Positions 1 through 43,330 of a stretch of 43,330 bases of DNA are shown piece by piece (within the stretch, counting starts at the first letter, position 1; every line of letters starts with the position of its first letter). The notes under the pieces are model-generated. The model saw only the letters and a list, made by a program, of their open reading frames with translations. It made no database searches and had not been told where the DNA came from. The stretch comes from Gammaproteobacteria bacterium. Its GTDB lineage: Bacteria > Pseudomonadota > Gammaproteobacteria > Steroidobacterales > GCA-2729495. A program made the translations under genes and the position numbers. The stretch spans positions 1-43,330 of the forward strand of contig SHZI01000011.1 of the NCBI GenBank assembly GCA_009692345.1, in the 5' to 3' direction.

Positions 1-1
1 C

Positions 2-976
2 GTTCCCCACGTCACCTCGGACAGCGTCTGGGAACTGGCCGAGCTGCCGGCCCGCCTGCTGGTGCTCGGTGGCGGCCCGATCGGCTGCGAGCTCGCCCAG
101 GCCTTCCGCAATCTCGGCAGCGAAGTCACTCTGGTAGAAATGCTGCCCGGCCTGCTGGCCCGGGAAGATGACGCCGCCGGCACCCTGCTGGCGGAGGTCT
201 TTGCGGAACTGGGCATCCGCGTCCTCACCGGCTGCCGGGCAGAGCGCTTCGAACGCCAGCCGGGCGGGGGCCGCCTCCGCTGCCTGCAGGGCGCTACGCA
301 CCACGACATCGACTTCGACATGGCGCTCATCGCCGTGGGCAGAAAGGCCCGCACGGCCGGGTTGGGGCTCGAAGAACTCGGCATTGCACTGAATGACAAC
401 GGCACCGTCAGCGTCAACGAGTACCTGCAGACGCGCCTGCCCAACATCTATGCCTGTGGTGACGTGGCCGGTCCCTGGCAACTCACCCACGTGGCCGCCC
501 ACCAGGCCTGGTACTGCGCCATGAACGCCCTGTGGGGCCGCTTCTGGCGTTTCCGGGCGGACTACTCGGTGCTCCCCGCCACGGTCTACACCGATCCCGA
601 GGTGGCGCGGGTGGGCCTGACCGAGGCCGAGGCCCGGGCGTCCGGCCAGCCCGTAGAAACGGTCAGCTACGATCTGGGGGATCTGGATCGGGCCATTGCG
701 GATGGCGAAGCCCGGGGCTTCGTGAAGGTGGTGGTGCCCCGGGACAGCGACCGGATCCTCGGCGTGACCGTGGTGGGCCCTCACGCGGGGGAGACGCTTA
801 GCGAGTTCGTGCTGGCAATGCGGCATGGCCTGGGCCTCCGGAAGATCCTGGCCACAGTCCACAGCTACCCGACGTTGGCGGAGGCCAACAAGTTCGTCGC
901 GGGCGCCTGGCGGCGCCGGCACCTCCCCGGCCTCCTGCTGGACCTCGCGGCGTGGTTCAATCGCCGTCAGCTCTGA
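2..976 (+). CDS. FAD-dependent pyridine nucleotide-disulfide oxidoreductase, 5'-truncated by window
   Basis: The frame is open from base 2, so the N-terminal FAD domain and any redox-active CxxxxC lie outside the window. What remains is the NAD(P)-binding domain, which starts at a GGGPIGCE Rossmann loop followed by VTLVEM. After it come the second FAD contact (IYACGDVAG) and the dimerisation domain with [10 protein letters not shown]. That last motif corresponds to the HxHPT(L)xE active-site segment of dihydrolipoamide dehydrogenase and mercuric reductase. The C-terminus has an extra hydrophobic/basic tail ([13 protein letters not shown]), as in MerA-like membrane-operon flavoproteins. Family assignment is secure. 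The substrate (dihydrolipoamide, mercuric ion or another disulfide) cannot be decided without the missing N-terminus. The ABC exporter gene starts 32 bp downstream. Confidence 0.85.
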
Positions 977-1008
977 ACCTCCGTCCCCCTGCCCGGTCCC
1001 ACTCTTCG

Positions 1009-1746
1009 ATGATAGCCACTAACGCCGCCCTGAAACCCGCTCCCGGCGCACCGCCCGGTGCTGACGACGTGATCGTCACCCGCGCGCTCACCCGCACCTT
1101 TCCCATGGGCGACACGGTGATTCGGGCGCTCCAGGGGGTGGATGTGACCATTTGTCGCGGGGAGTACGTGGCCATCATGGGGCCGTCCGGCTCGGGCAAG
1201 TCCACCCTCATGAACATCATCGGCTGCCTGGACCGGCCTGACAGCGGCGAGTACTGGCTCAACGGCACGGCGGTTGCCGCGCTGGGTGACGGGCCCCTCG
1301 CCGCCCTGCGCAACCGGGAGATTGGCTTCGTCTTTCAGACCTTCAATCTCCTGGCCCGCGCCGACGCCCTGCACAACGTCGAACTGCCGCTGATCTACGC
1401 CGGCATCAGTCGCGGCGAGCGGGTGCAACGCGCCCGGCTGGCGCTGGAGCAGGTGGGGCTGCAGGATCGCCTCCGGCACCGTCCGTCGGAGCTTTCGGGT
1501 GGGCAACGCCAGCGCGTGGCCGTGGCCCGGGCCCTGGTGACCCGGCCGAGCCTCCTGCTGGCCGATGAGCCCACCGGCAACCTGGACTCCGCGACTGCCG
1601 CCGATATCCTGGCCCTGTTCGCCGAACTCCACGCCCAGGGCAATACCATTGTGCTGGTGACCCACGACGCCAGCGTTGCCGCGAATGCCAACCGCGCTAT
1701 CCGCCTCCGGGATGGCCGCATCGAATCGGACACACTGACTCCTTAG
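1009..1746 (+). CDS. MacB/LolD-type ABC transporter ATP-binding protein
   Basis: This is a 245-residue cytoplasmic ATPase of an exporter. Visible motifs are Walker [11 protein letters not shown]-loop FVFQTFNLL, signature [10 protein letters not shown], Walker [13 protein letters not shown] and the H-loop VTHD. The FQTFNLL and DEPTGNLD wording is typical of the LolD/MacB/FtsE group. I chose the ATG at 1009. An in-frame GTG at 952 would overlap the preceding gene and add a tail with no family match. A membrane-fusion lipoprotein begins 3 bp after the stop and a separate FtsX-type permease follows. The three genes therefore form a split MacA-MacB system in which ATPase and permease are separate polypeptides. 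Exported substrate unknown. Confidence 0.92.
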
Positions 1747-1749
1747 GAA

Positions 1750-3075
1750 ATGCTCCGGATGAATGCCCCACGTTTAGCACTGACTGCGCCCCTGATTCTG
1801 ACGCTGGCCGTCGCCCTGCTGGCCGCCTGCGGCCGCCCGGCTGACAAGACACCTGCCACTTACCAGACCGTGCCGGTCGGGAAGCGGGATATCACCGTGG
1901 CCGTCGAGGCGGCGGGCCAGATCGAACCGTCCGTGACCGTTGAGCTCAAGTCCAAGGCCTCCGGCCAGATCCTCGCCATTCAGGGCGAAACGGGGCAGGT
2001 CGTGCAGAAGGGCACGCTGCTCGTGCAGATCGACAAGCGCAACCCCCAGAACTCCCTGGCCCAGGCCAGCGCCCAGCTGGAGGCTGCAAAGGCCCGGCGG
2101 TCCATTGCCGAGGCCCAGAGCAAGCGGGCCGCAACGCTGCTCGCCGAAAAGATCATCAATGACGTGGACTTCGAGCAGTCCCAGCTGGAATCGGCCAATG
2201 CCAAGGCGGAGGTGGTGCGCGCCCAGGTGGCCGTCGAAACCGCCCGTATCCAGCTGGACGACACCGACCTCCGGGCGCCGATCACGGGCACCATCATCGA
2301 GAAGCTGGTGGAGGAAGGCCAGGTGATCTCCTCGCCCATCATGGACGTGGGTGGGGGCACGTTGATGCTGAAGATGGCTGACCTCACCAGCGTCGAAGTC
2401 CGCACCTTGGTAGACGAAACCGACATCGGCAAGATCACCCCGGGTCAGGCAGCGGTCGTCACGGTCACGGCCTTTCCCAACCAGCCCTTCCGCGGCGTCG
2501 TGCAGAAGATCGAGCCCCAGGCCACCGCCGACCAGACCGTCACCACCTTTGCCGTGCGCATCGTGCTGAAAAACGACAGCGGCCTGCTGAAGCCGGGCAT
2601 GAACGCCGAGGTCGCCATCCTGGTGACAGAGAGCAGGGACGTGATCGCGGTGGCCACCGGCGCGCTGCGCACCGACCGGGACCTGAAGACTTCGGCAGCG
2701 CTAGTCGGCCTGGACGAGGCCACGGCAGCTGAGCAGCTGAAGGCCAATGCACTGCCGGGCGCGCCCGCCTTACCTGCCGGGAAGGAGGGTGAGAGCTACC
2801 AGTTCAGTAACCGGTATTGGGTTTTCGTCAGCCGGGATGGCAAGCCCGTCGCCGTGCCGGTGCTCACCGGCATTACCGACATGGATTACAGCGAGGTGGT
2901 TGAGGGCCTGAAACCCGGTGATCTGGTCTACCTGCTGCCCAGCTCCGGACTGGTCGAGACCCAGCAGCGCTTCCAGCAGCAGATGCGCCAGTTCACGGGC
3001 ATGCCGGGCATGAGCGGGGGCAAGCCGGCCCCCAAGCCGGAAACAGCCAAACCTGAATCAGGCCCCCGGAACTAG
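1750..3075 (+). CDS. HlyD/MacA-like periplasmic adaptor lipoprotein
   Basis: This 441-residue membrane-fusion protein joins an inner-membrane exporter to an outer-membrane channel. The N-terminus has a hydrophobic stretch ending in a lipobox (LLAACG), so it is probably a lipoprotein. A barrel-sandwich half (VELKSKASGQILAI) is followed by an alpha-hairpin rich in Ala/Gln/Glu, the returning lipoyl half (DLRAPITGTIIEKLVEEGQ) and a beta-barrel domain. A Gly/Pro/Lys-rich C-terminal tail ends the protein. The ATG at 1750 is used; a second ATG nine bases later is equally possible. It lies between its ATPase and its permease with gaps of 3 and 2 bp, so co-expression is near certain. No outer-membrane TolC partner is in the window. 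Confidence 0.9.
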   Translation: MLRMNAPRLALTAPLILTLAVALLAACGRPADKTPATYQTVPVGKRDITVAVEAAGQIEPSVTVELKSKASGQILAIQGETGQVVQKGTLLVQIDKRNPQNSLAQASAQLEAAKARRSIAEAQSKRAATLLAEKIINDVDFEQSQLESANAKAEVVRAQVAVETARIQLDDTDLRAPITGTIIEKLVEEGQVISSPIMDVGGGTLMLKMADLTSVEVRTLVDETDIGKITPGQAAVVTVTAFPNQPFRGVVQKIEPQATADQTVTTFAVRIVLKNDSGLLKPGMNAEVAILVTESRDVIAVATGALRTDRDLKTSAALVGLDEATAAEQLKANALPGAPALPAGKEGESYQFSNRYWVFVSRDGKPVAVPVLTGITDMDYSEVVEGLKPGDLVYLLPSSGLVETQQRFQQQMRQFTGMPGMSGGKPAPKPETAKPESGPRN

Positions 3076-3077
3076 CC

Positions 3078-4286
3078 ATGCTCTTCGCTGAAATGATCCT
3101 CGTAGCGCTCCAGTCGGTCCGGGCCAACCTGTTCCGGGCCTTCCTGACCATGCTGGGCATCATCATCGGCGTGGCGTCGGTGATCACGATGATCGCGATC
3201 GGTTCCGGGGCGAAGACCGCGGTGGACCAGCAGATCGATCAGCTCGGCGCCAGCGTCCTGTCGGTGCGGGCCGGGAGCTTCATGCGCATGGGCGTCGCCC
3301 AGAGCGGTGCCGTCCTCAGCATCCAGGATGCGGACGCCATTGCGAGCGGCGCGCCCTCCGTCATTGGCGTCGTGCCCGAGATTGCCGGCCAGCTGCAGAT
3401 CAAGCTGGGCAACCGGAACGAGAGCCTGCGGGTGGCCGGGGTGACGGCCAACTTTCCCGGCATCCAGGGCTACAGCATTGCCGCGGGCCGGTCGTTCACC
3501 AAGGCCGACGATGCCAGCCGGCGGGCCGTGGCCGTCATTGGCGCCTCAGTAGCCGCGAAGCTGGGCAGCAGCGGGGAGACCATCATCGGGCAGACGATCT
3601 ATATCAAGGGCATCGCTTTCGAGGTCCTGGGCGTGTTCGCCGAGAAGGGCTCGAGCGGCTTTCGCAATGTTGACGAGCAGCTCTGGGTCCCGTTCTACAC
3701 CGCGCGCTACCGGGTCTTCGGCACCCAGCAGCTCGACTCCATCAGCGCCCAGATGGTGCCCGGCTCCACGGTGGAACGCTCAATCGTCGAGATCGAGCAG
3801 GTCATGCGCCGGGAGCACCAGATACAGCCCGGCAAGGACAACGACTTCAGCATCTCCGACCCCCGCCAGTTCTTCAACGTGCGGGAAGCCGCCGCCAACA
3901 TCTTCGCCATCCTGCTGGCGGGCATTGCCAGCATCAGCCTGGTGGTGGGCGGCATCGGCATCATGAACATCATGCTGGTGACAGTGACCGAGCGCACGAA
4001 GGAGATCGGCATCCGCAAGGCGCTGGGCGCGAGCCGTCGCAACATACTTTTGCAATTCGTCGTGGAGGCCATGGTGCTGTGCATGCTGGGCGGCGCGGTC
4101 GGCATCGCCCTGGGCGCAGGCATCACCACGCTGATCGCGCGCATCGCCGGCTGGAGCATGGCCATCTCACCGATGGCCGTGGCCCTGGCCTTCTGTTTCA
4201 GTGCGGCGGTCGGCCTCTTCTTCGGGATCTGGCCAGCCCGCAAGGCCGCGCGCCTGGACCCCATCGAAGCCCTGCGCTACGAGTAG
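3078..4286 (+). CDS. MacB-type ABC transporter permease (FtsX domain)
   Basis: The 402-residue permease has the standard MacB/FtsX plan. A first transmembrane helix (FRAFLTMLGIIIGVASVITM) precedes a periplasmic MacB-like domain of about 220 residues. Three C-terminal helices follow, containing the conserved VTERTKEIGIRKALGAS segment that contacts the ATPase. It ends with the typical ARKAARLDPIEALRYE. It is the third gene of the exporter operon. Its TAG stop is the TAG of a GTAG-headed REP palindrome (4283-4309), so this repeat begins exactly at the gene end. Confidence 0.92.
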   Translation: MLFAEMILVALQSVRANLFRAFLTMLGIIIGVASVITMIAIGSGAKTAVDQQIDQLGASVLSVRAGSFMRMGVAQSGAVLSIQDADAIASGAPSVIGVVPEIAGQLQIKLGNRNESLRVAGVTANFPGIQGYSIAAGRSFTKADDASRRAVAVIGASVAAKLGSSGETIIGQTIYIKGIAFEVLGVFAEKGSSGFRNVDEQLWVPFYTARYRVFGTQQLDSISAQMVPGSTVERSIVEIEQVMRREHQIQPGKDNDFSISDPRQFFNVREAAANIFAILLAGIASISLVVGGIGIMNIMLVTVTERTKEIGIRKALGASRRNILLQFVVEAMVLCMLGGAVGIALGAGITTLIARIAGWSMAISPMAVALAFCFSAAVGLFFGIWPARKAARLDPIEALRYE

Positions 4287-4309
4287 GAGCGGCTTCAGCC
4301 GCGATCGCC
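4283..4309 (+). repeat. REP-like palindrome at the macB-type permease stop
   Basis: The element reads GTAGGAGCGGCTTCAGCCGC and then GATCGCC. Its core is a 6-bp perfect stem (GCGGCT/AGCCGC) with a two-base loop. The GTAG head contains the TAG stop codon of the preceding gene. Related copies in either orientation occur at 7103, 14134, 24685, 30578, 32585-32654, 38052-38105 and 38896-38951. Confidence 0.85.
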
Positions 4310-4337
4310 ACCCGGCACAACACCGAAAGCTGAGTCC

Positions 4338-4649
4338 ATGCGCAGAATAATTCTCGCTACCTTACTTCTGCACCTGCCCCCGGTAGTCTCAGCCGATGGC
4401 CTGGCCAACGCCTATCTCGTCTGCGACATCTTCGAGAAGACGGGAATCTCGACGGAGTGCCAGGCATCAAACGTGACATCCACCGTGGACGTGATCCTCG
4501 CCACCACGGGCGAGGAAGCCCAGCAGGTATGCCTGGTGGTCGCGGACCGGATGGCGCAGATGGGCCGCGCCTTCGGCGGCCGGTGGCAGCTCCGGATCTT
4601 TGCTCCGGACCGGGCTGCTGAACCTCTCGCCGCCTGTGCGCTGAGGTGA
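4338..4649 (+). CDS. small exported protein with four cysteines, function unknown
   Basis: This 103-residue protein matches no family I recognise. It has a short signal peptide (MRRIILATLLLHLPPVVSA, then D), predicting a mature secreted or periplasmic protein of about 84 residues. The mature part has four cysteines (in LVCDIF, STECQ, QVCLV and AACALR), enough for two disulfides. Its stop is 23 bp before a secreted glutaredoxin-like gene. Together these suggest a periplasmic thiol-redox pair, but that is inference from context only. It starts at ATG 4338, after the REP element. Confidence 0.7.
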   Translation: MRRIILATLLLHLPPVVSADGLANAYLVCDIFEKTGISTECQASNVTSTVDVILATTGEEAQQVCLVVADRMAQMGRAFGGRWQLRIFAPDRAAEPLAACALR

Positions 4650-4672
4650 CTGACTTGAGAAAGGAACACGCC

Positions 4673-5005
4673 ATGAGAACCATCTCCGCCGTCGGCCTGC
4701 TGCTGGCCGTCATGCTGCTCTCAGTGAATGTCCAGGCCAGCAAGCCCATCTCCGGCGTCACGCTCTTCATGGCGCCCTGGTGCGGCTACTGCATGCAGGC
4801 CAAGGCCTACATGGCCAAACATGACATTGCCTACCGGGAATACGACGTGGATACCACCGCCGGCCAGAAGGCCTTCGAGAAGATGGGCGGCACCCGGGAC
4901 GTCCCCGCGGGCAAGCGGGGCATCCCCTTCCTGGTGTGGCAGGGCAAAGAGATCCGGGGCTTCCAGGCGAGTCGCTACGCGGAGTTTTTCCAACTCCCGG
5001 ACTGA
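4673..5005 (+). CDS. exported glutaredoxin-like protein (CGYC)
   Basis: The 110-residue product has a signal peptide (MRTISAVGLLLAVMLLSVNVQA) followed by a glutaredoxin fold. The active site is MAPWCGYCMQAK and the cis-proline loop is RGIPFLVWQGKEI. Glutaredoxins are normally cytosolic and glutathione-coupled, so an exported CxxC version would act on periplasmic disulfides or need its own reductant. The ATG at 4673 is preceded by GAAAGGA at good spacing. An upstream in-frame GTG at 4646 is less likely. Its last 31 bases overlap, tail to tail, the convergent Rossmann-protein gene. Confidence 0.85.
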   Translation: MRTISAVGLLLAVMLLSVNVQASKPISGVTLFMAPWCGYCMQAKAYMAKHDIAYREYDVDTTAGQKAFEKMGGTRDVPAGKRGIPFLVWQGKEIRGFQASRYAEFFQLPD

Positions 5006-6213
5006 GCGGCGGGCGTGGCGCTGCCACCCGGCTTCCCGGCCTTCGCCGGCTTGAGGTCATTAATACCCCAGAACTCGAGCTCCCCCTCGAAGGACCAGCG
5101 GGGATGAATCCGTTCCAGGTCGGCGAGATCTGCATTGCTGGCGAAGTCGTAGCCATTGCCGGCGTCGTTGTACCACTGGGCATAGCGCAGGGGATAAACG
5201 ACCTCGTCGGTGAACACGCTTAGCGTCTTCATCAGCCACAGGGGAAACGGCCGGTACCTGAACCGCGTGCCGTGCCGGTTGCCTTTCTCGGCAATGGCCA
5301 CCAGCTCGTGACCCGTCTGGGCGCAGGAGGCAATGGAGAAGTTCTCGTTGGAGAAGACTTCCGGGTACTCGAAGACCGTGCCGACCCACTGGCCCACGTC
5401 CCGAACGTCGATCCAGTTCACGAGAAACTCCGGCGGGTTGATGCCCGGAATGTTGTTCTCCCGGATCATCGTCTTGGAGAGCGCGGAATCACCCCGGATA
5501 TGGACCTGGGCGGTGTAGTCCACCCGGTGCATGGCGTAGTAGTAGGCCGGGCGGTGGATACAGGTGACGTTCACACCCTCGGCCCTGAGGAAGTCCGAAA
5601 TGCGCAGCTTCTGCCGGATCCACCAGGGCGTCTCGGGCACGCCGCCGACGAAGTCACTGACCTTGTCCGTTGGGAAAATCAGCGTGATGACGTGCTTGAC
5701 GGAGGGGTTGGCCCGGAGTGCGCCCAGGGACGCAACCGCCTGGCGCATGACGGCCGCGCAGCCGCCCACCGGGTCTCTGCCGTGATTGGTGATCTTGCCG
5801 GCCTTGCTGGTGTTGGCCGTGAGGTAGAGCACGACCCCGGCGCAGTCCCGGAACGCCTTCGTCAGGACTTCCTCGGAATTCATGTCCACGCCGGACTGCA
5901 GGGTGAGCAAGCCGGGGGCCTCCGCCTCGGTCTTCTGCAGGAGGGCTTCCAGCCGGGCCGCCGCCTGGGTACCTGCGGTTCTGTAGAGAGCCCGCACCCG
6001 GAACTGCCGGGTCCTGGTCAGTTCCTCGACGATCGCGTAGCACTCCCAGCCGGTGGCACAAGTGACGGCCAGCAGCGGCAGTTCACGGGTTGAGCGGGCC
6101 GGGGACGGGCTGCGCTCCCGCTCCCCCCGGATCTTCAGCACGGCCTCAACGAGCCGCTTGTTCTTCGCCTTGATGGCCTGCTGGCCCATCCGGACCGCGG
6201 TAGCTCTATCCAT
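4975..6213 (-). CDS. NmrA/atypical SDR-like Rossmann protein with altered glycine loop
   Basis: This 412-residue protein (from ATG 6213) has the order of an extended or atypical short-chain dehydrogenase. A first strand and loop (LLAVTCATGWECYAIVEEL) is followed by an RALYRT segment and an acidic strand (LQSGVDMNS). Next come VVLYLTANTSKA, VKHVITLIFP, a PAYYYAMH region and a C-terminal half resembling NmrA-like proteins. The usual TGATGxxG loop reads TCATGWEC, so two glycines are cysteines and canonical dinucleotide binding is doubtful. A TTG at 6246, 2 bp after the murI stop, would add 11 residues. It lies directly downstream of murI on the same strand. Substrate unknown. Confidence 0.75.
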   Translation of the reverse strand: MDRATAVRMGQQAIKAKNKRLVEAVLKIRGERERSPSPARSTRELPLLAVTCATGWECYAIVEELTRTRQFRVRALYRTAGTQAAARLEALLQKTEAEAPGLLTLQSGVDMNSEEVLTKAFRDCAGVVLYLTANTSKAGKITNHGRDPVGGCAAVMRQAVASLGALRANPSVKHVITLIFPTDKVSDFVGGVPETPWWIRQKLRISDFLRAEGVNVTCIHRPAYYYAMHRVDYTAQVHIRGDSALSKTMIRENNIPGINPPEFLVNWIDVRDVGQWVGTVFEYPEVFSNENFSIASCAQTGHELVAIAEKGNRHGTRFRYRPFPLWLMKTLSVFTDEVVYPLRYAQWYNDAGNGYDFASNADLADLERIHPRWSFEGELEFWGINDLKPAKAGKPGGSATPAAQSGSWKNSA

Positions 6214-6248
6214 TGCTCTGCCAGCCTGTGCGATGAGTGCGGCCAAAA

Positions 6249-7085
6249 TTATAGGTGAGTCTGCGGGGACGTGGTCAGCTCAGTACCCTGCCAGCCCATC
6301 TCTCCCACAGCGCTGTCGACGCCCAGGAGGGTGTGCAACAGCCCCGCAAACCCGGCCCCGGAACCCGTGGTGTAGAAGCGGTGCTGGCCCGCCCCCTCAC
6401 TCCCGGACAAAAGCCCCCGCTCCTCGAGCGTTTGCCGCAGGTGCCGGGCAATGGCCGGCGCCGGATCGATCACCTGGACCCCCGGGCCGGCAATCTGCCG
6501 GATGAGGTCAATCAGGAAGGGATAGTGACTGCAGGCCAGGACTACCGTGTCGGCGCCTGCAGCCAGCATGGGGCCCAGGTAGCGCCGGAGCAGGGCCTCC
6601 GTGGCCGGCGTGTCCAGCTCGCCCCGCTCGACCTGCTCGGCGAGCCCGTCACAGACCTGACTGACGAGCGTGACGGCACTGGCGTGGCGGCCCGCGGTGG
6701 CCCGGAACAGCTTGCCCTGGAAAGTCGCCGGCGTCGCCATGATGCCGACCACCCCGGAGCGGCTGGCGCCCGCCGCCGGTTTTACCGCCGGCTCCATGCC
6801 GATGGAGGGGACCAGGGTAAAGGTCTCCCGCAGATGCTTGAGCGCCGCCGCCGAGGCTGTGTTGCAGGCGACGACGATGGCCTTGCAGTCCTCCGCCAGC
6901 AGCAAGCGGGTGATGGCGACGCAGTACTGGCGCAGTTCGTCTTCCCCGCGGGGTCCATAGGGCATGTGGACCTGATCCGCGAGGTAGACCGTGTCCTCGT
7001 GGGGCAGTTCGCGGACGACCTCCCGCCAGACGGACAGGCCGCCGGCGCCGGAGTCGAAGATGCCGATGGGGCCGGTGCGCTTCAT
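6249..7085 (-). CDS. murI: glutamate racemase
   Basis: Glutamate racemase makes D-glutamate for peptidoglycan. This 278-residue cytoplasmic protein has the full signature: GIFDSGAGGLSVW near the N-terminus with the catalytic-site Asp-Ser, VVACNTASAA with Cys74 and VLACSHYPFL with Cys185. Those are the two cysteines of the two-base mechanism. MPYGP lies between them. Length is normal. The ATG at 7085 is followed by KRTGPIGIFD, as expected. It is separated from the bioA stop by only 10 bp, so it could be read through from the biotin operon, with a REP element in the bioA end. Confidence 0.95.
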   Translation of the reverse strand: MKRTGPIGIFDSGAGGLSVWREVVRELPHEDTVYLADQVHMPYGPRGEDELRQYCVAITRLLLAEDCKAIVVACNTASAAALKHLRETFTLVPSIGMEPAVKPAAGASRSGVVGIMATPATFQGKLFRATAGRHASAVTLVSQVCDGLAEQVERGELDTPATEALLRRYLGPMLAAGADTVVLACSHYPFLIDLIRQIAGPGVQVIDPAPAIARHLRQTLEERGLLSGSEGAGQHRFYTTGSGAGFAGLLHTLLGVDSAVGEMGWQGTELTTSPQTHL

Positions 7086-7095
7086 GGGCTTTGCC

Positions 7096-8361
7096 TTAGC
7101 GGGTCGCGGCTAAAGCCGCTCCTACGGCGGTGGTGAGTGTTGTCAGATCCGCAGGCTCGATAACGTAGGGCGGCATCAGGTAAATCAGGCGGCCGAAGGG
7201 GCGGATCCAGACCCCCTGCGCCACAAAGAGCGCCTGGAGGACCGCCATGTTCACGGGCTCCCGCATCTCCACGACGCCGATGGCACCGAGTACCCGGACC
7301 TCCGCCACCGCGGGCTGACCCGCATACGCGCCCAGCTCCCGCCGGAGCTGGGCTTCGATGGCCGCAATGCGCTGCTGCCAGGGACTCGCCAGCAACAGCT
7401 CGATGCTCTTGCCCGCCACCGCCGTCGCCAGCGGGTTCGCCATGAAAGTCGGGCCGTGCATCAGCACGCCGCCCCGGGCGGAGATGCCCGCCGCCACCTC
7501 GGTGGTGGCCAGCGTCGCGGCGAGGCTCAGGTAGCCCCCGGTGAGGGCCTTGCCGAGACACAGGATGTCCGGAGCCACGTCTGCGTGCTCGCAGGCGAAG
7601 AGTTTGCCGGTGCGCCCGAAACCCGTTGCGATCTCGTCGGCGATCAGCAGTACGCCATGCCGCTGGCAGAGCTCCGCGACACCCCGCAGATAGTCTGCCG
7701 AGTAGAACCACATGCCGCCGGCGCCCTGCACGATGGGTTCGAGGATGACGGCGGCCAGCTCGTCCCGGTGGACCGTGATCAGGCGCTCGAATTCATCCAG
7801 GTCGCCCGCCAGGAGCGGCGCGCCAAATCGCGACCCGGGGCGAGGTGCAAACCGGTGCGGCGGCAGCACGCCCCGGAACAGCTGGTGCATGCCGTTTACC
7901 GGGTCGCACACGGCCATCGCTCCGAAGGTGTCCCCGTGGTAGCCGCCGCGAAGCGCCAGCAGCCGCGTCTTTGCGGGCCGCCCCCGCCCCTGCCAGTACT
8001 GCAGCGCCATCTTGATCGCCACTTCGACGGCGACGGAGCCCGAGTCGCTGAAGAAGATGTGCTGCAGCGGCTCCGGGGTGAGGGCGACCAGCTGCCGGCC
8101 CAGCGCAATCGCCGGCTCGTGGGTCAGCCCGCCGAACATCACGTGGGCGGTGCGTTTGAGCTGCGCCTCGATGGCCGCATTCAGCGCCGGGTGGTTGTAG
8201 CCGTGGATCACGCACCACCAGGACGCCATGCCGTCGATCAGCTCCCGGCCATCGGCGAGCCGCAACCGCACGCCGCTGGCCGATGCCACCTCGTAGGTGG
8301 GCAGCGGCTCCGTCATCGACGTGTAGGGGTGCCAGAGGTGGTCGCGATCGAAGCTGTTCAT
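7096..8361 (-). CDS. bioA: adenosylmethionine-8-amino-7-oxononanoate aminotransferase
   Basis: BioA converts 8-amino-7-oxononanoate (KAPA) to 7,8-diaminononanoate with SAM as amino donor. The 421-residue sequence begins [10 protein letters not shown], contains the PLP-phosphate region [14 protein letters not shown], the [13 protein letters not shown] segment with the cofactor aspartate, and LGKALTGGY with the Schiff-base lysine. The ATG at 8361 overlaps the preceding tauE/safE stop as ATGA, so the genes are translationally coupled. Longer in-frame starts are not needed. The final residues ([10 protein letters not shown]) are encoded by a REP-like palindrome at 7103-7125. That implies the original C-terminus was extended or replaced by the repeat. 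Confidence 0.95.
7103..7125 (-). repeat. REP-like palindrome inside the 3' end of bioA
   Basis: Read on the minus strand, this 23-bp copy is GTAGGAGCGGCTTTAGCC followed by GCGAC. It is identical over 23 bp to the copy at 24685-24707. It lies within the last codons of bioA, where its GTAG is in frame as part of Ala-Val-Gly rather than a stop. Confidence 0.85.
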
Positions 8362-9125
8362 GGCGCGAAGTATGCCTGCCAGGCACTGCGGGCGATCAGC
8401 ATCACGACCACCAGGATGAAGATCCGGCGCACAAAGGCGCTGCCGTGCTTCAGGGCCAGGCTGGTACCCAGCACCGCCCCGCTCACGTTGGCGATGGCCA
8501 TCAGGATCGCCACCAGCCAGAGCAGTTCCAGCTGGCTGCCGAACCACAGCAGGGCCCCGGCGTTGGTGGCCACGTTCAGCACCCGGGCACTGGCGGCCGA
8601 GTGCAGGAAGTCGAACCCGTAGAGGCGGATCAGCAGGAACATGAAGAAGCTGCCGGTGCCGGGACCGAAGAAGCCATCGTAGAAACCCACGGCGCCCAGC
8701 AGCACGGCGGCCAGCAGGGTGCGGCTTCTGGTGATATGCAGCGGCGCGTGGGCAGCGCCCAGGTCCTTGCGCCACACCACATAGATGAGCACTACGGCGA
8801 GCATGACCGGGACCAGGGGCCGAAAGATCTGGGGAGGAACCGCCGTGGCCACCAGCGCACCGGCCAGAGCGCCGAGAAAGACGACCGGTACCAGTGGCAG
8901 CAACACGCGCCAGGGAATCCGTACGCCCCGGGCAAAGCGCAGGATGGCGCTGCCGGTGCCAAAGATGCTGGCGAACTTGTTGGTGCCGAGGAGAATCGCC
9001 GGTGGCGTGGCCGGGTAGGCGGTGAGCAAGGCCGGAAGCTGAATCAAACCACCGCCGCCCACCATCGCGTCCACGAGGCCGGCACCGAAGGCGGCGAGGA
9101 CGATCAGGACGAGATCAGGCGACAC
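8358..9125 (-). CDS. TauE/SafE-family membrane permease (anion exporter/importer family)
   Basis: The product of about 255 residues is almost entirely hydrophobic with about eight membrane segments. The diagnostic N-terminal half-repeat is [20 protein letters not shown] with [13 protein letters not shown], and the second half-repeat has [19 protein letters not shown]. Family members move sulfite, sulfoacetate or other organic anions. The start is uncertain: GTG 9125 or the adjacent TTG 9128, both within the end of bioD. It overlaps bioD upstream and bioA downstream (ATGA), so it is built into the biotin operon. A role in moving a biotin precursor or a sulfur compound for BioB is possible but unproven. 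Confidence 0.9.
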
Positions 9126-9810
9126 CAAAAAGGCTCATGCCATCCAGCCAGGTGTTCACCTGCTCCGGCGTCGCCGACGAACCCAGATACGGCACGGTCC
9201 CCAGCCGGAGCCCGGGCAAGCGCTGTTCCAGCGTGCGCAGGTTCTCGTCGAAGGCGTCCATAGTGGGGCCGGTGGTGTTGGCCACCCACCCGGCCAGGGT
9301 AAGCCCGGCTGCCTTGATGGCGGCGGCGGTCAGCAGCGCGTGATTGAGGCATCCCAGGCGCATCGCCACCACCAGGATCACCGGATAGCCCAGCGCCGTG
9401 GCCACGTCGGCCAGCGACTCCGCTTCATTAAGAGGAACGAGCCAGCCGCCCGCGCCCTCCACCAGGATCACGTCATGGCTGGCGGCGTCGATGCGGCGGA
9501 CGTGGGCCACCAGTTCCGCTGCAGTGGGCCTCATCCCCGCCCGGGCCGGAGCAATGTGAGGTGCGATGGCCAGCTCCAGGGCAAGCGGGTTGATGTCAGC
9601 GTAGTCCAGCGGGACAGAAGAGAGTTGCTGGAGCAGCAGGGCGTCGTCGTTGACCAGTCGGCCGTGCACAAGGGTGCAGCCCGCGGACACGGGCTTGAGA
9701 CCCACGGCCCTGAAGCCGTAAGCCCGGGCATTCAGCAGCAAGGCACCCGTAACCAGGGTCTTGCCCACGTTCGTATCCGTGCCGGTGATGAAGAAGCGCT
9801 TTGGCGTCAT
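9115..9810 (-). CDS. bioD: dethiobiotin synthetase
   Basis: BioD closes the ureido ring of dethiobiotin from diaminononanoate, CO2 and ATP. This 231-residue protein starts with FFITGTDTNVGKTLVTGALL, a P-loop (residues 10-18) typical of BioD. It continues with GLKPVSAG and the ILVEGAGGWLVPLN segment that binds substrate and ATP. ATG 9810 overlaps the bioF TGA as ATGA. Order in the operon is bioF, bioD, tauE/safE, bioA. The bioB, bioC and bioH genes are not in the window. Confidence 0.95.
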   Translation of the reverse strand: MTPKRFFITGTDTNVGKTLVTGALLLNARAYGFRAVGLKPVSAGCTLVHGRLVNDDALLLQQLSSVPLDYADINPLALELAIAPHIAPARAGMRPTAAELVAHVRRIDAASHDVILVEGAGGWLVPLNEAESLADVATALGYPVILVVAMRLGCLNHALLTAAAIKAAGLTLAGWVANTTGPTMDAFDENLRTLEQRLPGLRLGTVPYLGSSATPEQVNTWLDGMSLFGVA

Positions 9811-10976
9811 GCCGGGCTGGCCTGTTCGAGGGCCTCAAGCAGCCGGTCCACGTCGGCAAGCTCGTGCAGCGCCGAGAACGTGACCCGGAGTCGCGCGGTG
9901 CCCGCAGGCACCGTCGGTGGCCGGATGGCCGGCACGAGCAGGCCGCTGGATTCCAGGGCGGCACTGAGCGCCAGCGCCGCGCCCGACTCGCCAATGACCA
10001 GCGGCTGGATCGGGGTCGGCGACGGCAGCAGCCTCAGTCCCAGCTGGGTGGCGCCGGCTCGAAAGCGCGCCACCAGGTCCCGCAGCCGGTCGCGCCGCCA
10101 CTCCTCTGTTCGGGCGATCCGCAGGCTTTCCAGCGTGGCCACCGCCACCGCCGATGGCAGGGCTGTCGTGTAAATGTAATTGCGCGCCCGCTGAATCAGG
10201 GTCTCGATGAGCGCCTCACTCCCGGCCACGAAGGCGCCTGCCGTGCCGAAGGCTTTGCCGAGGGTCCCAACGAGCACGGGCACGTCGTCCAGGCCCTGGG
10301 CCACCGGCTCCACGACGCCACAACCGGCCGTGCCGTGCACCCCGCAGCCGTGGGCATCGTCGATCATCAGCCAGGCACTGTGGCGACGGGCCGTCGCGAC
10401 GAGTTCAGTCAGCCGGCAGAGATCGCCATCCATGCTGAAGGTGCCGTCGCTGACGATCAGCTTGCGGCGGGTTGAGCTGGCGCAGTCCGCCAGCCGGGCC
10501 TCGAGGTCGGACACTTCACTGTGGGCGAACCAGTTGAAGTGCGCGCGGCTGAGCCAGCCGCCGTCGAGCAGGGAGGCGTGGTTCAGGCGATCCTCGAAGA
10601 CGTGGTCGCCAGGCCCCAGCAGGGCGTTGATGGTGCCGACGTTGGCCGCATAGCCGCTGCCAAACAGCAGGACCCGGGGCCGGCCGGTGAAATCCGCCAG
10701 GGCTTCTTCCAGTTCCTCATGGGCGGCCGTGTGGCCACTGACCAGGTGGGAGGCGCCGGTTCCGGCGCCCCAGCGGTCCACGCCGGCCTTGAAGGCGGCG
10801 CCAACCCGCGGGTCCGCGGCAAGGCCAAGGTAATCATTGCTGCAGAAGTTCAGAAGGGCCCGGCCGTTGACGACGACCTCCCGCCCGGTGGGACTCCCGA
10901 TTACCCGGCGACGACGGTAAAGACGCCGCTTCTCCAGCGCCCCGAGGGTGGTCGTCAGGTCATCAAACGCTGCCAA
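9807..10976 (-). CDS. bioF: 8-amino-7-oxononanoate synthase
   Basis: BioF condenses pimeloyl-ACP (or -CoA) with alanine using PLP. The 389-residue protein shows RRRRVIGSPTG near the N-terminus, LLNFCSNDYLGLA, GTGASHLVSG, the cofactor region IDDAHGCGVHG and the Schiff-base lysine in LVGTLGKAFGTAGAF. No ATG or GTG is available in frame at the right place, so I use the TTG at 10976. That gives the normal family length and an N-terminus matching other BioF proteins. As first gene of the operon, its weak start codon may limit expression. A very long palindrome (11014-11099) lies 37 bp upstream. Confidence 0.93.
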   Translation of the reverse strand: MAAFDDLTTTLGALEKRRLYRRRRVIGSPTGREVVVNGRALLNFCSNDYLGLAADPRVGAAFKAGVDRWGAGTGASHLVSGHTAAHEELEEALADFTGRPRVLLFGSGYAANVGTINALLGPGDHVFEDRLNHASLLDGGWLSRAHFNWFAHSEVSDLEARLADCASSTRRKLIVSDGTFSMDGDLCRLTELVATARRHSAWLMIDDAHGCGVHGTAGCGVVEPVAQGLDDVPVLVGTLGKAFGTAGAFVAGSEALIETLIQRARNYIYTTALPSAVAVATLESLRIARTEEWRRDRLRDLVARFRAGATQLGLRLLPSPTPIQPLVIGESGAALALSAALESSGLLVPAIRPPTVPAGTARLRVTFSALHELADVDRLLEALEQASPA

Positions 10977-11013
10977 GCGCGGTCACCGAGGCTAAACTAG
11001 TCCTAGTCTAGCG

Positions 11014-11099
11014 AAAGGTACCGGACCTTAGTTTTGTTAGTTGTTTAGTTATTGGTCCCAACAACTAAACAACTAACAAAACTAAGGTCCGGTACCTTT
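11014..11099. repeat. 86-bp AT-rich palindrome with perfect 37-bp arms
   Basis: Arms 11014-11050 and 11063-11099 are perfect reverse complements over 37 bp around a 12-base centre. Within that centre, TTGG/CCAA can pair for four more bases. The outer part contains GGTACCGGACC. The inner part (TTTTGTTAGTTGTTTAGTT) is far more AT-rich than the surrounding genes. The right end repeats directly as GGTACCTTTTT at 11091-11101 and 11104-11114. It lies between the divergent bioF and the GST-like gene, so it is not placed as a terminator for either. It could be a miniature palindromic element or a cruciform-forming regulatory site. Confidence 0.9.
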
Positions 11100-11134
11100 T
11101 TGCGGTACCTTTTTGAGATGAACGGAGTCCCAGC

Positions 11135-11485
11135 ATGCTGAAAATCTATGGTCCCGCCCGCTCCCGCTCGTCCAGGGCACTCTGGATGGCCGAGGAATGC
11201 GGCATTCCCTTCGAGCATGAGGACCTGACCCGTTACCCGACGATGCCGGAAAAGTCCGCAGCGGTGCGGGAAAGCAATCCGATCGGCGTGCTGGAGGGGC
11301 ATCTGGCAGCTCAGCCCTGGCTGGTGGGCCCCGGTTTCACGGTCGCTGACCTGAACGTGGCGTCCGTGCTCACCATGGCTGCCGGGGCCAAGCAAGAGTT
11401 GACTGACTACCCCCACCTGCTGGCCTGGCTAAAGCGCTGTCAGGACCGGCCGGCCTACAGGAAGGCGACGGCTCCCAAGGCCTGA
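11135..11485 (+). CDS. miniature GST-like protein lacking the family's middle section
   Basis: At 116 residues this is about half the usual length of a glutathione S-transferase. The N-terminus (MLKIYGPARSRSSRALWMAE) is a normal start of the thioredoxin-like domain. By residue 50 the sequence jumps to a C-terminal helical segment (VLEGHLAAQPWLVG, then FTVADLNVASVL with the helix-6 N-cap motif). The expected middle is missing in frame: the cis-proline strand, the glutathione gamma-Glu site and helices 4-5. Glutathione binding is therefore unlikely in the usual way. The reading frame is intact, with GGAG before ATG 11135. Either a small adapted protein or a recent in-frame deletion. Confidence 0.75.
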   Translation: MLKIYGPARSRSSRALWMAEECGIPFEHEDLTRYPTMPEKSAAVRESNPIGVLEGHLAAQPWLVGPGFTVADLNVASVLTMAAGAKQELTDYPHLLAWLKRCQDRPAYRKATAPKA

Positions 11486-11526
11486 GTCCAGACCACCCGC
11501 AACTCGCAGGTCCGTTAACTCTCAAC

Positions 11527-12378
11527 ATGCAGCACTGGCGCGTTGGCGACGTCACGATTACCCGGATCATAGAGACCGAGGACCGGTCCATGACCGCGGC
11601 CGCCATGCTGCCGGAGGCAACCCCGGCCAATCTGGCGCCGATGGCGTGGTTACGGCCGCACTTCGTCTCGGAGACGGGGCAACTCATCAGCAGCATTCAT
11701 TCGCTGCTCGTACAGAGCCGTGGCCAGCGGATAGTCATCGACACCTGTCTGGGCAATGACAAGCCGCGGATCGTGCCCCAGTGGAACCAGCGCCAGGGCC
11801 GCTTCCTGGAGGACATCGCGGCCGCCGGGTTTCCCCGGGAGCGCGTGGACTTCGTCGTTTGCACCCACCTCCACCCGGACCACGTGGGCTGGAACACCAT
11901 GCTGGTGCATGACCGCTGGGTACCTACCTTTCCGTCCGCCCGGTATGTGTTCAGCGCCCTGGACTGGGCCTGGCTGGACAAGGCGCCCGTCAGTGCGCTC
12001 GGTGACTACGCCGGCGACTCCGTGCGCCCGGTGTTGGCCGCCGGCCAGGGCGAATGCGTGGCGCCGGACTTTCGTCTGACCGACGAGGTGTGGCTGGAAT
12101 CGACCCCGGGCCATTCCCCCGGCCACGTGTCGATACATATCGCGTCCCGCGGCGAACACGCCATCGTGACGGGCGACCTCATGCATCACCCCTGCCAGAT
12201 AGGCCGGCCCCGGTGGTCGAGCCCCTTCGACTTCGACAAGGCGGCAGCCCTCCAGACGCGCCTCGACTTTCTTGAGCGCTATGGCGACACGCCGGTACTC
12301 ATCTTTGGCAGTCATTTTGCTACCCCATCGGCCGGCCGCATCGTGCGGGACGGCGACGCCTGGCGCCTGGACGTGTAA
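11527..12378 (+). CDS. metallo-beta-lactamase-fold hydrolase
   Basis: This 283-residue protein carries the complete MBL metal site. HxHxDH is at residues 114-119 (THLHPDHVGWNT), a third His is in STPGHSPGHVSI, an Asp is in IVTGDLMHHP and a final His is in IFGSHFATPSAG. The combination is that of the AHL-lactonase/methyl-parathion-hydrolase branch rather than true beta-lactamases. No signal peptide is seen, so it is probably cytosolic. It follows the GST-like gene by 41 bp. Substrate is not predictable; lactones, organophosphates or thioesters are all used in this branch. Its stop abuts a small AAAAAG/CTTTTT hairpin shared with the convergent gene. Confidence 0.88.
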   Translation: MQHWRVGDVTITRIIETEDRSMTAAAMLPEATPANLAPMAWLRPHFVSETGQLISSIHSLLVQSRGQRIVIDTCLGNDKPRIVPQWNQRQGRFLEDIAAAGFPRERVDFVVCTHLHPDHVGWNTMLVHDRWVPTFPSARYVFSALDWAWLDKAPVSALGDYAGDSVRPVLAAGQGECVAPDFRLTDEVWLESTPGHSPGHVSIHIASRGEHAIVTGDLMHHPCQIGRPRWSSPFDFDKAAALQTRLDFLERYGDTPVLIFGSHFATPSAGRIVRDGDAWRLDV

Positions 12379-12392
12379 AAAGGTAGCTTTTT
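12377..12392. terminator. possible weak bidirectional terminator between convergent genes
   Basis: AAAAAG and CTTTTT flank GTAG, giving a 6-bp stem with T-runs in both directions. It sits exactly between the stop of the MBL gene (12378) and the stop of the convergent AhpD-like gene (12391). The stem is short and poor in GC, so termination strength is doubtful. Confidence 0.35.
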
Positions 12393-12966
12393 AGCGGTGC
12401 AGGGCGTGGTATTCGGGGTTGGGCATCAGGTCCAGGGCCTGGGCCATGCGGTTCGAGTAATTGAAGAAAGCGACGACCTCACCGATGTCGAAGAGGTCCG
12501 CATCGCCGAAACCGACGTCCCGCAGCGCTTGCCGGTCCGCCTCGCCAATGGACTCCGGCGCGGTCGTCAGCCGGTGGGCGAAATCGAGCATGGCCCGCTG
12601 GCGGGGCACCAGCGGCGCCACGCGGTAGTTGGTCACCAGCATCTCACCGAGCTGCGGATCACCACTCAACTCCCGCACCGCCTGGCCGTGGGCAATCAGG
12701 CAGTAGTAGCAGCGATTGCAGCTCGACACGACCACCGCAATCATCTCCCGCTCCAGAATCGACAGCCCTGAGTCCTCGGAGAGCATCAGCTCGTTGTACA
12801 GGCTGATGAAGTTGCGCAGCCTCGCCGGCCGGAACGCGTAGGCCCGGAGCACGTTCGGCACGAGCCCGAGCTTCTCCTGGCACTTGCGGAAGTACGTCTG
12901 CAGGTCGGCATCCAGTGACCCCGGGTCGGGCACGGGGAGCCGGGCGATATGGGGAGGCTGGGGCAT
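12391..12966 (-). CDS. AhpD/carboxymuconolactone decarboxylase-family peroxidase-related protein
   Basis: The 191-residue protein belongs to the AhpD-like all-helical family. The key site is E72 (in EREMIAVV) with C86xxC89xxxH93 (NRCYYCLIAHG), the proton-relay and redox-cysteine arrangement of alkylhydroperoxidase AhpD. The layout (N-terminal PVPDP, NVLRAYAFRP) is that of the uncharacterised peroxidase-related subfamily. It probably reduces peroxides with an unknown thiol donor. ATG 12966 is clear. It is convergent with the MBL gene and divergent from the oxygenase-like gene at 13049. Confidence 0.85.
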   Translation of the reverse strand: MPQPPHIARLPVPDPGSLDADLQTYFRKCQEKLGLVPNVLRAYAFRPARLRNFISLYNELMLSEDSGLSILEREMIAVVVSSCNRCYYCLIAHGQAVRELSGDPQLGEMLVTNYRVAPLVPRQRAMLDFAHRLTTAPESIGEADRQALRDVGFGDADLFDIGEVVAFFNYSNRMAQALDLMPNPEYHALHR

Positions 12967-13048
12967 GACGGTACCTTAAGCGGACTGATCCCGGCCAAAG
13001 CATACCCCCGCTTCCCTTCATCAGCAGCGCCCGCTAGGCTTCTGCGCC

Positions 13049-13666
13049 ATGCCCGTCCGCGCCCTGTTCCCCACTCTCATTTACAGCGCCCGCCTGCAGG
13101 GCGCTGGCACCATGGCCCTCAACAGGGAGCTGCTGAAGGAAACCCGCCAGATCCGCGCCCACGACCTGGCAGGGCGGAAATGGTCAGTCCGAAGGTACCC
13201 GGGCGGCTACACGTCCTACGGCTCCCTCTGCCACCTGCAGAAGATGTCCTCGACTTTCGCCATCCTGGAGCGGAAGTTGCGCCGCCACGTTAACGCCTAC
13301 GTCCGTGCCCTCGAACTGGATATGACGGGCCGCTCCCTCGCCATGACGGACTGCTGGGTCAACGTGATGGGACGGCAGGTGGTGCACGGCCTGCACCTGC
13401 ACCCGCTGGCCACGCTCAGTGGCACCTACTACGTGCAGACTCCCCGGGGTTGCGCGGGGCTCAAGGTGGAGGATCCCCGCCTCGACCGTTTCATGGCGGC
13501 CCCGCCCCGGCGCACGGACGGGCGGGCCGAAAACCAGCCCTGGGTCACCATTCCGGCGCAGGCAGGGCATGTGGTGCTGTTCGAAAGCTGGCTGCGGCAC
13601 GAGGTGCCGCCGAACCCGGCAGCTGGCGAGCGCGTGAGTATCAGCTTCAACTACAACTGGTTCTGA
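13049..13666 (+). CDS. putative 2OG-Fe(II) oxygenase-like protein (TIGR02466-type)
   Basis: This 205-residue protein begins MPVRALFPTLIYSARL, as in the TIGR02466/PF13759 group of putative 2-oxoglutarate-Fe(II) oxygenases. The likely metal site is VHGLHLHPLATLSGTYYV (His113, 116, 118), with a distal His in ESWLRHEVPPN followed by RVSISFNYNWF. That is the double-stranded beta-helix pattern, with the Arg that binds 2OG near the end. Substrate unknown; the family includes hydroxylases linked to peptide or phage-like contexts. Its 3' end overlaps the convergent small gene by 20 bp. Confidence 0.8.
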   Translation: MPVRALFPTLIYSARLQGAGTMALNRELLKETRQIRAHDLAGRKWSVRRYPGGYTSYGSLCHLQKMSSTFAILERKLRRHVNAYVRALELDMTGRSLAMTDCWVNVMGRQVVHGLHLHPLATLSGTYYVQTPRGCAGLKVEDPRLDRFMAAPPRRTDGRAENQPWVTIPAQAGHVVLFESWLRHEVPPNPAAGERVSISFNYNWF

Positions 13667-14132
13667 CCCTCAAGTCGCGCTCGGGCCGCCAGAAGCCACC
13701 GAGCGAACTCCAGGGAACCTGCTGCGTGTCGTCCACCAGTCCGTCCCCATTCACGTCAATGGCGAGCTGCACCGTCTGCGCGTTCTGCACCGTGGCCCGG
13801 ATGGTCGCGCCCGTCGCCACCAGTGGACTCAGGGCGAAAAAGTTCACGGCGCCCTCGAAGCGGGCGCCCTCCAGGCTGCCGGACTCTGCCGTCTCGCTGA
13901 TGAGCGGTAACGTGAAGTCGAGATCGATCTCGAGACTGCCGTCCCCGATGACCGTCTCGCCACCTGCCGTGATCGCCAGGTTCGTGAAGGTGACGGCGGC
14001 ACCAAGGGCATAGACGTCATTGAGGATATCCCCGCTGAAGCTGGCCACGTCGATGCGCAGGCCCACGGCATGACCATTGACGGGCAGATGAGCCAGACTC
14101 CAGAGGCCGGGGACGGCAAGGAATCGGGGCAT
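13647..14132 (-). CDS. hypothetical protein with a dockerin/EF-hand-like calcium loop
   Basis: I do not recognise this 161-residue protein. It is beta-rich with alternating hydrophobic and small residues and has a near C-terminal IDVNGDGLVDDT loop. That loop matches the DxNxDGxxD calcium-binding pattern of EF-hands and dockerins. There is no signal peptide and no clear ribosome site before ATG 14132. A REP palindrome (14134-14158) abuts the start. It may be the surviving C-terminal part of a larger secreted protein whose beginning was lost. The longer frame to 14207 runs into the SPFH gene and is not credible. The 3' end overlaps the convergent oxygenase-like gene. Confidence 0.5.
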   Translation of the reverse strand: MPRFLAVPGLWSLAHLPVNGHAVGLRIDVASFSGDILNDVYALGAAVTFTNLAITAGGETVIGDGSLEIDLDFTLPLISETAESGSLEGARFEGAVNFFALSPLVATGATIRATVQNAQTVQLAIDVNGDGLVDDTQQVPWSSLGGFWRPERDLRVRTSCS

Positions 14133-14133
14133 G

Positions 14134-14158
14134 GATTCGCGCCGGTCGGCGCTCCTAC
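14134..14158 (-). repeat. REP-like palindrome at the SPFH gene stop
   Basis: Read on the minus strand this is GTAGGAGCGCCGACCGGCG followed by CGAATC, a variant copy with stem GCGCC/GGCGC. Its GTAG supplies the TAG stop (14155-14157) of the SPFH gene. Confidence 0.8.
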
Positions 14159-15084
14159 GGGCGCGGCGACGGACCTGACTGACGCACCAGATTCGTTGCC
14201 AGGGCAATCATCGACGCGACATCGCTCAGGTTGGCGGGCACCACGAGGGTGTTCCCCGCCTTGGCCAGATTGCCGAACTGGGCCACGTAGGCCTCGGCCA
14301 CCCGCAGCTGCATGGCCTCGTGACCGCCGGTCTCCCGCAGCACCAGCGCGACTTTCTGCAGGCCCTCAGCCGTCGCTGTGGCGACCGCGAGGATCGCCTC
14401 CGCCTCGCCCTGGGCCTCGTTGATCTGCTGGCGCTGCTTCGCTTCAGAGGCCTTGATCACCCGCTGCTTGTCGCCCTCTGCCTCGTTGATCTTGGCATCC
14501 CGCTCGCCCTCCGACGTGAGCACGACGGCGCGCTTTTCCCGCTCCGCGCGCATCTGCTTCTCCATCGCGCTCAGCACGTCCCGGGGCGGGTTGATGTTCT
14601 TGATCTCGTAGCGGAGCACCTTCACACCCCACGCCTCGGAAGCCTTGTCGAGCTCGATGACCACGTTGGAGTTGATCGCGCCCCGCTCCTCAAAAGTGCG
14701 ATCCAGGTCGATCTTGCCGATCTCGCTCCGGAGCGTGGTCTGGGCCAGCTGCATGATGGCGAAGATGTAGTCGGTGATGCCGTAGCTCGTGCGCTGGGGA
14801 TCCAGGATGCGCAGGTACAGCACGCCATCCACGCCCACCTGCACGTTGTCCTTGGTGATGCAGGTCTGCTCGGGAATGTCGAGGGCCTGTTCCTTCAGGC
14901 TGTGCCGGTAGGCAATGCGCTCAACAAAGGGTACGAGGATGTGGAAACCCGCCTGCAGGACCCGGCTGAACTTGCCCAGGTACTCAACCACAAAGGCGCT
15001 CTGCTGGGGCACCACGATAGCCGTCTTGGCCAGAATGATGATGACAACAATGGCGACGACTACAGCAACAACGAATACGTCCAC
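14155..15084 (-). CDS. SPFH/band-7 (stomatin-like) membrane protein, QmcA type
   Basis: This 309-residue protein has an N-terminal membrane helix (VVAVVVAIVVIIILA), then a band-7 domain (PQQSAFVVEYLGKFSRVLQ through VLRYEIKNINPP). A long charged coiled coil (MEKQMRAEREKRA through AQGEAEAILA) comes next, then a C-terminal hydrophobic segment. It is the pattern of QmcA and slipin proteins that form oligomers in membrane microdomains. GTG 15084 is used, with AGAGGA upstream. The partner NfeD gene is immediately upstream (21 bp), the usual stomatin-NfeD operon. The stop codon lies in a REP element. Confidence 0.93.
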   Translation of the reverse strand: MDVFVVAVVVAIVVIIILAKTAIVVPQQSAFVVEYLGKFSRVLQAGFHILVPFVERIAYRHSLKEQALDIPEQTCITKDNVQVGVDGVLYLRILDPQRTSYGITDYIFAIMQLAQTTLRSEIGKIDLDRTFEERGAINSNVVIELDKASEAWGVKVLRYEIKNINPPRDVLSAMEKQMRAEREKRAVVLTSEGERDAKINEAEGDKQRVIKASEAKQRQQINEAQGEAEAILAVATATAEGLQKVALVLRETGGHEAMQLRVAEAYVAQFGNLAKAGNTLVVPANLSDVASMIALATNLVRQSGPSPRP

Positions 15085-15105
15085 AACAAGTCCTCTTCTA
15101 GTGAA

Positions 15106-15540
15106 TCAGTTCAGGGCCTCGACGCTGAGGGTGATGCCATCGACGGCGACAATCCGTACCCTGGAGCCCGGGGAAATCGGGACCTTGCCCACGTTCCTGG
15201 CTGTCCAGGTGGAGCCGCGCAAGTCAACGCGACAGGACTCGTCCACGGGCAGTCCAACAGGCAGAGTCAGGTGCTCGCGGAGCATATCGTTGGCCATGTC
15301 CGGAACATCCGGGCGCAGCAGCCGGTAGACCCGCTTGCGAAAAAACACCATCGCGACGAGGGCCAGCCCCGAGAAAATCAGCCACTGCCCCCACTCCGGC
15401 AACCCGGGCAGCGCGAAACCCAGGAGCCCCGTGATGATCGCGGCCACGCCCAGAAAAACAAGGAAGAAATCGGCCTCGATAATGAACAACTCGGCGCCCA
15501 GCAAGAGCACTCCGATAACCAGCCAGCCCCACCAGACCAT
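15106..15540 (-). CDS. NfeD-family membrane protein (short form)
   Basis: The 144-residue protein starts with two membrane regions (GWLVIGVLLLGAELFIIEAD and LVFLGVAAIITGLLGF), then a third segment. It ends with a soluble OB-fold domain (REHLTLPVGLPV through PISPGSRVRIVAVDGITLSV). This is the short NfeD type that accompanies SPFH proteins and lacks the ClpP-like protease domain. First gene of a two-gene operon with the SPFH gene. The partner roles are inferred from the conserved pairing. Confidence 0.9.
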   Translation of the reverse strand: MVWWGWLVIGVLLLGAELFIIEADFFLVFLGVAAIITGLLGFALPGLPEWGQWLIFSGLALVAMVFFRKRVYRLLRPDVPDMANDMLREHLTLPVGLPVDESCRVDLRGSTWTARNVGKVPISPGSRVRIVAVDGITLSVEALN

Positions 15541-15595
15541 GGCGCCTCCCTACCCGAACCAGAAAGCCACGACTCTTATAGCCGATCTGCGCTGC

Positions 15596-17104
15596 TCAGA
15601 CGAGTTTCGCTGGCGGTGCCGTCTCGGGACCGATACCGGCCAGGGTCTTGGCCAGCTGCATCTTGAACTCCAGCTGCATCTGGCGGCCGATCTGGATCCG
15701 CTGGGCCTGGGGTGACCCGGCGCCGTGCATGGATTCAGTGAGATAGCCCACGGCATTCCGGCCCAGCGTCATGTTTTCGATGAGCCGCAGAATGCGCATC
15801 CGGTCTTCGGTAGGGATATCAGCCCGGCCCTGCAGGTACTTGCGGATCAGTGCGCCGACCTCCGGGTGATTGAGATCCTGCTCGGATGGCAGCGTCACCA
15901 TGAGACCACCCGCCAGATCCTGGGCGAGACGGCTGATCTCGTAGGGGAAGCGGGTGACGTGATGCTTGCAGACGTTCGCGATCATGTCATCGCAGATGTA
16001 CACGCCGGACTTCAGCGGGACCGCCTGATAACTGGAGGCAATCCCCGTGGCGTAGATCGTTTCGTTGAGGTGCGTCATCTCCACGAGCTTGTCCTTGATG
16101 TGGGACACCTTGGCCACCCCGTTGTAGTCCGCGACGGTTGCCGCCGCACCGATGAGCACGTCCCCCACGCCGGACTTGCAGACGTAGCTGCGGCGATGAT
16201 AGGTGGTGAAGCGCTCCACGAGCAGGGCAGCAAACTCCACCTCGCCATCCATGAAGATGTGCTCCCAGGGAATGAAGACATCGTCGAAGATGATCATCGC
16301 TTCCTGCCCGCCGAACTTTTTGTTGCCCGGATCGATCTCCCCGCCCTCCATGCTGCGCGTATCGCAGGACTGGCGCCCATAGATGTAGGTAATGCCTGCT
16401 GCGTCCACGGGTACGGCGCCGACGATCGCGTAGTCCTTGTCCGCCTTGCCGAGACGCATCGTGGGCATCACGAGCAGCCAGTGCGCGTTGATGCAGCCGG
16501 TCTGGTGGGCCTTGGCTCCTTTCAGGTACACGCCGTCCGCTGTCCGCCGGCTGACGTGCACGAACAGGTCCGGATCGGCCTGCTCGTGGGGCGCCTTGCT
16601 CCGGTCGCCCTTCACATCCGTCATGGCGCCGCCGATCACGAAACCCCGCCGCTGCATCGTGGTGACGAAACTGACGAAGCGCGCGTGATAGGGCGTGGCG
16701 TGCTTTTCGTCCACCTCGAAGGTGACGGAGTGGAGCGCATTGATGGCATCCATGCCGACGCAGCGCTGGAAGCAGGTGCCTGTGAGCTGCCCGAGCCGGC
16801 GCTGCATCTTGTTCTGCAGAACGAGGTCCTGGGCACTCCCCGCCACATGCAGGAACCGGTTCACGCGCTCGCCCGTGTAGGGCGACAGCACTGTGCCCAG
16901 TTCCGGATTGCGGACCGCCAGGTCGTAGGTCTCGGCCACGGCGTTGATGGACGGCCGGATCATGGGGTGATCGACCGGCTCCGCCACCAGCTCGCCAAAC
17001 AGAAATACCCGGAGCTGCCGGCCCCGCAGGCTCTCCAGGTACTCAGCCCCCGTCTTTATGGGCGTCACAACTTCCGGTATGACTGCACTAGCTTTAGTTG
17101 CCAA
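15596..17104 (-). CDS. 4-hydroxybutyryl-CoA dehydratase-like (AbfD/HpaB family) enzyme
   Basis: The 502-residue sequence follows clostridial 4-hydroxybutyryl-CoA dehydratase almost throughout: VDHPMIRPSINAVA, TGTCFQRCVGMDA, GAMTDVKGDRS, GAKAHQTGCIN, IYGRQSCDTRSME, GNKKFGGQEAM, SHIKDKLVEMTHLNETIYA, and LTESMHGAGSPQAQRI. The cluster ligands Cys111 and Cys115 are present. The third and fourth ligands would be His303 and Cys309 in YHRRSYVCKSGVGD, one residue closer than the H-x6-C I recall for the clostridial enzyme. I start at TTG 17104 because GGAG lies nine bases upstream and the product then begins MATKAS. A longer frame to 17188 has no family match. Dehydratase/isomerase versus FADH2-type hydroxylase activity is open. 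Confidence 0.85.
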   Translation of the reverse strand: MATKASAVIPEVVTPIKTGAEYLESLRGRQLRVFLFGELVAEPVDHPMIRPSINAVAETYDLAVRNPELGTVLSPYTGERVNRFLHVAGSAQDLVLQNKMQRRLGQLTGTCFQRCVGMDAINALHSVTFEVDEKHATPYHARFVSFVTTMQRRGFVIGGAMTDVKGDRSKAPHEQADPDLFVHVSRRTADGVYLKGAKAHQTGCINAHWLLVMPTMRLGKADKDYAIVGAVPVDAAGITYIYGRQSCDTRSMEGGEIDPGNKKFGGQEAMIIFDDVFIPWEHIFMDGEVEFAALLVERFTTYHRRSYVCKSGVGDVLIGAAATVADYNGVAKVSHIKDKLVEMTHLNETIYATGIASSYQAVPLKSGVYICDDMIANVCKHHVTRFPYEISRLAQDLAGGLMVTLPSEQDLNHPEVGALIRKYLQGRADIPTEDRMRILRLIENMTLGRNAVGYLTESMHGAGSPQAQRIQIGRQMQLEFKMQLAKTLAGIGPETAPPAKLV

Positions 17105-17133
17105 GTTACTGAACTCCAAGAGATTAAGTAAGG

Positions 17134-17161
17134 GGTCCCGGCCCAGGGTTTGGCCCGGACC
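17134..17161. promoter_or_regulatory. inverted repeat in the divergent control region
   Basis: GGTCCCGGCC (17134-17143) pairs with GGCCCGGACC (17152-17161) with one mismatch around an 8-base centre. It lies in the 133-bp space between the divergent dehydratase-like gene and the DUF1330 gene. It could be an operator or a leader hairpin; nothing decides which. Confidence 0.3.
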
Positions 17162-17237
17162 AAGGCTTACTCTAGCACCGCCGCGCAAGCCTAAGGGCTC
17201 CCGCTAGACTAGCCACCGAATCCAGCGGACGGGCCTG

Positions 17238-17561
17238 ATGACTGAACTGCGCTGCTACATGATTATCCTGGCGGAGATCAACGACCCGGAGCGCTTCATG
17301 GCCGCTTACGCCCGCGTCGTACCCGACCTGGTGAGGCAGTTCGGGGGTCGCTACGTCGTCCGCGGCTCGGGCGGGATCTTCCTCGAAGGCGGCTGGTGCG
17401 ACAGCCCCAGCGTACTGGTATCGGAGTGGCCCAGCCGGGCAGACGCCCTGCGCTTCTGGAACTCACCCGAGTACGTGGCTGCGAAGCAGCTGCGCGAGGG
17501 CACGGGCCGCTTCGAGATTCTGCTGATCGACTCGCCCGCCTGGAACCCGCCGCCCGCATGA
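17238..17561 (+). CDS. DUF1330 domain protein (dimeric alpha/beta-barrel)
   Basis: This 107-residue cytosolic protein matches the DUF1330 pattern. A first strand (CYMIILAEINDPERFMAAY) is followed by FGGRYVVRGS, an EGGW segment, a SVLVSEWPSRADALRFWNSPEY motif and a final RFEILLIDSP. The fold is a ferredoxin-like dimeric barrel; biochemical role is unknown for the family. Its stop lies 3 bp before the macro-domain gene, so the two are cotranscribed. Confidence 0.88.
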   Translation: MTELRCYMIILAEINDPERFMAAYARVVPDLVRQFGGRYVVRGSGGIFLEGGWCDSPSVLVSEWPSRADALRFWNSPEYVAAKQLREGTGRFEILLIDSPAWNPPPA

Positions 17562-17564
17562 CCC

Positions 17565-18098
17565 ATGCAGAACATTGAGGTCATCCTGGGGGACATCACC
17601 ACCCTCAACGCCGACGCCATCGTGAACGCTGCGAATGAGCGCCTGCTGGGTGGCGGTGGCGTCGACGGGGCCATACACCGGGCGGCGGGACCGCAACTGC
17701 TGGAGGCCTGCCGGGCGCTGCCGGAAGTAACGCCCGGCGTCCGCTGCCCCACGGGGGAGGCGCGACTCACGCCGGGTTTCAGGCTGCCGGCGCGCTGCGT
17801 CATCCACGCCGTCGGCCCCGTATGGCGTGGCGGGTCTGAGGGCGAGGCACGACTCCTGGCCAGTGCCTACCGGAGCAGCCTCCTGCTGGCCCGAAACCAG
17901 GGGCTGCGGTCGATCGCCTTTCCCGCGCTCAGTTGCGGTGTCTACGGGTACCCCCTGGACAAGGCGGCCGGCATTGCCGTGCGCACGATCCTGGTGTTCC
18001 TCGCCGGCGATGACCTCGTGGAACAGGTTCAGCTGGTGGCCTTCAGTCCGGCGATGAAGACAGCACTGGAAGCGGCCTTGAAAGCGCCCCTGGGATGA
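17565..18098 (+). CDS. macro domain O-acetyl-ADP-ribose deacetylase (YmdB-like)
   Basis: The 177-residue protein is a single macro domain: [20 protein letters not shown], the ligand loop [38 protein letters not shown], and [12 protein letters not shown]. These are the features of the MacroD/YmdB class that hydrolyses O-acetyl-ADP-ribose or removes mono-ADP-ribose, acting in the cytosol. Second gene after DUF1330. A decayed dehydrogenase follows. Confidence 0.93.
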
Positions 18099-18204
18099 CT
18101 GCGGGACAGATCAGCCTCCCGCTACCCGGCCTCTGTACGTTTGCCAGCCTCCTGCACTTTGCCCATAACGGGCTGCAGCCCGCTGACGACCCCGCCGGCT
18201 ATGC

Positions 18205-19009
18205 CCAGAACAACGCGCGTCGGCGAGGGCGAACGCGAGGAAGTCGACCGCATTGAGTTAGGCGGCAACTACGGCTGGAACTGCCGGGAAGGCCTCCTGC
18301 CGGGACCCGCAAGCTGCGCGACCCCCGGACTGACAGATCCCGTTAGCGCTTACGCTCACGACCAGGGCAACGTCTCGATCACCGGCGGCTGTGTGTAGCG
18401 GGGCACAGCGATTCCGGCGCTCCGCGGCCAGTACGTCTTCGTGGATTACGGCTCCGGCCGCATCTCGGCGTTTGGCCTCGGTGAGGACGGGGAACTCTAC
18501 TTCACCGATGTCGAGAGCGGCCAATCCCACGCTGCCCACCACCGGGGTCATTCCCTACGCGGTGCATGCCCGGTTCTGATGAAGCCGTTACGCCTGGCCG
18601 GCCAGCTGATCGAAACCCGGCTTCTCATGCGCCATCCGGACGGCGAACCAGCTGGCAAGTCTCGCCGCTATCGGCGTGTTTAGCGCCGCATTGCCGGGGC
18701 CGCCAGGCAGTGTGCCCGTCCTCGTGGCTCCGACGGACGCCACCCAGACCCTGGACAAGCGGGCTCGCGCCTGGCTGCACACGAACTGCGCCCAGTGCCA
18801 CAGGCCGGGTGGGCTCACACCCTCCCCCATGGACCTGCGCTACGCCACGCCGCTCGCCGCAACGCTGGCGTGCACTGTGGTTCCCCAGTCCGGAAGTCCG
18901 GGCCAACCGCCGGGACTCCCTGGGAATACCACCACTGGCTTCGAGCCTCGTGGACACAAGCGGTATCAGTCTGCTGACGGCCTGGATCAACAGCCCTGGT
19001 GGGTGCTAG
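18205..19009 (+). pseudogene. decayed PQQ-type sugar dehydrogenase with C-terminal haem domain (TIGR03806-like)
   Basis: Pieces of one protein appear in order but in several frames. GEREEVDRIELGGNYGWNC is near 18220 and NVSITGGCV is followed by an in-frame TAG at 18396. Past that stop the same frame resumes with RGTAIPALRGQYVFVDYGSG. A frame change gives GVIPYAVHARF, another gives LIETRLLMRHPDGEPAG (about 18610). Then comes a cytochrome c-type site ANCAQCHRPGG-like (sequence HTNCAQCHRPGG, about 18785). The expected C-terminus (SLGIPPLASSLVDTSGISLL) is in yet another frame and ends at TAG 19009. Large internal stretches are missing. The order matches soluble-aldose-dehydrogenase plus haem-domain proteins. 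At least one nonsense codon, three frame changes and deletions make it non-functional. Confidence 0.85.
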
Positions 19010-19761
19010 CGACTGATCCGGGTGAGGTGGACGTGGTGCTGGTAGTGGTCCGCCCGGTACCAGGCGACCAGGCGTTCAACGGGCCGCCGCCGGCTGTCGA
19101 AGACCACCAGCCGGATGTGCACCAGGGGCGCGCCCACCGCGGTGCCCAGTAGTCCGGCGAGACGCGCGTCGGCCAGAGTGGCGGTGATGACCTGGTCGCC
19201 GGAGGCAATGTCCACGCCCTTGCGTTCCAGCAGCGTCAGCATCGGGCTTTCGTTGAGTTCCTTAAGGTCAAAGCGCACCTCCAGTGCGGCGGGGACGTAG
19301 GTCACGACGTAGCCGATCGGTTCTTTGTCGAGCAGGCGAACGTGGGAAGCGCGCTGCACCCGGGCACCCGGGGCCACCTGCAGGTCCTTCCGGGTTTCCG
19401 CATCCGCCTCCAGTTCCTGAACCTCTGCGCGGGCCACCCGGGTGTTCCGCCCCAGCCGCTGCACTTTGCGCAACAACTGCTCCATGTCGCCGAGGACTGG
19501 AGCGTCGGCGAGGTCCTCCACGACGAAGGTGCCGCGCCCGGCCTGCCGGGTGACCAGTTCTTCGTCCACCAGCATGTCGACGGCCTTGCGGATCGTGATC
19601 CGGGACAACTCGAAGAGTTCGCCAAGCTCGCTTTCCGTCGGCAGGCGCTGGCCAGGCTTGTAGGTGCCCTGGTAGATCCAGTCCCGGATCGCGGAGTAAA
19701 CCTGGATGTACCGGGGGCTGCGCAAGGCATGGTCGGGCGCTGTTTTGCTCTGTCGGACCAC
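19006..19761 (-). CDS. GntR-family regulator with UTRA ligand domain (HutC type)
   Basis: The 251-residue repressor has a winged helix at residues 15-80 (RYIQVYSAIRDWIYQGTYKP, TESELGELFELSRITIRKAV, DEELVTRQAGRGTFV) followed by a UTRA domain that binds a small effector. It starts at GTG 19761. It faces the nitrilase-like gene across 88 bp containing a palindrome and direct repeats (19790-19816), so it probably represses itself and that gene. The effector is unknown. Confidence 0.92.
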   Translation of the reverse strand: MVRQSKTAPDHALRSPRYIQVYSAIRDWIYQGTYKPGQRLPTESELGELFELSRITIRKAVDMLVDEELVTRQAGRGTFVVEDLADAPVLGDMEQLLRKVQRLGRNTRVARAEVQELEADAETRKDLQVAPGARVQRASHVRLLDKEPIGYVVTYVPAALEVRFDLKELNESPMLTLLERKGVDIASGDQVITATLADARLAGLLGTAVGAPLVHIRLVVFDSRRRPVERLVAWYRADHYQHHVHLTRISR

Positions 19762-19789
19762 GCTCAGGTGCGCCCCAGTCGCTCGGCGA

Positions 19790-19816
19790 GATGTATTAAC
19801 ATCATGACCACATCAT
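19790..19816. promoter_or_regulatory. candidate GntR operator: palindrome plus direct repeats
   Basis: GATGTATTAACATC (19790-19803) is a 5-bp inverted repeat around ATTA, close in form to the TGTxTAxACA-like sites of HutC-type regulators. ACATCAT occurs at 19799-19805 and again at 19810-19816. The site is midway between the divergent gntR-type and nitrilase-like genes. Confidence 0.5.
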
Positions 19817-19849
19817 AGCCCCAACCCAGCCAGGCCAGAGATCAGACCC

Positions 19850-20911
19850 ATGAGCAACACCCCCTTAGAACCGATGGTCCGCGCCGACGGGACCTACCCG
19901 ACCATTCCCCTGCGCCAGGAGGCGATAACCGCTGCAGTCGTGCAGACCCGCGTCCAGGGCATCAATGGTGCCAACCCGGGTCCGGACCTGAAGCGCAATC
20001 TGGACTACTTTCTGGAATGCATCGATATTGCCCAGAGCTCCGGTGGGCGCAGCGACCTGCTGCTGTTTCACGAGTTCCCGATCACGGGCTTCTCCGAGTG
20101 GACTCGCGACCAGCACTACAACCTGGCGATTGAGGTCCCGGGCCCCGAGACGGACGAGGTGGCGAAGCGGGCGAAGAAGTACAACTGCTACATCGTCTTC
20201 GGTACCTACGCGAAAGATCCGACGAACTGGCCGGGGCACATCCTGCACCTGATGATCATGGTCAAGCCGGACGGCACCATCGTTCAGCACTGGAAACAGC
20301 GCAACGTGCGGGGGATGTTTCCGGGTGGTGAGCAGTACACGTCGGTGATCTACGACGTCTACGACCGCTTTGTCGAGATGTATGGCCTGGACGCGGTGAT
20401 TCCGGTGGAGCGCACGGACATCGGCAACATTGCGATGTCGGCCGTCCAGTTCGAGCCGGAGCTGTTCCGCTGCTTTGCCTTCAAGGGCGCCGAGATCATC
20501 TGCCGGGTGGCGACGGGCGGCTTCGAATTTGACGACATGCGGCTCACCTCCTACCACAACAGCCTGTACACGCTGATCTGCAACAACTCGGTCAGCACCC
20601 GGGGCCGCAATCCGGGCTTCTTCGAGGAAGCCTCCTTCGGCGGGTCGGGCCGCTCTGCCATCTTTGCCCCCCGGGGGCTTGAACTGTGCAAGGCCGGACC
20701 CTTTGAGACCCGGGAACTGGCCCGCATACCGATTGGCGAGTTCCGGGCCAGGCACCGGATTCCTGATCTGCACTTGAGCCTCTACCAGCCGGTCTTCGAC
20801 CAGTACCAGGCGCGCTACGCGCCAGGTGGATATCTCGAGTACCTGCCCAAGGACAAGCGGGACGCATTCCGCTACTTCCAGGAGCGGGCCCGCTGGACCC
20901 ACTACTGGTAG
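19850..20911 (+). CDS. nitrilase-superfamily protein with Ser in place of the catalytic Cys
   Basis: This 353-residue protein has the carbon-nitrogen hydrolase fold. The catalytic Glu is in LLFHEFPITGF (Glu75) and the Lys in VQHWKQRNVRG (Lys149). Where the family has a Cys in an ICYDxxFPE-like motif, the sequence reads IAMSAVQFEPELFR, aligning Ser197 with the nucleophile. The rest (AEIICRVATGG, NSVSTRGRNPGFF, GGSGRSAIF) is well conserved with amidase-type members. Normal amide hydrolysis needs the cysteine, so this could be inactive, a binding protein, or use altered chemistry. ATG 19850. Divergent from the GntR gene, its likely regulator. Confidence 0.85.
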   Translation: MSNTPLEPMVRADGTYPTIPLRQEAITAAVVQTRVQGINGANPGPDLKRNLDYFLECIDIAQSSGGRSDLLLFHEFPITGFSEWTRDQHYNLAIEVPGPETDEVAKRAKKYNCYIVFGTYAKDPTNWPGHILHLMIMVKPDGTIVQHWKQRNVRGMFPGGEQYTSVIYDVYDRFVEMYGLDAVIPVERTDIGNIAMSAVQFEPELFRCFAFKGAEIICRVATGGFEFDDMRLTSYHNSLYTLICNNSVSTRGRNPGFFEEASFGGSGRSAIFAPRGLELCKAGPFETRELARIPIGEFRARHRIPDLHLSLYQPVFDQYQARYAPGGYLEYLPKDKRDAFRYFQERARWTHYW

Positions 20912-20950
20912 AGTCTGCACCTGATGTCGGACGGTGGGGCGTAACGACAG

Positions 20951-21034
20951 ATGATCAAGGCACGGACCAGTCTGACGGCAGCCAGTACCAGGACGCGGGA
21001 GCACATCCTGCTGGCCGGGGAGCGGCTCGCATGA
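20951..21034 (+). pseudogene. TetR N-terminal remnant, 27 codons
   Basis: An ATG at 20951 opens a 27-residue frame ending RTREHILLAGERLA. It matches the first helix of TetR regulators (TRxxILxAAxRLF) and then stops. The TGA overlaps the ATG of the aldo-keto reductase as ATGA. The DNA-binding helix-turn-helix and ligand domain are gone. It could now act as a translational lead-in for the reductase. Confidence 0.55.
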
Positions 21035-21990
21035 GACTGCGCAACCTGGGCTGGTCGAACCTGGCGATCTCGCCCATCGGCGTCGGCTGCATGAACTTCG
21101 GCTCGATGTGCGACCAGGCGGCGACCGATGCCATCGTGAGCACGGCCTTTGACCTCGGGGTGAACTTCTTCGACGTGGCTGACATCTATGGCGGGGCCAT
21201 GAACCGCTCCGAGGCCATGCTGGGCAAGGCACTCGGTGGGAGACGCCATGCGGCCATCGTGGCGACCAAGTTCGGCGCCAAGCTGGGCGGCGGCGGCGGC
21301 GCAGCCCCGGGTGGCGGCTCGGCGGACTACATCACCAGGGCCGTCGAGGCCAGCCTGGCGAGCCTGGGCACCGACTACCTTGATCTCTACCAGCATCATT
21401 TTCCCGACGCCGGCACGCCGGTGGAAGAAACGCTGCGCGCGCTGGATAACCTCGTCCGGCAGGGCAAGGTCCGGCACATCGGCTGCTCCAACTACACAGG
21501 CGCGATGCTGAGTGCGGCCTCCGAGGTTGCCAACGGCCTCAGTCTCACGCCCTTCGTGGTGGCCCAGAACCGCTACAGCCTGCTGACGCGGGACATCGAA
21601 ACGGACCTCGTGCCCGTATGCCTGACCCAGGGGGTTGGCGTCCTGCCCTACTTCCCGCTGGAGAGCGGCCTCCTGTCCGGCAAGTACCGCAAGGGAAAGC
21701 CCCTGCCGGAAGGCTCCCGGTTTGCGAAGTGGCGGGGTGGCGGCAGCTTCGCCTCGGAAGCCCGCTACGAGATCGTCGAGCGACTGGCCGTCTACGGTGA
21801 CGCCCGCGGAAGGAGCGTGCTCGACCTGGCCATCGGCTGGCTGGTGGCGCAACCCGCCGTCGCGAGTGTGATTGCCGGCGTCACCCGGCCCGAGCAGCTG
21901 GTGCAGAACGTGGCTGCGGGCAGCTGGGAGCCGGCCGGGGAAGAACTGGCCGCAATTAGCGCCATCGCCGCCCAGGCCGTTCCCGCCTAG
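21031..21990 (+). CDS. aldo/keto reductase
   Basis: The 319-residue NADPH-dependent oxidoreductase shows the AKR tetrad: Asp48 and Tyr53 (FFDVADIYGG), Lys80 (VATKFG) and His in DLYQHHFPD. GCSNYTG and the C-terminal cofactor loop VIAGVTRPEQL are also present. A glycine-rich insertion (LGGGGGAAPGGGS) follows the lysine strand and may alter the substrate pocket. The ATG overlaps the TetR remnant. The stop overlaps the convergent MFS stop through one CTAG (21987-21990). Substrate unknown. Confidence 0.92.
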   Translation: MRLRNLGWSNLAISPIGVGCMNFGSMCDQAATDAIVSTAFDLGVNFFDVADIYGGAMNRSEAMLGKALGGRRHAAIVATKFGAKLGGGGGAAPGGGSADYITRAVEASLASLGTDYLDLYQHHFPDAGTPVEETLRALDNLVRQGKVRHIGCSNYTGAMLSAASEVANGLSLTPFVVAQNRYSLLTRDIETDLVPVCLTQGVGVLPYFPLESGLLSGKYRKGKPLPEGSRFAKWRGGGSFASEARYEIVERLAVYGDARGRSVLDLAIGWLVAQPAVASVIAGVTRPEQLVQNVAAGSWEPAGEELAAISAIAAQAVPA

Positions 21991-23330
21991 CCGCTTCCAG
22001 CCTGCTCTTCCGCCGCCTTGCGAAACGGCGCCAGCGCCGCCCACAGCGCCAGTGCCGCGAGCGGCACACTGATGCAGTTGACCAGCGCCATGGACTGGCC
22101 GACGGCCAGCGGGTCGCCGAAGTAGAAGTCCGTGATGGCGCCGACCGCTGTGGGCCCCACCCCGGCCGTGACCAGATTCAGCACCAGCATCCAGGTGGCT
22201 GAAATCTGCGCACGCATCTGGTTGGGGGCTACCAACTGCAGCGCGGCGGGCGCCATGGCCATGGAAAGACTGGCGAAGAACACGAACGGACAGAAGAGCA
22301 GCAGCACCAGTCCCGGATCCGTGGCCGTCGTGGCGAGTGCGCTGAGAGGCCACAATGCTGCCGCTGCGATCAACGCCACGCGTAACGGAGCGTCCCGATA
22401 GCCCCGCCGCTGGAGCGCGTCAGCCAGCCAGCCCCCGGCATAAACTCCGAGGGGGGACAGGATGACGAGAATGCCACCGAGACGCAGCGCCGCCTGGGGT
22501 GGCGTAAAGGCCAGCACTCGCGTGAAGAAGGCGAAGGCCCAGGTCACGATCGTGGTGATGGGGACGGCGAGCAGCGCGAAGCCGATGAAGTGCAGCACGA
22601 AAACGCGCCAGCGTTCGACGGCATAGCGCAGCACCGTGCCTAAGGGAATGCCGGCGGCGTGACCCGCGAGCTTGCCCCGCCGCGCCGGCTCGCGCACCGT
22701 CAGCATCAGCAGCGCGACCAGGATGCCGGGGAGCCCCACCACAAAAAATACGGCCTGCCAGGGCTGCACGCTGCCCACCAGGGGCAGGCTCAGCTCACCC
22801 GCCTTTCCGACCAGCTGAATCACGAGGCCGCCCACCAGGAACGAGAGGCCAGCGCCAAAAAAGGCGCCGGCCTGGTACACGCCAATGGCGCGGCCGAGCT
22901 TCTCCCGGGGAAAGTAGTCGGCAATCATGGAGTAGGCGGCGGGCGACAGCGCCGCCTGGCCCACGCCGACTCCGACCCGCGCGAGGAACAGTTCGAGGAA
23001 GTTCCGGGCGAGACCGCACACCGCCGTCATCAGGCTCCAGAGGAAAATTCCCCAGCCGATAATCGTGCGCCGGCTGTAGCGGTCGGCCCACCGACCGATC
23101 GGCAGCCCTACGGCAGCGTAGAACACGGCAAAGGCGAGCCCCTGCAACCAGCCGATCTGGGTATCCGTCAGCCCCAGGTCCTGCTTCAGGGGCTCCACCA
23201 GCATCGCAATGATGATCCGGTCGATGAAGGAGAAGATGAAGGCGATGACGAGGATGACCACCGCGTACCAGGCGATGGCCGGGCGCGGCCACGGCTGCTC
23301 GCCGGCCGGTGTCGAAGTCTGAGTCTGCAT
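21987..23330 (-). CDS. MFS transporter, spinster/Spns-like
   Basis: The 447-residue permease has 12 predicted membrane helices. MFS signatures include GLPIGRWADRYSRRTIIG between TM2 and TM3, RVGVGVGQAALSPAAYSMIA in TM4-5 and DYFPREKLGRAIGVYQAG. This wording is typical of the spinster-like branch often found in aromatic or steroid catabolic loci. ATG 23330 has GGGGAT upstream; a longer frame to 23414 overlaps the rhomboid gene and lacks support. The rhomboid gene is upstream on the same strand. Substrate unknown. Confidence 0.92.
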   Translation of the reverse strand: MQTQTSTPAGEQPWPRPAIAWYAVVILVIAFIFSFIDRIIIAMLVEPLKQDLGLTDTQIGWLQGLAFAVFYAAVGLPIGRWADRYSRRTIIGWGIFLWSLMTAVCGLARNFLELFLARVGVGVGQAALSPAAYSMIADYFPREKLGRAIGVYQAGAFFGAGLSFLVGGLVIQLVGKAGELSLPLVGSVQPWQAVFFVVGLPGILVALLMLTVREPARRGKLAGHAAGIPLGTVLRYAVERWRVFVLHFIGFALLAVPITTIVTWAFAFFTRVLAFTPPQAALRLGGILVILSPLGVYAGGWLADALQRRGYRDAPLRVALIAAAALWPLSALATTATDPGLVLLLFCPFVFFASLSMAMAPAALQLVAPNQMRAQISATWMLVLNLVTAGVGPTAVGAITDFYFGDPLAVGQSMALVNCISVPLAALALWAALAPFRKAAEEQAGSG

Positions 23331-23374
23331 GTCGATCCCCCAAAGATGCCCCGCAGAATAGCGACCAGGGGGTG

Positions 23375-24289
23375 TCACGCCAAGCCGGACCTCCAGGCAT
23401 TCAGTGCCAGCCACCAGCAGGCGGCTAGCGTCGCCAGAGCGGCAGTGCCAGCGGCCAGCTGCACCACGGTCGACTGAAGCCAGCGCGGGCGGCGCACATC
23501 ATAGGCAGCGCCGGCCACCAGTCCTGCGACGAACCCGGTGAGATGGGCCACTGCATCAGTCTGCGCGTCGCCGGTGCCGATGAAGGCCAGCAAGACCCCG
23601 GAGCCAATCAGGGGTGCATAGCGTTTGGCCCAGCTGGCACCACCCCGGGCTTCCGCACGCCACATCAGGGCGGCGATCAGCCCCAGTGCGGCAAACACGG
23701 CCGTGGAAGCGCCGATCGCCCGGTGGGCAGGCGGCAAAAGAAGCAGATCCAGGGCATTGCCAGAACCCGCCGCCAGGAGAATGGTGGCCCAGGCCACTCC
23801 CGACCCGAGGTACTGGCCCGCGAAGGCACCAAAGAACGCACCGAATACCAGGTTCGCAATGAGGTGTCCGCCGTCCCCATGCAGGGTCAGGGCAGTGACC
23901 ACCCGCCACCACTCCCCGGCCCGCAACGCGGCGCCGTCCAGCGCCCCGGCTTCCAGCCAGTCCACGCCATAGGCGACCCGCGCCTGCACGAGGAAGGCAA
24001 CGACGAGGACGAGCACATACACGAAGACCCCCGGGTAGCCGTGGCCGTGGAGGGCAAGTTCCGGCTTCACCGGGCGGCGGCGGTTCTCCGCTGCATAGAG
24101 TCGCAGCTGCTCCCGGGCCCGCAGGGCGTGTTCCGCGGGGACGAGCAACAGCACAGCGTCTCGCGACCCATCGGCAAGCAGGTAGGGAATGCCGAGGGCA
24201 TCCAGCACCAGGGCCTGTTCGTGACAATTCCCGCGGCGCCGGCCTTCGAAGACGACGGTCCAGTCTTCGGGTTTCAGGGGGTCAGTCAT
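23375..24289 (-). CDS. rhomboid-family intramembrane serine protease with N-terminal cytosolic domain
   Basis: This 304-residue protein has six or seven membrane helices. The rhomboid signatures are GEWWRVVTALTLHGDGGHLIANL (residues 126-147), the nucleophile in AIGASTAVFAALG (Ser195) and the catalytic His249 in DAVAHLTGFVAGL. GAST replaces the commoner GASG. The first 70 residues form a soluble domain (VLDALGIPYLLADGS, VPAEHALRAREQL) resembling DUF2007-type small signalling domains. That may regulate or anchor the protease. ATG 24289 is clear. Substrates cannot be predicted. Confidence 0.9.
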   Translation of the reverse strand: MTDPLKPEDWTVVFEGRRRGNCHEQALVLDALGIPYLLADGSRDAVLLLVPAEHALRAREQLRLYAAENRRRPVKPELALHGHGYPGVFVYVLVLVVAFLVQARVAYGVDWLEAGALDGAALRAGEWWRVVTALTLHGDGGHLIANLVFGAFFGAFAGQYLGSGVAWATILLAAGSGNALDLLLLPPAHRAIGASTAVFAALGLIAALMWRAEARGGASWAKRYAPLIGSGVLLAFIGTGDAQTDAVAHLTGFVAGLVAGAAYDVRRPRWLQSTVVQLAAGTAALATLAACWWLALNAWRSGLA

Positions 24290-24420
24290 AGACGTTAAGA
24301 GTATAAACGGGCGGCTCGTTTACGCGCGAAATCGCTGGAAACTGGGACTGGTGCGCGGAGCCCCACCCGGTTAGCTTAGTTCCCTGACCCAACGCGCTCG
24401 ATACCCCTGTCAGGCACACC

Positions 24421-24639
24421 GTGGACTATCTCTACTCACTGTATGCTGCGCTCGTCAGCATTAACGTCCCGAACGACAAGGCGCGGGCCGTTGGCGTTCG
24501 CCAAGACCTGGATGTCCTGGCGGCAGGCTTGCGCAAAGACCTGGAACTCCTGTCGACGACCATGACAGTCAAGCTCGGCTCCATGCTGGTGGTCGGATTC
24601 GGCGTGATGATTGCGCTGTCGAAGTACTTGCCGGACTGA
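24421..24639 (+). CDS. membrane microprotein, DUF1640/coiled-coil-like tail
   Basis: This 72-residue protein starts at GTG 24421. A short amphipathic N-terminus is followed by a helix (RQDLDVLAAGLRKDLELL) and one membrane helix (GSMLVVGFGVMIALSKYL). The LRKDxEL...MTVKLGSMLVVG pattern resembles the C-terminus of CCDC90/DUF1640 proteins, which oligomerise by coiled coil and anchor in the membrane. There is no strong ribosome site. It is divergent from the rhomboid gene across 131 bp. Function unknown. Confidence 0.65.
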   Translation: MDYLYSLYAALVSINVPNDKARAVGVRQDLDVLAAGLRKDLELLSTTMTVKLGSMLVVGFGVMIALSKYLPD

Positions 24640-24684
24640 GGGGCCTGGAAACTATGTAGCCCCGCCCGCCCCGCTTGTTTTCTG

Positions 24685-24707
24685 GTCGCGGCTAAAGCCG
24701 CTCCTAC
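24685..24707 (-). repeat. REP-like palindrome
   Basis: This 23-bp copy is identical to that at 7103-7125 (minus orientation GTAGGAGCGGCTTTAGCC and GCGAC). It lies between the convergent microprotein gene and the NmrA-like gene and could help end both transcripts. Confidence 0.85.
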
Positions 24708-24724
24708 GCGGTGCCGCGCTCGTG

Positions 24725-25591
24725 CTACTTCAACAGCGTCATGTGGTCCTGGATGAACTGTGTGACTGACGTCGGCTCGCGACCGATCAGCCTTTTGAAG
24801 GTATCAGTCGTGTGCTCCAGGCCCGTTTCCGCAATTTCCCGGAACAGTTCGCAGACGGCATTCAGGTGCCAGGGCTCCAGAACCCCGGTCATCCGCGCGC
24901 GAAACTGGTCCATGGGCATCGGCACGTACTCGACCTTCGCACCCAGGACTGCAGTAAAGCGCTCTGCCACGGCATGGAACGTCAGCACCTCCGGACCGGT
25001 GATCTCGTAGCTCTGCCCGGCATGACCCTTCCCGGCCGGCCCCGGGCCGGTCAGAACTTCAGCGCATACCGCACCGATGTCCCGAATGTCCGCCATGCCA
25101 GTAGTCCCGTTACCCATCGGCAGGGAGAACCTGCGATTCGTCCTGATGCCGGCGGCACTGGCGAGCAGGTTCTGCATGAAGAAGTTCGGCTTGATCATGG
25201 TCCAGGCCAGGCCCGAGGCGCGGATGTACTCCTCCGCGGCCCAGTGGGCCCGGGGAATGGGCGTCTCCGCGTGAGCGACCGCTTCCATCGAGGACATCTT
25301 CACCAGGTGTTTGACCCCGGCAGCCACCGCCAGGTCCGTGAACTGCTTTTCCTGCTCCAGCTGGTGCTGGCCGTTTGGCAGGGTCAGGAACGCCTTCTCA
25401 GCCCCCTTGAGTGCGCGTTGCACGGTGTCCGCATCGGACACGTCACCCACCACCAGCTCCACGCCGGCAGCCTTCAGGTCCGCTGCCTTCGACTCGTCCC
25501 GGACCAGCGCCCGCAACCGGGCACCCTTCTGCAGCAGTTGCTGCGCCGTCTCCCCACCGGTCTTCCCGGTGACCCCCGTGAGCAAAATCAT
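24725..25591 (-). CDS. NmrA/QOR2-like NAD(P)-binding oxidoreductase
   Basis: The 288-residue protein is an atypical SDR. It has a canonical loop MILLTGVTGKTGGETAQQL, then RALVRDESKAADLKAAG, VVGDVSDADTV, and the KHLVKMSSMEA strand typical of NmrA and quinone oxidoreductase 2-like proteins. No YxxxK motif is obvious. It begins 20 bp after the small-subunit gene of the transhydroxylase-like enzyme, so it is probably the last gene of that operon and might reduce a quinone-like product. That role is inference. Confidence 0.88.
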   Translation of the reverse strand: MILLTGVTGKTGGETAQQLLQKGARLRALVRDESKAADLKAAGVELVVGDVSDADTVQRALKGAEKAFLTLPNGQHQLEQEKQFTDLAVAAGVKHLVKMSSMEAVAHAETPIPRAHWAAEEYIRASGLAWTMIKPNFFMQNLLASAAGIRTNRRFSLPMGNGTTGMADIRDIGAVCAEVLTGPGPAGKGHAGQSYEITGPEVLTFHAVAERFTAVLGAKVEYVPMPMDQFRARMTGVLEPWHLNAVCELFREIAETGLEHTTDTFKRLIGREPTSVTQFIQDHMTLLK

Positions 25592-25611
25592 GCTTCTCTC
25601 CTGACCCAGTG

Positions 25612-26469
25612 CTAGGCGGTGGCCGCGAGGGTCAAGACCCCCAGATAGAGGCTGTCGTCACCGAGGCTGAATTGCAGGGCTGCCCGGCCCGCTGGGCCGG
25701 ACTGCACTTCCACCTCGTACTGGCCGCTACCTTTTCCGAGCTTGTCGAACTTGAACTCACCGAAGGTATCCGTCGTCGTCCGGGCCACCTCGCGGCCCTG
25801 AAGCTTCAGCACGACTGCCGCGCCTTCGGCGCACTCCTCGACGCCCTTCACGTGAGTCACCACAGTGCCGCCGACCAGACAGCTGGTCATGAGGTGCAGG
25901 TTCTTGTAGTAGATGCGGGGCTTCGTGCCGAGTTCCGGCCGCAGCACTTCCAGGCCCTCCTCTGCCTGAAGCCGCTGCATCTCCCGGTCATCGACCTTGA
26001 CGGCCCGGAAGACATCGGTCGGACAGCTTTCCTCGGCCCGGGTCTTCGCCCAGCCCGTGTCCAGCAGATGCGCATCGAAAATCCAGGCCTGGGGCAGCTG
26101 CAGTTCCTCATTCCAGGAGACGGCACCGTAGGGGCAGGCCTCCACGATGGCCTTCTGCCCCCGGGCCTTTACGGGATCGATGATCACGATCCCGTCGGGC
26201 CGCTTCCTGATGGCGCCATTCTTCGCCGCCTGCATGCAGGGAGCATTGTCGCAGTGATTGCACATCACCGGCATGAAGTGCGCCTCCACAATGGGATAGC
26301 GGCCGCGCTCCTGGCGTTCGATCTCCAGCCAGTTGTGCCCCTGGGGCGGCTGGGGCGCCGCATAGCCCGGGAAGTCGTTGCCGATGTGCTCGTCCTTGTT
26401 GGCCAGGAAGCAGATGCGACAGTTATCGCATCGCGCCACATCGATGATCATGTTCCATTTCGCGGTCAT
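25612..26469 (-). CDS. Fe-S small subunit of transhydroxylase-like Mo enzyme
   Basis: This 285-residue subunit matches the pyrogallol-phloroglucinol transhydroxylase small subunit in layout. Cys14, 17, 20 (RCDNCRIC), Cys70, 73, 78 (CNHCDNAPC), Cys112 (EACPYGAVSWNEE) and Cys149 are kept. The segment KPRIYYKNLHL leads into a transthyretin/Cna-B-like C-terminal domain (GREVARTTTDTFGEFKFDKL). Compared with the Pelobacter subunit as I remember it, the four cysteines of one cluster are replaced (Asn24, Trp129, Asp132, Ala145). Two complete four-Cys sets remain. The ATG shares one base with the large-subunit stop (TGATG). Confidence 0.88.
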   Translation of the reverse strand: MTAKWNMIIDVARCDNCRICFLANKDEHIGNDFPGYAAPQPPQGHNWLEIERQERGRYPIVEAHFMPVMCNHCDNAPCMQAAKNGAIRKRPDGIVIIDPVKARGQKAIVEACPYGAVSWNEELQLPQAWIFDAHLLDTGWAKTRAEESCPTDVFRAVKVDDREMQRLQAEEGLEVLRPELGTKPRIYYKNLHLMTSCLVGGTVVTHVKGVEECAEGAAVVLKLQGREVARTTTDTFGEFKFDKLGKGSGQYEVEVQSGPAGRAALQFSLGDDSLYLGVLTLAATA

Positions 26470-29426
26470 CAGGCTGCCTCCACCGGCTTCCAGGTGTCCA
26501 CGCCGGTCCACTTCTCAAACTGGATCAGCGTAGTGTTCGGGCGGATACCGTGGCTTTTCGGCGTGATCGTCTTGCTGGGATTAAGCAGGTTGATACAGCC
26601 CCCCAGATCGGTCGACTTGCCGGGTTCACCGGCCGGCCGGTATTCGGCTGACGCCGGCGAAGCGCTGACGACACCCGGTCGCAGCCGGTCAGTAACCTGG
26701 GCCGCGCAGACCACGGAGCCCCGGACGTTCCAGAGCCGGATGAGATCGCCATCCCTGACCCCGCGAGCCTCCGCGTCCACCCGGCTGATCCGGGCCACGA
26801 GGTAGTAATGACCATCCACCTTGATGCGATGCTCACGGATATCACGCAGGGAACTGCCCTGGTCGTCTCCCATCAGGTGAAAAGGGTAGCGGGAGTGCGG
26901 CGACAGCAACTGCAACGAAAACCCTTCCAGGCCCTTGTCCCTTTTGCTGTCCTCATAGGTCGGAATGTACCTGTTCACCTGCGGCCGCTCAGGGTCATCG
27001 ATCCGGCCCAGCGTCTCCGGGACGAACTCGTACTTGCCCGACGGCGTCTGCAATCCGCCGCCGAAATCCGCCACATAGTCTGAGGGCAGCGGATAAGGCT
27101 CCGGCACATCCTTTTTCCGGCCCTCATAGAACCACTTGTAGGCGGTAGGTGCCCGGGAGGCCTCCGGCTCGGCAGGCACAACAAAGTAGCCCTTCTTCAG
27201 GAACTGCCGCCAGGAGATGTGCTTGGACACATCGGACGAATCGAAGACCCGCTTGCACCAGTCGAGCTCGGTGTTGCCGCCCTCCGAGTACACGGCGCCC
27301 ATGTCGAGCTTTTCCGCGATCGCCAGGAAAATGTCGTAGTCCGATTTGGACTCGCCCATGGGCTCGATGGCCTTGTGCTGCATGTTGATCACGCGGTGAT
27401 TGCACATGGAATACATGTGATGCACATAACCTGCGCCGACATTGAGTTCCTCGCTGATATCCCAGCGCTCGAACACCGTACACGCCGGCAGGATGACATC
27501 CGAGAACCGCGTCTCGCCCTCGTTCCAGACGGACTGGTTGACGACGAACTTCAGGTTTTCGTGCTGGTACATGCGCACCCAGCGATTCGCATTGACCATC
27601 GTCCCGAAGGAGGCGCTGCCGTACTTGTAGAGCATTTCCACCCGCGCGTGCCCCGGCGACGGATAGCCAAAGGGAAAGAACTGGCCCTGGACTGAGTCGA
27701 CCGCGGTCAGGTAGCCCATCGCCTTGCCATTCATGATGGCCTCCGGCAGGAATATCCGGGGGATCGCCTGTCTGACCGAACTCATGGTCACGATGTGGGG
27801 CATGCGCTGGTAGTTATTGGCCGCGTTGGCACTGTAGGCCAGATCGCCGGACATGCTGCCTTCGGCGTAGCCGGGGAAATAGAAATTGAAGTCGAGCGGC
27901 GTGCCGAACTGGAGGTTGCCAAAGTTGGAACCGGGCCTGCCAAGGCCCTGCATCGCACCCAGGATGGTCATCATCCGGGCCCACTGCACGCCCATGGGCC
28001 CGCGGCACGCGCCGCCAACGCCACTGCCCCAGCCACCGGCGCCGAGATAGGTTTTCTTGCGGCCCCATTCCCTGGCCAGCGCACGAACGTCCCGGGCGGG
28101 CACACCCGTTTCGGCCTCCTGCCACTCGGGAGTCTTCGGCGTGCCGTCGGTCTCGCCGAGCACGTAGGCCTTCCACTCATCGAAGCCCGTGGTTCTCTTC
28201 TCGACGAATGACTTGTCGTAGAGGTTCTCGGTGATCCAGACATGACACAGCGCCTGGGCAAACGCCGCATCAGTCCCCGGCTTTGGCGATATCCACTTGC
28301 CCCCGAGATGGGCTGCCGTGTGGTTCATGTAGGGGTCGATGTGCACCATCTTGATACCCAGCTCCTTGGCCCAGGCACGCCGCCGGGTTCCGTCAAAGCC
28401 GTAGGTGGCATCCGGATCACTGGACCAGAAGACGATCATCTCCGCCTCTTTGAGGCAGTCCTCCACCGTGCCGTAGGGCTCTGCGGCCCCGAGCCGCATG
28501 CTGTTGCCCCAGTGGTGCATGGCGCCCCAGAACCAGCCTTCCCAGCTGTCCGGGTTGTGCACCAGCTTCGTCACGCCGATCAGGTTCCAGAAGCGGTTGA
28601 AGGCACTCAGGTAATGACCCAGGTTGCCCCACTGATGGTGGGACCCGTTGGCCACCGCGACCGCGCCGGGACCCACCGCCTTGCAACGCTTGATCTCGCC
28701 GGCAACGATGTCGAGGGCTTCCTCCCAGCTGATCCGGACGAACTCCGACTTGCCCCGATTCTGGATATTGCGCTCACCGTGGGGATCGAAGTCCACGCGC
28801 TTCATCGGATAGAGAATGCGTTCCTTCGAGTACACCATGGACTTCTGGCACATGCCGTGGGCGGCCAGAGTCGTCTTGCGCGGCGGAGTAAAGGTCTTGC
28901 CGCGCGCCGTGATCGACCAGCCCTCCGCATCGTCGGCATCGAAGTCGATGGGCGTGGTCCGGATGATCTTGCCGTCCTTCACGTAGACAAAGAGCGGGCC
29001 GCCATTGGTGCCGTTGGTATAGCGGGTGACACCGCCACCCATGTCGGTGCCACTCTTCCAGGTCAGGGACTCCAGGCGCATGAGCGAGGACATGAACCAG
29101 ACGGCCAGGTCGTCCCGACCCTCCATGGACACCTTGAAATTCTTCGCCGCATCGATGCGCTCCAGCTGGTCGAAGGGCGGCGTCAGAAAACTCTCCGCGA
29201 TAGCCTTGTTCTTGAACACGATGGAGAGATCGGGGCTGGCGTGAATGCCGGCACTGGAGGTGATCTTGCCGTCCTTGAGCGTGATCCAGCGCCCTACCGG
29301 CCGGTCGCGCAGGCGAAACTGGGCAGTGAGGTTCTTTTCCTTCAGGCGGGCCGCGTAGGCGGGGTACACCAGTGCCGCCAGCCGCATGACCTGCGGTATT
29401 CCCCAAAAAATGATCGACAGCTTCAT
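26469..29426 (-). CDS. Mo-bisMGD large subunit, pyrogallol transhydroxylase-like, with N-terminal SCP2-like domain
   Basis: This is a 985-residue DMSO-reductase-family catalytic subunit. From about residue 130 it tracks the Pelobacter transhydroxylase: TNGTNGGPLFVYVKDGKII, TFTPPRKTT, GSHHQWGN (His263/264), NPDSWEGWFWG, then GNSMRLG with Ser309 as likely Mo ligand. Further matches are WSSDPDATYGFDG, FPGYAEGSMSGD with the active-site Tyr region and LSPHSRYPFHLMGD. There is no Fe-S Cys motif at the N-terminus and no twin-arginine signal, as in the cytosolic enzyme. Residues 1-125 are extra. RWITLKDGKIT, SPDLSIVFKNKAIAESFL and FKVSMEGRDDLAVWFM resemble an SCP2 lipid-binding domain. ATG 29426 has AGGAGA upstream. 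It probably shifts hydroxyls or hydroxylates an unknown aromatic or lipid-like substrate. Confidence 0.88.
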   Translation of the reverse strand: MKLSIIFWGIPQVMRLAALVYPAYAARLKEKNLTAQFRLRDRPVGRWITLKDGKITSSAGIHASPDLSIVFKNKAIAESFLTPPFDQLERIDAAKNFKVSMEGRDDLAVWFMSSLMRLESLTWKSGTDMGGGVTRYTNGTNGGPLFVYVKDGKIIRTTPIDFDADDAEGWSITARGKTFTPPRKTTLAAHGMCQKSMVYSKERILYPMKRVDFDPHGERNIQNRGKSEFVRISWEEALDIVAGEIKRCKAVGPGAVAVANGSHHQWGNLGHYLSAFNRFWNLIGVTKLVHNPDSWEGWFWGAMHHWGNSMRLGAAEPYGTVEDCLKEAEMIVFWSSDPDATYGFDGTRRRAWAKELGIKMVHIDPYMNHTAAHLGGKWISPKPGTDAAFAQALCHVWITENLYDKSFVEKRTTGFDEWKAYVLGETDGTPKTPEWQEAETGVPARDVRALAREWGRKKTYLGAGGWGSGVGGACRGPMGVQWARMMTILGAMQGLGRPGSNFGNLQFGTPLDFNFYFPGYAEGSMSGDLAYSANAANNYQRMPHIVTMSSVRQAIPRIFLPEAIMNGKAMGYLTAVDSVQGQFFPFGYPSPGHARVEMLYKYGSASFGTMVNANRWVRMYQHENLKFVVNQSVWNEGETRFSDVILPACTVFERWDISEELNVGAGYVHHMYSMCNHRVINMQHKAIEPMGESKSDYDIFLAIAEKLDMGAVYSEGGNTELDWCKRVFDSSDVSKHISWRQFLKKGYFVVPAEPEASRAPTAYKWFYEGRKKDVPEPYPLPSDYVADFGGGLQTPSGKYEFVPETLGRIDDPERPQVNRYIPTYEDSKRDKGLEGFSLQLLSPHSRYPFHLMGDDQGSSLRDIREHRIKVDGHYYLVARISRVDAEARGVRDGDLIRLWNVRGSVVCAAQVTDRLRPGVVSASPASAEYRPAGEPGKSTDLGGCINLLNPSKTITPKSHGIRPNTTLIQFEKWTGVDTWKPVEAA

Positions 29427-29507
29427 GGACGTCTCCTGGAACCGGCGCACCGAAGGCCTGGAATCTTATGATTAATGGGCTATCGGGCTTCTGACAATTA
29501 TCAACGA

Positions 29508-29522
29508 CCGGGCTACGCCCGG
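29508..29522. repeat. short perfect hairpin between the VOC and large-subunit genes
   Basis: CCGGGC and GCCCGG flank TAC. It lies in the 110-bp space inside the Mo-enzyme operon, without a following T-run. It may stabilise or separate the two parts of the transcript rather than terminate it. Confidence 0.45.
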
Positions 29523-29536
29523 CTCGCGGCGCCCGT

Positions 29537-30544
29537 TTAGAGAACCTGGAACACCTCCTGCAGTGCGCCGCTGCCCGGGTTGCGGACCAGCATGGACGCG
29601 CACTTGCCGCGGCCCGGCAGAGCGAGCGTCATCGGGGCCGTGTACACCTCGGCGCCCGCCGCCGCGCAGGCCCGGGCAGACTCGTCGATGCTGGCAATCT
29701 GGAACGACTGGGCGAGGTAACCGATATTGGGGGCTACCGCCTCGGGCACCAGGTTGGGGACCGTGTAGTTCATCGGCGTCGCCAGCGCGATCTTGCCGTA
29801 CTCGTGAGCGCCCTGGACGATCACGCTCCGGGTCTCGCAGTGCTCGGGGAGGCACAACGCGCGATTCGTCACCGGCCCCTTCAGCACAGATTCGATGAAC
29901 AACGACATGCGCAGCGGCCCGTAGTAGAAGGCGATGGCCTTCTCCATATCGAGCACGCCATGGGCAGTGGTCACCACCGAGGTGTAGCCGGTCGGCGTGC
30001 GCCCGTAGGTGGCGATGAAGGCGAGGATATGCCCGATGACCGTTTTCGGGTCTTCAGTGAGCAGCTGAATGAGGTTGATCACCACGCCATCCGGTCCATC
30101 GAAAGCAGCTTCAAGGGTCTCTCCCACGATCGGACCGAAGTTGTTCCGCGCGGGTTCGCTCCAGAATTTGAAGCCCTGGGCCTTGAGCTGCGCGAAGTCC
30201 TGCGCAATGTCGCTGGCATAGATGTTCAGATTGAACAGGCCCGTGGCGCGGCGAATCTCCGGCGGCCGGACCAGCTGGCGCTCCCGCGCTGAAAACTGCA
30301 TGAGCTGGATGCGGCCGACGGGGTCGGCGCCGTGGGCCAGAAAGGCACAGCGTGCGCTGGATCCTGCGGGGAGATGCCAGTAGCGCTCGAAGTCGGGACC
30401 TTCCCAGATGCTCGTCTCGACCACCGGCAGGCCCACCGTACCTGAATAAAACCCGAGGGACGCGTCGAGATCCCGGGCGCCGATGACCACGGCGCTAACT
30501 GGCACACTGACCATCGCGGCGGCGTTGCTTGCACTGCTGTTCAT
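29537..30544 (-). CDS. two-domain VOC (glyoxalase/dioxygenase superfamily) protein
   Basis: The 335-residue protein contains two vicinal-oxygen-chelate domains. The first begins VSAVVIGARDLDASLGFYSG and ends GVVINLIQLL. The second begins VVTTAHGVLDMEKAIAFYYG and ends GALQEVFQVL. The His ligands usually found at the first strand of each metal-binding VOC module are not visible at the expected places. Ring-cleaving dioxygenase activity is therefore not assured. ATG 30544 overlaps the chaperone stop as ATGA. Its place in the operon suggests it binds or transforms the substrate or product of the Mo enzyme. Confidence 0.82.
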   Translation of the reverse strand: MNSSASNAAAMVSVPVSAVVIGARDLDASLGFYSGTVGLPVVETSIWEGPDFERYWHLPAGSSARCAFLAHGADPVGRIQLMQFSARERQLVRPPEIRRATGLFNLNIYASDIAQDFAQLKAQGFKFWSEPARNNFGPIVGETLEAAFDGPDGVVINLIQLLTEDPKTVIGHILAFIATYGRTPTGYTSVVTTAHGVLDMEKAIAFYYGPLRMSLFIESVLKGPVTNRALCLPEHCETRSVIVQGAHEYGKIALATPMNYTVPNLVPEAVAPNIGYLAQSFQIASIDESARACAAAGAEVYTAPMTLALPGRGKCASMLVRNPGSGALQEVFQVL

Positions 30545-31281
30545 AATGAGTCTTCTGCTTTCGTTGGGGAGAGTGGGCTCGCGCCTGAAGGCGCTCCTGC
30601 GGCTTTATCGGTAATCGTGGCCAGCTGCCACTCACAGTCCGCCACCACGAAGTCCCGGACGGCCCTGACCACCCGGGCGTACAGGGAGCCAGCCGCCAGC
30701 TGGTCCGCGTTGTCAGCCAGCAGGGGCAGCCAGGCCGCCACATGCCGCCTGGCGAAGTCTGCCTGGGCGAGCTGAAACGACAGGGCATCAGCGTCGCTGT
30801 CCGCCTCTGCCTCGCGAAAGCACAGGTAGTGCATGAACTCGAGCTCGACGGACAGATGATCCGGCTGCCAGGCAAACTTGCCGTCGAGCACGTAGCCAAA
30901 GTACTCGTAGAAGCGGACCACCTCCTCCCGGGTTCCCGCGCGCTGACCACTTTGCAGGTCCTCGCGAATCGGGACCGGGGGCCCCTGGCTGCCCACCTCG
31001 AACATGCCGCTGTACTCGGCGCGCAATCGGGCCAGCTCGGCGCCACTGACCTCCGCAAGCAGGGCATCCAGATGGCTGGCGTGGGGCACCGCCTCCCCAA
31101 GGCCGATGCGCCCCCGCAAGGCGGCCCGGGGATCCAGGTCGTGGGGCGAGGCCACCAGCTCGGAGCAGGCGGCGTAGCACAGGCAGCGCAGACCGGCCGT
31201 GACGTCGGCCTGGCGGTCCACCACGATCCGGCCGGGCAGGGCCGGGTCGGGCGCCGTCGAAGTACTGGCAGAAATTTGCAT
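30541..31281 (-). CDS. TorD/DmsD-family chaperone for the Mo enzyme
   Basis: This 246-residue helical cytosolic protein has the TorD-family pattern. RLRAEYSGMFEVGSQGPPVP is followed by TREEVVRFYEYFGYVL, the hallmark PDHLSVELEFMHYLCF, and ADFARRHVAAWLPLL. Such chaperones hold a Mo-enzyme apoprotein until bisMGD is inserted, so it most likely serves the large subunit encoded two genes downstream. It is the first gene of the operon, ATG 31281. Its C-terminal tail (KAAGAPSGASPL) is encoded across a REP-like palindrome. It is divergent from moeA across about 70 bp. Confidence 0.88.
   Translation of the reverse strand: MQISASTSTAPDPALPGRIVVDRQADVTAGLRCLCYAACSELVASPHDLDPRAALRGRIGLGEAVPHASHLDALLAEVSGAELARLRAEYSGMFEVGSQGPPVPIREDLQSGQRAGTREEVVRFYEYFGYVLDGKFAWQPDHLSVELEFMHYLCFREAEADSDADALSFQLAQADFARRHVAAWLPLLADNADQLAAGSLYARVVRAVRDFVVADCEWQLATITDKAAGAPSGASPLSPTKAEDSL
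30578..30600 (-). repeat. REP-like palindrome inside the 3' end of the TorD-like gene
   Basis: The minus-strand reading is GCAGGAGCGCCTTCAGGCG and CGAG, with GCAG instead of GTAG. It is read through in frame and encodes the Ala/Gly/Ser/Pro-rich end of the chaperone. Confidence 0.8.
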
Positions 31282-31349
31282 AGGCAGGTCCAGTTCAGTG
31301 GGGTGCGGAGCAGCGCGGTGGGGTGCTCACAGTCTGGCAAGATACCGCG

Positions 31350-32582
31350 GTGATCTCCTACGCGGAAGCACTAGACCTCCTGCTGACCAGGATCGCCGTG
31401 CTGCCGGCCCGGACGGTGGGCCTGGCCGGCGCCTCCGGGGCGGTGACGGCCTCAGCCATTGCCGCCCGCCTGTCCGTCCCGGGTTTTGCCAACGCGGCCA
31501 TGGACGGCTATGCCCTGCACGCGGAAGCCAGCCGGGCAGCAAGCGCGGCTGCGCCGGTCGAACTGGCGGTTTCCGGGCTCATCGCCGCCGGAACGCCGGC
31601 ACCCCGGGTGCAGGCCCAGGAGGTCTGGGAGATCCTGACGGGCGCTCCGGTGCCCGACGGCCTGGATGCCGTCGTGCCGCTGGAGCGCGTCACGCGCCGC
31701 GACGGGCGGGACGGCACCGGTCCCCGGATCCTGATTTCCGAGCCCCTGCGGAGCGGCCAGAACATCCGCCAGGCTGGCGAGGACTTTGCGCGGGGCGAGA
31801 TCGTGGTAACGCGCGGCACGCGGCTGGGACCCCACCACGTGATGGGCCTCGCCGCCTGCGGTGTGGATGAACTGCCGGTCGTCCGGGCGCCACGGGTTGC
31901 GGTCCTGACCACGGGCAACGAATTGCGGGCCCAGGGGACGGACCTGGCGCCCGGCCAGATCCGGGATGCCAACGGCCCTTATTTACGCTCCCTGTTACCG
32001 CAGCTGGGTGCTGAACTGACCACGGTGACCACCGCGACCGACAGCGCCGCCCATCTCCGGGAACAACTGGAAGCGCTGGCGACCGGTGCCGACCTGGTGC
32101 TGACCACCGGCGGGGTCTCTGCCGGCCGGCTCGACCTGCTCCCCGCCGTGGTGCGCGAACTTGGTGGCGAGGTGCTGTTGCACAAGGTGGCGATCCGGCC
32201 GGGGAAGCCCCTCCTCCACGCCCGGCTGCCTGGCGGCGTTCTGCTGTTCGGCCTGCCGGGCAATCCGCTGGCGGTCGCGGTTTGCATGCGGTTCTTCGTT
32301 ATCCCGGCCCTCCGGGCGCTGCAGGGCCTGGCGGCGGAAGTCCCCCTGCCCGCCTTCACCACGGACGCCGTGCGCCGCCGGGGCGCCCTGCGCTTCTTCG
32401 CCAAAGCCGTCCTGGCGACGGATGCCACCGGCCAGCGACGAGTTCGGATTCTGCCCGGGCAGGAATCCTTCCGGATCGCGCCGCTGCTCAGCGCGAATTG
32501 CTGGGCCATCGTGCCCGAGGGCGACGGGGATATCCCGGCTGGCGGGCTCCTGGAAACCCTGCCTCTCTACCCGGACCTGTAG
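31350..32582 (+). CDS. moeA: molybdopterin molybdotransferase
   Basis: MoeA inserts molybdate into adenylated molybdopterin. The protein of about 410 residues shows ISYAEALDLLLTRI, VPGFANAAMDGYALHA, the IRQAGEDFARGE segment, VAVLTTGNEL, GQIRDANGPYL, the TTGGVSAGRLD substrate loop and LFGLPGNPLAVAV. I prefer GTG 31350 because the product then begins like other MoeA proteins; an in-frame GTG at 31323 is also possible. It is divergent from the TorD-like gene and convergent with mobB. This placement beside a Mo enzyme suggests dedicated cofactor supply. Confidence 0.94.
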   Translation: MISYAEALDLLLTRIAVLPARTVGLAGASGAVTASAIAARLSVPGFANAAMDGYALHAEASRAASAAAPVELAVSGLIAAGTPAPRVQAQEVWEILTGAPVPDGLDAVVPLERVTRRDGRDGTGPRILISEPLRSGQNIRQAGEDFARGEIVVTRGTRLGPHHVMGLAACGVDELPVVRAPRVAVLTTGNELRAQGTDLAPGQIRDANGPYLRSLLPQLGAELTTVTTATDSAAHLREQLEALATGADLVLTTGGVSAGRLDLLPAVVRELGGEVLLHKVAIRPGKPLLHARLPGGVLLFGLPGNPLAVAVCMRFFVIPALRALQGLAAEVPLPAFTTDAVRRRGALRFFAKAVLATDATGQRRVRILPGQESFRIAPLLSANCWAIVPEGDGDIPAGGLLETLPLYPDL

Positions 32583-32584
32583 GC

Positions 32585-32654
32585 GCGCCTTGTAGGAGCG
32601 CCTTGAGGCGCGATGCCGGTATCGATCGCGCCTCAAGGCGCTCCTACAAGGCGC
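32585..32654. repeat. paired REP elements forming a perfect 30-bp inverted repeat
   Basis: Arms 32585-32614 and 32625-32654 are perfect reverse complements around a 10-base loop, each carrying the TTGTAGGAGCGCCTTGAGGC unit. It fills the space between convergent moeA and mobB. The right arm supplies the mobB TAG stop. A strong hairpin here probably ends or stabilises both transcripts, although no T-run follows. Confidence 0.9.
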
Positions 32655-33165
32655 GGCGGGCCGGCAGGCCCACCGCTTCAAGGATGAAGTCTGCGATGCG
32701 GGCCACGTTGTCCCGCGCCAGCACGGGGAGCGTTTCGCCCGGCAACGGGGTATCGCTGACAATCGCCCGCACCCCCGGCGCGGCACCGGCAATGGCCGGC
32801 GCCGGCACCCCGGCGCGGCGGAGCTCCAGGCGGGGGTGAGCGCCGGACTTCCAGCCTTCGACCAGCACGAGATCCACACTCACGAGGCGGGCGATGAGTT
32901 CGTCAAGTCCGGGCGGGTTCTGGTCGCCGAGTTCGCGGATGTGGGCGACACGGCGCGCCGACGCCACGATGACTTCCGTGGCGCCGGCGGTCCTGTGCAG
33001 ATAGCTGTCCTTGCCCGGGTGGTCGATGTCGAAGTCGTGGTGCGCGTGCTTGATGGTCCCCACGCGCCACCCCCGGGACGACAGTTCCTGCAGCAGCGCC
33101 ACGATCAGCGTGGTCTTGCCCGAGTTCTTATACCCGGCAATGCCGAAGGCGGGCGGCTGCGGCAA
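32644..33165 (-). CDS. mobB: molybdopterin-guanine dinucleotide biosynthesis adaptor
   Basis: MobB is a GTP-binding helper of MobA in making bisMGD, the cofactor needed by the neighbouring transhydroxylase-like enzyme. The domain begins PPAFGIAGYKNSGKTTLIVA (P-loop). It continues with VGTIKHAHHDFDIDHPGKDS, RRVAHIRELGDQN and VLVEGWKSGAHPRLEL. The start is uncertain: TTG 33165, 5 bp after the HiPIP stop, fits the family N-terminus, while GTG 33198 would overlap the HiPIP end by 28 bp. The stop is the TAG in a REP arm. mobA is not in the window. Confidence 0.9.
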   Translation of the reverse strand: MPQPPAFGIAGYKNSGKTTLIVALLQELSSRGWRVGTIKHAHHDFDIDHPGKDSYLHRTAGATEVIVASARRVAHIRELGDQNPPGLDELIARLVSVDLVLVEGWKSGAHPRLELRRAGVPAPAIAGAAPGVRAIVSDTPLPGETLPVLARDNVARIADFILEAVGLPARRAL

Positions 33166-33170
33166 GCCGG

Positions 33171-33566
33171 TCAGGCCATCTTCACCCAGACACTGCACCA
33201 GCCTTTGGCCGCGACCAGCTTGCCAGGGAAGATGGCGCAGGGCCGGTAGGCATCGCCCACCTTGCCCTGGAGCTGGGAGCACTTGTCGCACTCCTGGCCG
33301 GGGGCGAAGCGCGCCGCCTGCGGGCTCTTGCGGTCAACTTTGGCGATGTTGTCCACGTAGCCGAGAGCCTTGGCGGAGGGATCTGACTCTTCAAGCCTGG
33401 GCAGCTTGGCCGGAGCAGCCTGGGCGGCAGCCTGGGCGGCAGCCTGGGCGGCAGCCTGGGCCGAGGCCTGATTGGTGACGACGGCATCCAGCAGCACGGC
33501 GCCGGCAGGGACCGCCAGGGCAACCTGGGCAAGAAAGCGACGCCGGCTAAGTTCGGGCTTGTTCAC
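33171..33566 (-). CDS. high-potential iron-sulfur protein, Tat-exported
   Basis: HiPIPs are small periplasmic one-electron carriers with a [4Fe-4S]3+/2+ cluster. This 131-residue precursor has a Tat signal (SRRRFLAQVALAVPAGAVLL). The four ligands are Cys93, 96, 110 and 124 in QECDKCSQLQG, YRPCAIFPGKLV and AKGWCSVW. Between signal and domain lies an AQAA tandem repeat. GTG 33566 is chosen because AAGGA lies seven bases upstream; the TTG at 33572 is less likely. It is transcribed with mobB. Whether it feeds the Mo enzyme, which looks cytosolic, is doubtful. Confidence 0.92.
   Translation of the reverse strand: MNKPELSRRRFLAQVALAVPAGAVLLDAVVTNQASAQAAAQAAAQAAAQAAPAKLPRLEESDPSAKALGYVDNIAKVDRKSPQAARFAPGQECDKCSQLQGKVGDAYRPCAIFPGKLVAAKGWCSVWVKMA
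33417..33461 (-). repeat. 12-bp tandem repeat in the HiPIP linker
   Basis: AGCCTGGGCGGC (plus strand) recurs about 3.75 times and encodes Ala-Gln-Ala-Ala units between the Tat signal and the HiPIP domain. Being a multiple of three, copy-number change would alter linker length without a frameshift. Confidence 0.85.
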
Positions 33567-33681
33567 GCGCAATTCCTTATGTCAGTGACTCGGTCGGACT
33601 AAGGGGGGAAGAGACGCTGGAAGTTTAGCAATCACCCACCTGTCGCGCACCTGAAGAAGTACCTGCTGCCTCACCCACCGG

Positions 33682-33707
33682 GTGACCGCGGTTACAAAAA
33701 GTTACAA
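33682..33707. promoter_or_regulatory. palindrome and direct repeats upstream of the RND operon
   Basis: GTGACCGCGGTTAC (33682-33695) is a 14-bp near-perfect palindrome. It runs into GTTACAA at 33691-33697, which repeats at 33701-33707. It lies about 75 bp before the adaptor start and could be an operator. Confidence 0.35.
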
Positions 33708-33780
33708 CGGGGACGCCGCAGGCCAGCAGTCCGGGCGTCGAGGCCGGGTTACTATCTCTACTGAAATCAAAGGACTCTGC

Positions 33781-34935
33781 ATGCGCCCCATCGAGACACT
33801 GACCCGCCGCCCCTGGCCACTCGCCGCGGGCCTCACGCTGCTCGTGCTGCTCTGGCTGGCCTCCGGAGCACTCCGGCGCGAAAGCCCGGGCGCCGACGGC
33901 ACGCAGGGCTCCACGCCGGCGCCCACGACCGTGGCCCGGGTCCAGATCCGGGCGCAGCAGGCTGAGTCCGTCACCCGGACGATCAGCGTCTATGGCCGCA
34001 CCGCTCCGGCACGCACCGTGCAGATCAAGGCAGAGACCAGCGGCCGGGTGTCGGCGGTCGGCATCAGTCGCGGCGAGCCCGCCAGGGCTGGCCAGACCTT
34101 GCTGCAGCTCGACCTCCGGGACCGGCAGGGTCGCCTCGAACAGGCCCGGGCCAGTGTCAGCGAGTACCAGTCCGCCTGGGAGAGTCAGCAGGCACTGAAG
34201 CCCCAGGGCTATGTGTCTGACACCCAGCTCGCCGAGACCCGGGCCAAACTAGAGGGCGCGCGGGCAGAACTGCTCCGGGCCGAGCTGGATCTCGATTACA
34301 TGACGCTGCGGGCACCCTTCGACGGGACCGTCCAGGAACGCGCCGTGGAAGTGGGCGACTTCGTCCGGCCGGGGGACCCGGTGGTCACCTTCGTGGACAA
34401 CACGCGCCTGATCGTCACGGGCAGCATCGCCGAGCAGGATGCCGGCTTCGTCCGGGTCGGCGGGGCGGCCACCGCGGCACTGGTCACCGGGCAGAACGTC
34501 AAGGGCCGGATCCGCTATCTGGCCCCGGTGGCCGAAGAAGCCACCCGCACCTTCACCGTGGAGCTCGAGATTCCCAACCCGGGCGGCAAGCTGCCTGCCG
34601 GCGTCACCGCGGAAATGCGGATTCCGGGTGGTGAGGTGCTGGCCTATCGACTGGCCCCCTCACTCCTCACCCTGGATGCCGGCGGTGAACTGGGCGTCAA
34701 GACGGTGGACGCCAATAAGCAGGTCGAATTCCACCGGGTACAGATTGCCCGCTCCGAGGCCAACGGCGTGTGGGTCACGGGCCTGCCAGAGAGCGCCAGC
34801 ATCATCGTGGTGGGTCAGGGCTACGTCTCGGCGGGCCAGCCAGTGCAGCCGGTGGAGGCCCCGGCTGAAACCGCGCTGGCGGCCGGCCAGGGTGGAACCA
34901 GCCCTGCGCTTCCCCGGGCAGCCGCCGGGCAATGA
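33781..34935 (+). CDS. RND efflux periplasmic adaptor (HlyD/MFP family)
   Basis: The 384-residue protein has one N-terminal membrane helix (WPLAAGLTLLVLLWLASGAL) and then the adaptor layout. A lipoyl half (RTVQIKAETSGRVSAVGISR), an alpha hairpin and the returning half (LDYMTLRAPFDGTVQERAVE) are followed by a beta barrel and a membrane-proximal domain. A Pro/Ala-rich tail ends it. ATG 33781 has AAAGGA upstream; a longer frame from 33682 is not supported. The TGA overlaps the pump ATG (ATGA). No outer-membrane channel gene is present. Confidence 0.92.
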   Translation: MRPIETLTRRPWPLAAGLTLLVLLWLASGALRRESPGADGTQGSTPAPTTVARVQIRAQQAESVTRTISVYGRTAPARTVQIKAETSGRVSAVGISRGEPARAGQTLLQLDLRDRQGRLEQARASVSEYQSAWESQQALKPQGYVSDTQLAETRAKLEGARAELLRAELDLDYMTLRAPFDGTVQERAVEVGDFVRPGDPVVTFVDNTRLIVTGSIAEQDAGFVRVGGAATAALVTGQNVKGRIRYLAPVAEEATRTFTVELEIPNPGGKLPAGVTAEMRIPGGEVLAYRLAPSLLTLDAGGELGVKTVDANKQVEFHRVQIARSEANGVWVTGLPESASIIVVGQGYVSAGQPVQPVEAPAETALAAGQGGTSPALPRAAAGQ

Positions 34936-37900
34936 ACGCCCTTATTGATCTTTGCGTCAGTCGGAGCCGGGCCGTCCTCGTGGCCCTGGCGGTGCTGCTC
35001 TTCGCCGGCGCCAGCGCCTATCGGGGGCTGCCGAAGGAAGCCCAGCCCGACGTGGACTTCCCCTACATCAGTGTCGAGGTCCTGCTGGACGGCGTGGCCG
35101 CCGAAGATGCCGAGCGGCTGCTGGTGCGCCCCCTGGAGCAGCAGCTGCGCAACATCGAGGGGCTCAAGGAGATGGTCTCCTCGGCGACCGAGAACCGGGC
35201 CTCGGTCACTCTGGAATTCGGGCCGGAGGTCGACGTGGACCAGGCGCTGACGGACGTGCGGGAGCGGGTCGACCAGGCCAGGGCGGAGCTGCCCGAGGAC
35301 GCCCGGGAGCCCACGGTGAACGAGGTGAAGTTCTCCCGGTTCGATCCCATGCTGGTGATCAACCTGGGCGGGAGTGTCCCGGAACGCACCATGAACACCA
35401 TTGCGACCACCCTGCAGGACCGCCTCCAGTCCATTGACGGCGTGCTTGAAGTCAACATGGTGGGTATCCGCAAGGAAATTCTTGAGATCGTCGTCAACCC
35501 GCTCAACCTGGAGAGCTATGGCCTCTCGCCGGCAGATGTCCTGAATTTTGTCCAGCGCAACAACCGGCTGGTCGCTGCCGGGTCCATGCAGTCGGACCAG
35601 GGTCGCTTCGCGGTCAAGGTGCCCGGAGTCATTGAGTCGCCGGAAGACGTGCTGGCACTGCCGATCAAGGTGGACGGCGAACGGGTCGTGCACTTCCGCG
35701 ATATCGCCGAAGTCCGTCGCACCTTCAAGGACCCGGAGAGCTACGCACGCCTGAATGGCGAACCGGCGGTGGGCATCCGCGTCGTCCAGCGCAACGGCTC
35801 CAACATCCTCAGAACGGTCGATGCCGTGAAGATCGCCGTGGCCGAAGTCCAGGAGAGCTGGCCGCCCGGCATCTCCGTCACCTACAGCCGGGACAAGTCG
35901 GTGCGGGTTCGCGAGGACATCAACCAGCTGGTCAACGACGTGTTTATCGCGGTATTGCTGGTGGTGATCTGCCTCATCGGCATCCTCGGCCTGCAGAATG
36001 CCCTGCTCGCAGGCATCTCGATTCCTGGCTCCTTCGCCGCGGCCTTTGTGTTGCTGGCAGTCACCGGGATGACCATGAACCTGGTGGTGTTCTTCGGCCT
36101 GATCATGTCCGTGGGCCTGGTGGTGGACGGGGCCATCGTGGTGGTCGAACTCGCCGACCGGCGGATGGCCGAAGGCCTGGATCGCCGGGTCGCCTATGCC
36201 GAGGCGGCCAAGCGCATGGCCTGGCCGATCTTCGCGTCCATTGCCGCCACCATCGTCGCGTTCCTGCCGCTGGTCTTCTGGCCGGGCATCATCGGCAGCT
36301 TTCTCCGTTACATGCCGATTGTGCTGATCTACACGCTGGCCGCTTCCCTCGTGATTGCGATGTTCGTCGTCCCCGCCCTCGGCGCCATTTTTGGCCGCAG
36401 CGGGCACCTCACGCCGGAGGCGCGGGAGCAGCTGGGCCTCGCCGCAAGCGGAGACCTGGGCAGGATCAGCGGCTGGACCGGCCGCTACCTGCGGGTCGTG
36501 ACCGCCGCCATCAACCGGCCCTGCATGACAGCGGGCGGAGTTACGGCCCTGCTGGTCGCCGTGTTCGTGACCTACGGAGCACTGGGCCGGGGCATTACGC
36601 TGTTCCCGAACGTGGATCCGGAGCAGGGCAGCGTCGATATCCGGGCCCGGGGTGACTTGTCCACCCAGGAGCAGGACCGGCTGGTGCGCAGCGTGGAGGA
36701 GCGGGTTTACGGCGTCGCGGGCATCAAGAACGTCTACGTGACCTCCGGCGCCGGCAACAAGGGAACCGCACCAGACCAGATCGGCTCGATCAGCCTGAAC
36801 TTCGACAACTGGCGGGAGCGGCGGCCGGTGGCCCAGATCATTGGCGAGATCCGGGAGCGCACCGCGGGCATCGCCGGTATTGTGATCGAGCCCCGGCTGC
36901 CCCAGAACGGACCCATTCAGGGCAAGCCCCTGAACATCGAAGCGTCGGCCCAGTCGCTGGATGCCCTGCGGGACGCCGTCAACAAGCTGCGGGAATTCGT
37001 CGCGACGATTCCGGGCGTGATCAACGCCGAAGACACCCGGCCCCTGCCCGGCATCGAGTGGCGCATGGAGGTCGATCGCGCCCAGGCTGCCAAGTTTGGT
37101 GCGGACGTGTCCCTGGTGGGCAATATCATTCAGCTGGTCACCAACGGCATCAAGCTGGGCACGTACCGGCCCGACGACTCCGACGAGGAAATCGATATCC
37201 GCGTCCGCTTTCCCTCCGCCGACCGGAGCCTGGACAAGCTGGCCGCCCTGCGCATCCCCACGAAATCCGGTAACGTGCCCGTGGGCAGTTTTGTCTCCCG
37301 CAAGCCCGCCGAGGCCACCCGCACCATCATGCGAACCGACATGCGCCGGACGATGCTGGTTCAGGCTGACCTGGAACAGGGCGTGCTCATCGAACCCGTC
37401 CTTGATCAGGTCAGGGCCGCCCTGCCCACCCTCGGTCTAAATCCGGAAGTGCAACTGCGCTTCAAGGGCGGCGCCAGGGACCAGCAGGAGACGGCGGCAT
37501 TCCTGGGCAAGGCCTTCCTCGTGGGCCTCGGCCTCATTGCCCTGATTCTGGTGGCCGAGTTCAACAGCCTCTTCCAGCCGCTGCTGGTGCTGACGGCGGT
37601 GGCGTTTTCCACGGGCGGAGTGCTGCTCGGGCTCATGGTGACGGGCAGGCCCTTCAGCCTGGTGAACTGCGGCATCGGCACGATCGCCCTCGCGGGCATC
37701 ATCGTGAACAACAACATCGTGCTCATCGACACCTTCAACAAGCTGCGGGATGCCGGGATGGCGGCCCGGGAAGCCATCCTGCGCACCTGCGCACAGCGGC
37801 TGCGGCCGGTTCTGCTGACGAAGGTCGTCATGATCCTGGGCCTGCTGCCGATGGCGCTGAAACTCAACATCGATATCCTCGAACGCAAGGTGTACTTCGG

Positions 37901-38093
37901 CGGACCCAGCGGCCAGTGGTGGGCGGAAATGGCCACCGTGATCATCGGCGGCCTGATTTTCGCGTCGATCCTCACCCTCATCCTCACGCCGAGCATCCTG
38001 ATGATCGAAGCACGGCTGGGCAGCTGGTTCGCGGCGCGGCGGAGACGATCTGGAGGAGCGCCTCTAGGCCCGATTCCTGGCGATCGCGCCTAA
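34932..38093 (+). CDS. RND-family efflux pump, inner-membrane subunit
   Basis: The 1053-residue pump has the duplicated RND plan with about 12 membrane helices and two large periplasmic loops. An N-terminal helix precedes GLPKEAQPDVDFPYISVEV, then the TM4 motif GLVVDGAIVVVELADRRMAE. The second half has the TM10 segment ALAGIIVNNNIVLIDTFNK. The usual paired Asp of TM4 is Asp-Gly here and the TM10 Lys of AcrB is Asn. That places it in the HAE1-like branch with variant proton relay. Substrate unknown. The final residues (SGGAPLGPIPGDRA) and the TAA stop lie in a REP pair. Confidence 0.93.
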   Translation: MNALIDLCVSRSRAVLVALAVLLFAGASAYRGLPKEAQPDVDFPYISVEVLLDGVAAEDAERLLVRPLEQQLRNIEGLKEMVSSATENRASVTLEFGPEVDVDQALTDVRERVDQARAELPEDAREPTVNEVKFSRFDPMLVINLGGSVPERTMNTIATTLQDRLQSIDGVLEVNMVGIRKEILEIVVNPLNLESYGLSPADVLNFVQRNNRLVAAGSMQSDQGRFAVKVPGVIESPEDVLALPIKVDGERVVHFRDIAEVRRTFKDPESYARLNGEPAVGIRVVQRNGSNILRTVDAVKIAVAEVQESWPPGISVTYSRDKSVRVREDINQLVNDVFIAVLLVVICLIGILGLQNALLAGISIPGSFAAAFVLLAVTGMTMNLVVFFGLIMSVGLVVDGAIVVVELADRRMAEGLDRRVAYAEAAKRMAWPIFASIAATIVAFLPLVFWPGIIGSFLRYMPIVLIYTLAASLVIAMFVVPALGAIFGRSGHLTPEAREQLGLAASGDLGRISGWTGRYLRVVTAAINRPCMTAGGVTALLVAVFVTYGALGRGITLFPNVDPEQGSVDIRARGDLSTQEQDRLVRSVEERVYGVAGIKNVYVTSGAGNKGTAPDQIGSISLNFDNWRERRPVAQIIGEIRERTAGIAGIVIEPRLPQNGPIQGKPLNIEASAQSLDALRDAVNKLREFVATIPGVINAEDTRPLPGIEWRMEVDRAQAAKFGADVSLVGNIIQLVTNGIKLGTYRPDDSDEEIDIRVRFPSADRSLDKLAALRIPTKSGNVPVGSFVSRKPAEATRTIMRTDMRRTMLVQADLEQGVLIEPVLDQVRAALPTLGLNPEVQLRFKGGARDQQETAAFLGKAFLVGLGLIALILVAEFNSLFQPLLVLTAVAFSTGGVLLGLMVTGRPFSLVNCGIGTIALAGIIVNNNIVLIDTFNKLRDAGMAAREAILRTCAQRLRPVLLTKVVMILGLLPMALKLNIDILERKVYFGGPSGQWWAEMATVIIGGLIFASILTLILTPSILMIEARLGSWFAARRRRSGGAPLGPIPGDRA

Positions 38094-38105
38094 AGGCGCT
38101 CCTGC
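38052..38105. repeat. imperfect inverted REP pair at the RND pump end
   Basis: The left unit GGAGGAGCGCCTCTAGGCC is degenerate. The right unit (38083-38105) is the mirror image of GCAGGAGCGCCTTTAGGCG. The pump's last codons and TAA fall inside it, and the next gene starts 2 bp after it. Confidence 0.8.
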
Positions 38106-38107
38106 CC

Positions 38108-38899
38108 ATGGCATCGGTAATCACCCTCACCACCGACTTCGGCCTCAAGGGGCCCTTTGTCGGGGTGATGAAGGGCGCGATCCTCGCGCGACTGCCGGCT
38201 GCCCAGATCGTCGACCTGACCCACGACATTCCCGTCCACTGGCCCATCGAGGCCGGCTTCTGGCTGGCCCGCTCCTACCGCTACTTTCCGCCCGGGACCG
38301 TGCACGTGGCGGTGGTCGATCCCGGCGTCGGCACGGCCCGCAGCATCATCGCCGGGGAGCATGACGGACATTTTTTCCTGGGACCGGACAACGGCCTGCT
38401 GCAGCCGGTGCTGGGGACCACGCCGGCACGCTGTTACCGCCTGAGCGAAACCTGGCGCCAGCAGCAGGGCTGGCCCAGTCCCAGCCACACGTTCCATGGC
38501 CGGGACATTTTCGCGCCGCTCGCCGCCGAGCTGGCTGCGGGACGGCTGGCAATCGGGGACATCGGCCCGCCCGCCGGGGAGCTGATCCCCTCGCTCCAGG
38601 AGGAACCCCAGGCCGGACCCCATGAGATCCGCGGCACCGTGATCGCGATTGACAACTTTGGCAATCTGATCACCAACATCGATGCCGGTCTGCTGGCGGG
38701 CTTCCGTAAACCGGAGGTACTGGCCGCCGGGCATCGCCTCGCCCTGCGCAAGACCTACGGCAACGTGCAGCCGGGTGAATTCCTGGCGCTGATCAACTCG
38801 TTTGGCGTCCTGGAGATCGCGCGGGCGGAAGGCAGCGCTGCAGACTCCCTCGGCCTTGGCCGGGGCGCTCCCGTGATCGTGCTGAACGCCACCCGGTAG
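38108..38899 (+). CDS. SAM hydroxide adenosyltransferase (DUF62/SAM hydrolase)
   Basis: This 263-residue protein belongs to the DUF62 family, which hydrolyses S-adenosylmethionine to adenosine and methionine using water. It is related to fluorinase and chlorinase. Motifs are ITLTTDFGLKGPFVGVMKG, DLTHDIPVHWPIEAGFWLA, VHVAVVDPGVGT, FLGPDNGLL and FHGRDIFAPLAAELA. The C-terminal part has AIDNFGNLITNI and INSFGVLEIA. No halogenase-type insertion is evident. ATG 38108 lies right after a REP pair. The TAG stop is the GTAG of the next REP. Confidence 0.92.
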   Translation: MASVITLTTDFGLKGPFVGVMKGAILARLPAAQIVDLTHDIPVHWPIEAGFWLARSYRYFPPGTVHVAVVDPGVGTARSIIAGEHDGHFFLGPDNGLLQPVLGTTPARCYRLSETWRQQQGWPSPSHTFHGRDIFAPLAAELAAGRLAIGDIGPPAGELIPSLQEEPQAGPHEIRGTVIAIDNFGNLITNIDAGLLAGFRKPEVLAAGHRLALRKTYGNVQPGEFLALINSFGVLEIARAEGSAADSLGLGRGAPVIVLNATR

Positions 38900-38951
38900 G
38901 AGCGCCTTTAGGCGCGATCGATAGCGGAATCGCGCCTGAAGGCGCTCCTAC
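38896..38951. repeat. inverted REP pair between convergent DUF62 and glnS genes
   Basis: Left unit 38896-38918 (GTAGGAGCGCCTTTAGGCG, CGAT) and right unit 38929-38951 are reverse complements except in the loop triplet. The TAG of each GTAG is the stop codon of the gene running into it: DUF62 on the left, glnS on the right. Confidence 0.9.
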
Positions 38952-40657
38952 CCCTCCACCTTGGCCCAGGAGTCCCGGAGCGTGACCACCCGGTTAAACA
39001 CGGCCTGGCCGGGACGGTGATCCACCCGGTCGGCCACGAAGTAACCCAGACGCTCGAACTGCAGAACCACACCCGGCGGCACCTCCAGCAGCGATAGTTC
39101 CAGCCAGGCCTTGCTCTCGATACGCAGTGACTCGGGATTGAGGAAGGTCTTGAAGTCCGCGTCCTGGCCGTCCGGACGGGCCACACTGAAGAGCCGGTCG
39201 TAGAGCCGGACCTCCGCCCGGACCGCCCGGGCCGCGCTGACCCAGTGAATGGTGCCCTTCACCTTCCGCTCCGCGCCACTCATCCCGCTCCGGGTTTCCG
39301 GATCGTAGGTGCAGTGCACCTCGGTCACGCGACCGTCCGCGTCCTTGACCAGGTCGTGGCATCTGATGATGTAGCCATAGCGCAGGCGGACTTCCCCACC
39401 GGGCCGCAGGCGGAAGAACTTCTGCGGCGCGTCCTCCATGAAGTCGTCCCGCTCGATCCACAATTCCCGGCCGAAAGGCAGCTGCCGCTCACCAAGATCG
39501 GGGCGATCCGGGTGGTTGGCAGCAGCCAGCAGCTCGGTCTGCCCGGCCGGATAGTTGGTCAGTACCACCTTGAGCGGGTTAAGTACCGCCATGGCGCGGC
39601 TTGCCCGGACATTGAGATCCTCGCGCACACAGTTTTCCAGCAGACTCATCTGGACCCTGTGCTCCTTCTTGGTCACCCCGGTGCGGCCGACAAAGTCCCG
39701 CAACGCCGCCGGCGGGTAACCGCGCCGGCGCATACCGGCGATGGTCGGCAGGCGCGGATCGTCCCAGCCCGCCACGAGCTGCAGCTCGATCAGCTCGGCT
39801 AGCCTGCGCTTGCTCGTGATGGTGAAGGCCAGATTGAGCCGGGAAAACTCGATCTGTCGGGGGCGGGCAGGTAACTGCAGGTTAGCGAGAAACCACTCGT
39901 ACAGCGGCCGGTGATCCTCGAACTCGAGCGTACACAGTGAGTGCGTGATGCCCTCCAGCGCGTCGGAGATCGTGTGGGCAAAGTCGTAGAGCGGGTAAAT
40001 GCACCAGGCAGCCCCCGTCCGCTGGTGAGTGGCCCGGCGAATCCGGTAGAGCACCGGATCCCGGAGGTTGATGTTGGGCGCGGCCATGTCGATCTTCGCC
40101 CGCAGGACGTGCTCCCCGTCGGCAAACGCACCGGCCCGCATCCGGGTGAAAAGCTCCAGATTCTCGGCCACCGTGCGGCTGCGGTGCGGACTCTCCCTGC
40201 CCGGTGCCGTCAGCGTCCCCCGGTACTCCCGCATCTGCTCCGGGGTCAGGCTGTCCACGTAGGCCTTGCCAGCCCCGATCAGCGCCACCGCACAGTCGTG
40301 AATCTGTGCAAAGTAGTCTGAGGCGTGGGTCAGCCGGTCTGCCCAGTCGAAGCCGAGCCACCGGACCTGATCGATGATGGCATCCACGAAGGCCTGGTCT
40401 TCCTTCAGCGGATTCGTGTCATCGAGCCGGAGGAAACACCGTCCGCCCGCCTCTGCGGCCACGCCGAAATTCAGGCAGATGGACTTGGCGTGGCCCACGT
40501 GGAGGTAACCGTTGGGCTCGGGTGGAAAGCGCGTGACGATGACGCTGTGCCGGCCGGCTGCCAGGTCATCCGCAACAATCTGGCGGATGAAATCCCGGCT
40601 CTCAGGGGCAGCGTCGCTCGCTGCTTCGTTCGCTGGGTCACGCGTGGCGTCGTTCAC
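38948..40657 (-). CDS. glnS: glutaminyl-tRNA synthetase
   Basis: The 569-residue class I synthetase charges tRNA-Gln. It shows TRFPPEPNGYLHVGHAKSIC with the HIGH-type motif (residues 53-56), FLRLDDTNPLKEDQAFVDAI, DFAHTISDALEGITHSLCTLEF, and FTITSKRRLAELI, the KMSKS-type loop. The C-terminal beta-barrel anticodon domains follow. Length is close to the usual 550-560. It starts at GTG 40657, 4 bp after the SDR stop, and its TAG lies in a REP arm. Confidence 0.96.
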   Translation of the reverse strand: MNDATRDPANEAASDAAPESRDFIRQIVADDLAAGRHSVIVTRFPPEPNGYLHVGHAKSICLNFGVAAEAGGRCFLRLDDTNPLKEDQAFVDAIIDQVRWLGFDWADRLTHASDYFAQIHDCAVALIGAGKAYVDSLTPEQMREYRGTLTAPGRESPHRSRTVAENLELFTRMRAGAFADGEHVLRAKIDMAAPNINLRDPVLYRIRRATHQRTGAAWCIYPLYDFAHTISDALEGITHSLCTLEFEDHRPLYEWFLANLQLPARPRQIEFSRLNLAFTITSKRRLAELIELQLVAGWDDPRLPTIAGMRRRGYPPAALRDFVGRTGVTKKEHRVQMSLLENCVREDLNVRASRAMAVLNPLKVVLTNYPAGQTELLAAANHPDRPDLGERQLPFGRELWIERDDFMEDAPQKFFRLRPGGEVRLRYGYIIRCHDLVKDADGRVTEVHCTYDPETRSGMSGAERKVKGTIHWVSAARAVRAEVRLYDRLFSVARPDGQDADFKTFLNPESLRIESKAWLELSLLEVPPGVVLQFERLGYFVADRVDHRPGQAVFNRVVTLRDSWAKVEG

Positions 40658-40661
40658 TGGC

Positions 40662-41480
40662 TCAGCGCACCTTCAGATTGGTGCGGGCCTCGAGCGCGGA
40701 GAGGATGTCGCGCTTGCGGAAAAACGAGGTGGCGAAACGGCCGGCCGCCTTGCCGGGCGTCATCCAGGCGATGCGCGCGCCCTGCTTGGTGCTGGCCAGC
40801 GCTGCCTGGGCGAGAAACGGCGACACGGTTTCGACCGTATCACCGAGGATATTCAGTGTGCGCTTCGCCCGCTCCCAGTCCGCCGCATCCCGACCCTTTG
40901 AACTGTAGAGCAGCAGGTCCGTAGCCACGATGCCGGGGCTCAGCGAACCCACGAGCACATTGGTCCCGGCGCACTCTTTAGCCAGCGACGCTGTCAGGTA
41001 GCGGATGGCGCGCTTGGTGGCGCCGTAGACCGACAGACCCGGCCGGGACAGACCGTCGCTGCCGAAGCCCTCGAAAGTGAAAACCTTGCCCCCCGCCGGC
41101 TGGCCGCGCATCCTGGCAATGGCAACCTGGCAGCCATACAGAGTCCCCAGGAGGTTGGTGTCCACCGTGGTCTGCAGCTGGTCCCCCGGCAGGTCGGCCA
41201 GCAACACCCGGTCCGTGGCCACGGCGGCGTTGTTGATCCAGATGTCGATCCCGCCGAACCGGGCCACCCCTGCCGCCCAGGCCGCCTGGACAGAAGCCAG
41301 CTGGCGCACGTCGCAGACCACCCCCAGGACGTCACCCAGAGCGCTGAGGTCCCGGGTTGCGTCGGTTACCGCGGCGGCACTGCGGCCCGTAACGATCACC
41401 CGATGCTGAAGCCGCAGGAATTCCCGGGCGAGGCCCTTGCCGATGCCGCGGGTGCTGCCTGTGATCAGGATGGTCTGCAT
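40662..41480 (-). CDS. short-chain dehydrogenase/reductase
   Basis: This 272-residue classical SDR has TILITGSTRGIGKGLAREFL at the N-terminus and the NNAA motif (IWINNAAVA). The catalytic pair is in SVYGATKRAIRYL (Tyr and Lys) and a SLSPGIVATDLL segment follows. The usual Ser region reads VFTFEGFGSDG. Cofactor is probably NADP(H), judged only from the basic residues after the first helix. It is upstream of glnS on the same strand, 4 bp apart. Substrate unknown. Confidence 0.92.
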   Translation of the reverse strand: MQTILITGSTRGIGKGLAREFLRLQHRVIVTGRSAAAVTDATRDLSALGDVLGVVCDVRQLASVQAAWAAGVARFGGIDIWINNAAVATDRVLLADLPGDQLQTTVDTNLLGTLYGCQVAIARMRGQPAGGKVFTFEGFGSDGLSRPGLSVYGATKRAIRYLTASLAKECAGTNVLVGSLSPGIVATDLLLYSSKGRDAADWERAKRTLNILGDTVETVSPFLAQAALASTKQGARIAWMTPGKAAGRFATSFFRKRDILSALEARTNLKVR

Positions 41481-41594
41481 GGGCTGGGTCCTGTGCGTGA
41501 GGGCGCGACCTTAAGGTATCGGCGCCCGACCTGTCCATGCCGCAACTGCCTCCTGGCCAGCGGCCCGTTCAGCCTGTCGCGGGCCCACCACGCG

Positions 41595-41621
41595 TTGACT
41601 GTACTGGTTAAAAGCTATAGT
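41595..41621 (+). promoter_or_regulatory. candidate sigma-70 promoter for the TonB-dependent receptor
   Basis: TTGACT (41595-41600) and TATAGT (41616-41621) are separated by 15 bases, shorter than ideal. The site lies in the otherwise empty 210 bp between the SDR start and the first possible receptor ATG. Confidence 0.3.
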
Positions 41622-41671
41622 TTCGGGGCTTGACCTGCGCGCCACGATCTGTTTGCCGCAGGCCCTGTCTC

Positions 41672-41773
41672 TGGGGTGAGGAGCTAGCTGATGTCCAACG
41701 GAAAAACCGTAGTAGTCGTAGTTGGGGTGAGGAGCTAGCTGATGTCCAACGGAAAAACCGTAGTAGTCGTAGT
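41672..41773 (+). repeat. perfect 51-bp tandem duplication over the receptor start
   Basis: Two identical 51-bp units run 41672-41722 and 41723-41773. Each contains GGTGAGGAGCTAGCTG, a ribosome site, and an ATG followed by codons for SNGKTVVVVV. The first ATG (41691) hits TAG at 41736 after 15 codons. The second (41742) opens the receptor. Confidence 0.95.
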
Positions 41774-43330
41774 GATGACCCGTACCGGCCTGTTGCTGGC
41801 CACCATGGCGACGACCCTGCTGACCGGCCAGCCGGCCATGGCCCAGGCCGGGGCGCAAGGAGACATTACTGAAATCATCGTGACAGTCCGCCAGCGGGCT
41901 GAGTCGATCCAGGACGTCCCGGGCTCTGTCTCCGTATTTACGGCGGCCGACATCGAGGCCACGGGCATCCAGCGGGCCGAGGACTTTATCTACCAGACGC
42001 CGGGGGTGTCCCTCGTCGCCAACGCCGCCGAAGTCGGCGACCCCCAGGTGAATATCCGGGGCATCAACGGCACGCGGGACGCGGAAGCCAACTACGCGCT
42101 GATCATCGACGGCATCCTGATGACCAATCCCGCCGCGCTGAACCGGGAATACATCAACCTCCAGCAGATCGAAGTCCTCAAGGGCCCCCAGGGCGCCATC
42201 TACGGCCGCAACGCCGCCGCGGGGGCCTTCATCATCACCACCGAGAAGCCCGGCAATGAGTGGGGCGGACAGGTCCGGGCCAGCTTTGCGGAGGATTCCA
42301 CCGAGGTCTTCTCCGGTGTTTTCTCTGGCCCGGTCAGCGATACCCTGGGCGTGAGCGTTTCCGGCAGCTTCCGGGACAGCGACGGCTACTACAACAACGC
42401 CTACTACACCTCCGATCGCTTCCTCGGGCCGGGGTCCGCTCCGGACTCGGCCAACGTGGACAGCTTCAAGAGCTACGACGTGGGCACCCGGGCCCTCTGG
42501 GAGCCCTCGGAGAACCTGACCGTGGATGCCAAGCTGCGCTTTAGCCAGGTGGAGGCCAATTCCATCGCCTTCAACTCCGTATTCCAGATCCCGAGCCTGG
42601 TGCCCACGCTGGAATCCTTCGGCCAGAGCCCCGAAATGGCGGCTTTCGGCGACGAGGACGTCAACGGCCACAAGTTCCAGTTCGACAACAACATCAAGCC
42701 CTTCAACAATCAGGACTCCGTGGAAGCATCCCTTAAGGTTGACTACGACCTGGGCTGGGCGGATCTGACCGGCTGGGGCCTGTACAGCGACATCGATAAC
42801 AACCTGGGAGCGGATGGCACCAGCGGCGCCTTCGGCTTCTTCTTCACGGAACAGCAGTGCATCGACACCACAGAAGGACTTGCCTTCTACCCGGTCGCGC
42901 CGCCCCAGATACTTCTTCCGGCGGCCTTCGGCGGGGTTTCCAGCTCGCTCTACGGCGCCTACACCCCCACGGCCTGCGACGGCACCCAGTACCAGGAGCG
43001 GAACCAGACGGACTACTCCTTCGAGATCCGGCTGGCCTCCAAGGGTGACCAGCGGCTCCGCTGGCTCGGCGGTCTCTATTACCTGAACATCGACCGGGAA
43101 GTCGGCGTGAACACCGGCATCGACCGGGGCTTCGGCGTGATCGCCAACCTCTACACCACGGATGTCCGCAACCCGACGGAACAGCTGGCCCGGGACCAGT
43201 TTACGACCAACGTCTACTCGGCCTTTGGCCAGCTGGCCTATGACCTGACCGACACCATCGAGGCCTCACTGGCGCTGCGCTACGACCTGGAGGACCGCAA
43301 GGTTCAGAACCAGGTGCCCGTGGACGCCAC
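41742..43330 (+). CDS. TonB-dependent outer-membrane receptor, 3'-truncated by window
   Basis: From ATG 41742 the frame stays open to the window end (about 529 residues seen of an expected 750-900). A signal peptide (TGLLLATMATTLLTGQPAMA) is followed by a TonB box-like TEIIVTVRQRAESIQDVP. The plug domain contains SVFTAADIEATGIQRAEDF, QVNIRGINGT, and IEVLKGPQGAIYGRNAAAGA. The beta-barrel then begins with alternating aromatic strands. The plug wording is that of receptors often linked to sugars, aromatics or steroids in Gammaproteobacteria rather than classical siderophore receptors. Ligand unknown. The N-terminal extension before the signal (SNGKTVVVVV) is encoded by the second copy of a 51-bp duplication; a later ATG at 41775 could be an alternative start. 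Confidence 0.92.
   Translation, partial: MSNGKTVVVVVMTRTGLLLATMATTLLTGQPAMAQAGAQGDITEIIVTVRQRAESIQDVPGSVSVFTAADIEATGIQRAEDFIYQTPGVSLVANAAEVGDPQVNIRGINGTRDAEANYALIIDGILMTNPAALNREYINLQQIEVLKGPQGAIYGRNAAAGAFIITTEKPGNEWGGQVRASFAEDSTEVFSGVFSGPVSDTLGVSVSGSFRDSDGYYNNAYYTSDRFLGPGSAPDSANVDSFKSYDVGTRALWEPSENLTVDAKLRFSQVEANSIAFNSVFQIPSLVPTLESFGQSPEMAAFGDEDVNGHKFQFDNNIKPFNNQDSVEASLKVDYDLGWADLTGWGLYSDIDNNLGADGTSGAFGFFFTEQQCIDTTEGLAFYPVAPPQILLPAAFGGVSSSLYGAYTPTACDGTQYQERNQTDYSFEIRLASKGDQRLRWLGGLYYLNIDREVGVNTGIDRGFGVIANLYTTDVRNPTEQLARDQFTTNVYSAFGQLAYDLTDTIEASLALRYDLEDRKVQNQVPVDA

Follow-up and report, generated by a model that had tools for sequence, protein, structure and literature searches.

A transhydroxylase-type molybdenum enzyme with a predicted SCP2-fold domain, possibly acting on hydrophobic phenols

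The window, a 43,330-nucleotide stretch of DNA from a gammaproteobacterial assembly (GCA_009692345.1, contig SHZI01000011.1), encodes a protein that resembles the large subunit of pyrogallol-phloroglucinol transhydroxylase preceded by an additional domain reminiscent of SCP2. The question raised by this locus is which substrate such a fused molybdenum enzyme would act upon, and what the extra domain would contribute. The features relevant to this question are as follows:

24725-25591, minus strand: NmrA-family NAD(P)-binding protein, with solved relatives including SimC7, YtfG and triphenylmethane reductase
25612-26469, minus strand: Fe-S (beta) subunit, 285 aa, overlapping the alpha gene by 1 nt (TGATG)
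26469-29426, minus strand: large (alpha) subunit, SCP2-transhydroxylase fusion, 985 aa
27867-27869, minus strand: Y520 in FPGYAEG, counterpart of 4v4c Y404
28545-28547, minus strand: S294 in PDSWEG, counterpart of 4v4c S175
28836-29000, minus strand: AhtL-like domain 1 (Pfam PF21423, residues 143-197), where the transhydroxylase-homologous part begins
29046-29426, minus strand: N-terminal domain with predicted SCP2 fold, residues 1-127
29537-30544, minus strand: two-domain VOC protein, 335 aa, directly upstream of alpha
30541-31281, minus strand: TorD / DMSO-reductase-II-type chaperone, overlapping the VOC gene by 4 nt
31323-32582, plus strand: MoeA, molybdenum cofactor synthesis
32644-33291, minus strand: MobB, true start uncertain, its frame overlapping the next gene
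33171-33572, minus strand: HiPIP with a TAT-type signal

The gene model proposed by the sequence-only reading was borne out: alpha runs from an ATG at 29426 to a stop at 26471-26469 with the additional N-terminal residues in the same frame, and the ribosome site, already described as good, is AGGAGA positioned 5 nt upstream of the ATG. Residues 131-975 match 4v4c chain A, pyrogallol-phloroglucinol transhydroxylase, with an E-value of 1.6e-279 and 437 identities over 839 aligned residues; these 845 residues agree with the expected likeness over about 850, and the 127 residues in front of the molybdenum part have no equivalent in the Pelobacter enzyme, also as expected. Pfam analysis placed AhtL-like_1st (PF21423) from residue 143 (E 1.7e-28), followed by the molybdopterin and dinucleotide-binding domains PF00384 and PF01568, all above cut-off, which is the architecture of the RhL/PgtL (AhtL-like) family. 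The closest solved chain to the neighbouring small subunit is 4v4c B, and a beta gene lies directly downstream of alpha in 61 of the 63 related loci with room for one. On homology, alpha belongs to the RhL/PgtL (resorcinol hydroxylase / transhydroxylase) family and serves as the large subunit in an alpha-beta molybdenum enzyme.

We take S175 of 4v4c to be the serine that binds molybdenum, and likewise assume the roles of its His, Asp and Tyr positions. The window enzyme has counterparts of all four (S294, H263, D293 and Y520). In 90 aligned alpha rows, some of which are near-copies and not independent, the positions of 4v4c H144, S175, W176 and Y404 are kept throughout and that of D174 in 86. 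The tyrosine of FPGYAEG had been correctly singled out from the sequence, but the serine of GNSMRLG had not: this residue (S309) aligns with 4v4c S190, and the ligand position falls on S294. Serine is also given as the type of molybdenum ligand in an excerpt of a published account of the RhL/PgtL family (PMC10100899). The surrounding pocket has changed, with Y152, R153, W354, F468 and C557 of 4v4c replaced by H, Y, V, T and V in the window enzyme. Position 153 is Arg in both aligned enzymes that lack the N-terminal domain, and Tyr, Trp, Leu or (in two rows) His in every fused enzyme. The conserved Ser-Mo site with its His, Asp and Tyr would perform the chemistry, and conversion of pyrogallol to phloroglucinol is a candidate activity of the window enzyme.

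Sequence comparison alone barely reveals the relationship of the N-terminal domain to SCP2, and it is here that an accidental resemblance, with the domain serving another role, has to be considered. Residues 1-127 of the window protein gave no Pfam match up to an E-value of 1, SCP2 (PF02036) included; a PDB sequence search with the domain alone returned six matches up to an E-value of 10, none of them an SCP2 protein; a PDB search with the domain profile returned none; and hhalign against UbiJ-type SCP2 domains gave a probability of 13%, where an unrelated control alignment gave 6.5% over 19 columns. However, nine of the 32 aligned members of the domain match Pfam SCP2 weakly (best E 0.0015) and four match Alkyl_sulf_C, and an AlphaFold2 model built from these 32 members has a confident core (mean pLDDT 80.9). 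The best 36 Foldseek rows for this model are all SCP2-type or alkylsulfatase-type proteins (SdsA1, Pisa1 and YjcS, aligned through their C-terminal part), with TM-scores of 0.39-0.64 by query length, and the top match is UbiJ-SCP2 (6h6o, E 6.6e-6). VIA aligned the model with human SCP-2L over 111 residues (Z 12.3, rmsd 2.6), and identity to the structural matches was 7-19% in the best 28 VIA rows. An accidental likeness is therefore very improbable. The model predicts an alpha-beta SCP2 fold across the whole of residues 1-127, as the sequence-only reading had supposed, and binding of a lipid-like ligand is a candidate activity for this domain.

Rarity of the fusion is not supported. Close homologues carry the same N-terminus, which comes near to refuting the sequence-only reading on its own terms: nearly all relatives found are fused, comprising 68 of the 70 contig loci whose N-terminus could be determined and all eight plasmid relatives, one of which is split by an insertion. 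The proportion lacking the domain is biased, since the collection scan used short patterns taken from the window protein, one of them inside the N-terminal domain. Record titles place the fused form in Pseudomonadota, Acidobacteriota, Desulfopila, other deltaproteobacteria and Marinimicrobia, mostly as metagenome-assembled genomes. Among 398 genomes sampled across the phylum only one has the fused gene, while in the window's family all 28 high-quality genomes carry it. In a tree with TorA as outgroup, which included the N-domain columns, the enzymes without the domain nest inside the fused ones at a place where long branches meet; this only suggests that the domain was lost in the Pelobacter line. 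No description of an SCP2-transhydroxylase fusion was found by title or abstract opening among the matches listed from the open-licence literature.

A rival reading takes the SCP2 domain to be just a structural or docking element, with the enzyme acting on small soluble polyphenols like its Pelobacter relative and yielding phloroglucinol or hydroxyquinol. Two deltaproteobacterial fusions, L054 and L056, point this way, as they adjoin genes for Cyclase, cupin, SDR, 3HCDH and BKACE proteins (by Pfam analysis of the L054 members only), and apart from the cupin the same enzyme classes appear in an excerpt on a published phloroglucinol pathway (PMC10470551). L054 alpha is 58% identical to 4v4c and its beta subunit keeps all 12 presumed cluster cysteines. 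By analogy with such a cluster, the substrate of these two enzymes should be small and polar, which argues against a strictly lipophilic substrate and means that possession of an SCP2 domain is in itself no proof of a greasy one. In each of 83 comparisons, the N-terminal domain also proved less conserved than the catalytic part. Nevertheless, the domain has been retained over long evolutionary distances in nearly all relatives found, the residue at pocket position 153 separates fused enzymes from those without the domain, and in cultured relatives the gene adjoins outer-membrane proteins of hydrophobic-uptake type. We consider a small polyphenol substrate rather unlikely.

The small subunits bear on the type of reaction. 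All 12 presumed cluster cysteines are kept in only five of 72 beta rows, the window beta keeps eight and lacks four, and the cysteines of about one Fe-S cluster are missing from 67 of 71 related small subunits. Two clusters would be expected in beta subunits of the window's type and three in those of the L054 type. Loss of these cysteines would hamper the export of electrons that net hydroxylation needs; this coordinated loss bears on the choice between internal hydroxyl transfer and electron export.

In cultured relatives on a sister branch (approximately 55% identity to the window enzyme), Burkholderiaceae and rhizobia, a VOC-FAH-acyl-CoA synthetase cassette contains the fused molybdenum enzyme in some loci and an MhpA/HbpA-type flavin phenol hydroxylase in others, and this alternation offers a direct route to the substrate. 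Among 16 plasmid loci, VOC and FAH genes are accompanied by the flavin hydroxylase only in seven, by the Mo pair only in six (one with the alpha gene split by an insertion), by both in one, on a plasmid of Paraburkholderia hospita, and by an interrupted flavin gene together with an alpha remnant in one; a gene counts as absent if tblastn gave no match at 1e-5 in the stretch read. In the remaining locus, from Salipiger, the context of the Mo pair is looser. A single Cupriavidus oxalaticus plasmid carries two copies of the set (L144 and L147), and the position following the acyl-CoA synthetase is taken by the Mo kind in one copy and by the flavin kind in the other. At L137 the flavin enzyme scores above one MhpA-type subfamily cut-off and has 2-hydroxybiphenyl 3-monooxygenase as its best PDB match. 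The partner VOC protein of L132 resembles extradiol dioxygenase models but scores under their cut-offs. In these bacteria, the compound degraded by the cassettes is the likely substrate of the molybdenum enzyme, and the gene adjoins OmpW or Toluene_X outer-membrane proteins as well as the acyl-CoA synthetase. No matching cassette was found by title or abstract opening among the matches listed from the literature on alkylresorcinol catabolism and resorcinol hydroxylase.

With a probability of about one half, we favour a hydroxylase or transhydroxylase that acts on hydrophobic phenols independently of O2 and whose SCP2 domain captures the substrate. The domain would extract the substrate from a membrane or lipid phase, then hold it or hand it over to the Mo pocket, where a hydroxyl group would be added to, or moved on, a hydrophobic phenolic ring without O2, presumably in the cytoplasm. 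Of the hydrophobic or sterol-like substrate originally suggested, the hydrophobic character fits the cultured relatives and the change at position 153, and a steroid has no direct support.

The window itself has a different context. No VOC-FAH-acyl-CoA synthetase cassette is found in its neighbourhood, and the SDR, Cyclase, 3HCDH and BKACE genes of the phloroglucinol cluster are absent among 19 frames analysed with Pfam, which include the immediate neighbours of alpha. A search for the cassette FAH hydrolase in 40 genomes of the window's family, run at an E-value of 1e-40 and with no positive control, gave no match. Genes for the chaperone, MoeA and MobB lie beside alpha. The window VOC protein is 22% identical to the Burkholderia one and has no match among PDB sequences up to an E-value of 0.1; compared by structure over the whole chain, it matches, among others, 2,6-dichlorohydroquinone dioxygenase (4huz, Z 23.2, rmsd 2.9, 258 aligned residues) and maize glyoxalase I (Z 24.3, rmsd 3.0, 256 aligned). 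Read by eye, its conserved residues do not show the extradiol His-His-Glu set and do not support a canonical extradiol dioxygenase.

Occurrence in all high-quality genomes of a single family is more suggestive of a housekeeping trait than of an optional catabolic one, and could mean that the enzyme modifies one of the cell's own lipids without O2, for instance the ring of ubiquinone or of a precursor. UbiJ-type SCP2 domains hold ubiquinone-type intermediates, and UbiJ-SCP2 is the very protein that headed the Foldseek matches. Peptidase_U32, which we take to be the family that contains the O2-independent hydroxylases UbiU and UbiV, is found in just five of 40 genomes. However, the genome of the window encodes two UbiH/UbiI-type enzymes above cut-off and COQ7, so the ring hydroxylation step is not evidently missing under air and a gap in this pathway is unsupported. 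The relatives furthermore include a sulfate reducer and Acidobacteriota, groups that use menaquinone, and cultured relatives keep the gene in catabolic-type cassettes. We consider an endogenous lipid substrate improbable. A bolder proposal, which we offer as a long shot, is a distinct class of molybdenum enzymes for lipid-phase phenols, in which the SCP2 domain would shuttle a phenol or quinone dissolved in the membrane, and beta, its Fe-S wire partly dismantled, would leave a closed, redox-neutral hydroxyl transferase acting on lipids; this might replace O2-dependent flavin hydroxylases in aerobes and be a core trait directed at an endogenous lipid in the window's family.

Among known systems, the MhpA/HbpA-type flavin phenol hydroxylases, which depend on O2 and NAD(P)H, alternate with the Mo pair in the cassettes of cultured relatives but belong to an unrelated protein family. 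UbiJ, the SCP-2L domain of MFE-2 and the C-terminal domain of alkylsulfatases share the predicted fold and element order of the N-terminal domain, which differs from them in its position at the N-terminus of a molybdenum enzyme and in having no Pfam match. The characterised RhL/PgtL family enzymes encountered are PgtL and RhL, as named in the excerpt of PMC10100899; RhL from Azoarcus anaerobius is linked to the window enzyme by this shared family. The characterised pyrogallol-phloroglucinol transhydroxylase (PgtL/PgtS, 4v4c) shares with it the full length of the molybdenum subunit beginning at domain 1, the Ser-Mo position, the His, Asp and Tyr, and a homologous small subunit, which has twelve presumed cluster cysteines where the window beta has eight. 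It lacks the 127-residue domain of predicted SCP2 fold at the front of the window enzyme. Among the relatives found, whose record titles span at least four phyla, fusion to SCP2 is the common architecture and the solved enzyme is an exception.

The large molybdenum subunit (alpha) is encoded in a tight gene run, with AGGAGA 5 nt upstream of its ATG. In order, the run comprises:

31281-30541, minus strand: TorD-type chaperone, overlapping the VOC gene by 4 nt
30544-29537, minus strand: two-domain VOC protein, directly before alpha
29426-26469, minus strand: alpha, 985 residues, ATG at 29426, stop codon at 26471-26469
26469-25612, minus strand: Fe-S small subunit (beta), overlapping alpha by 1 nt (TGATG)
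25591-24725, minus strand: NmrA-family protein, 20 nt beyond beta

This spacing suggests that the genes from the chaperone to the NmrA-family protein form one operon, which is flanked by MoeA, MobB and HiPIP genes. At 32644-33572 the ends of the MobB and HiPIP reading frames overlap, and the MobB start is uncertain. Among loci with a related alpha and sufficient room, beta lies directly downstream of alpha in 61 of 63, and a VOC gene of the window type adjoins alpha in 14 of 58 and is close by in three more. No adjoining beta was detected at 1e-6 beside the SCP2-fused alphas of loci L058 and L069. The window VOC (29537-30544) shows whole-chain structural likeness to glyoxalase I and hydroquinone dioxygenase, and no extradiol metal triad is evident in it.

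The fusion of an SCP2-like domain to a transhydroxylase-like molybdenum enzyme, proposed in the sequence-only reading, is real: the large subunit of pyrogallol-phloroglucinol transhydroxylase (PDB 4v4c) aligns with alpha residues 131-975 (E 1.6e-279; 437 of 839 residues identical), and the N-terminal domain has a predicted SCP2 fold. In an alignment of the 4v4c chain with 90 rows, drawn from the window, the contig loci and the plasmid relatives and with near-copies among them, H144, S175, W176 and Y404 (4v4c numbering) are the same in all 90 rows and D174 in 86; we take these five residues to be the active site. The serine singled out in the sequence-only reading, in the GNSMRLG motif (S309), aligns with 4v4c S190; the presumed ligand position, S175, corresponds to window S294. 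Differences fall at positions that we assume to line the pocket. All 74 rows from the window's clade have His at position 152, where every other row has Tyr. Position 153, in a comparison that left the partial L074 protein unaligned, is Arg only in 4v4c and L065, which lack the N-domain, and Tyr, Trp, His or Leu in fused enzymes. Positions 354, 468 and 557 also differ.

Pfam analysis of window residues 1-129 gave no match, and weak matches to SCP2 and to the alkylsulfatase C-terminal domain were found in nine and four, respectively, of 32 aligned members. An AlphaFold2 model of the N-domain from these 32 members (mean pLDDT 80.9) comprises two helices, four strands, two helices, a strand and a helix. 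Its leading Foldseek matches were UbiJ-SCP2, alkylsulfatase-type proteins and other SCP2 proteins, and comparison with human SCP-2L (VIA) gave a Z score of 12.3 and an rmsd of 2.6 over 111 residues. It is the predicted model that points to an SCP2 fold; taken by themselves, sequence profiles give weak support. In 83/83 comparisons with the window, conservation is lower in this domain than in the catalytic part, but the domain is nonetheless retained.

The sequence-only reading was thus right in its observation of an SCP2 module on a transhydroxylase-type enzyme, and its interpretation was right in part, but the fusion is not unusual. A pattern scan of GTDB contigs yielded 74 loci with a related alpha, where the match starts at residue 1-6 in 68, the contig ends before the N-terminus in four (L037, L041, L046 and L052) and the N-domain is absent despite room in two (L065, Bathyarchaeota; L074, Desulfobacteraceae). 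Fused enzymes thus account for 68 of 70 determinable loci, a proportion biased by one of the six search patterns lying in the N-domain. The fusion is no rarity and falls within a sub-branch of an established family. Nine plasmid records matched at 1e-60: seven fused, one annotated TorA and one split, in Sinorhizobium terangae, where a stretch with a 366-aa ORF is inserted between the two parts of alpha, both present (L135:10088-14562). The Bathyarchaeota contig carries a second, distant alpha relative (27% identity) on the opposite strand (L065:11478-12872).

Within the window's family, the gene occurs in 38 of 40 genomes and in all 28 of high quality, with one match per genome except for two half-length matches on separate contigs in G026; across the phylum, it was found in one of 398 sampled genomes, the window's own. 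Locus L001, titled Rheinheimera tuosuensis, encodes a protein 98% identical to that of the window; the same-coordinate genome (G034, C70) falls in the window's genus and the title looks doubtful. Among the 40 family genomes, Peptidase_U32, the family of UbiU/UbiV, occurs in only five and COQ7 in 23. In a tree constructed without the N-domain, the two N-less rows share one branch beside fused L068, L054 and L056 (support 88, midpoint root). With a TorA outgroup, N-less rows nest among fused ones, which hints at loss of the domain from the Pelobacter enzyme, although long branches make this uncertain.

The SCP2 domain had been read as suggesting a hydrophobic or sterol-like substrate, or substrate handover. 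Fused L054 and L056 adjoin Cyclase, cupin, SDR, 3-hydroxyacyl-CoA dehydrogenase and BKACE genes (Pfam analysis of neighbour families in phloroglucinol-type clusters covered L054 members only). Phloroglucinol degradation, as described in PMC10470551, uses enzymes of the SDR, cyclase, dehydrogenase and BKACE-type lyase classes. On the 7.1-kb contig of N-less L074, the listed neighbours include relatives of the BKACE, dehydrogenase and cupin genes but neither a Cyclase nor an SDR. Cyclase-cluster genes lie a few kb from the fused gene of Desulfopila L068. The substrate at L054/L056-type loci is probably a small polyphenol. Since fused enzymes occur in such phloroglucinol-type clusters, carrying an SCP2 domain does not guarantee that the substrate is lipophilic.

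Cultured relatives provide another context, a VOC-FAH-acyl-CoA synthetase cassette carrying the alpha-beta pair or a flavin phenol hydroxylase. Burkholderia stagnalis has the order TetR, VOC, FAH-family hydrolase, acyl-CoA synthetase, OmpW, alpha, beta; B. multivorans has the same set (identities: VOC 78%, FAH 76%, synthetase 75%, OmpW 49%), but there a flavin monooxygenase gene separates TetR from VOC, and alpha is absent. On one Cupriavidus oxalaticus plasmid the set occurs twice, and the place after the synthetase is taken by alpha-beta in L144 and by a flavin gene in L147. Rhizobia carry alpha, beta, TetR, synthetase, two small VOC proteins, FAH and a Toluene_X outer-membrane protein, and the comparable set of Agrobacterium larrymoorei includes a flavin enzyme. 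Among 16 loci read, seven are flavin only, six molybdenum only and one, Paraburkholderia hospita L142, has both; the others are L140, where the flavin gene is interrupted and a remnant of alpha is present, and Salipiger L134, with the molybdenum pair in a looser context. A gene was scored absent when tblastn gave no match at 1e-5 within the stretch fetched, and 11 of 14 FAH-matching records were read around the FAH gene or alpha, leaving out H13, H21 and H23. L140:3808-14660 is a second cassette of Paraburkholderia sp. PGU19, in which about 3.4 kb interrupts the flavin gene and the alpha remnant matches no more than 26 residues, at the beginning of the large subunit. In the molybdenum-only cassette of PGU19, the synthetase match is in two pieces (L136:8407-10310), where the record lists no gene.

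The L137 flavin enzyme scores above the threshold for one MhpA-type subfamily model, and its best PDB match is 2-hydroxybiphenyl 3-monooxygenase. Matches of the Burkholderia VOC to extradiol dioxygenase models stay under the respective cut-offs. Together with the flavin/molybdenum alternation, this makes it likely that the molybdenum enzyme of cultured cassette bacteria supplies ring cleavage by hydroxylating a substituted phenol, the hydroxylation proceeding without O2. The window VOC is a different protein (22% identity to the Burkholderia VOC), and the cultured-cassette FAH had no match in the 40 family genomes at E 1e-40, in a search without a positive control. The best-supported mechanism, at about even odds, would be an O2-independent reaction of a hydrophobic phenol, either hydroxylation or hydroxyl transfer, with the SCP2 domain aiding substrate capture.

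The best solved match of the window beta is 4v4c chain B (PgtS; E 5.6e-72). In an alignment of 72 non-independent beta rows, PgtS and the window among them, only five (PgtS, L054, L056, L068 and L065) keep the full set of 12 presumed cluster cysteines. The other 67, window included, show a coordinated loss: they have no equivalents of PgtS C23, C126 and C129, and 60 of these also lack C145; Trp occupies the C126 place and Asp the C129 place in all 67, while the remaining eight cysteines are kept in 72/72 rows. By the usual ferredoxin ligand pattern, C23, C126, C129 and C145 would belong to one cluster, and with the missing cysteines so assigned, a beta with two clusters would be expected in most fused enzymes.
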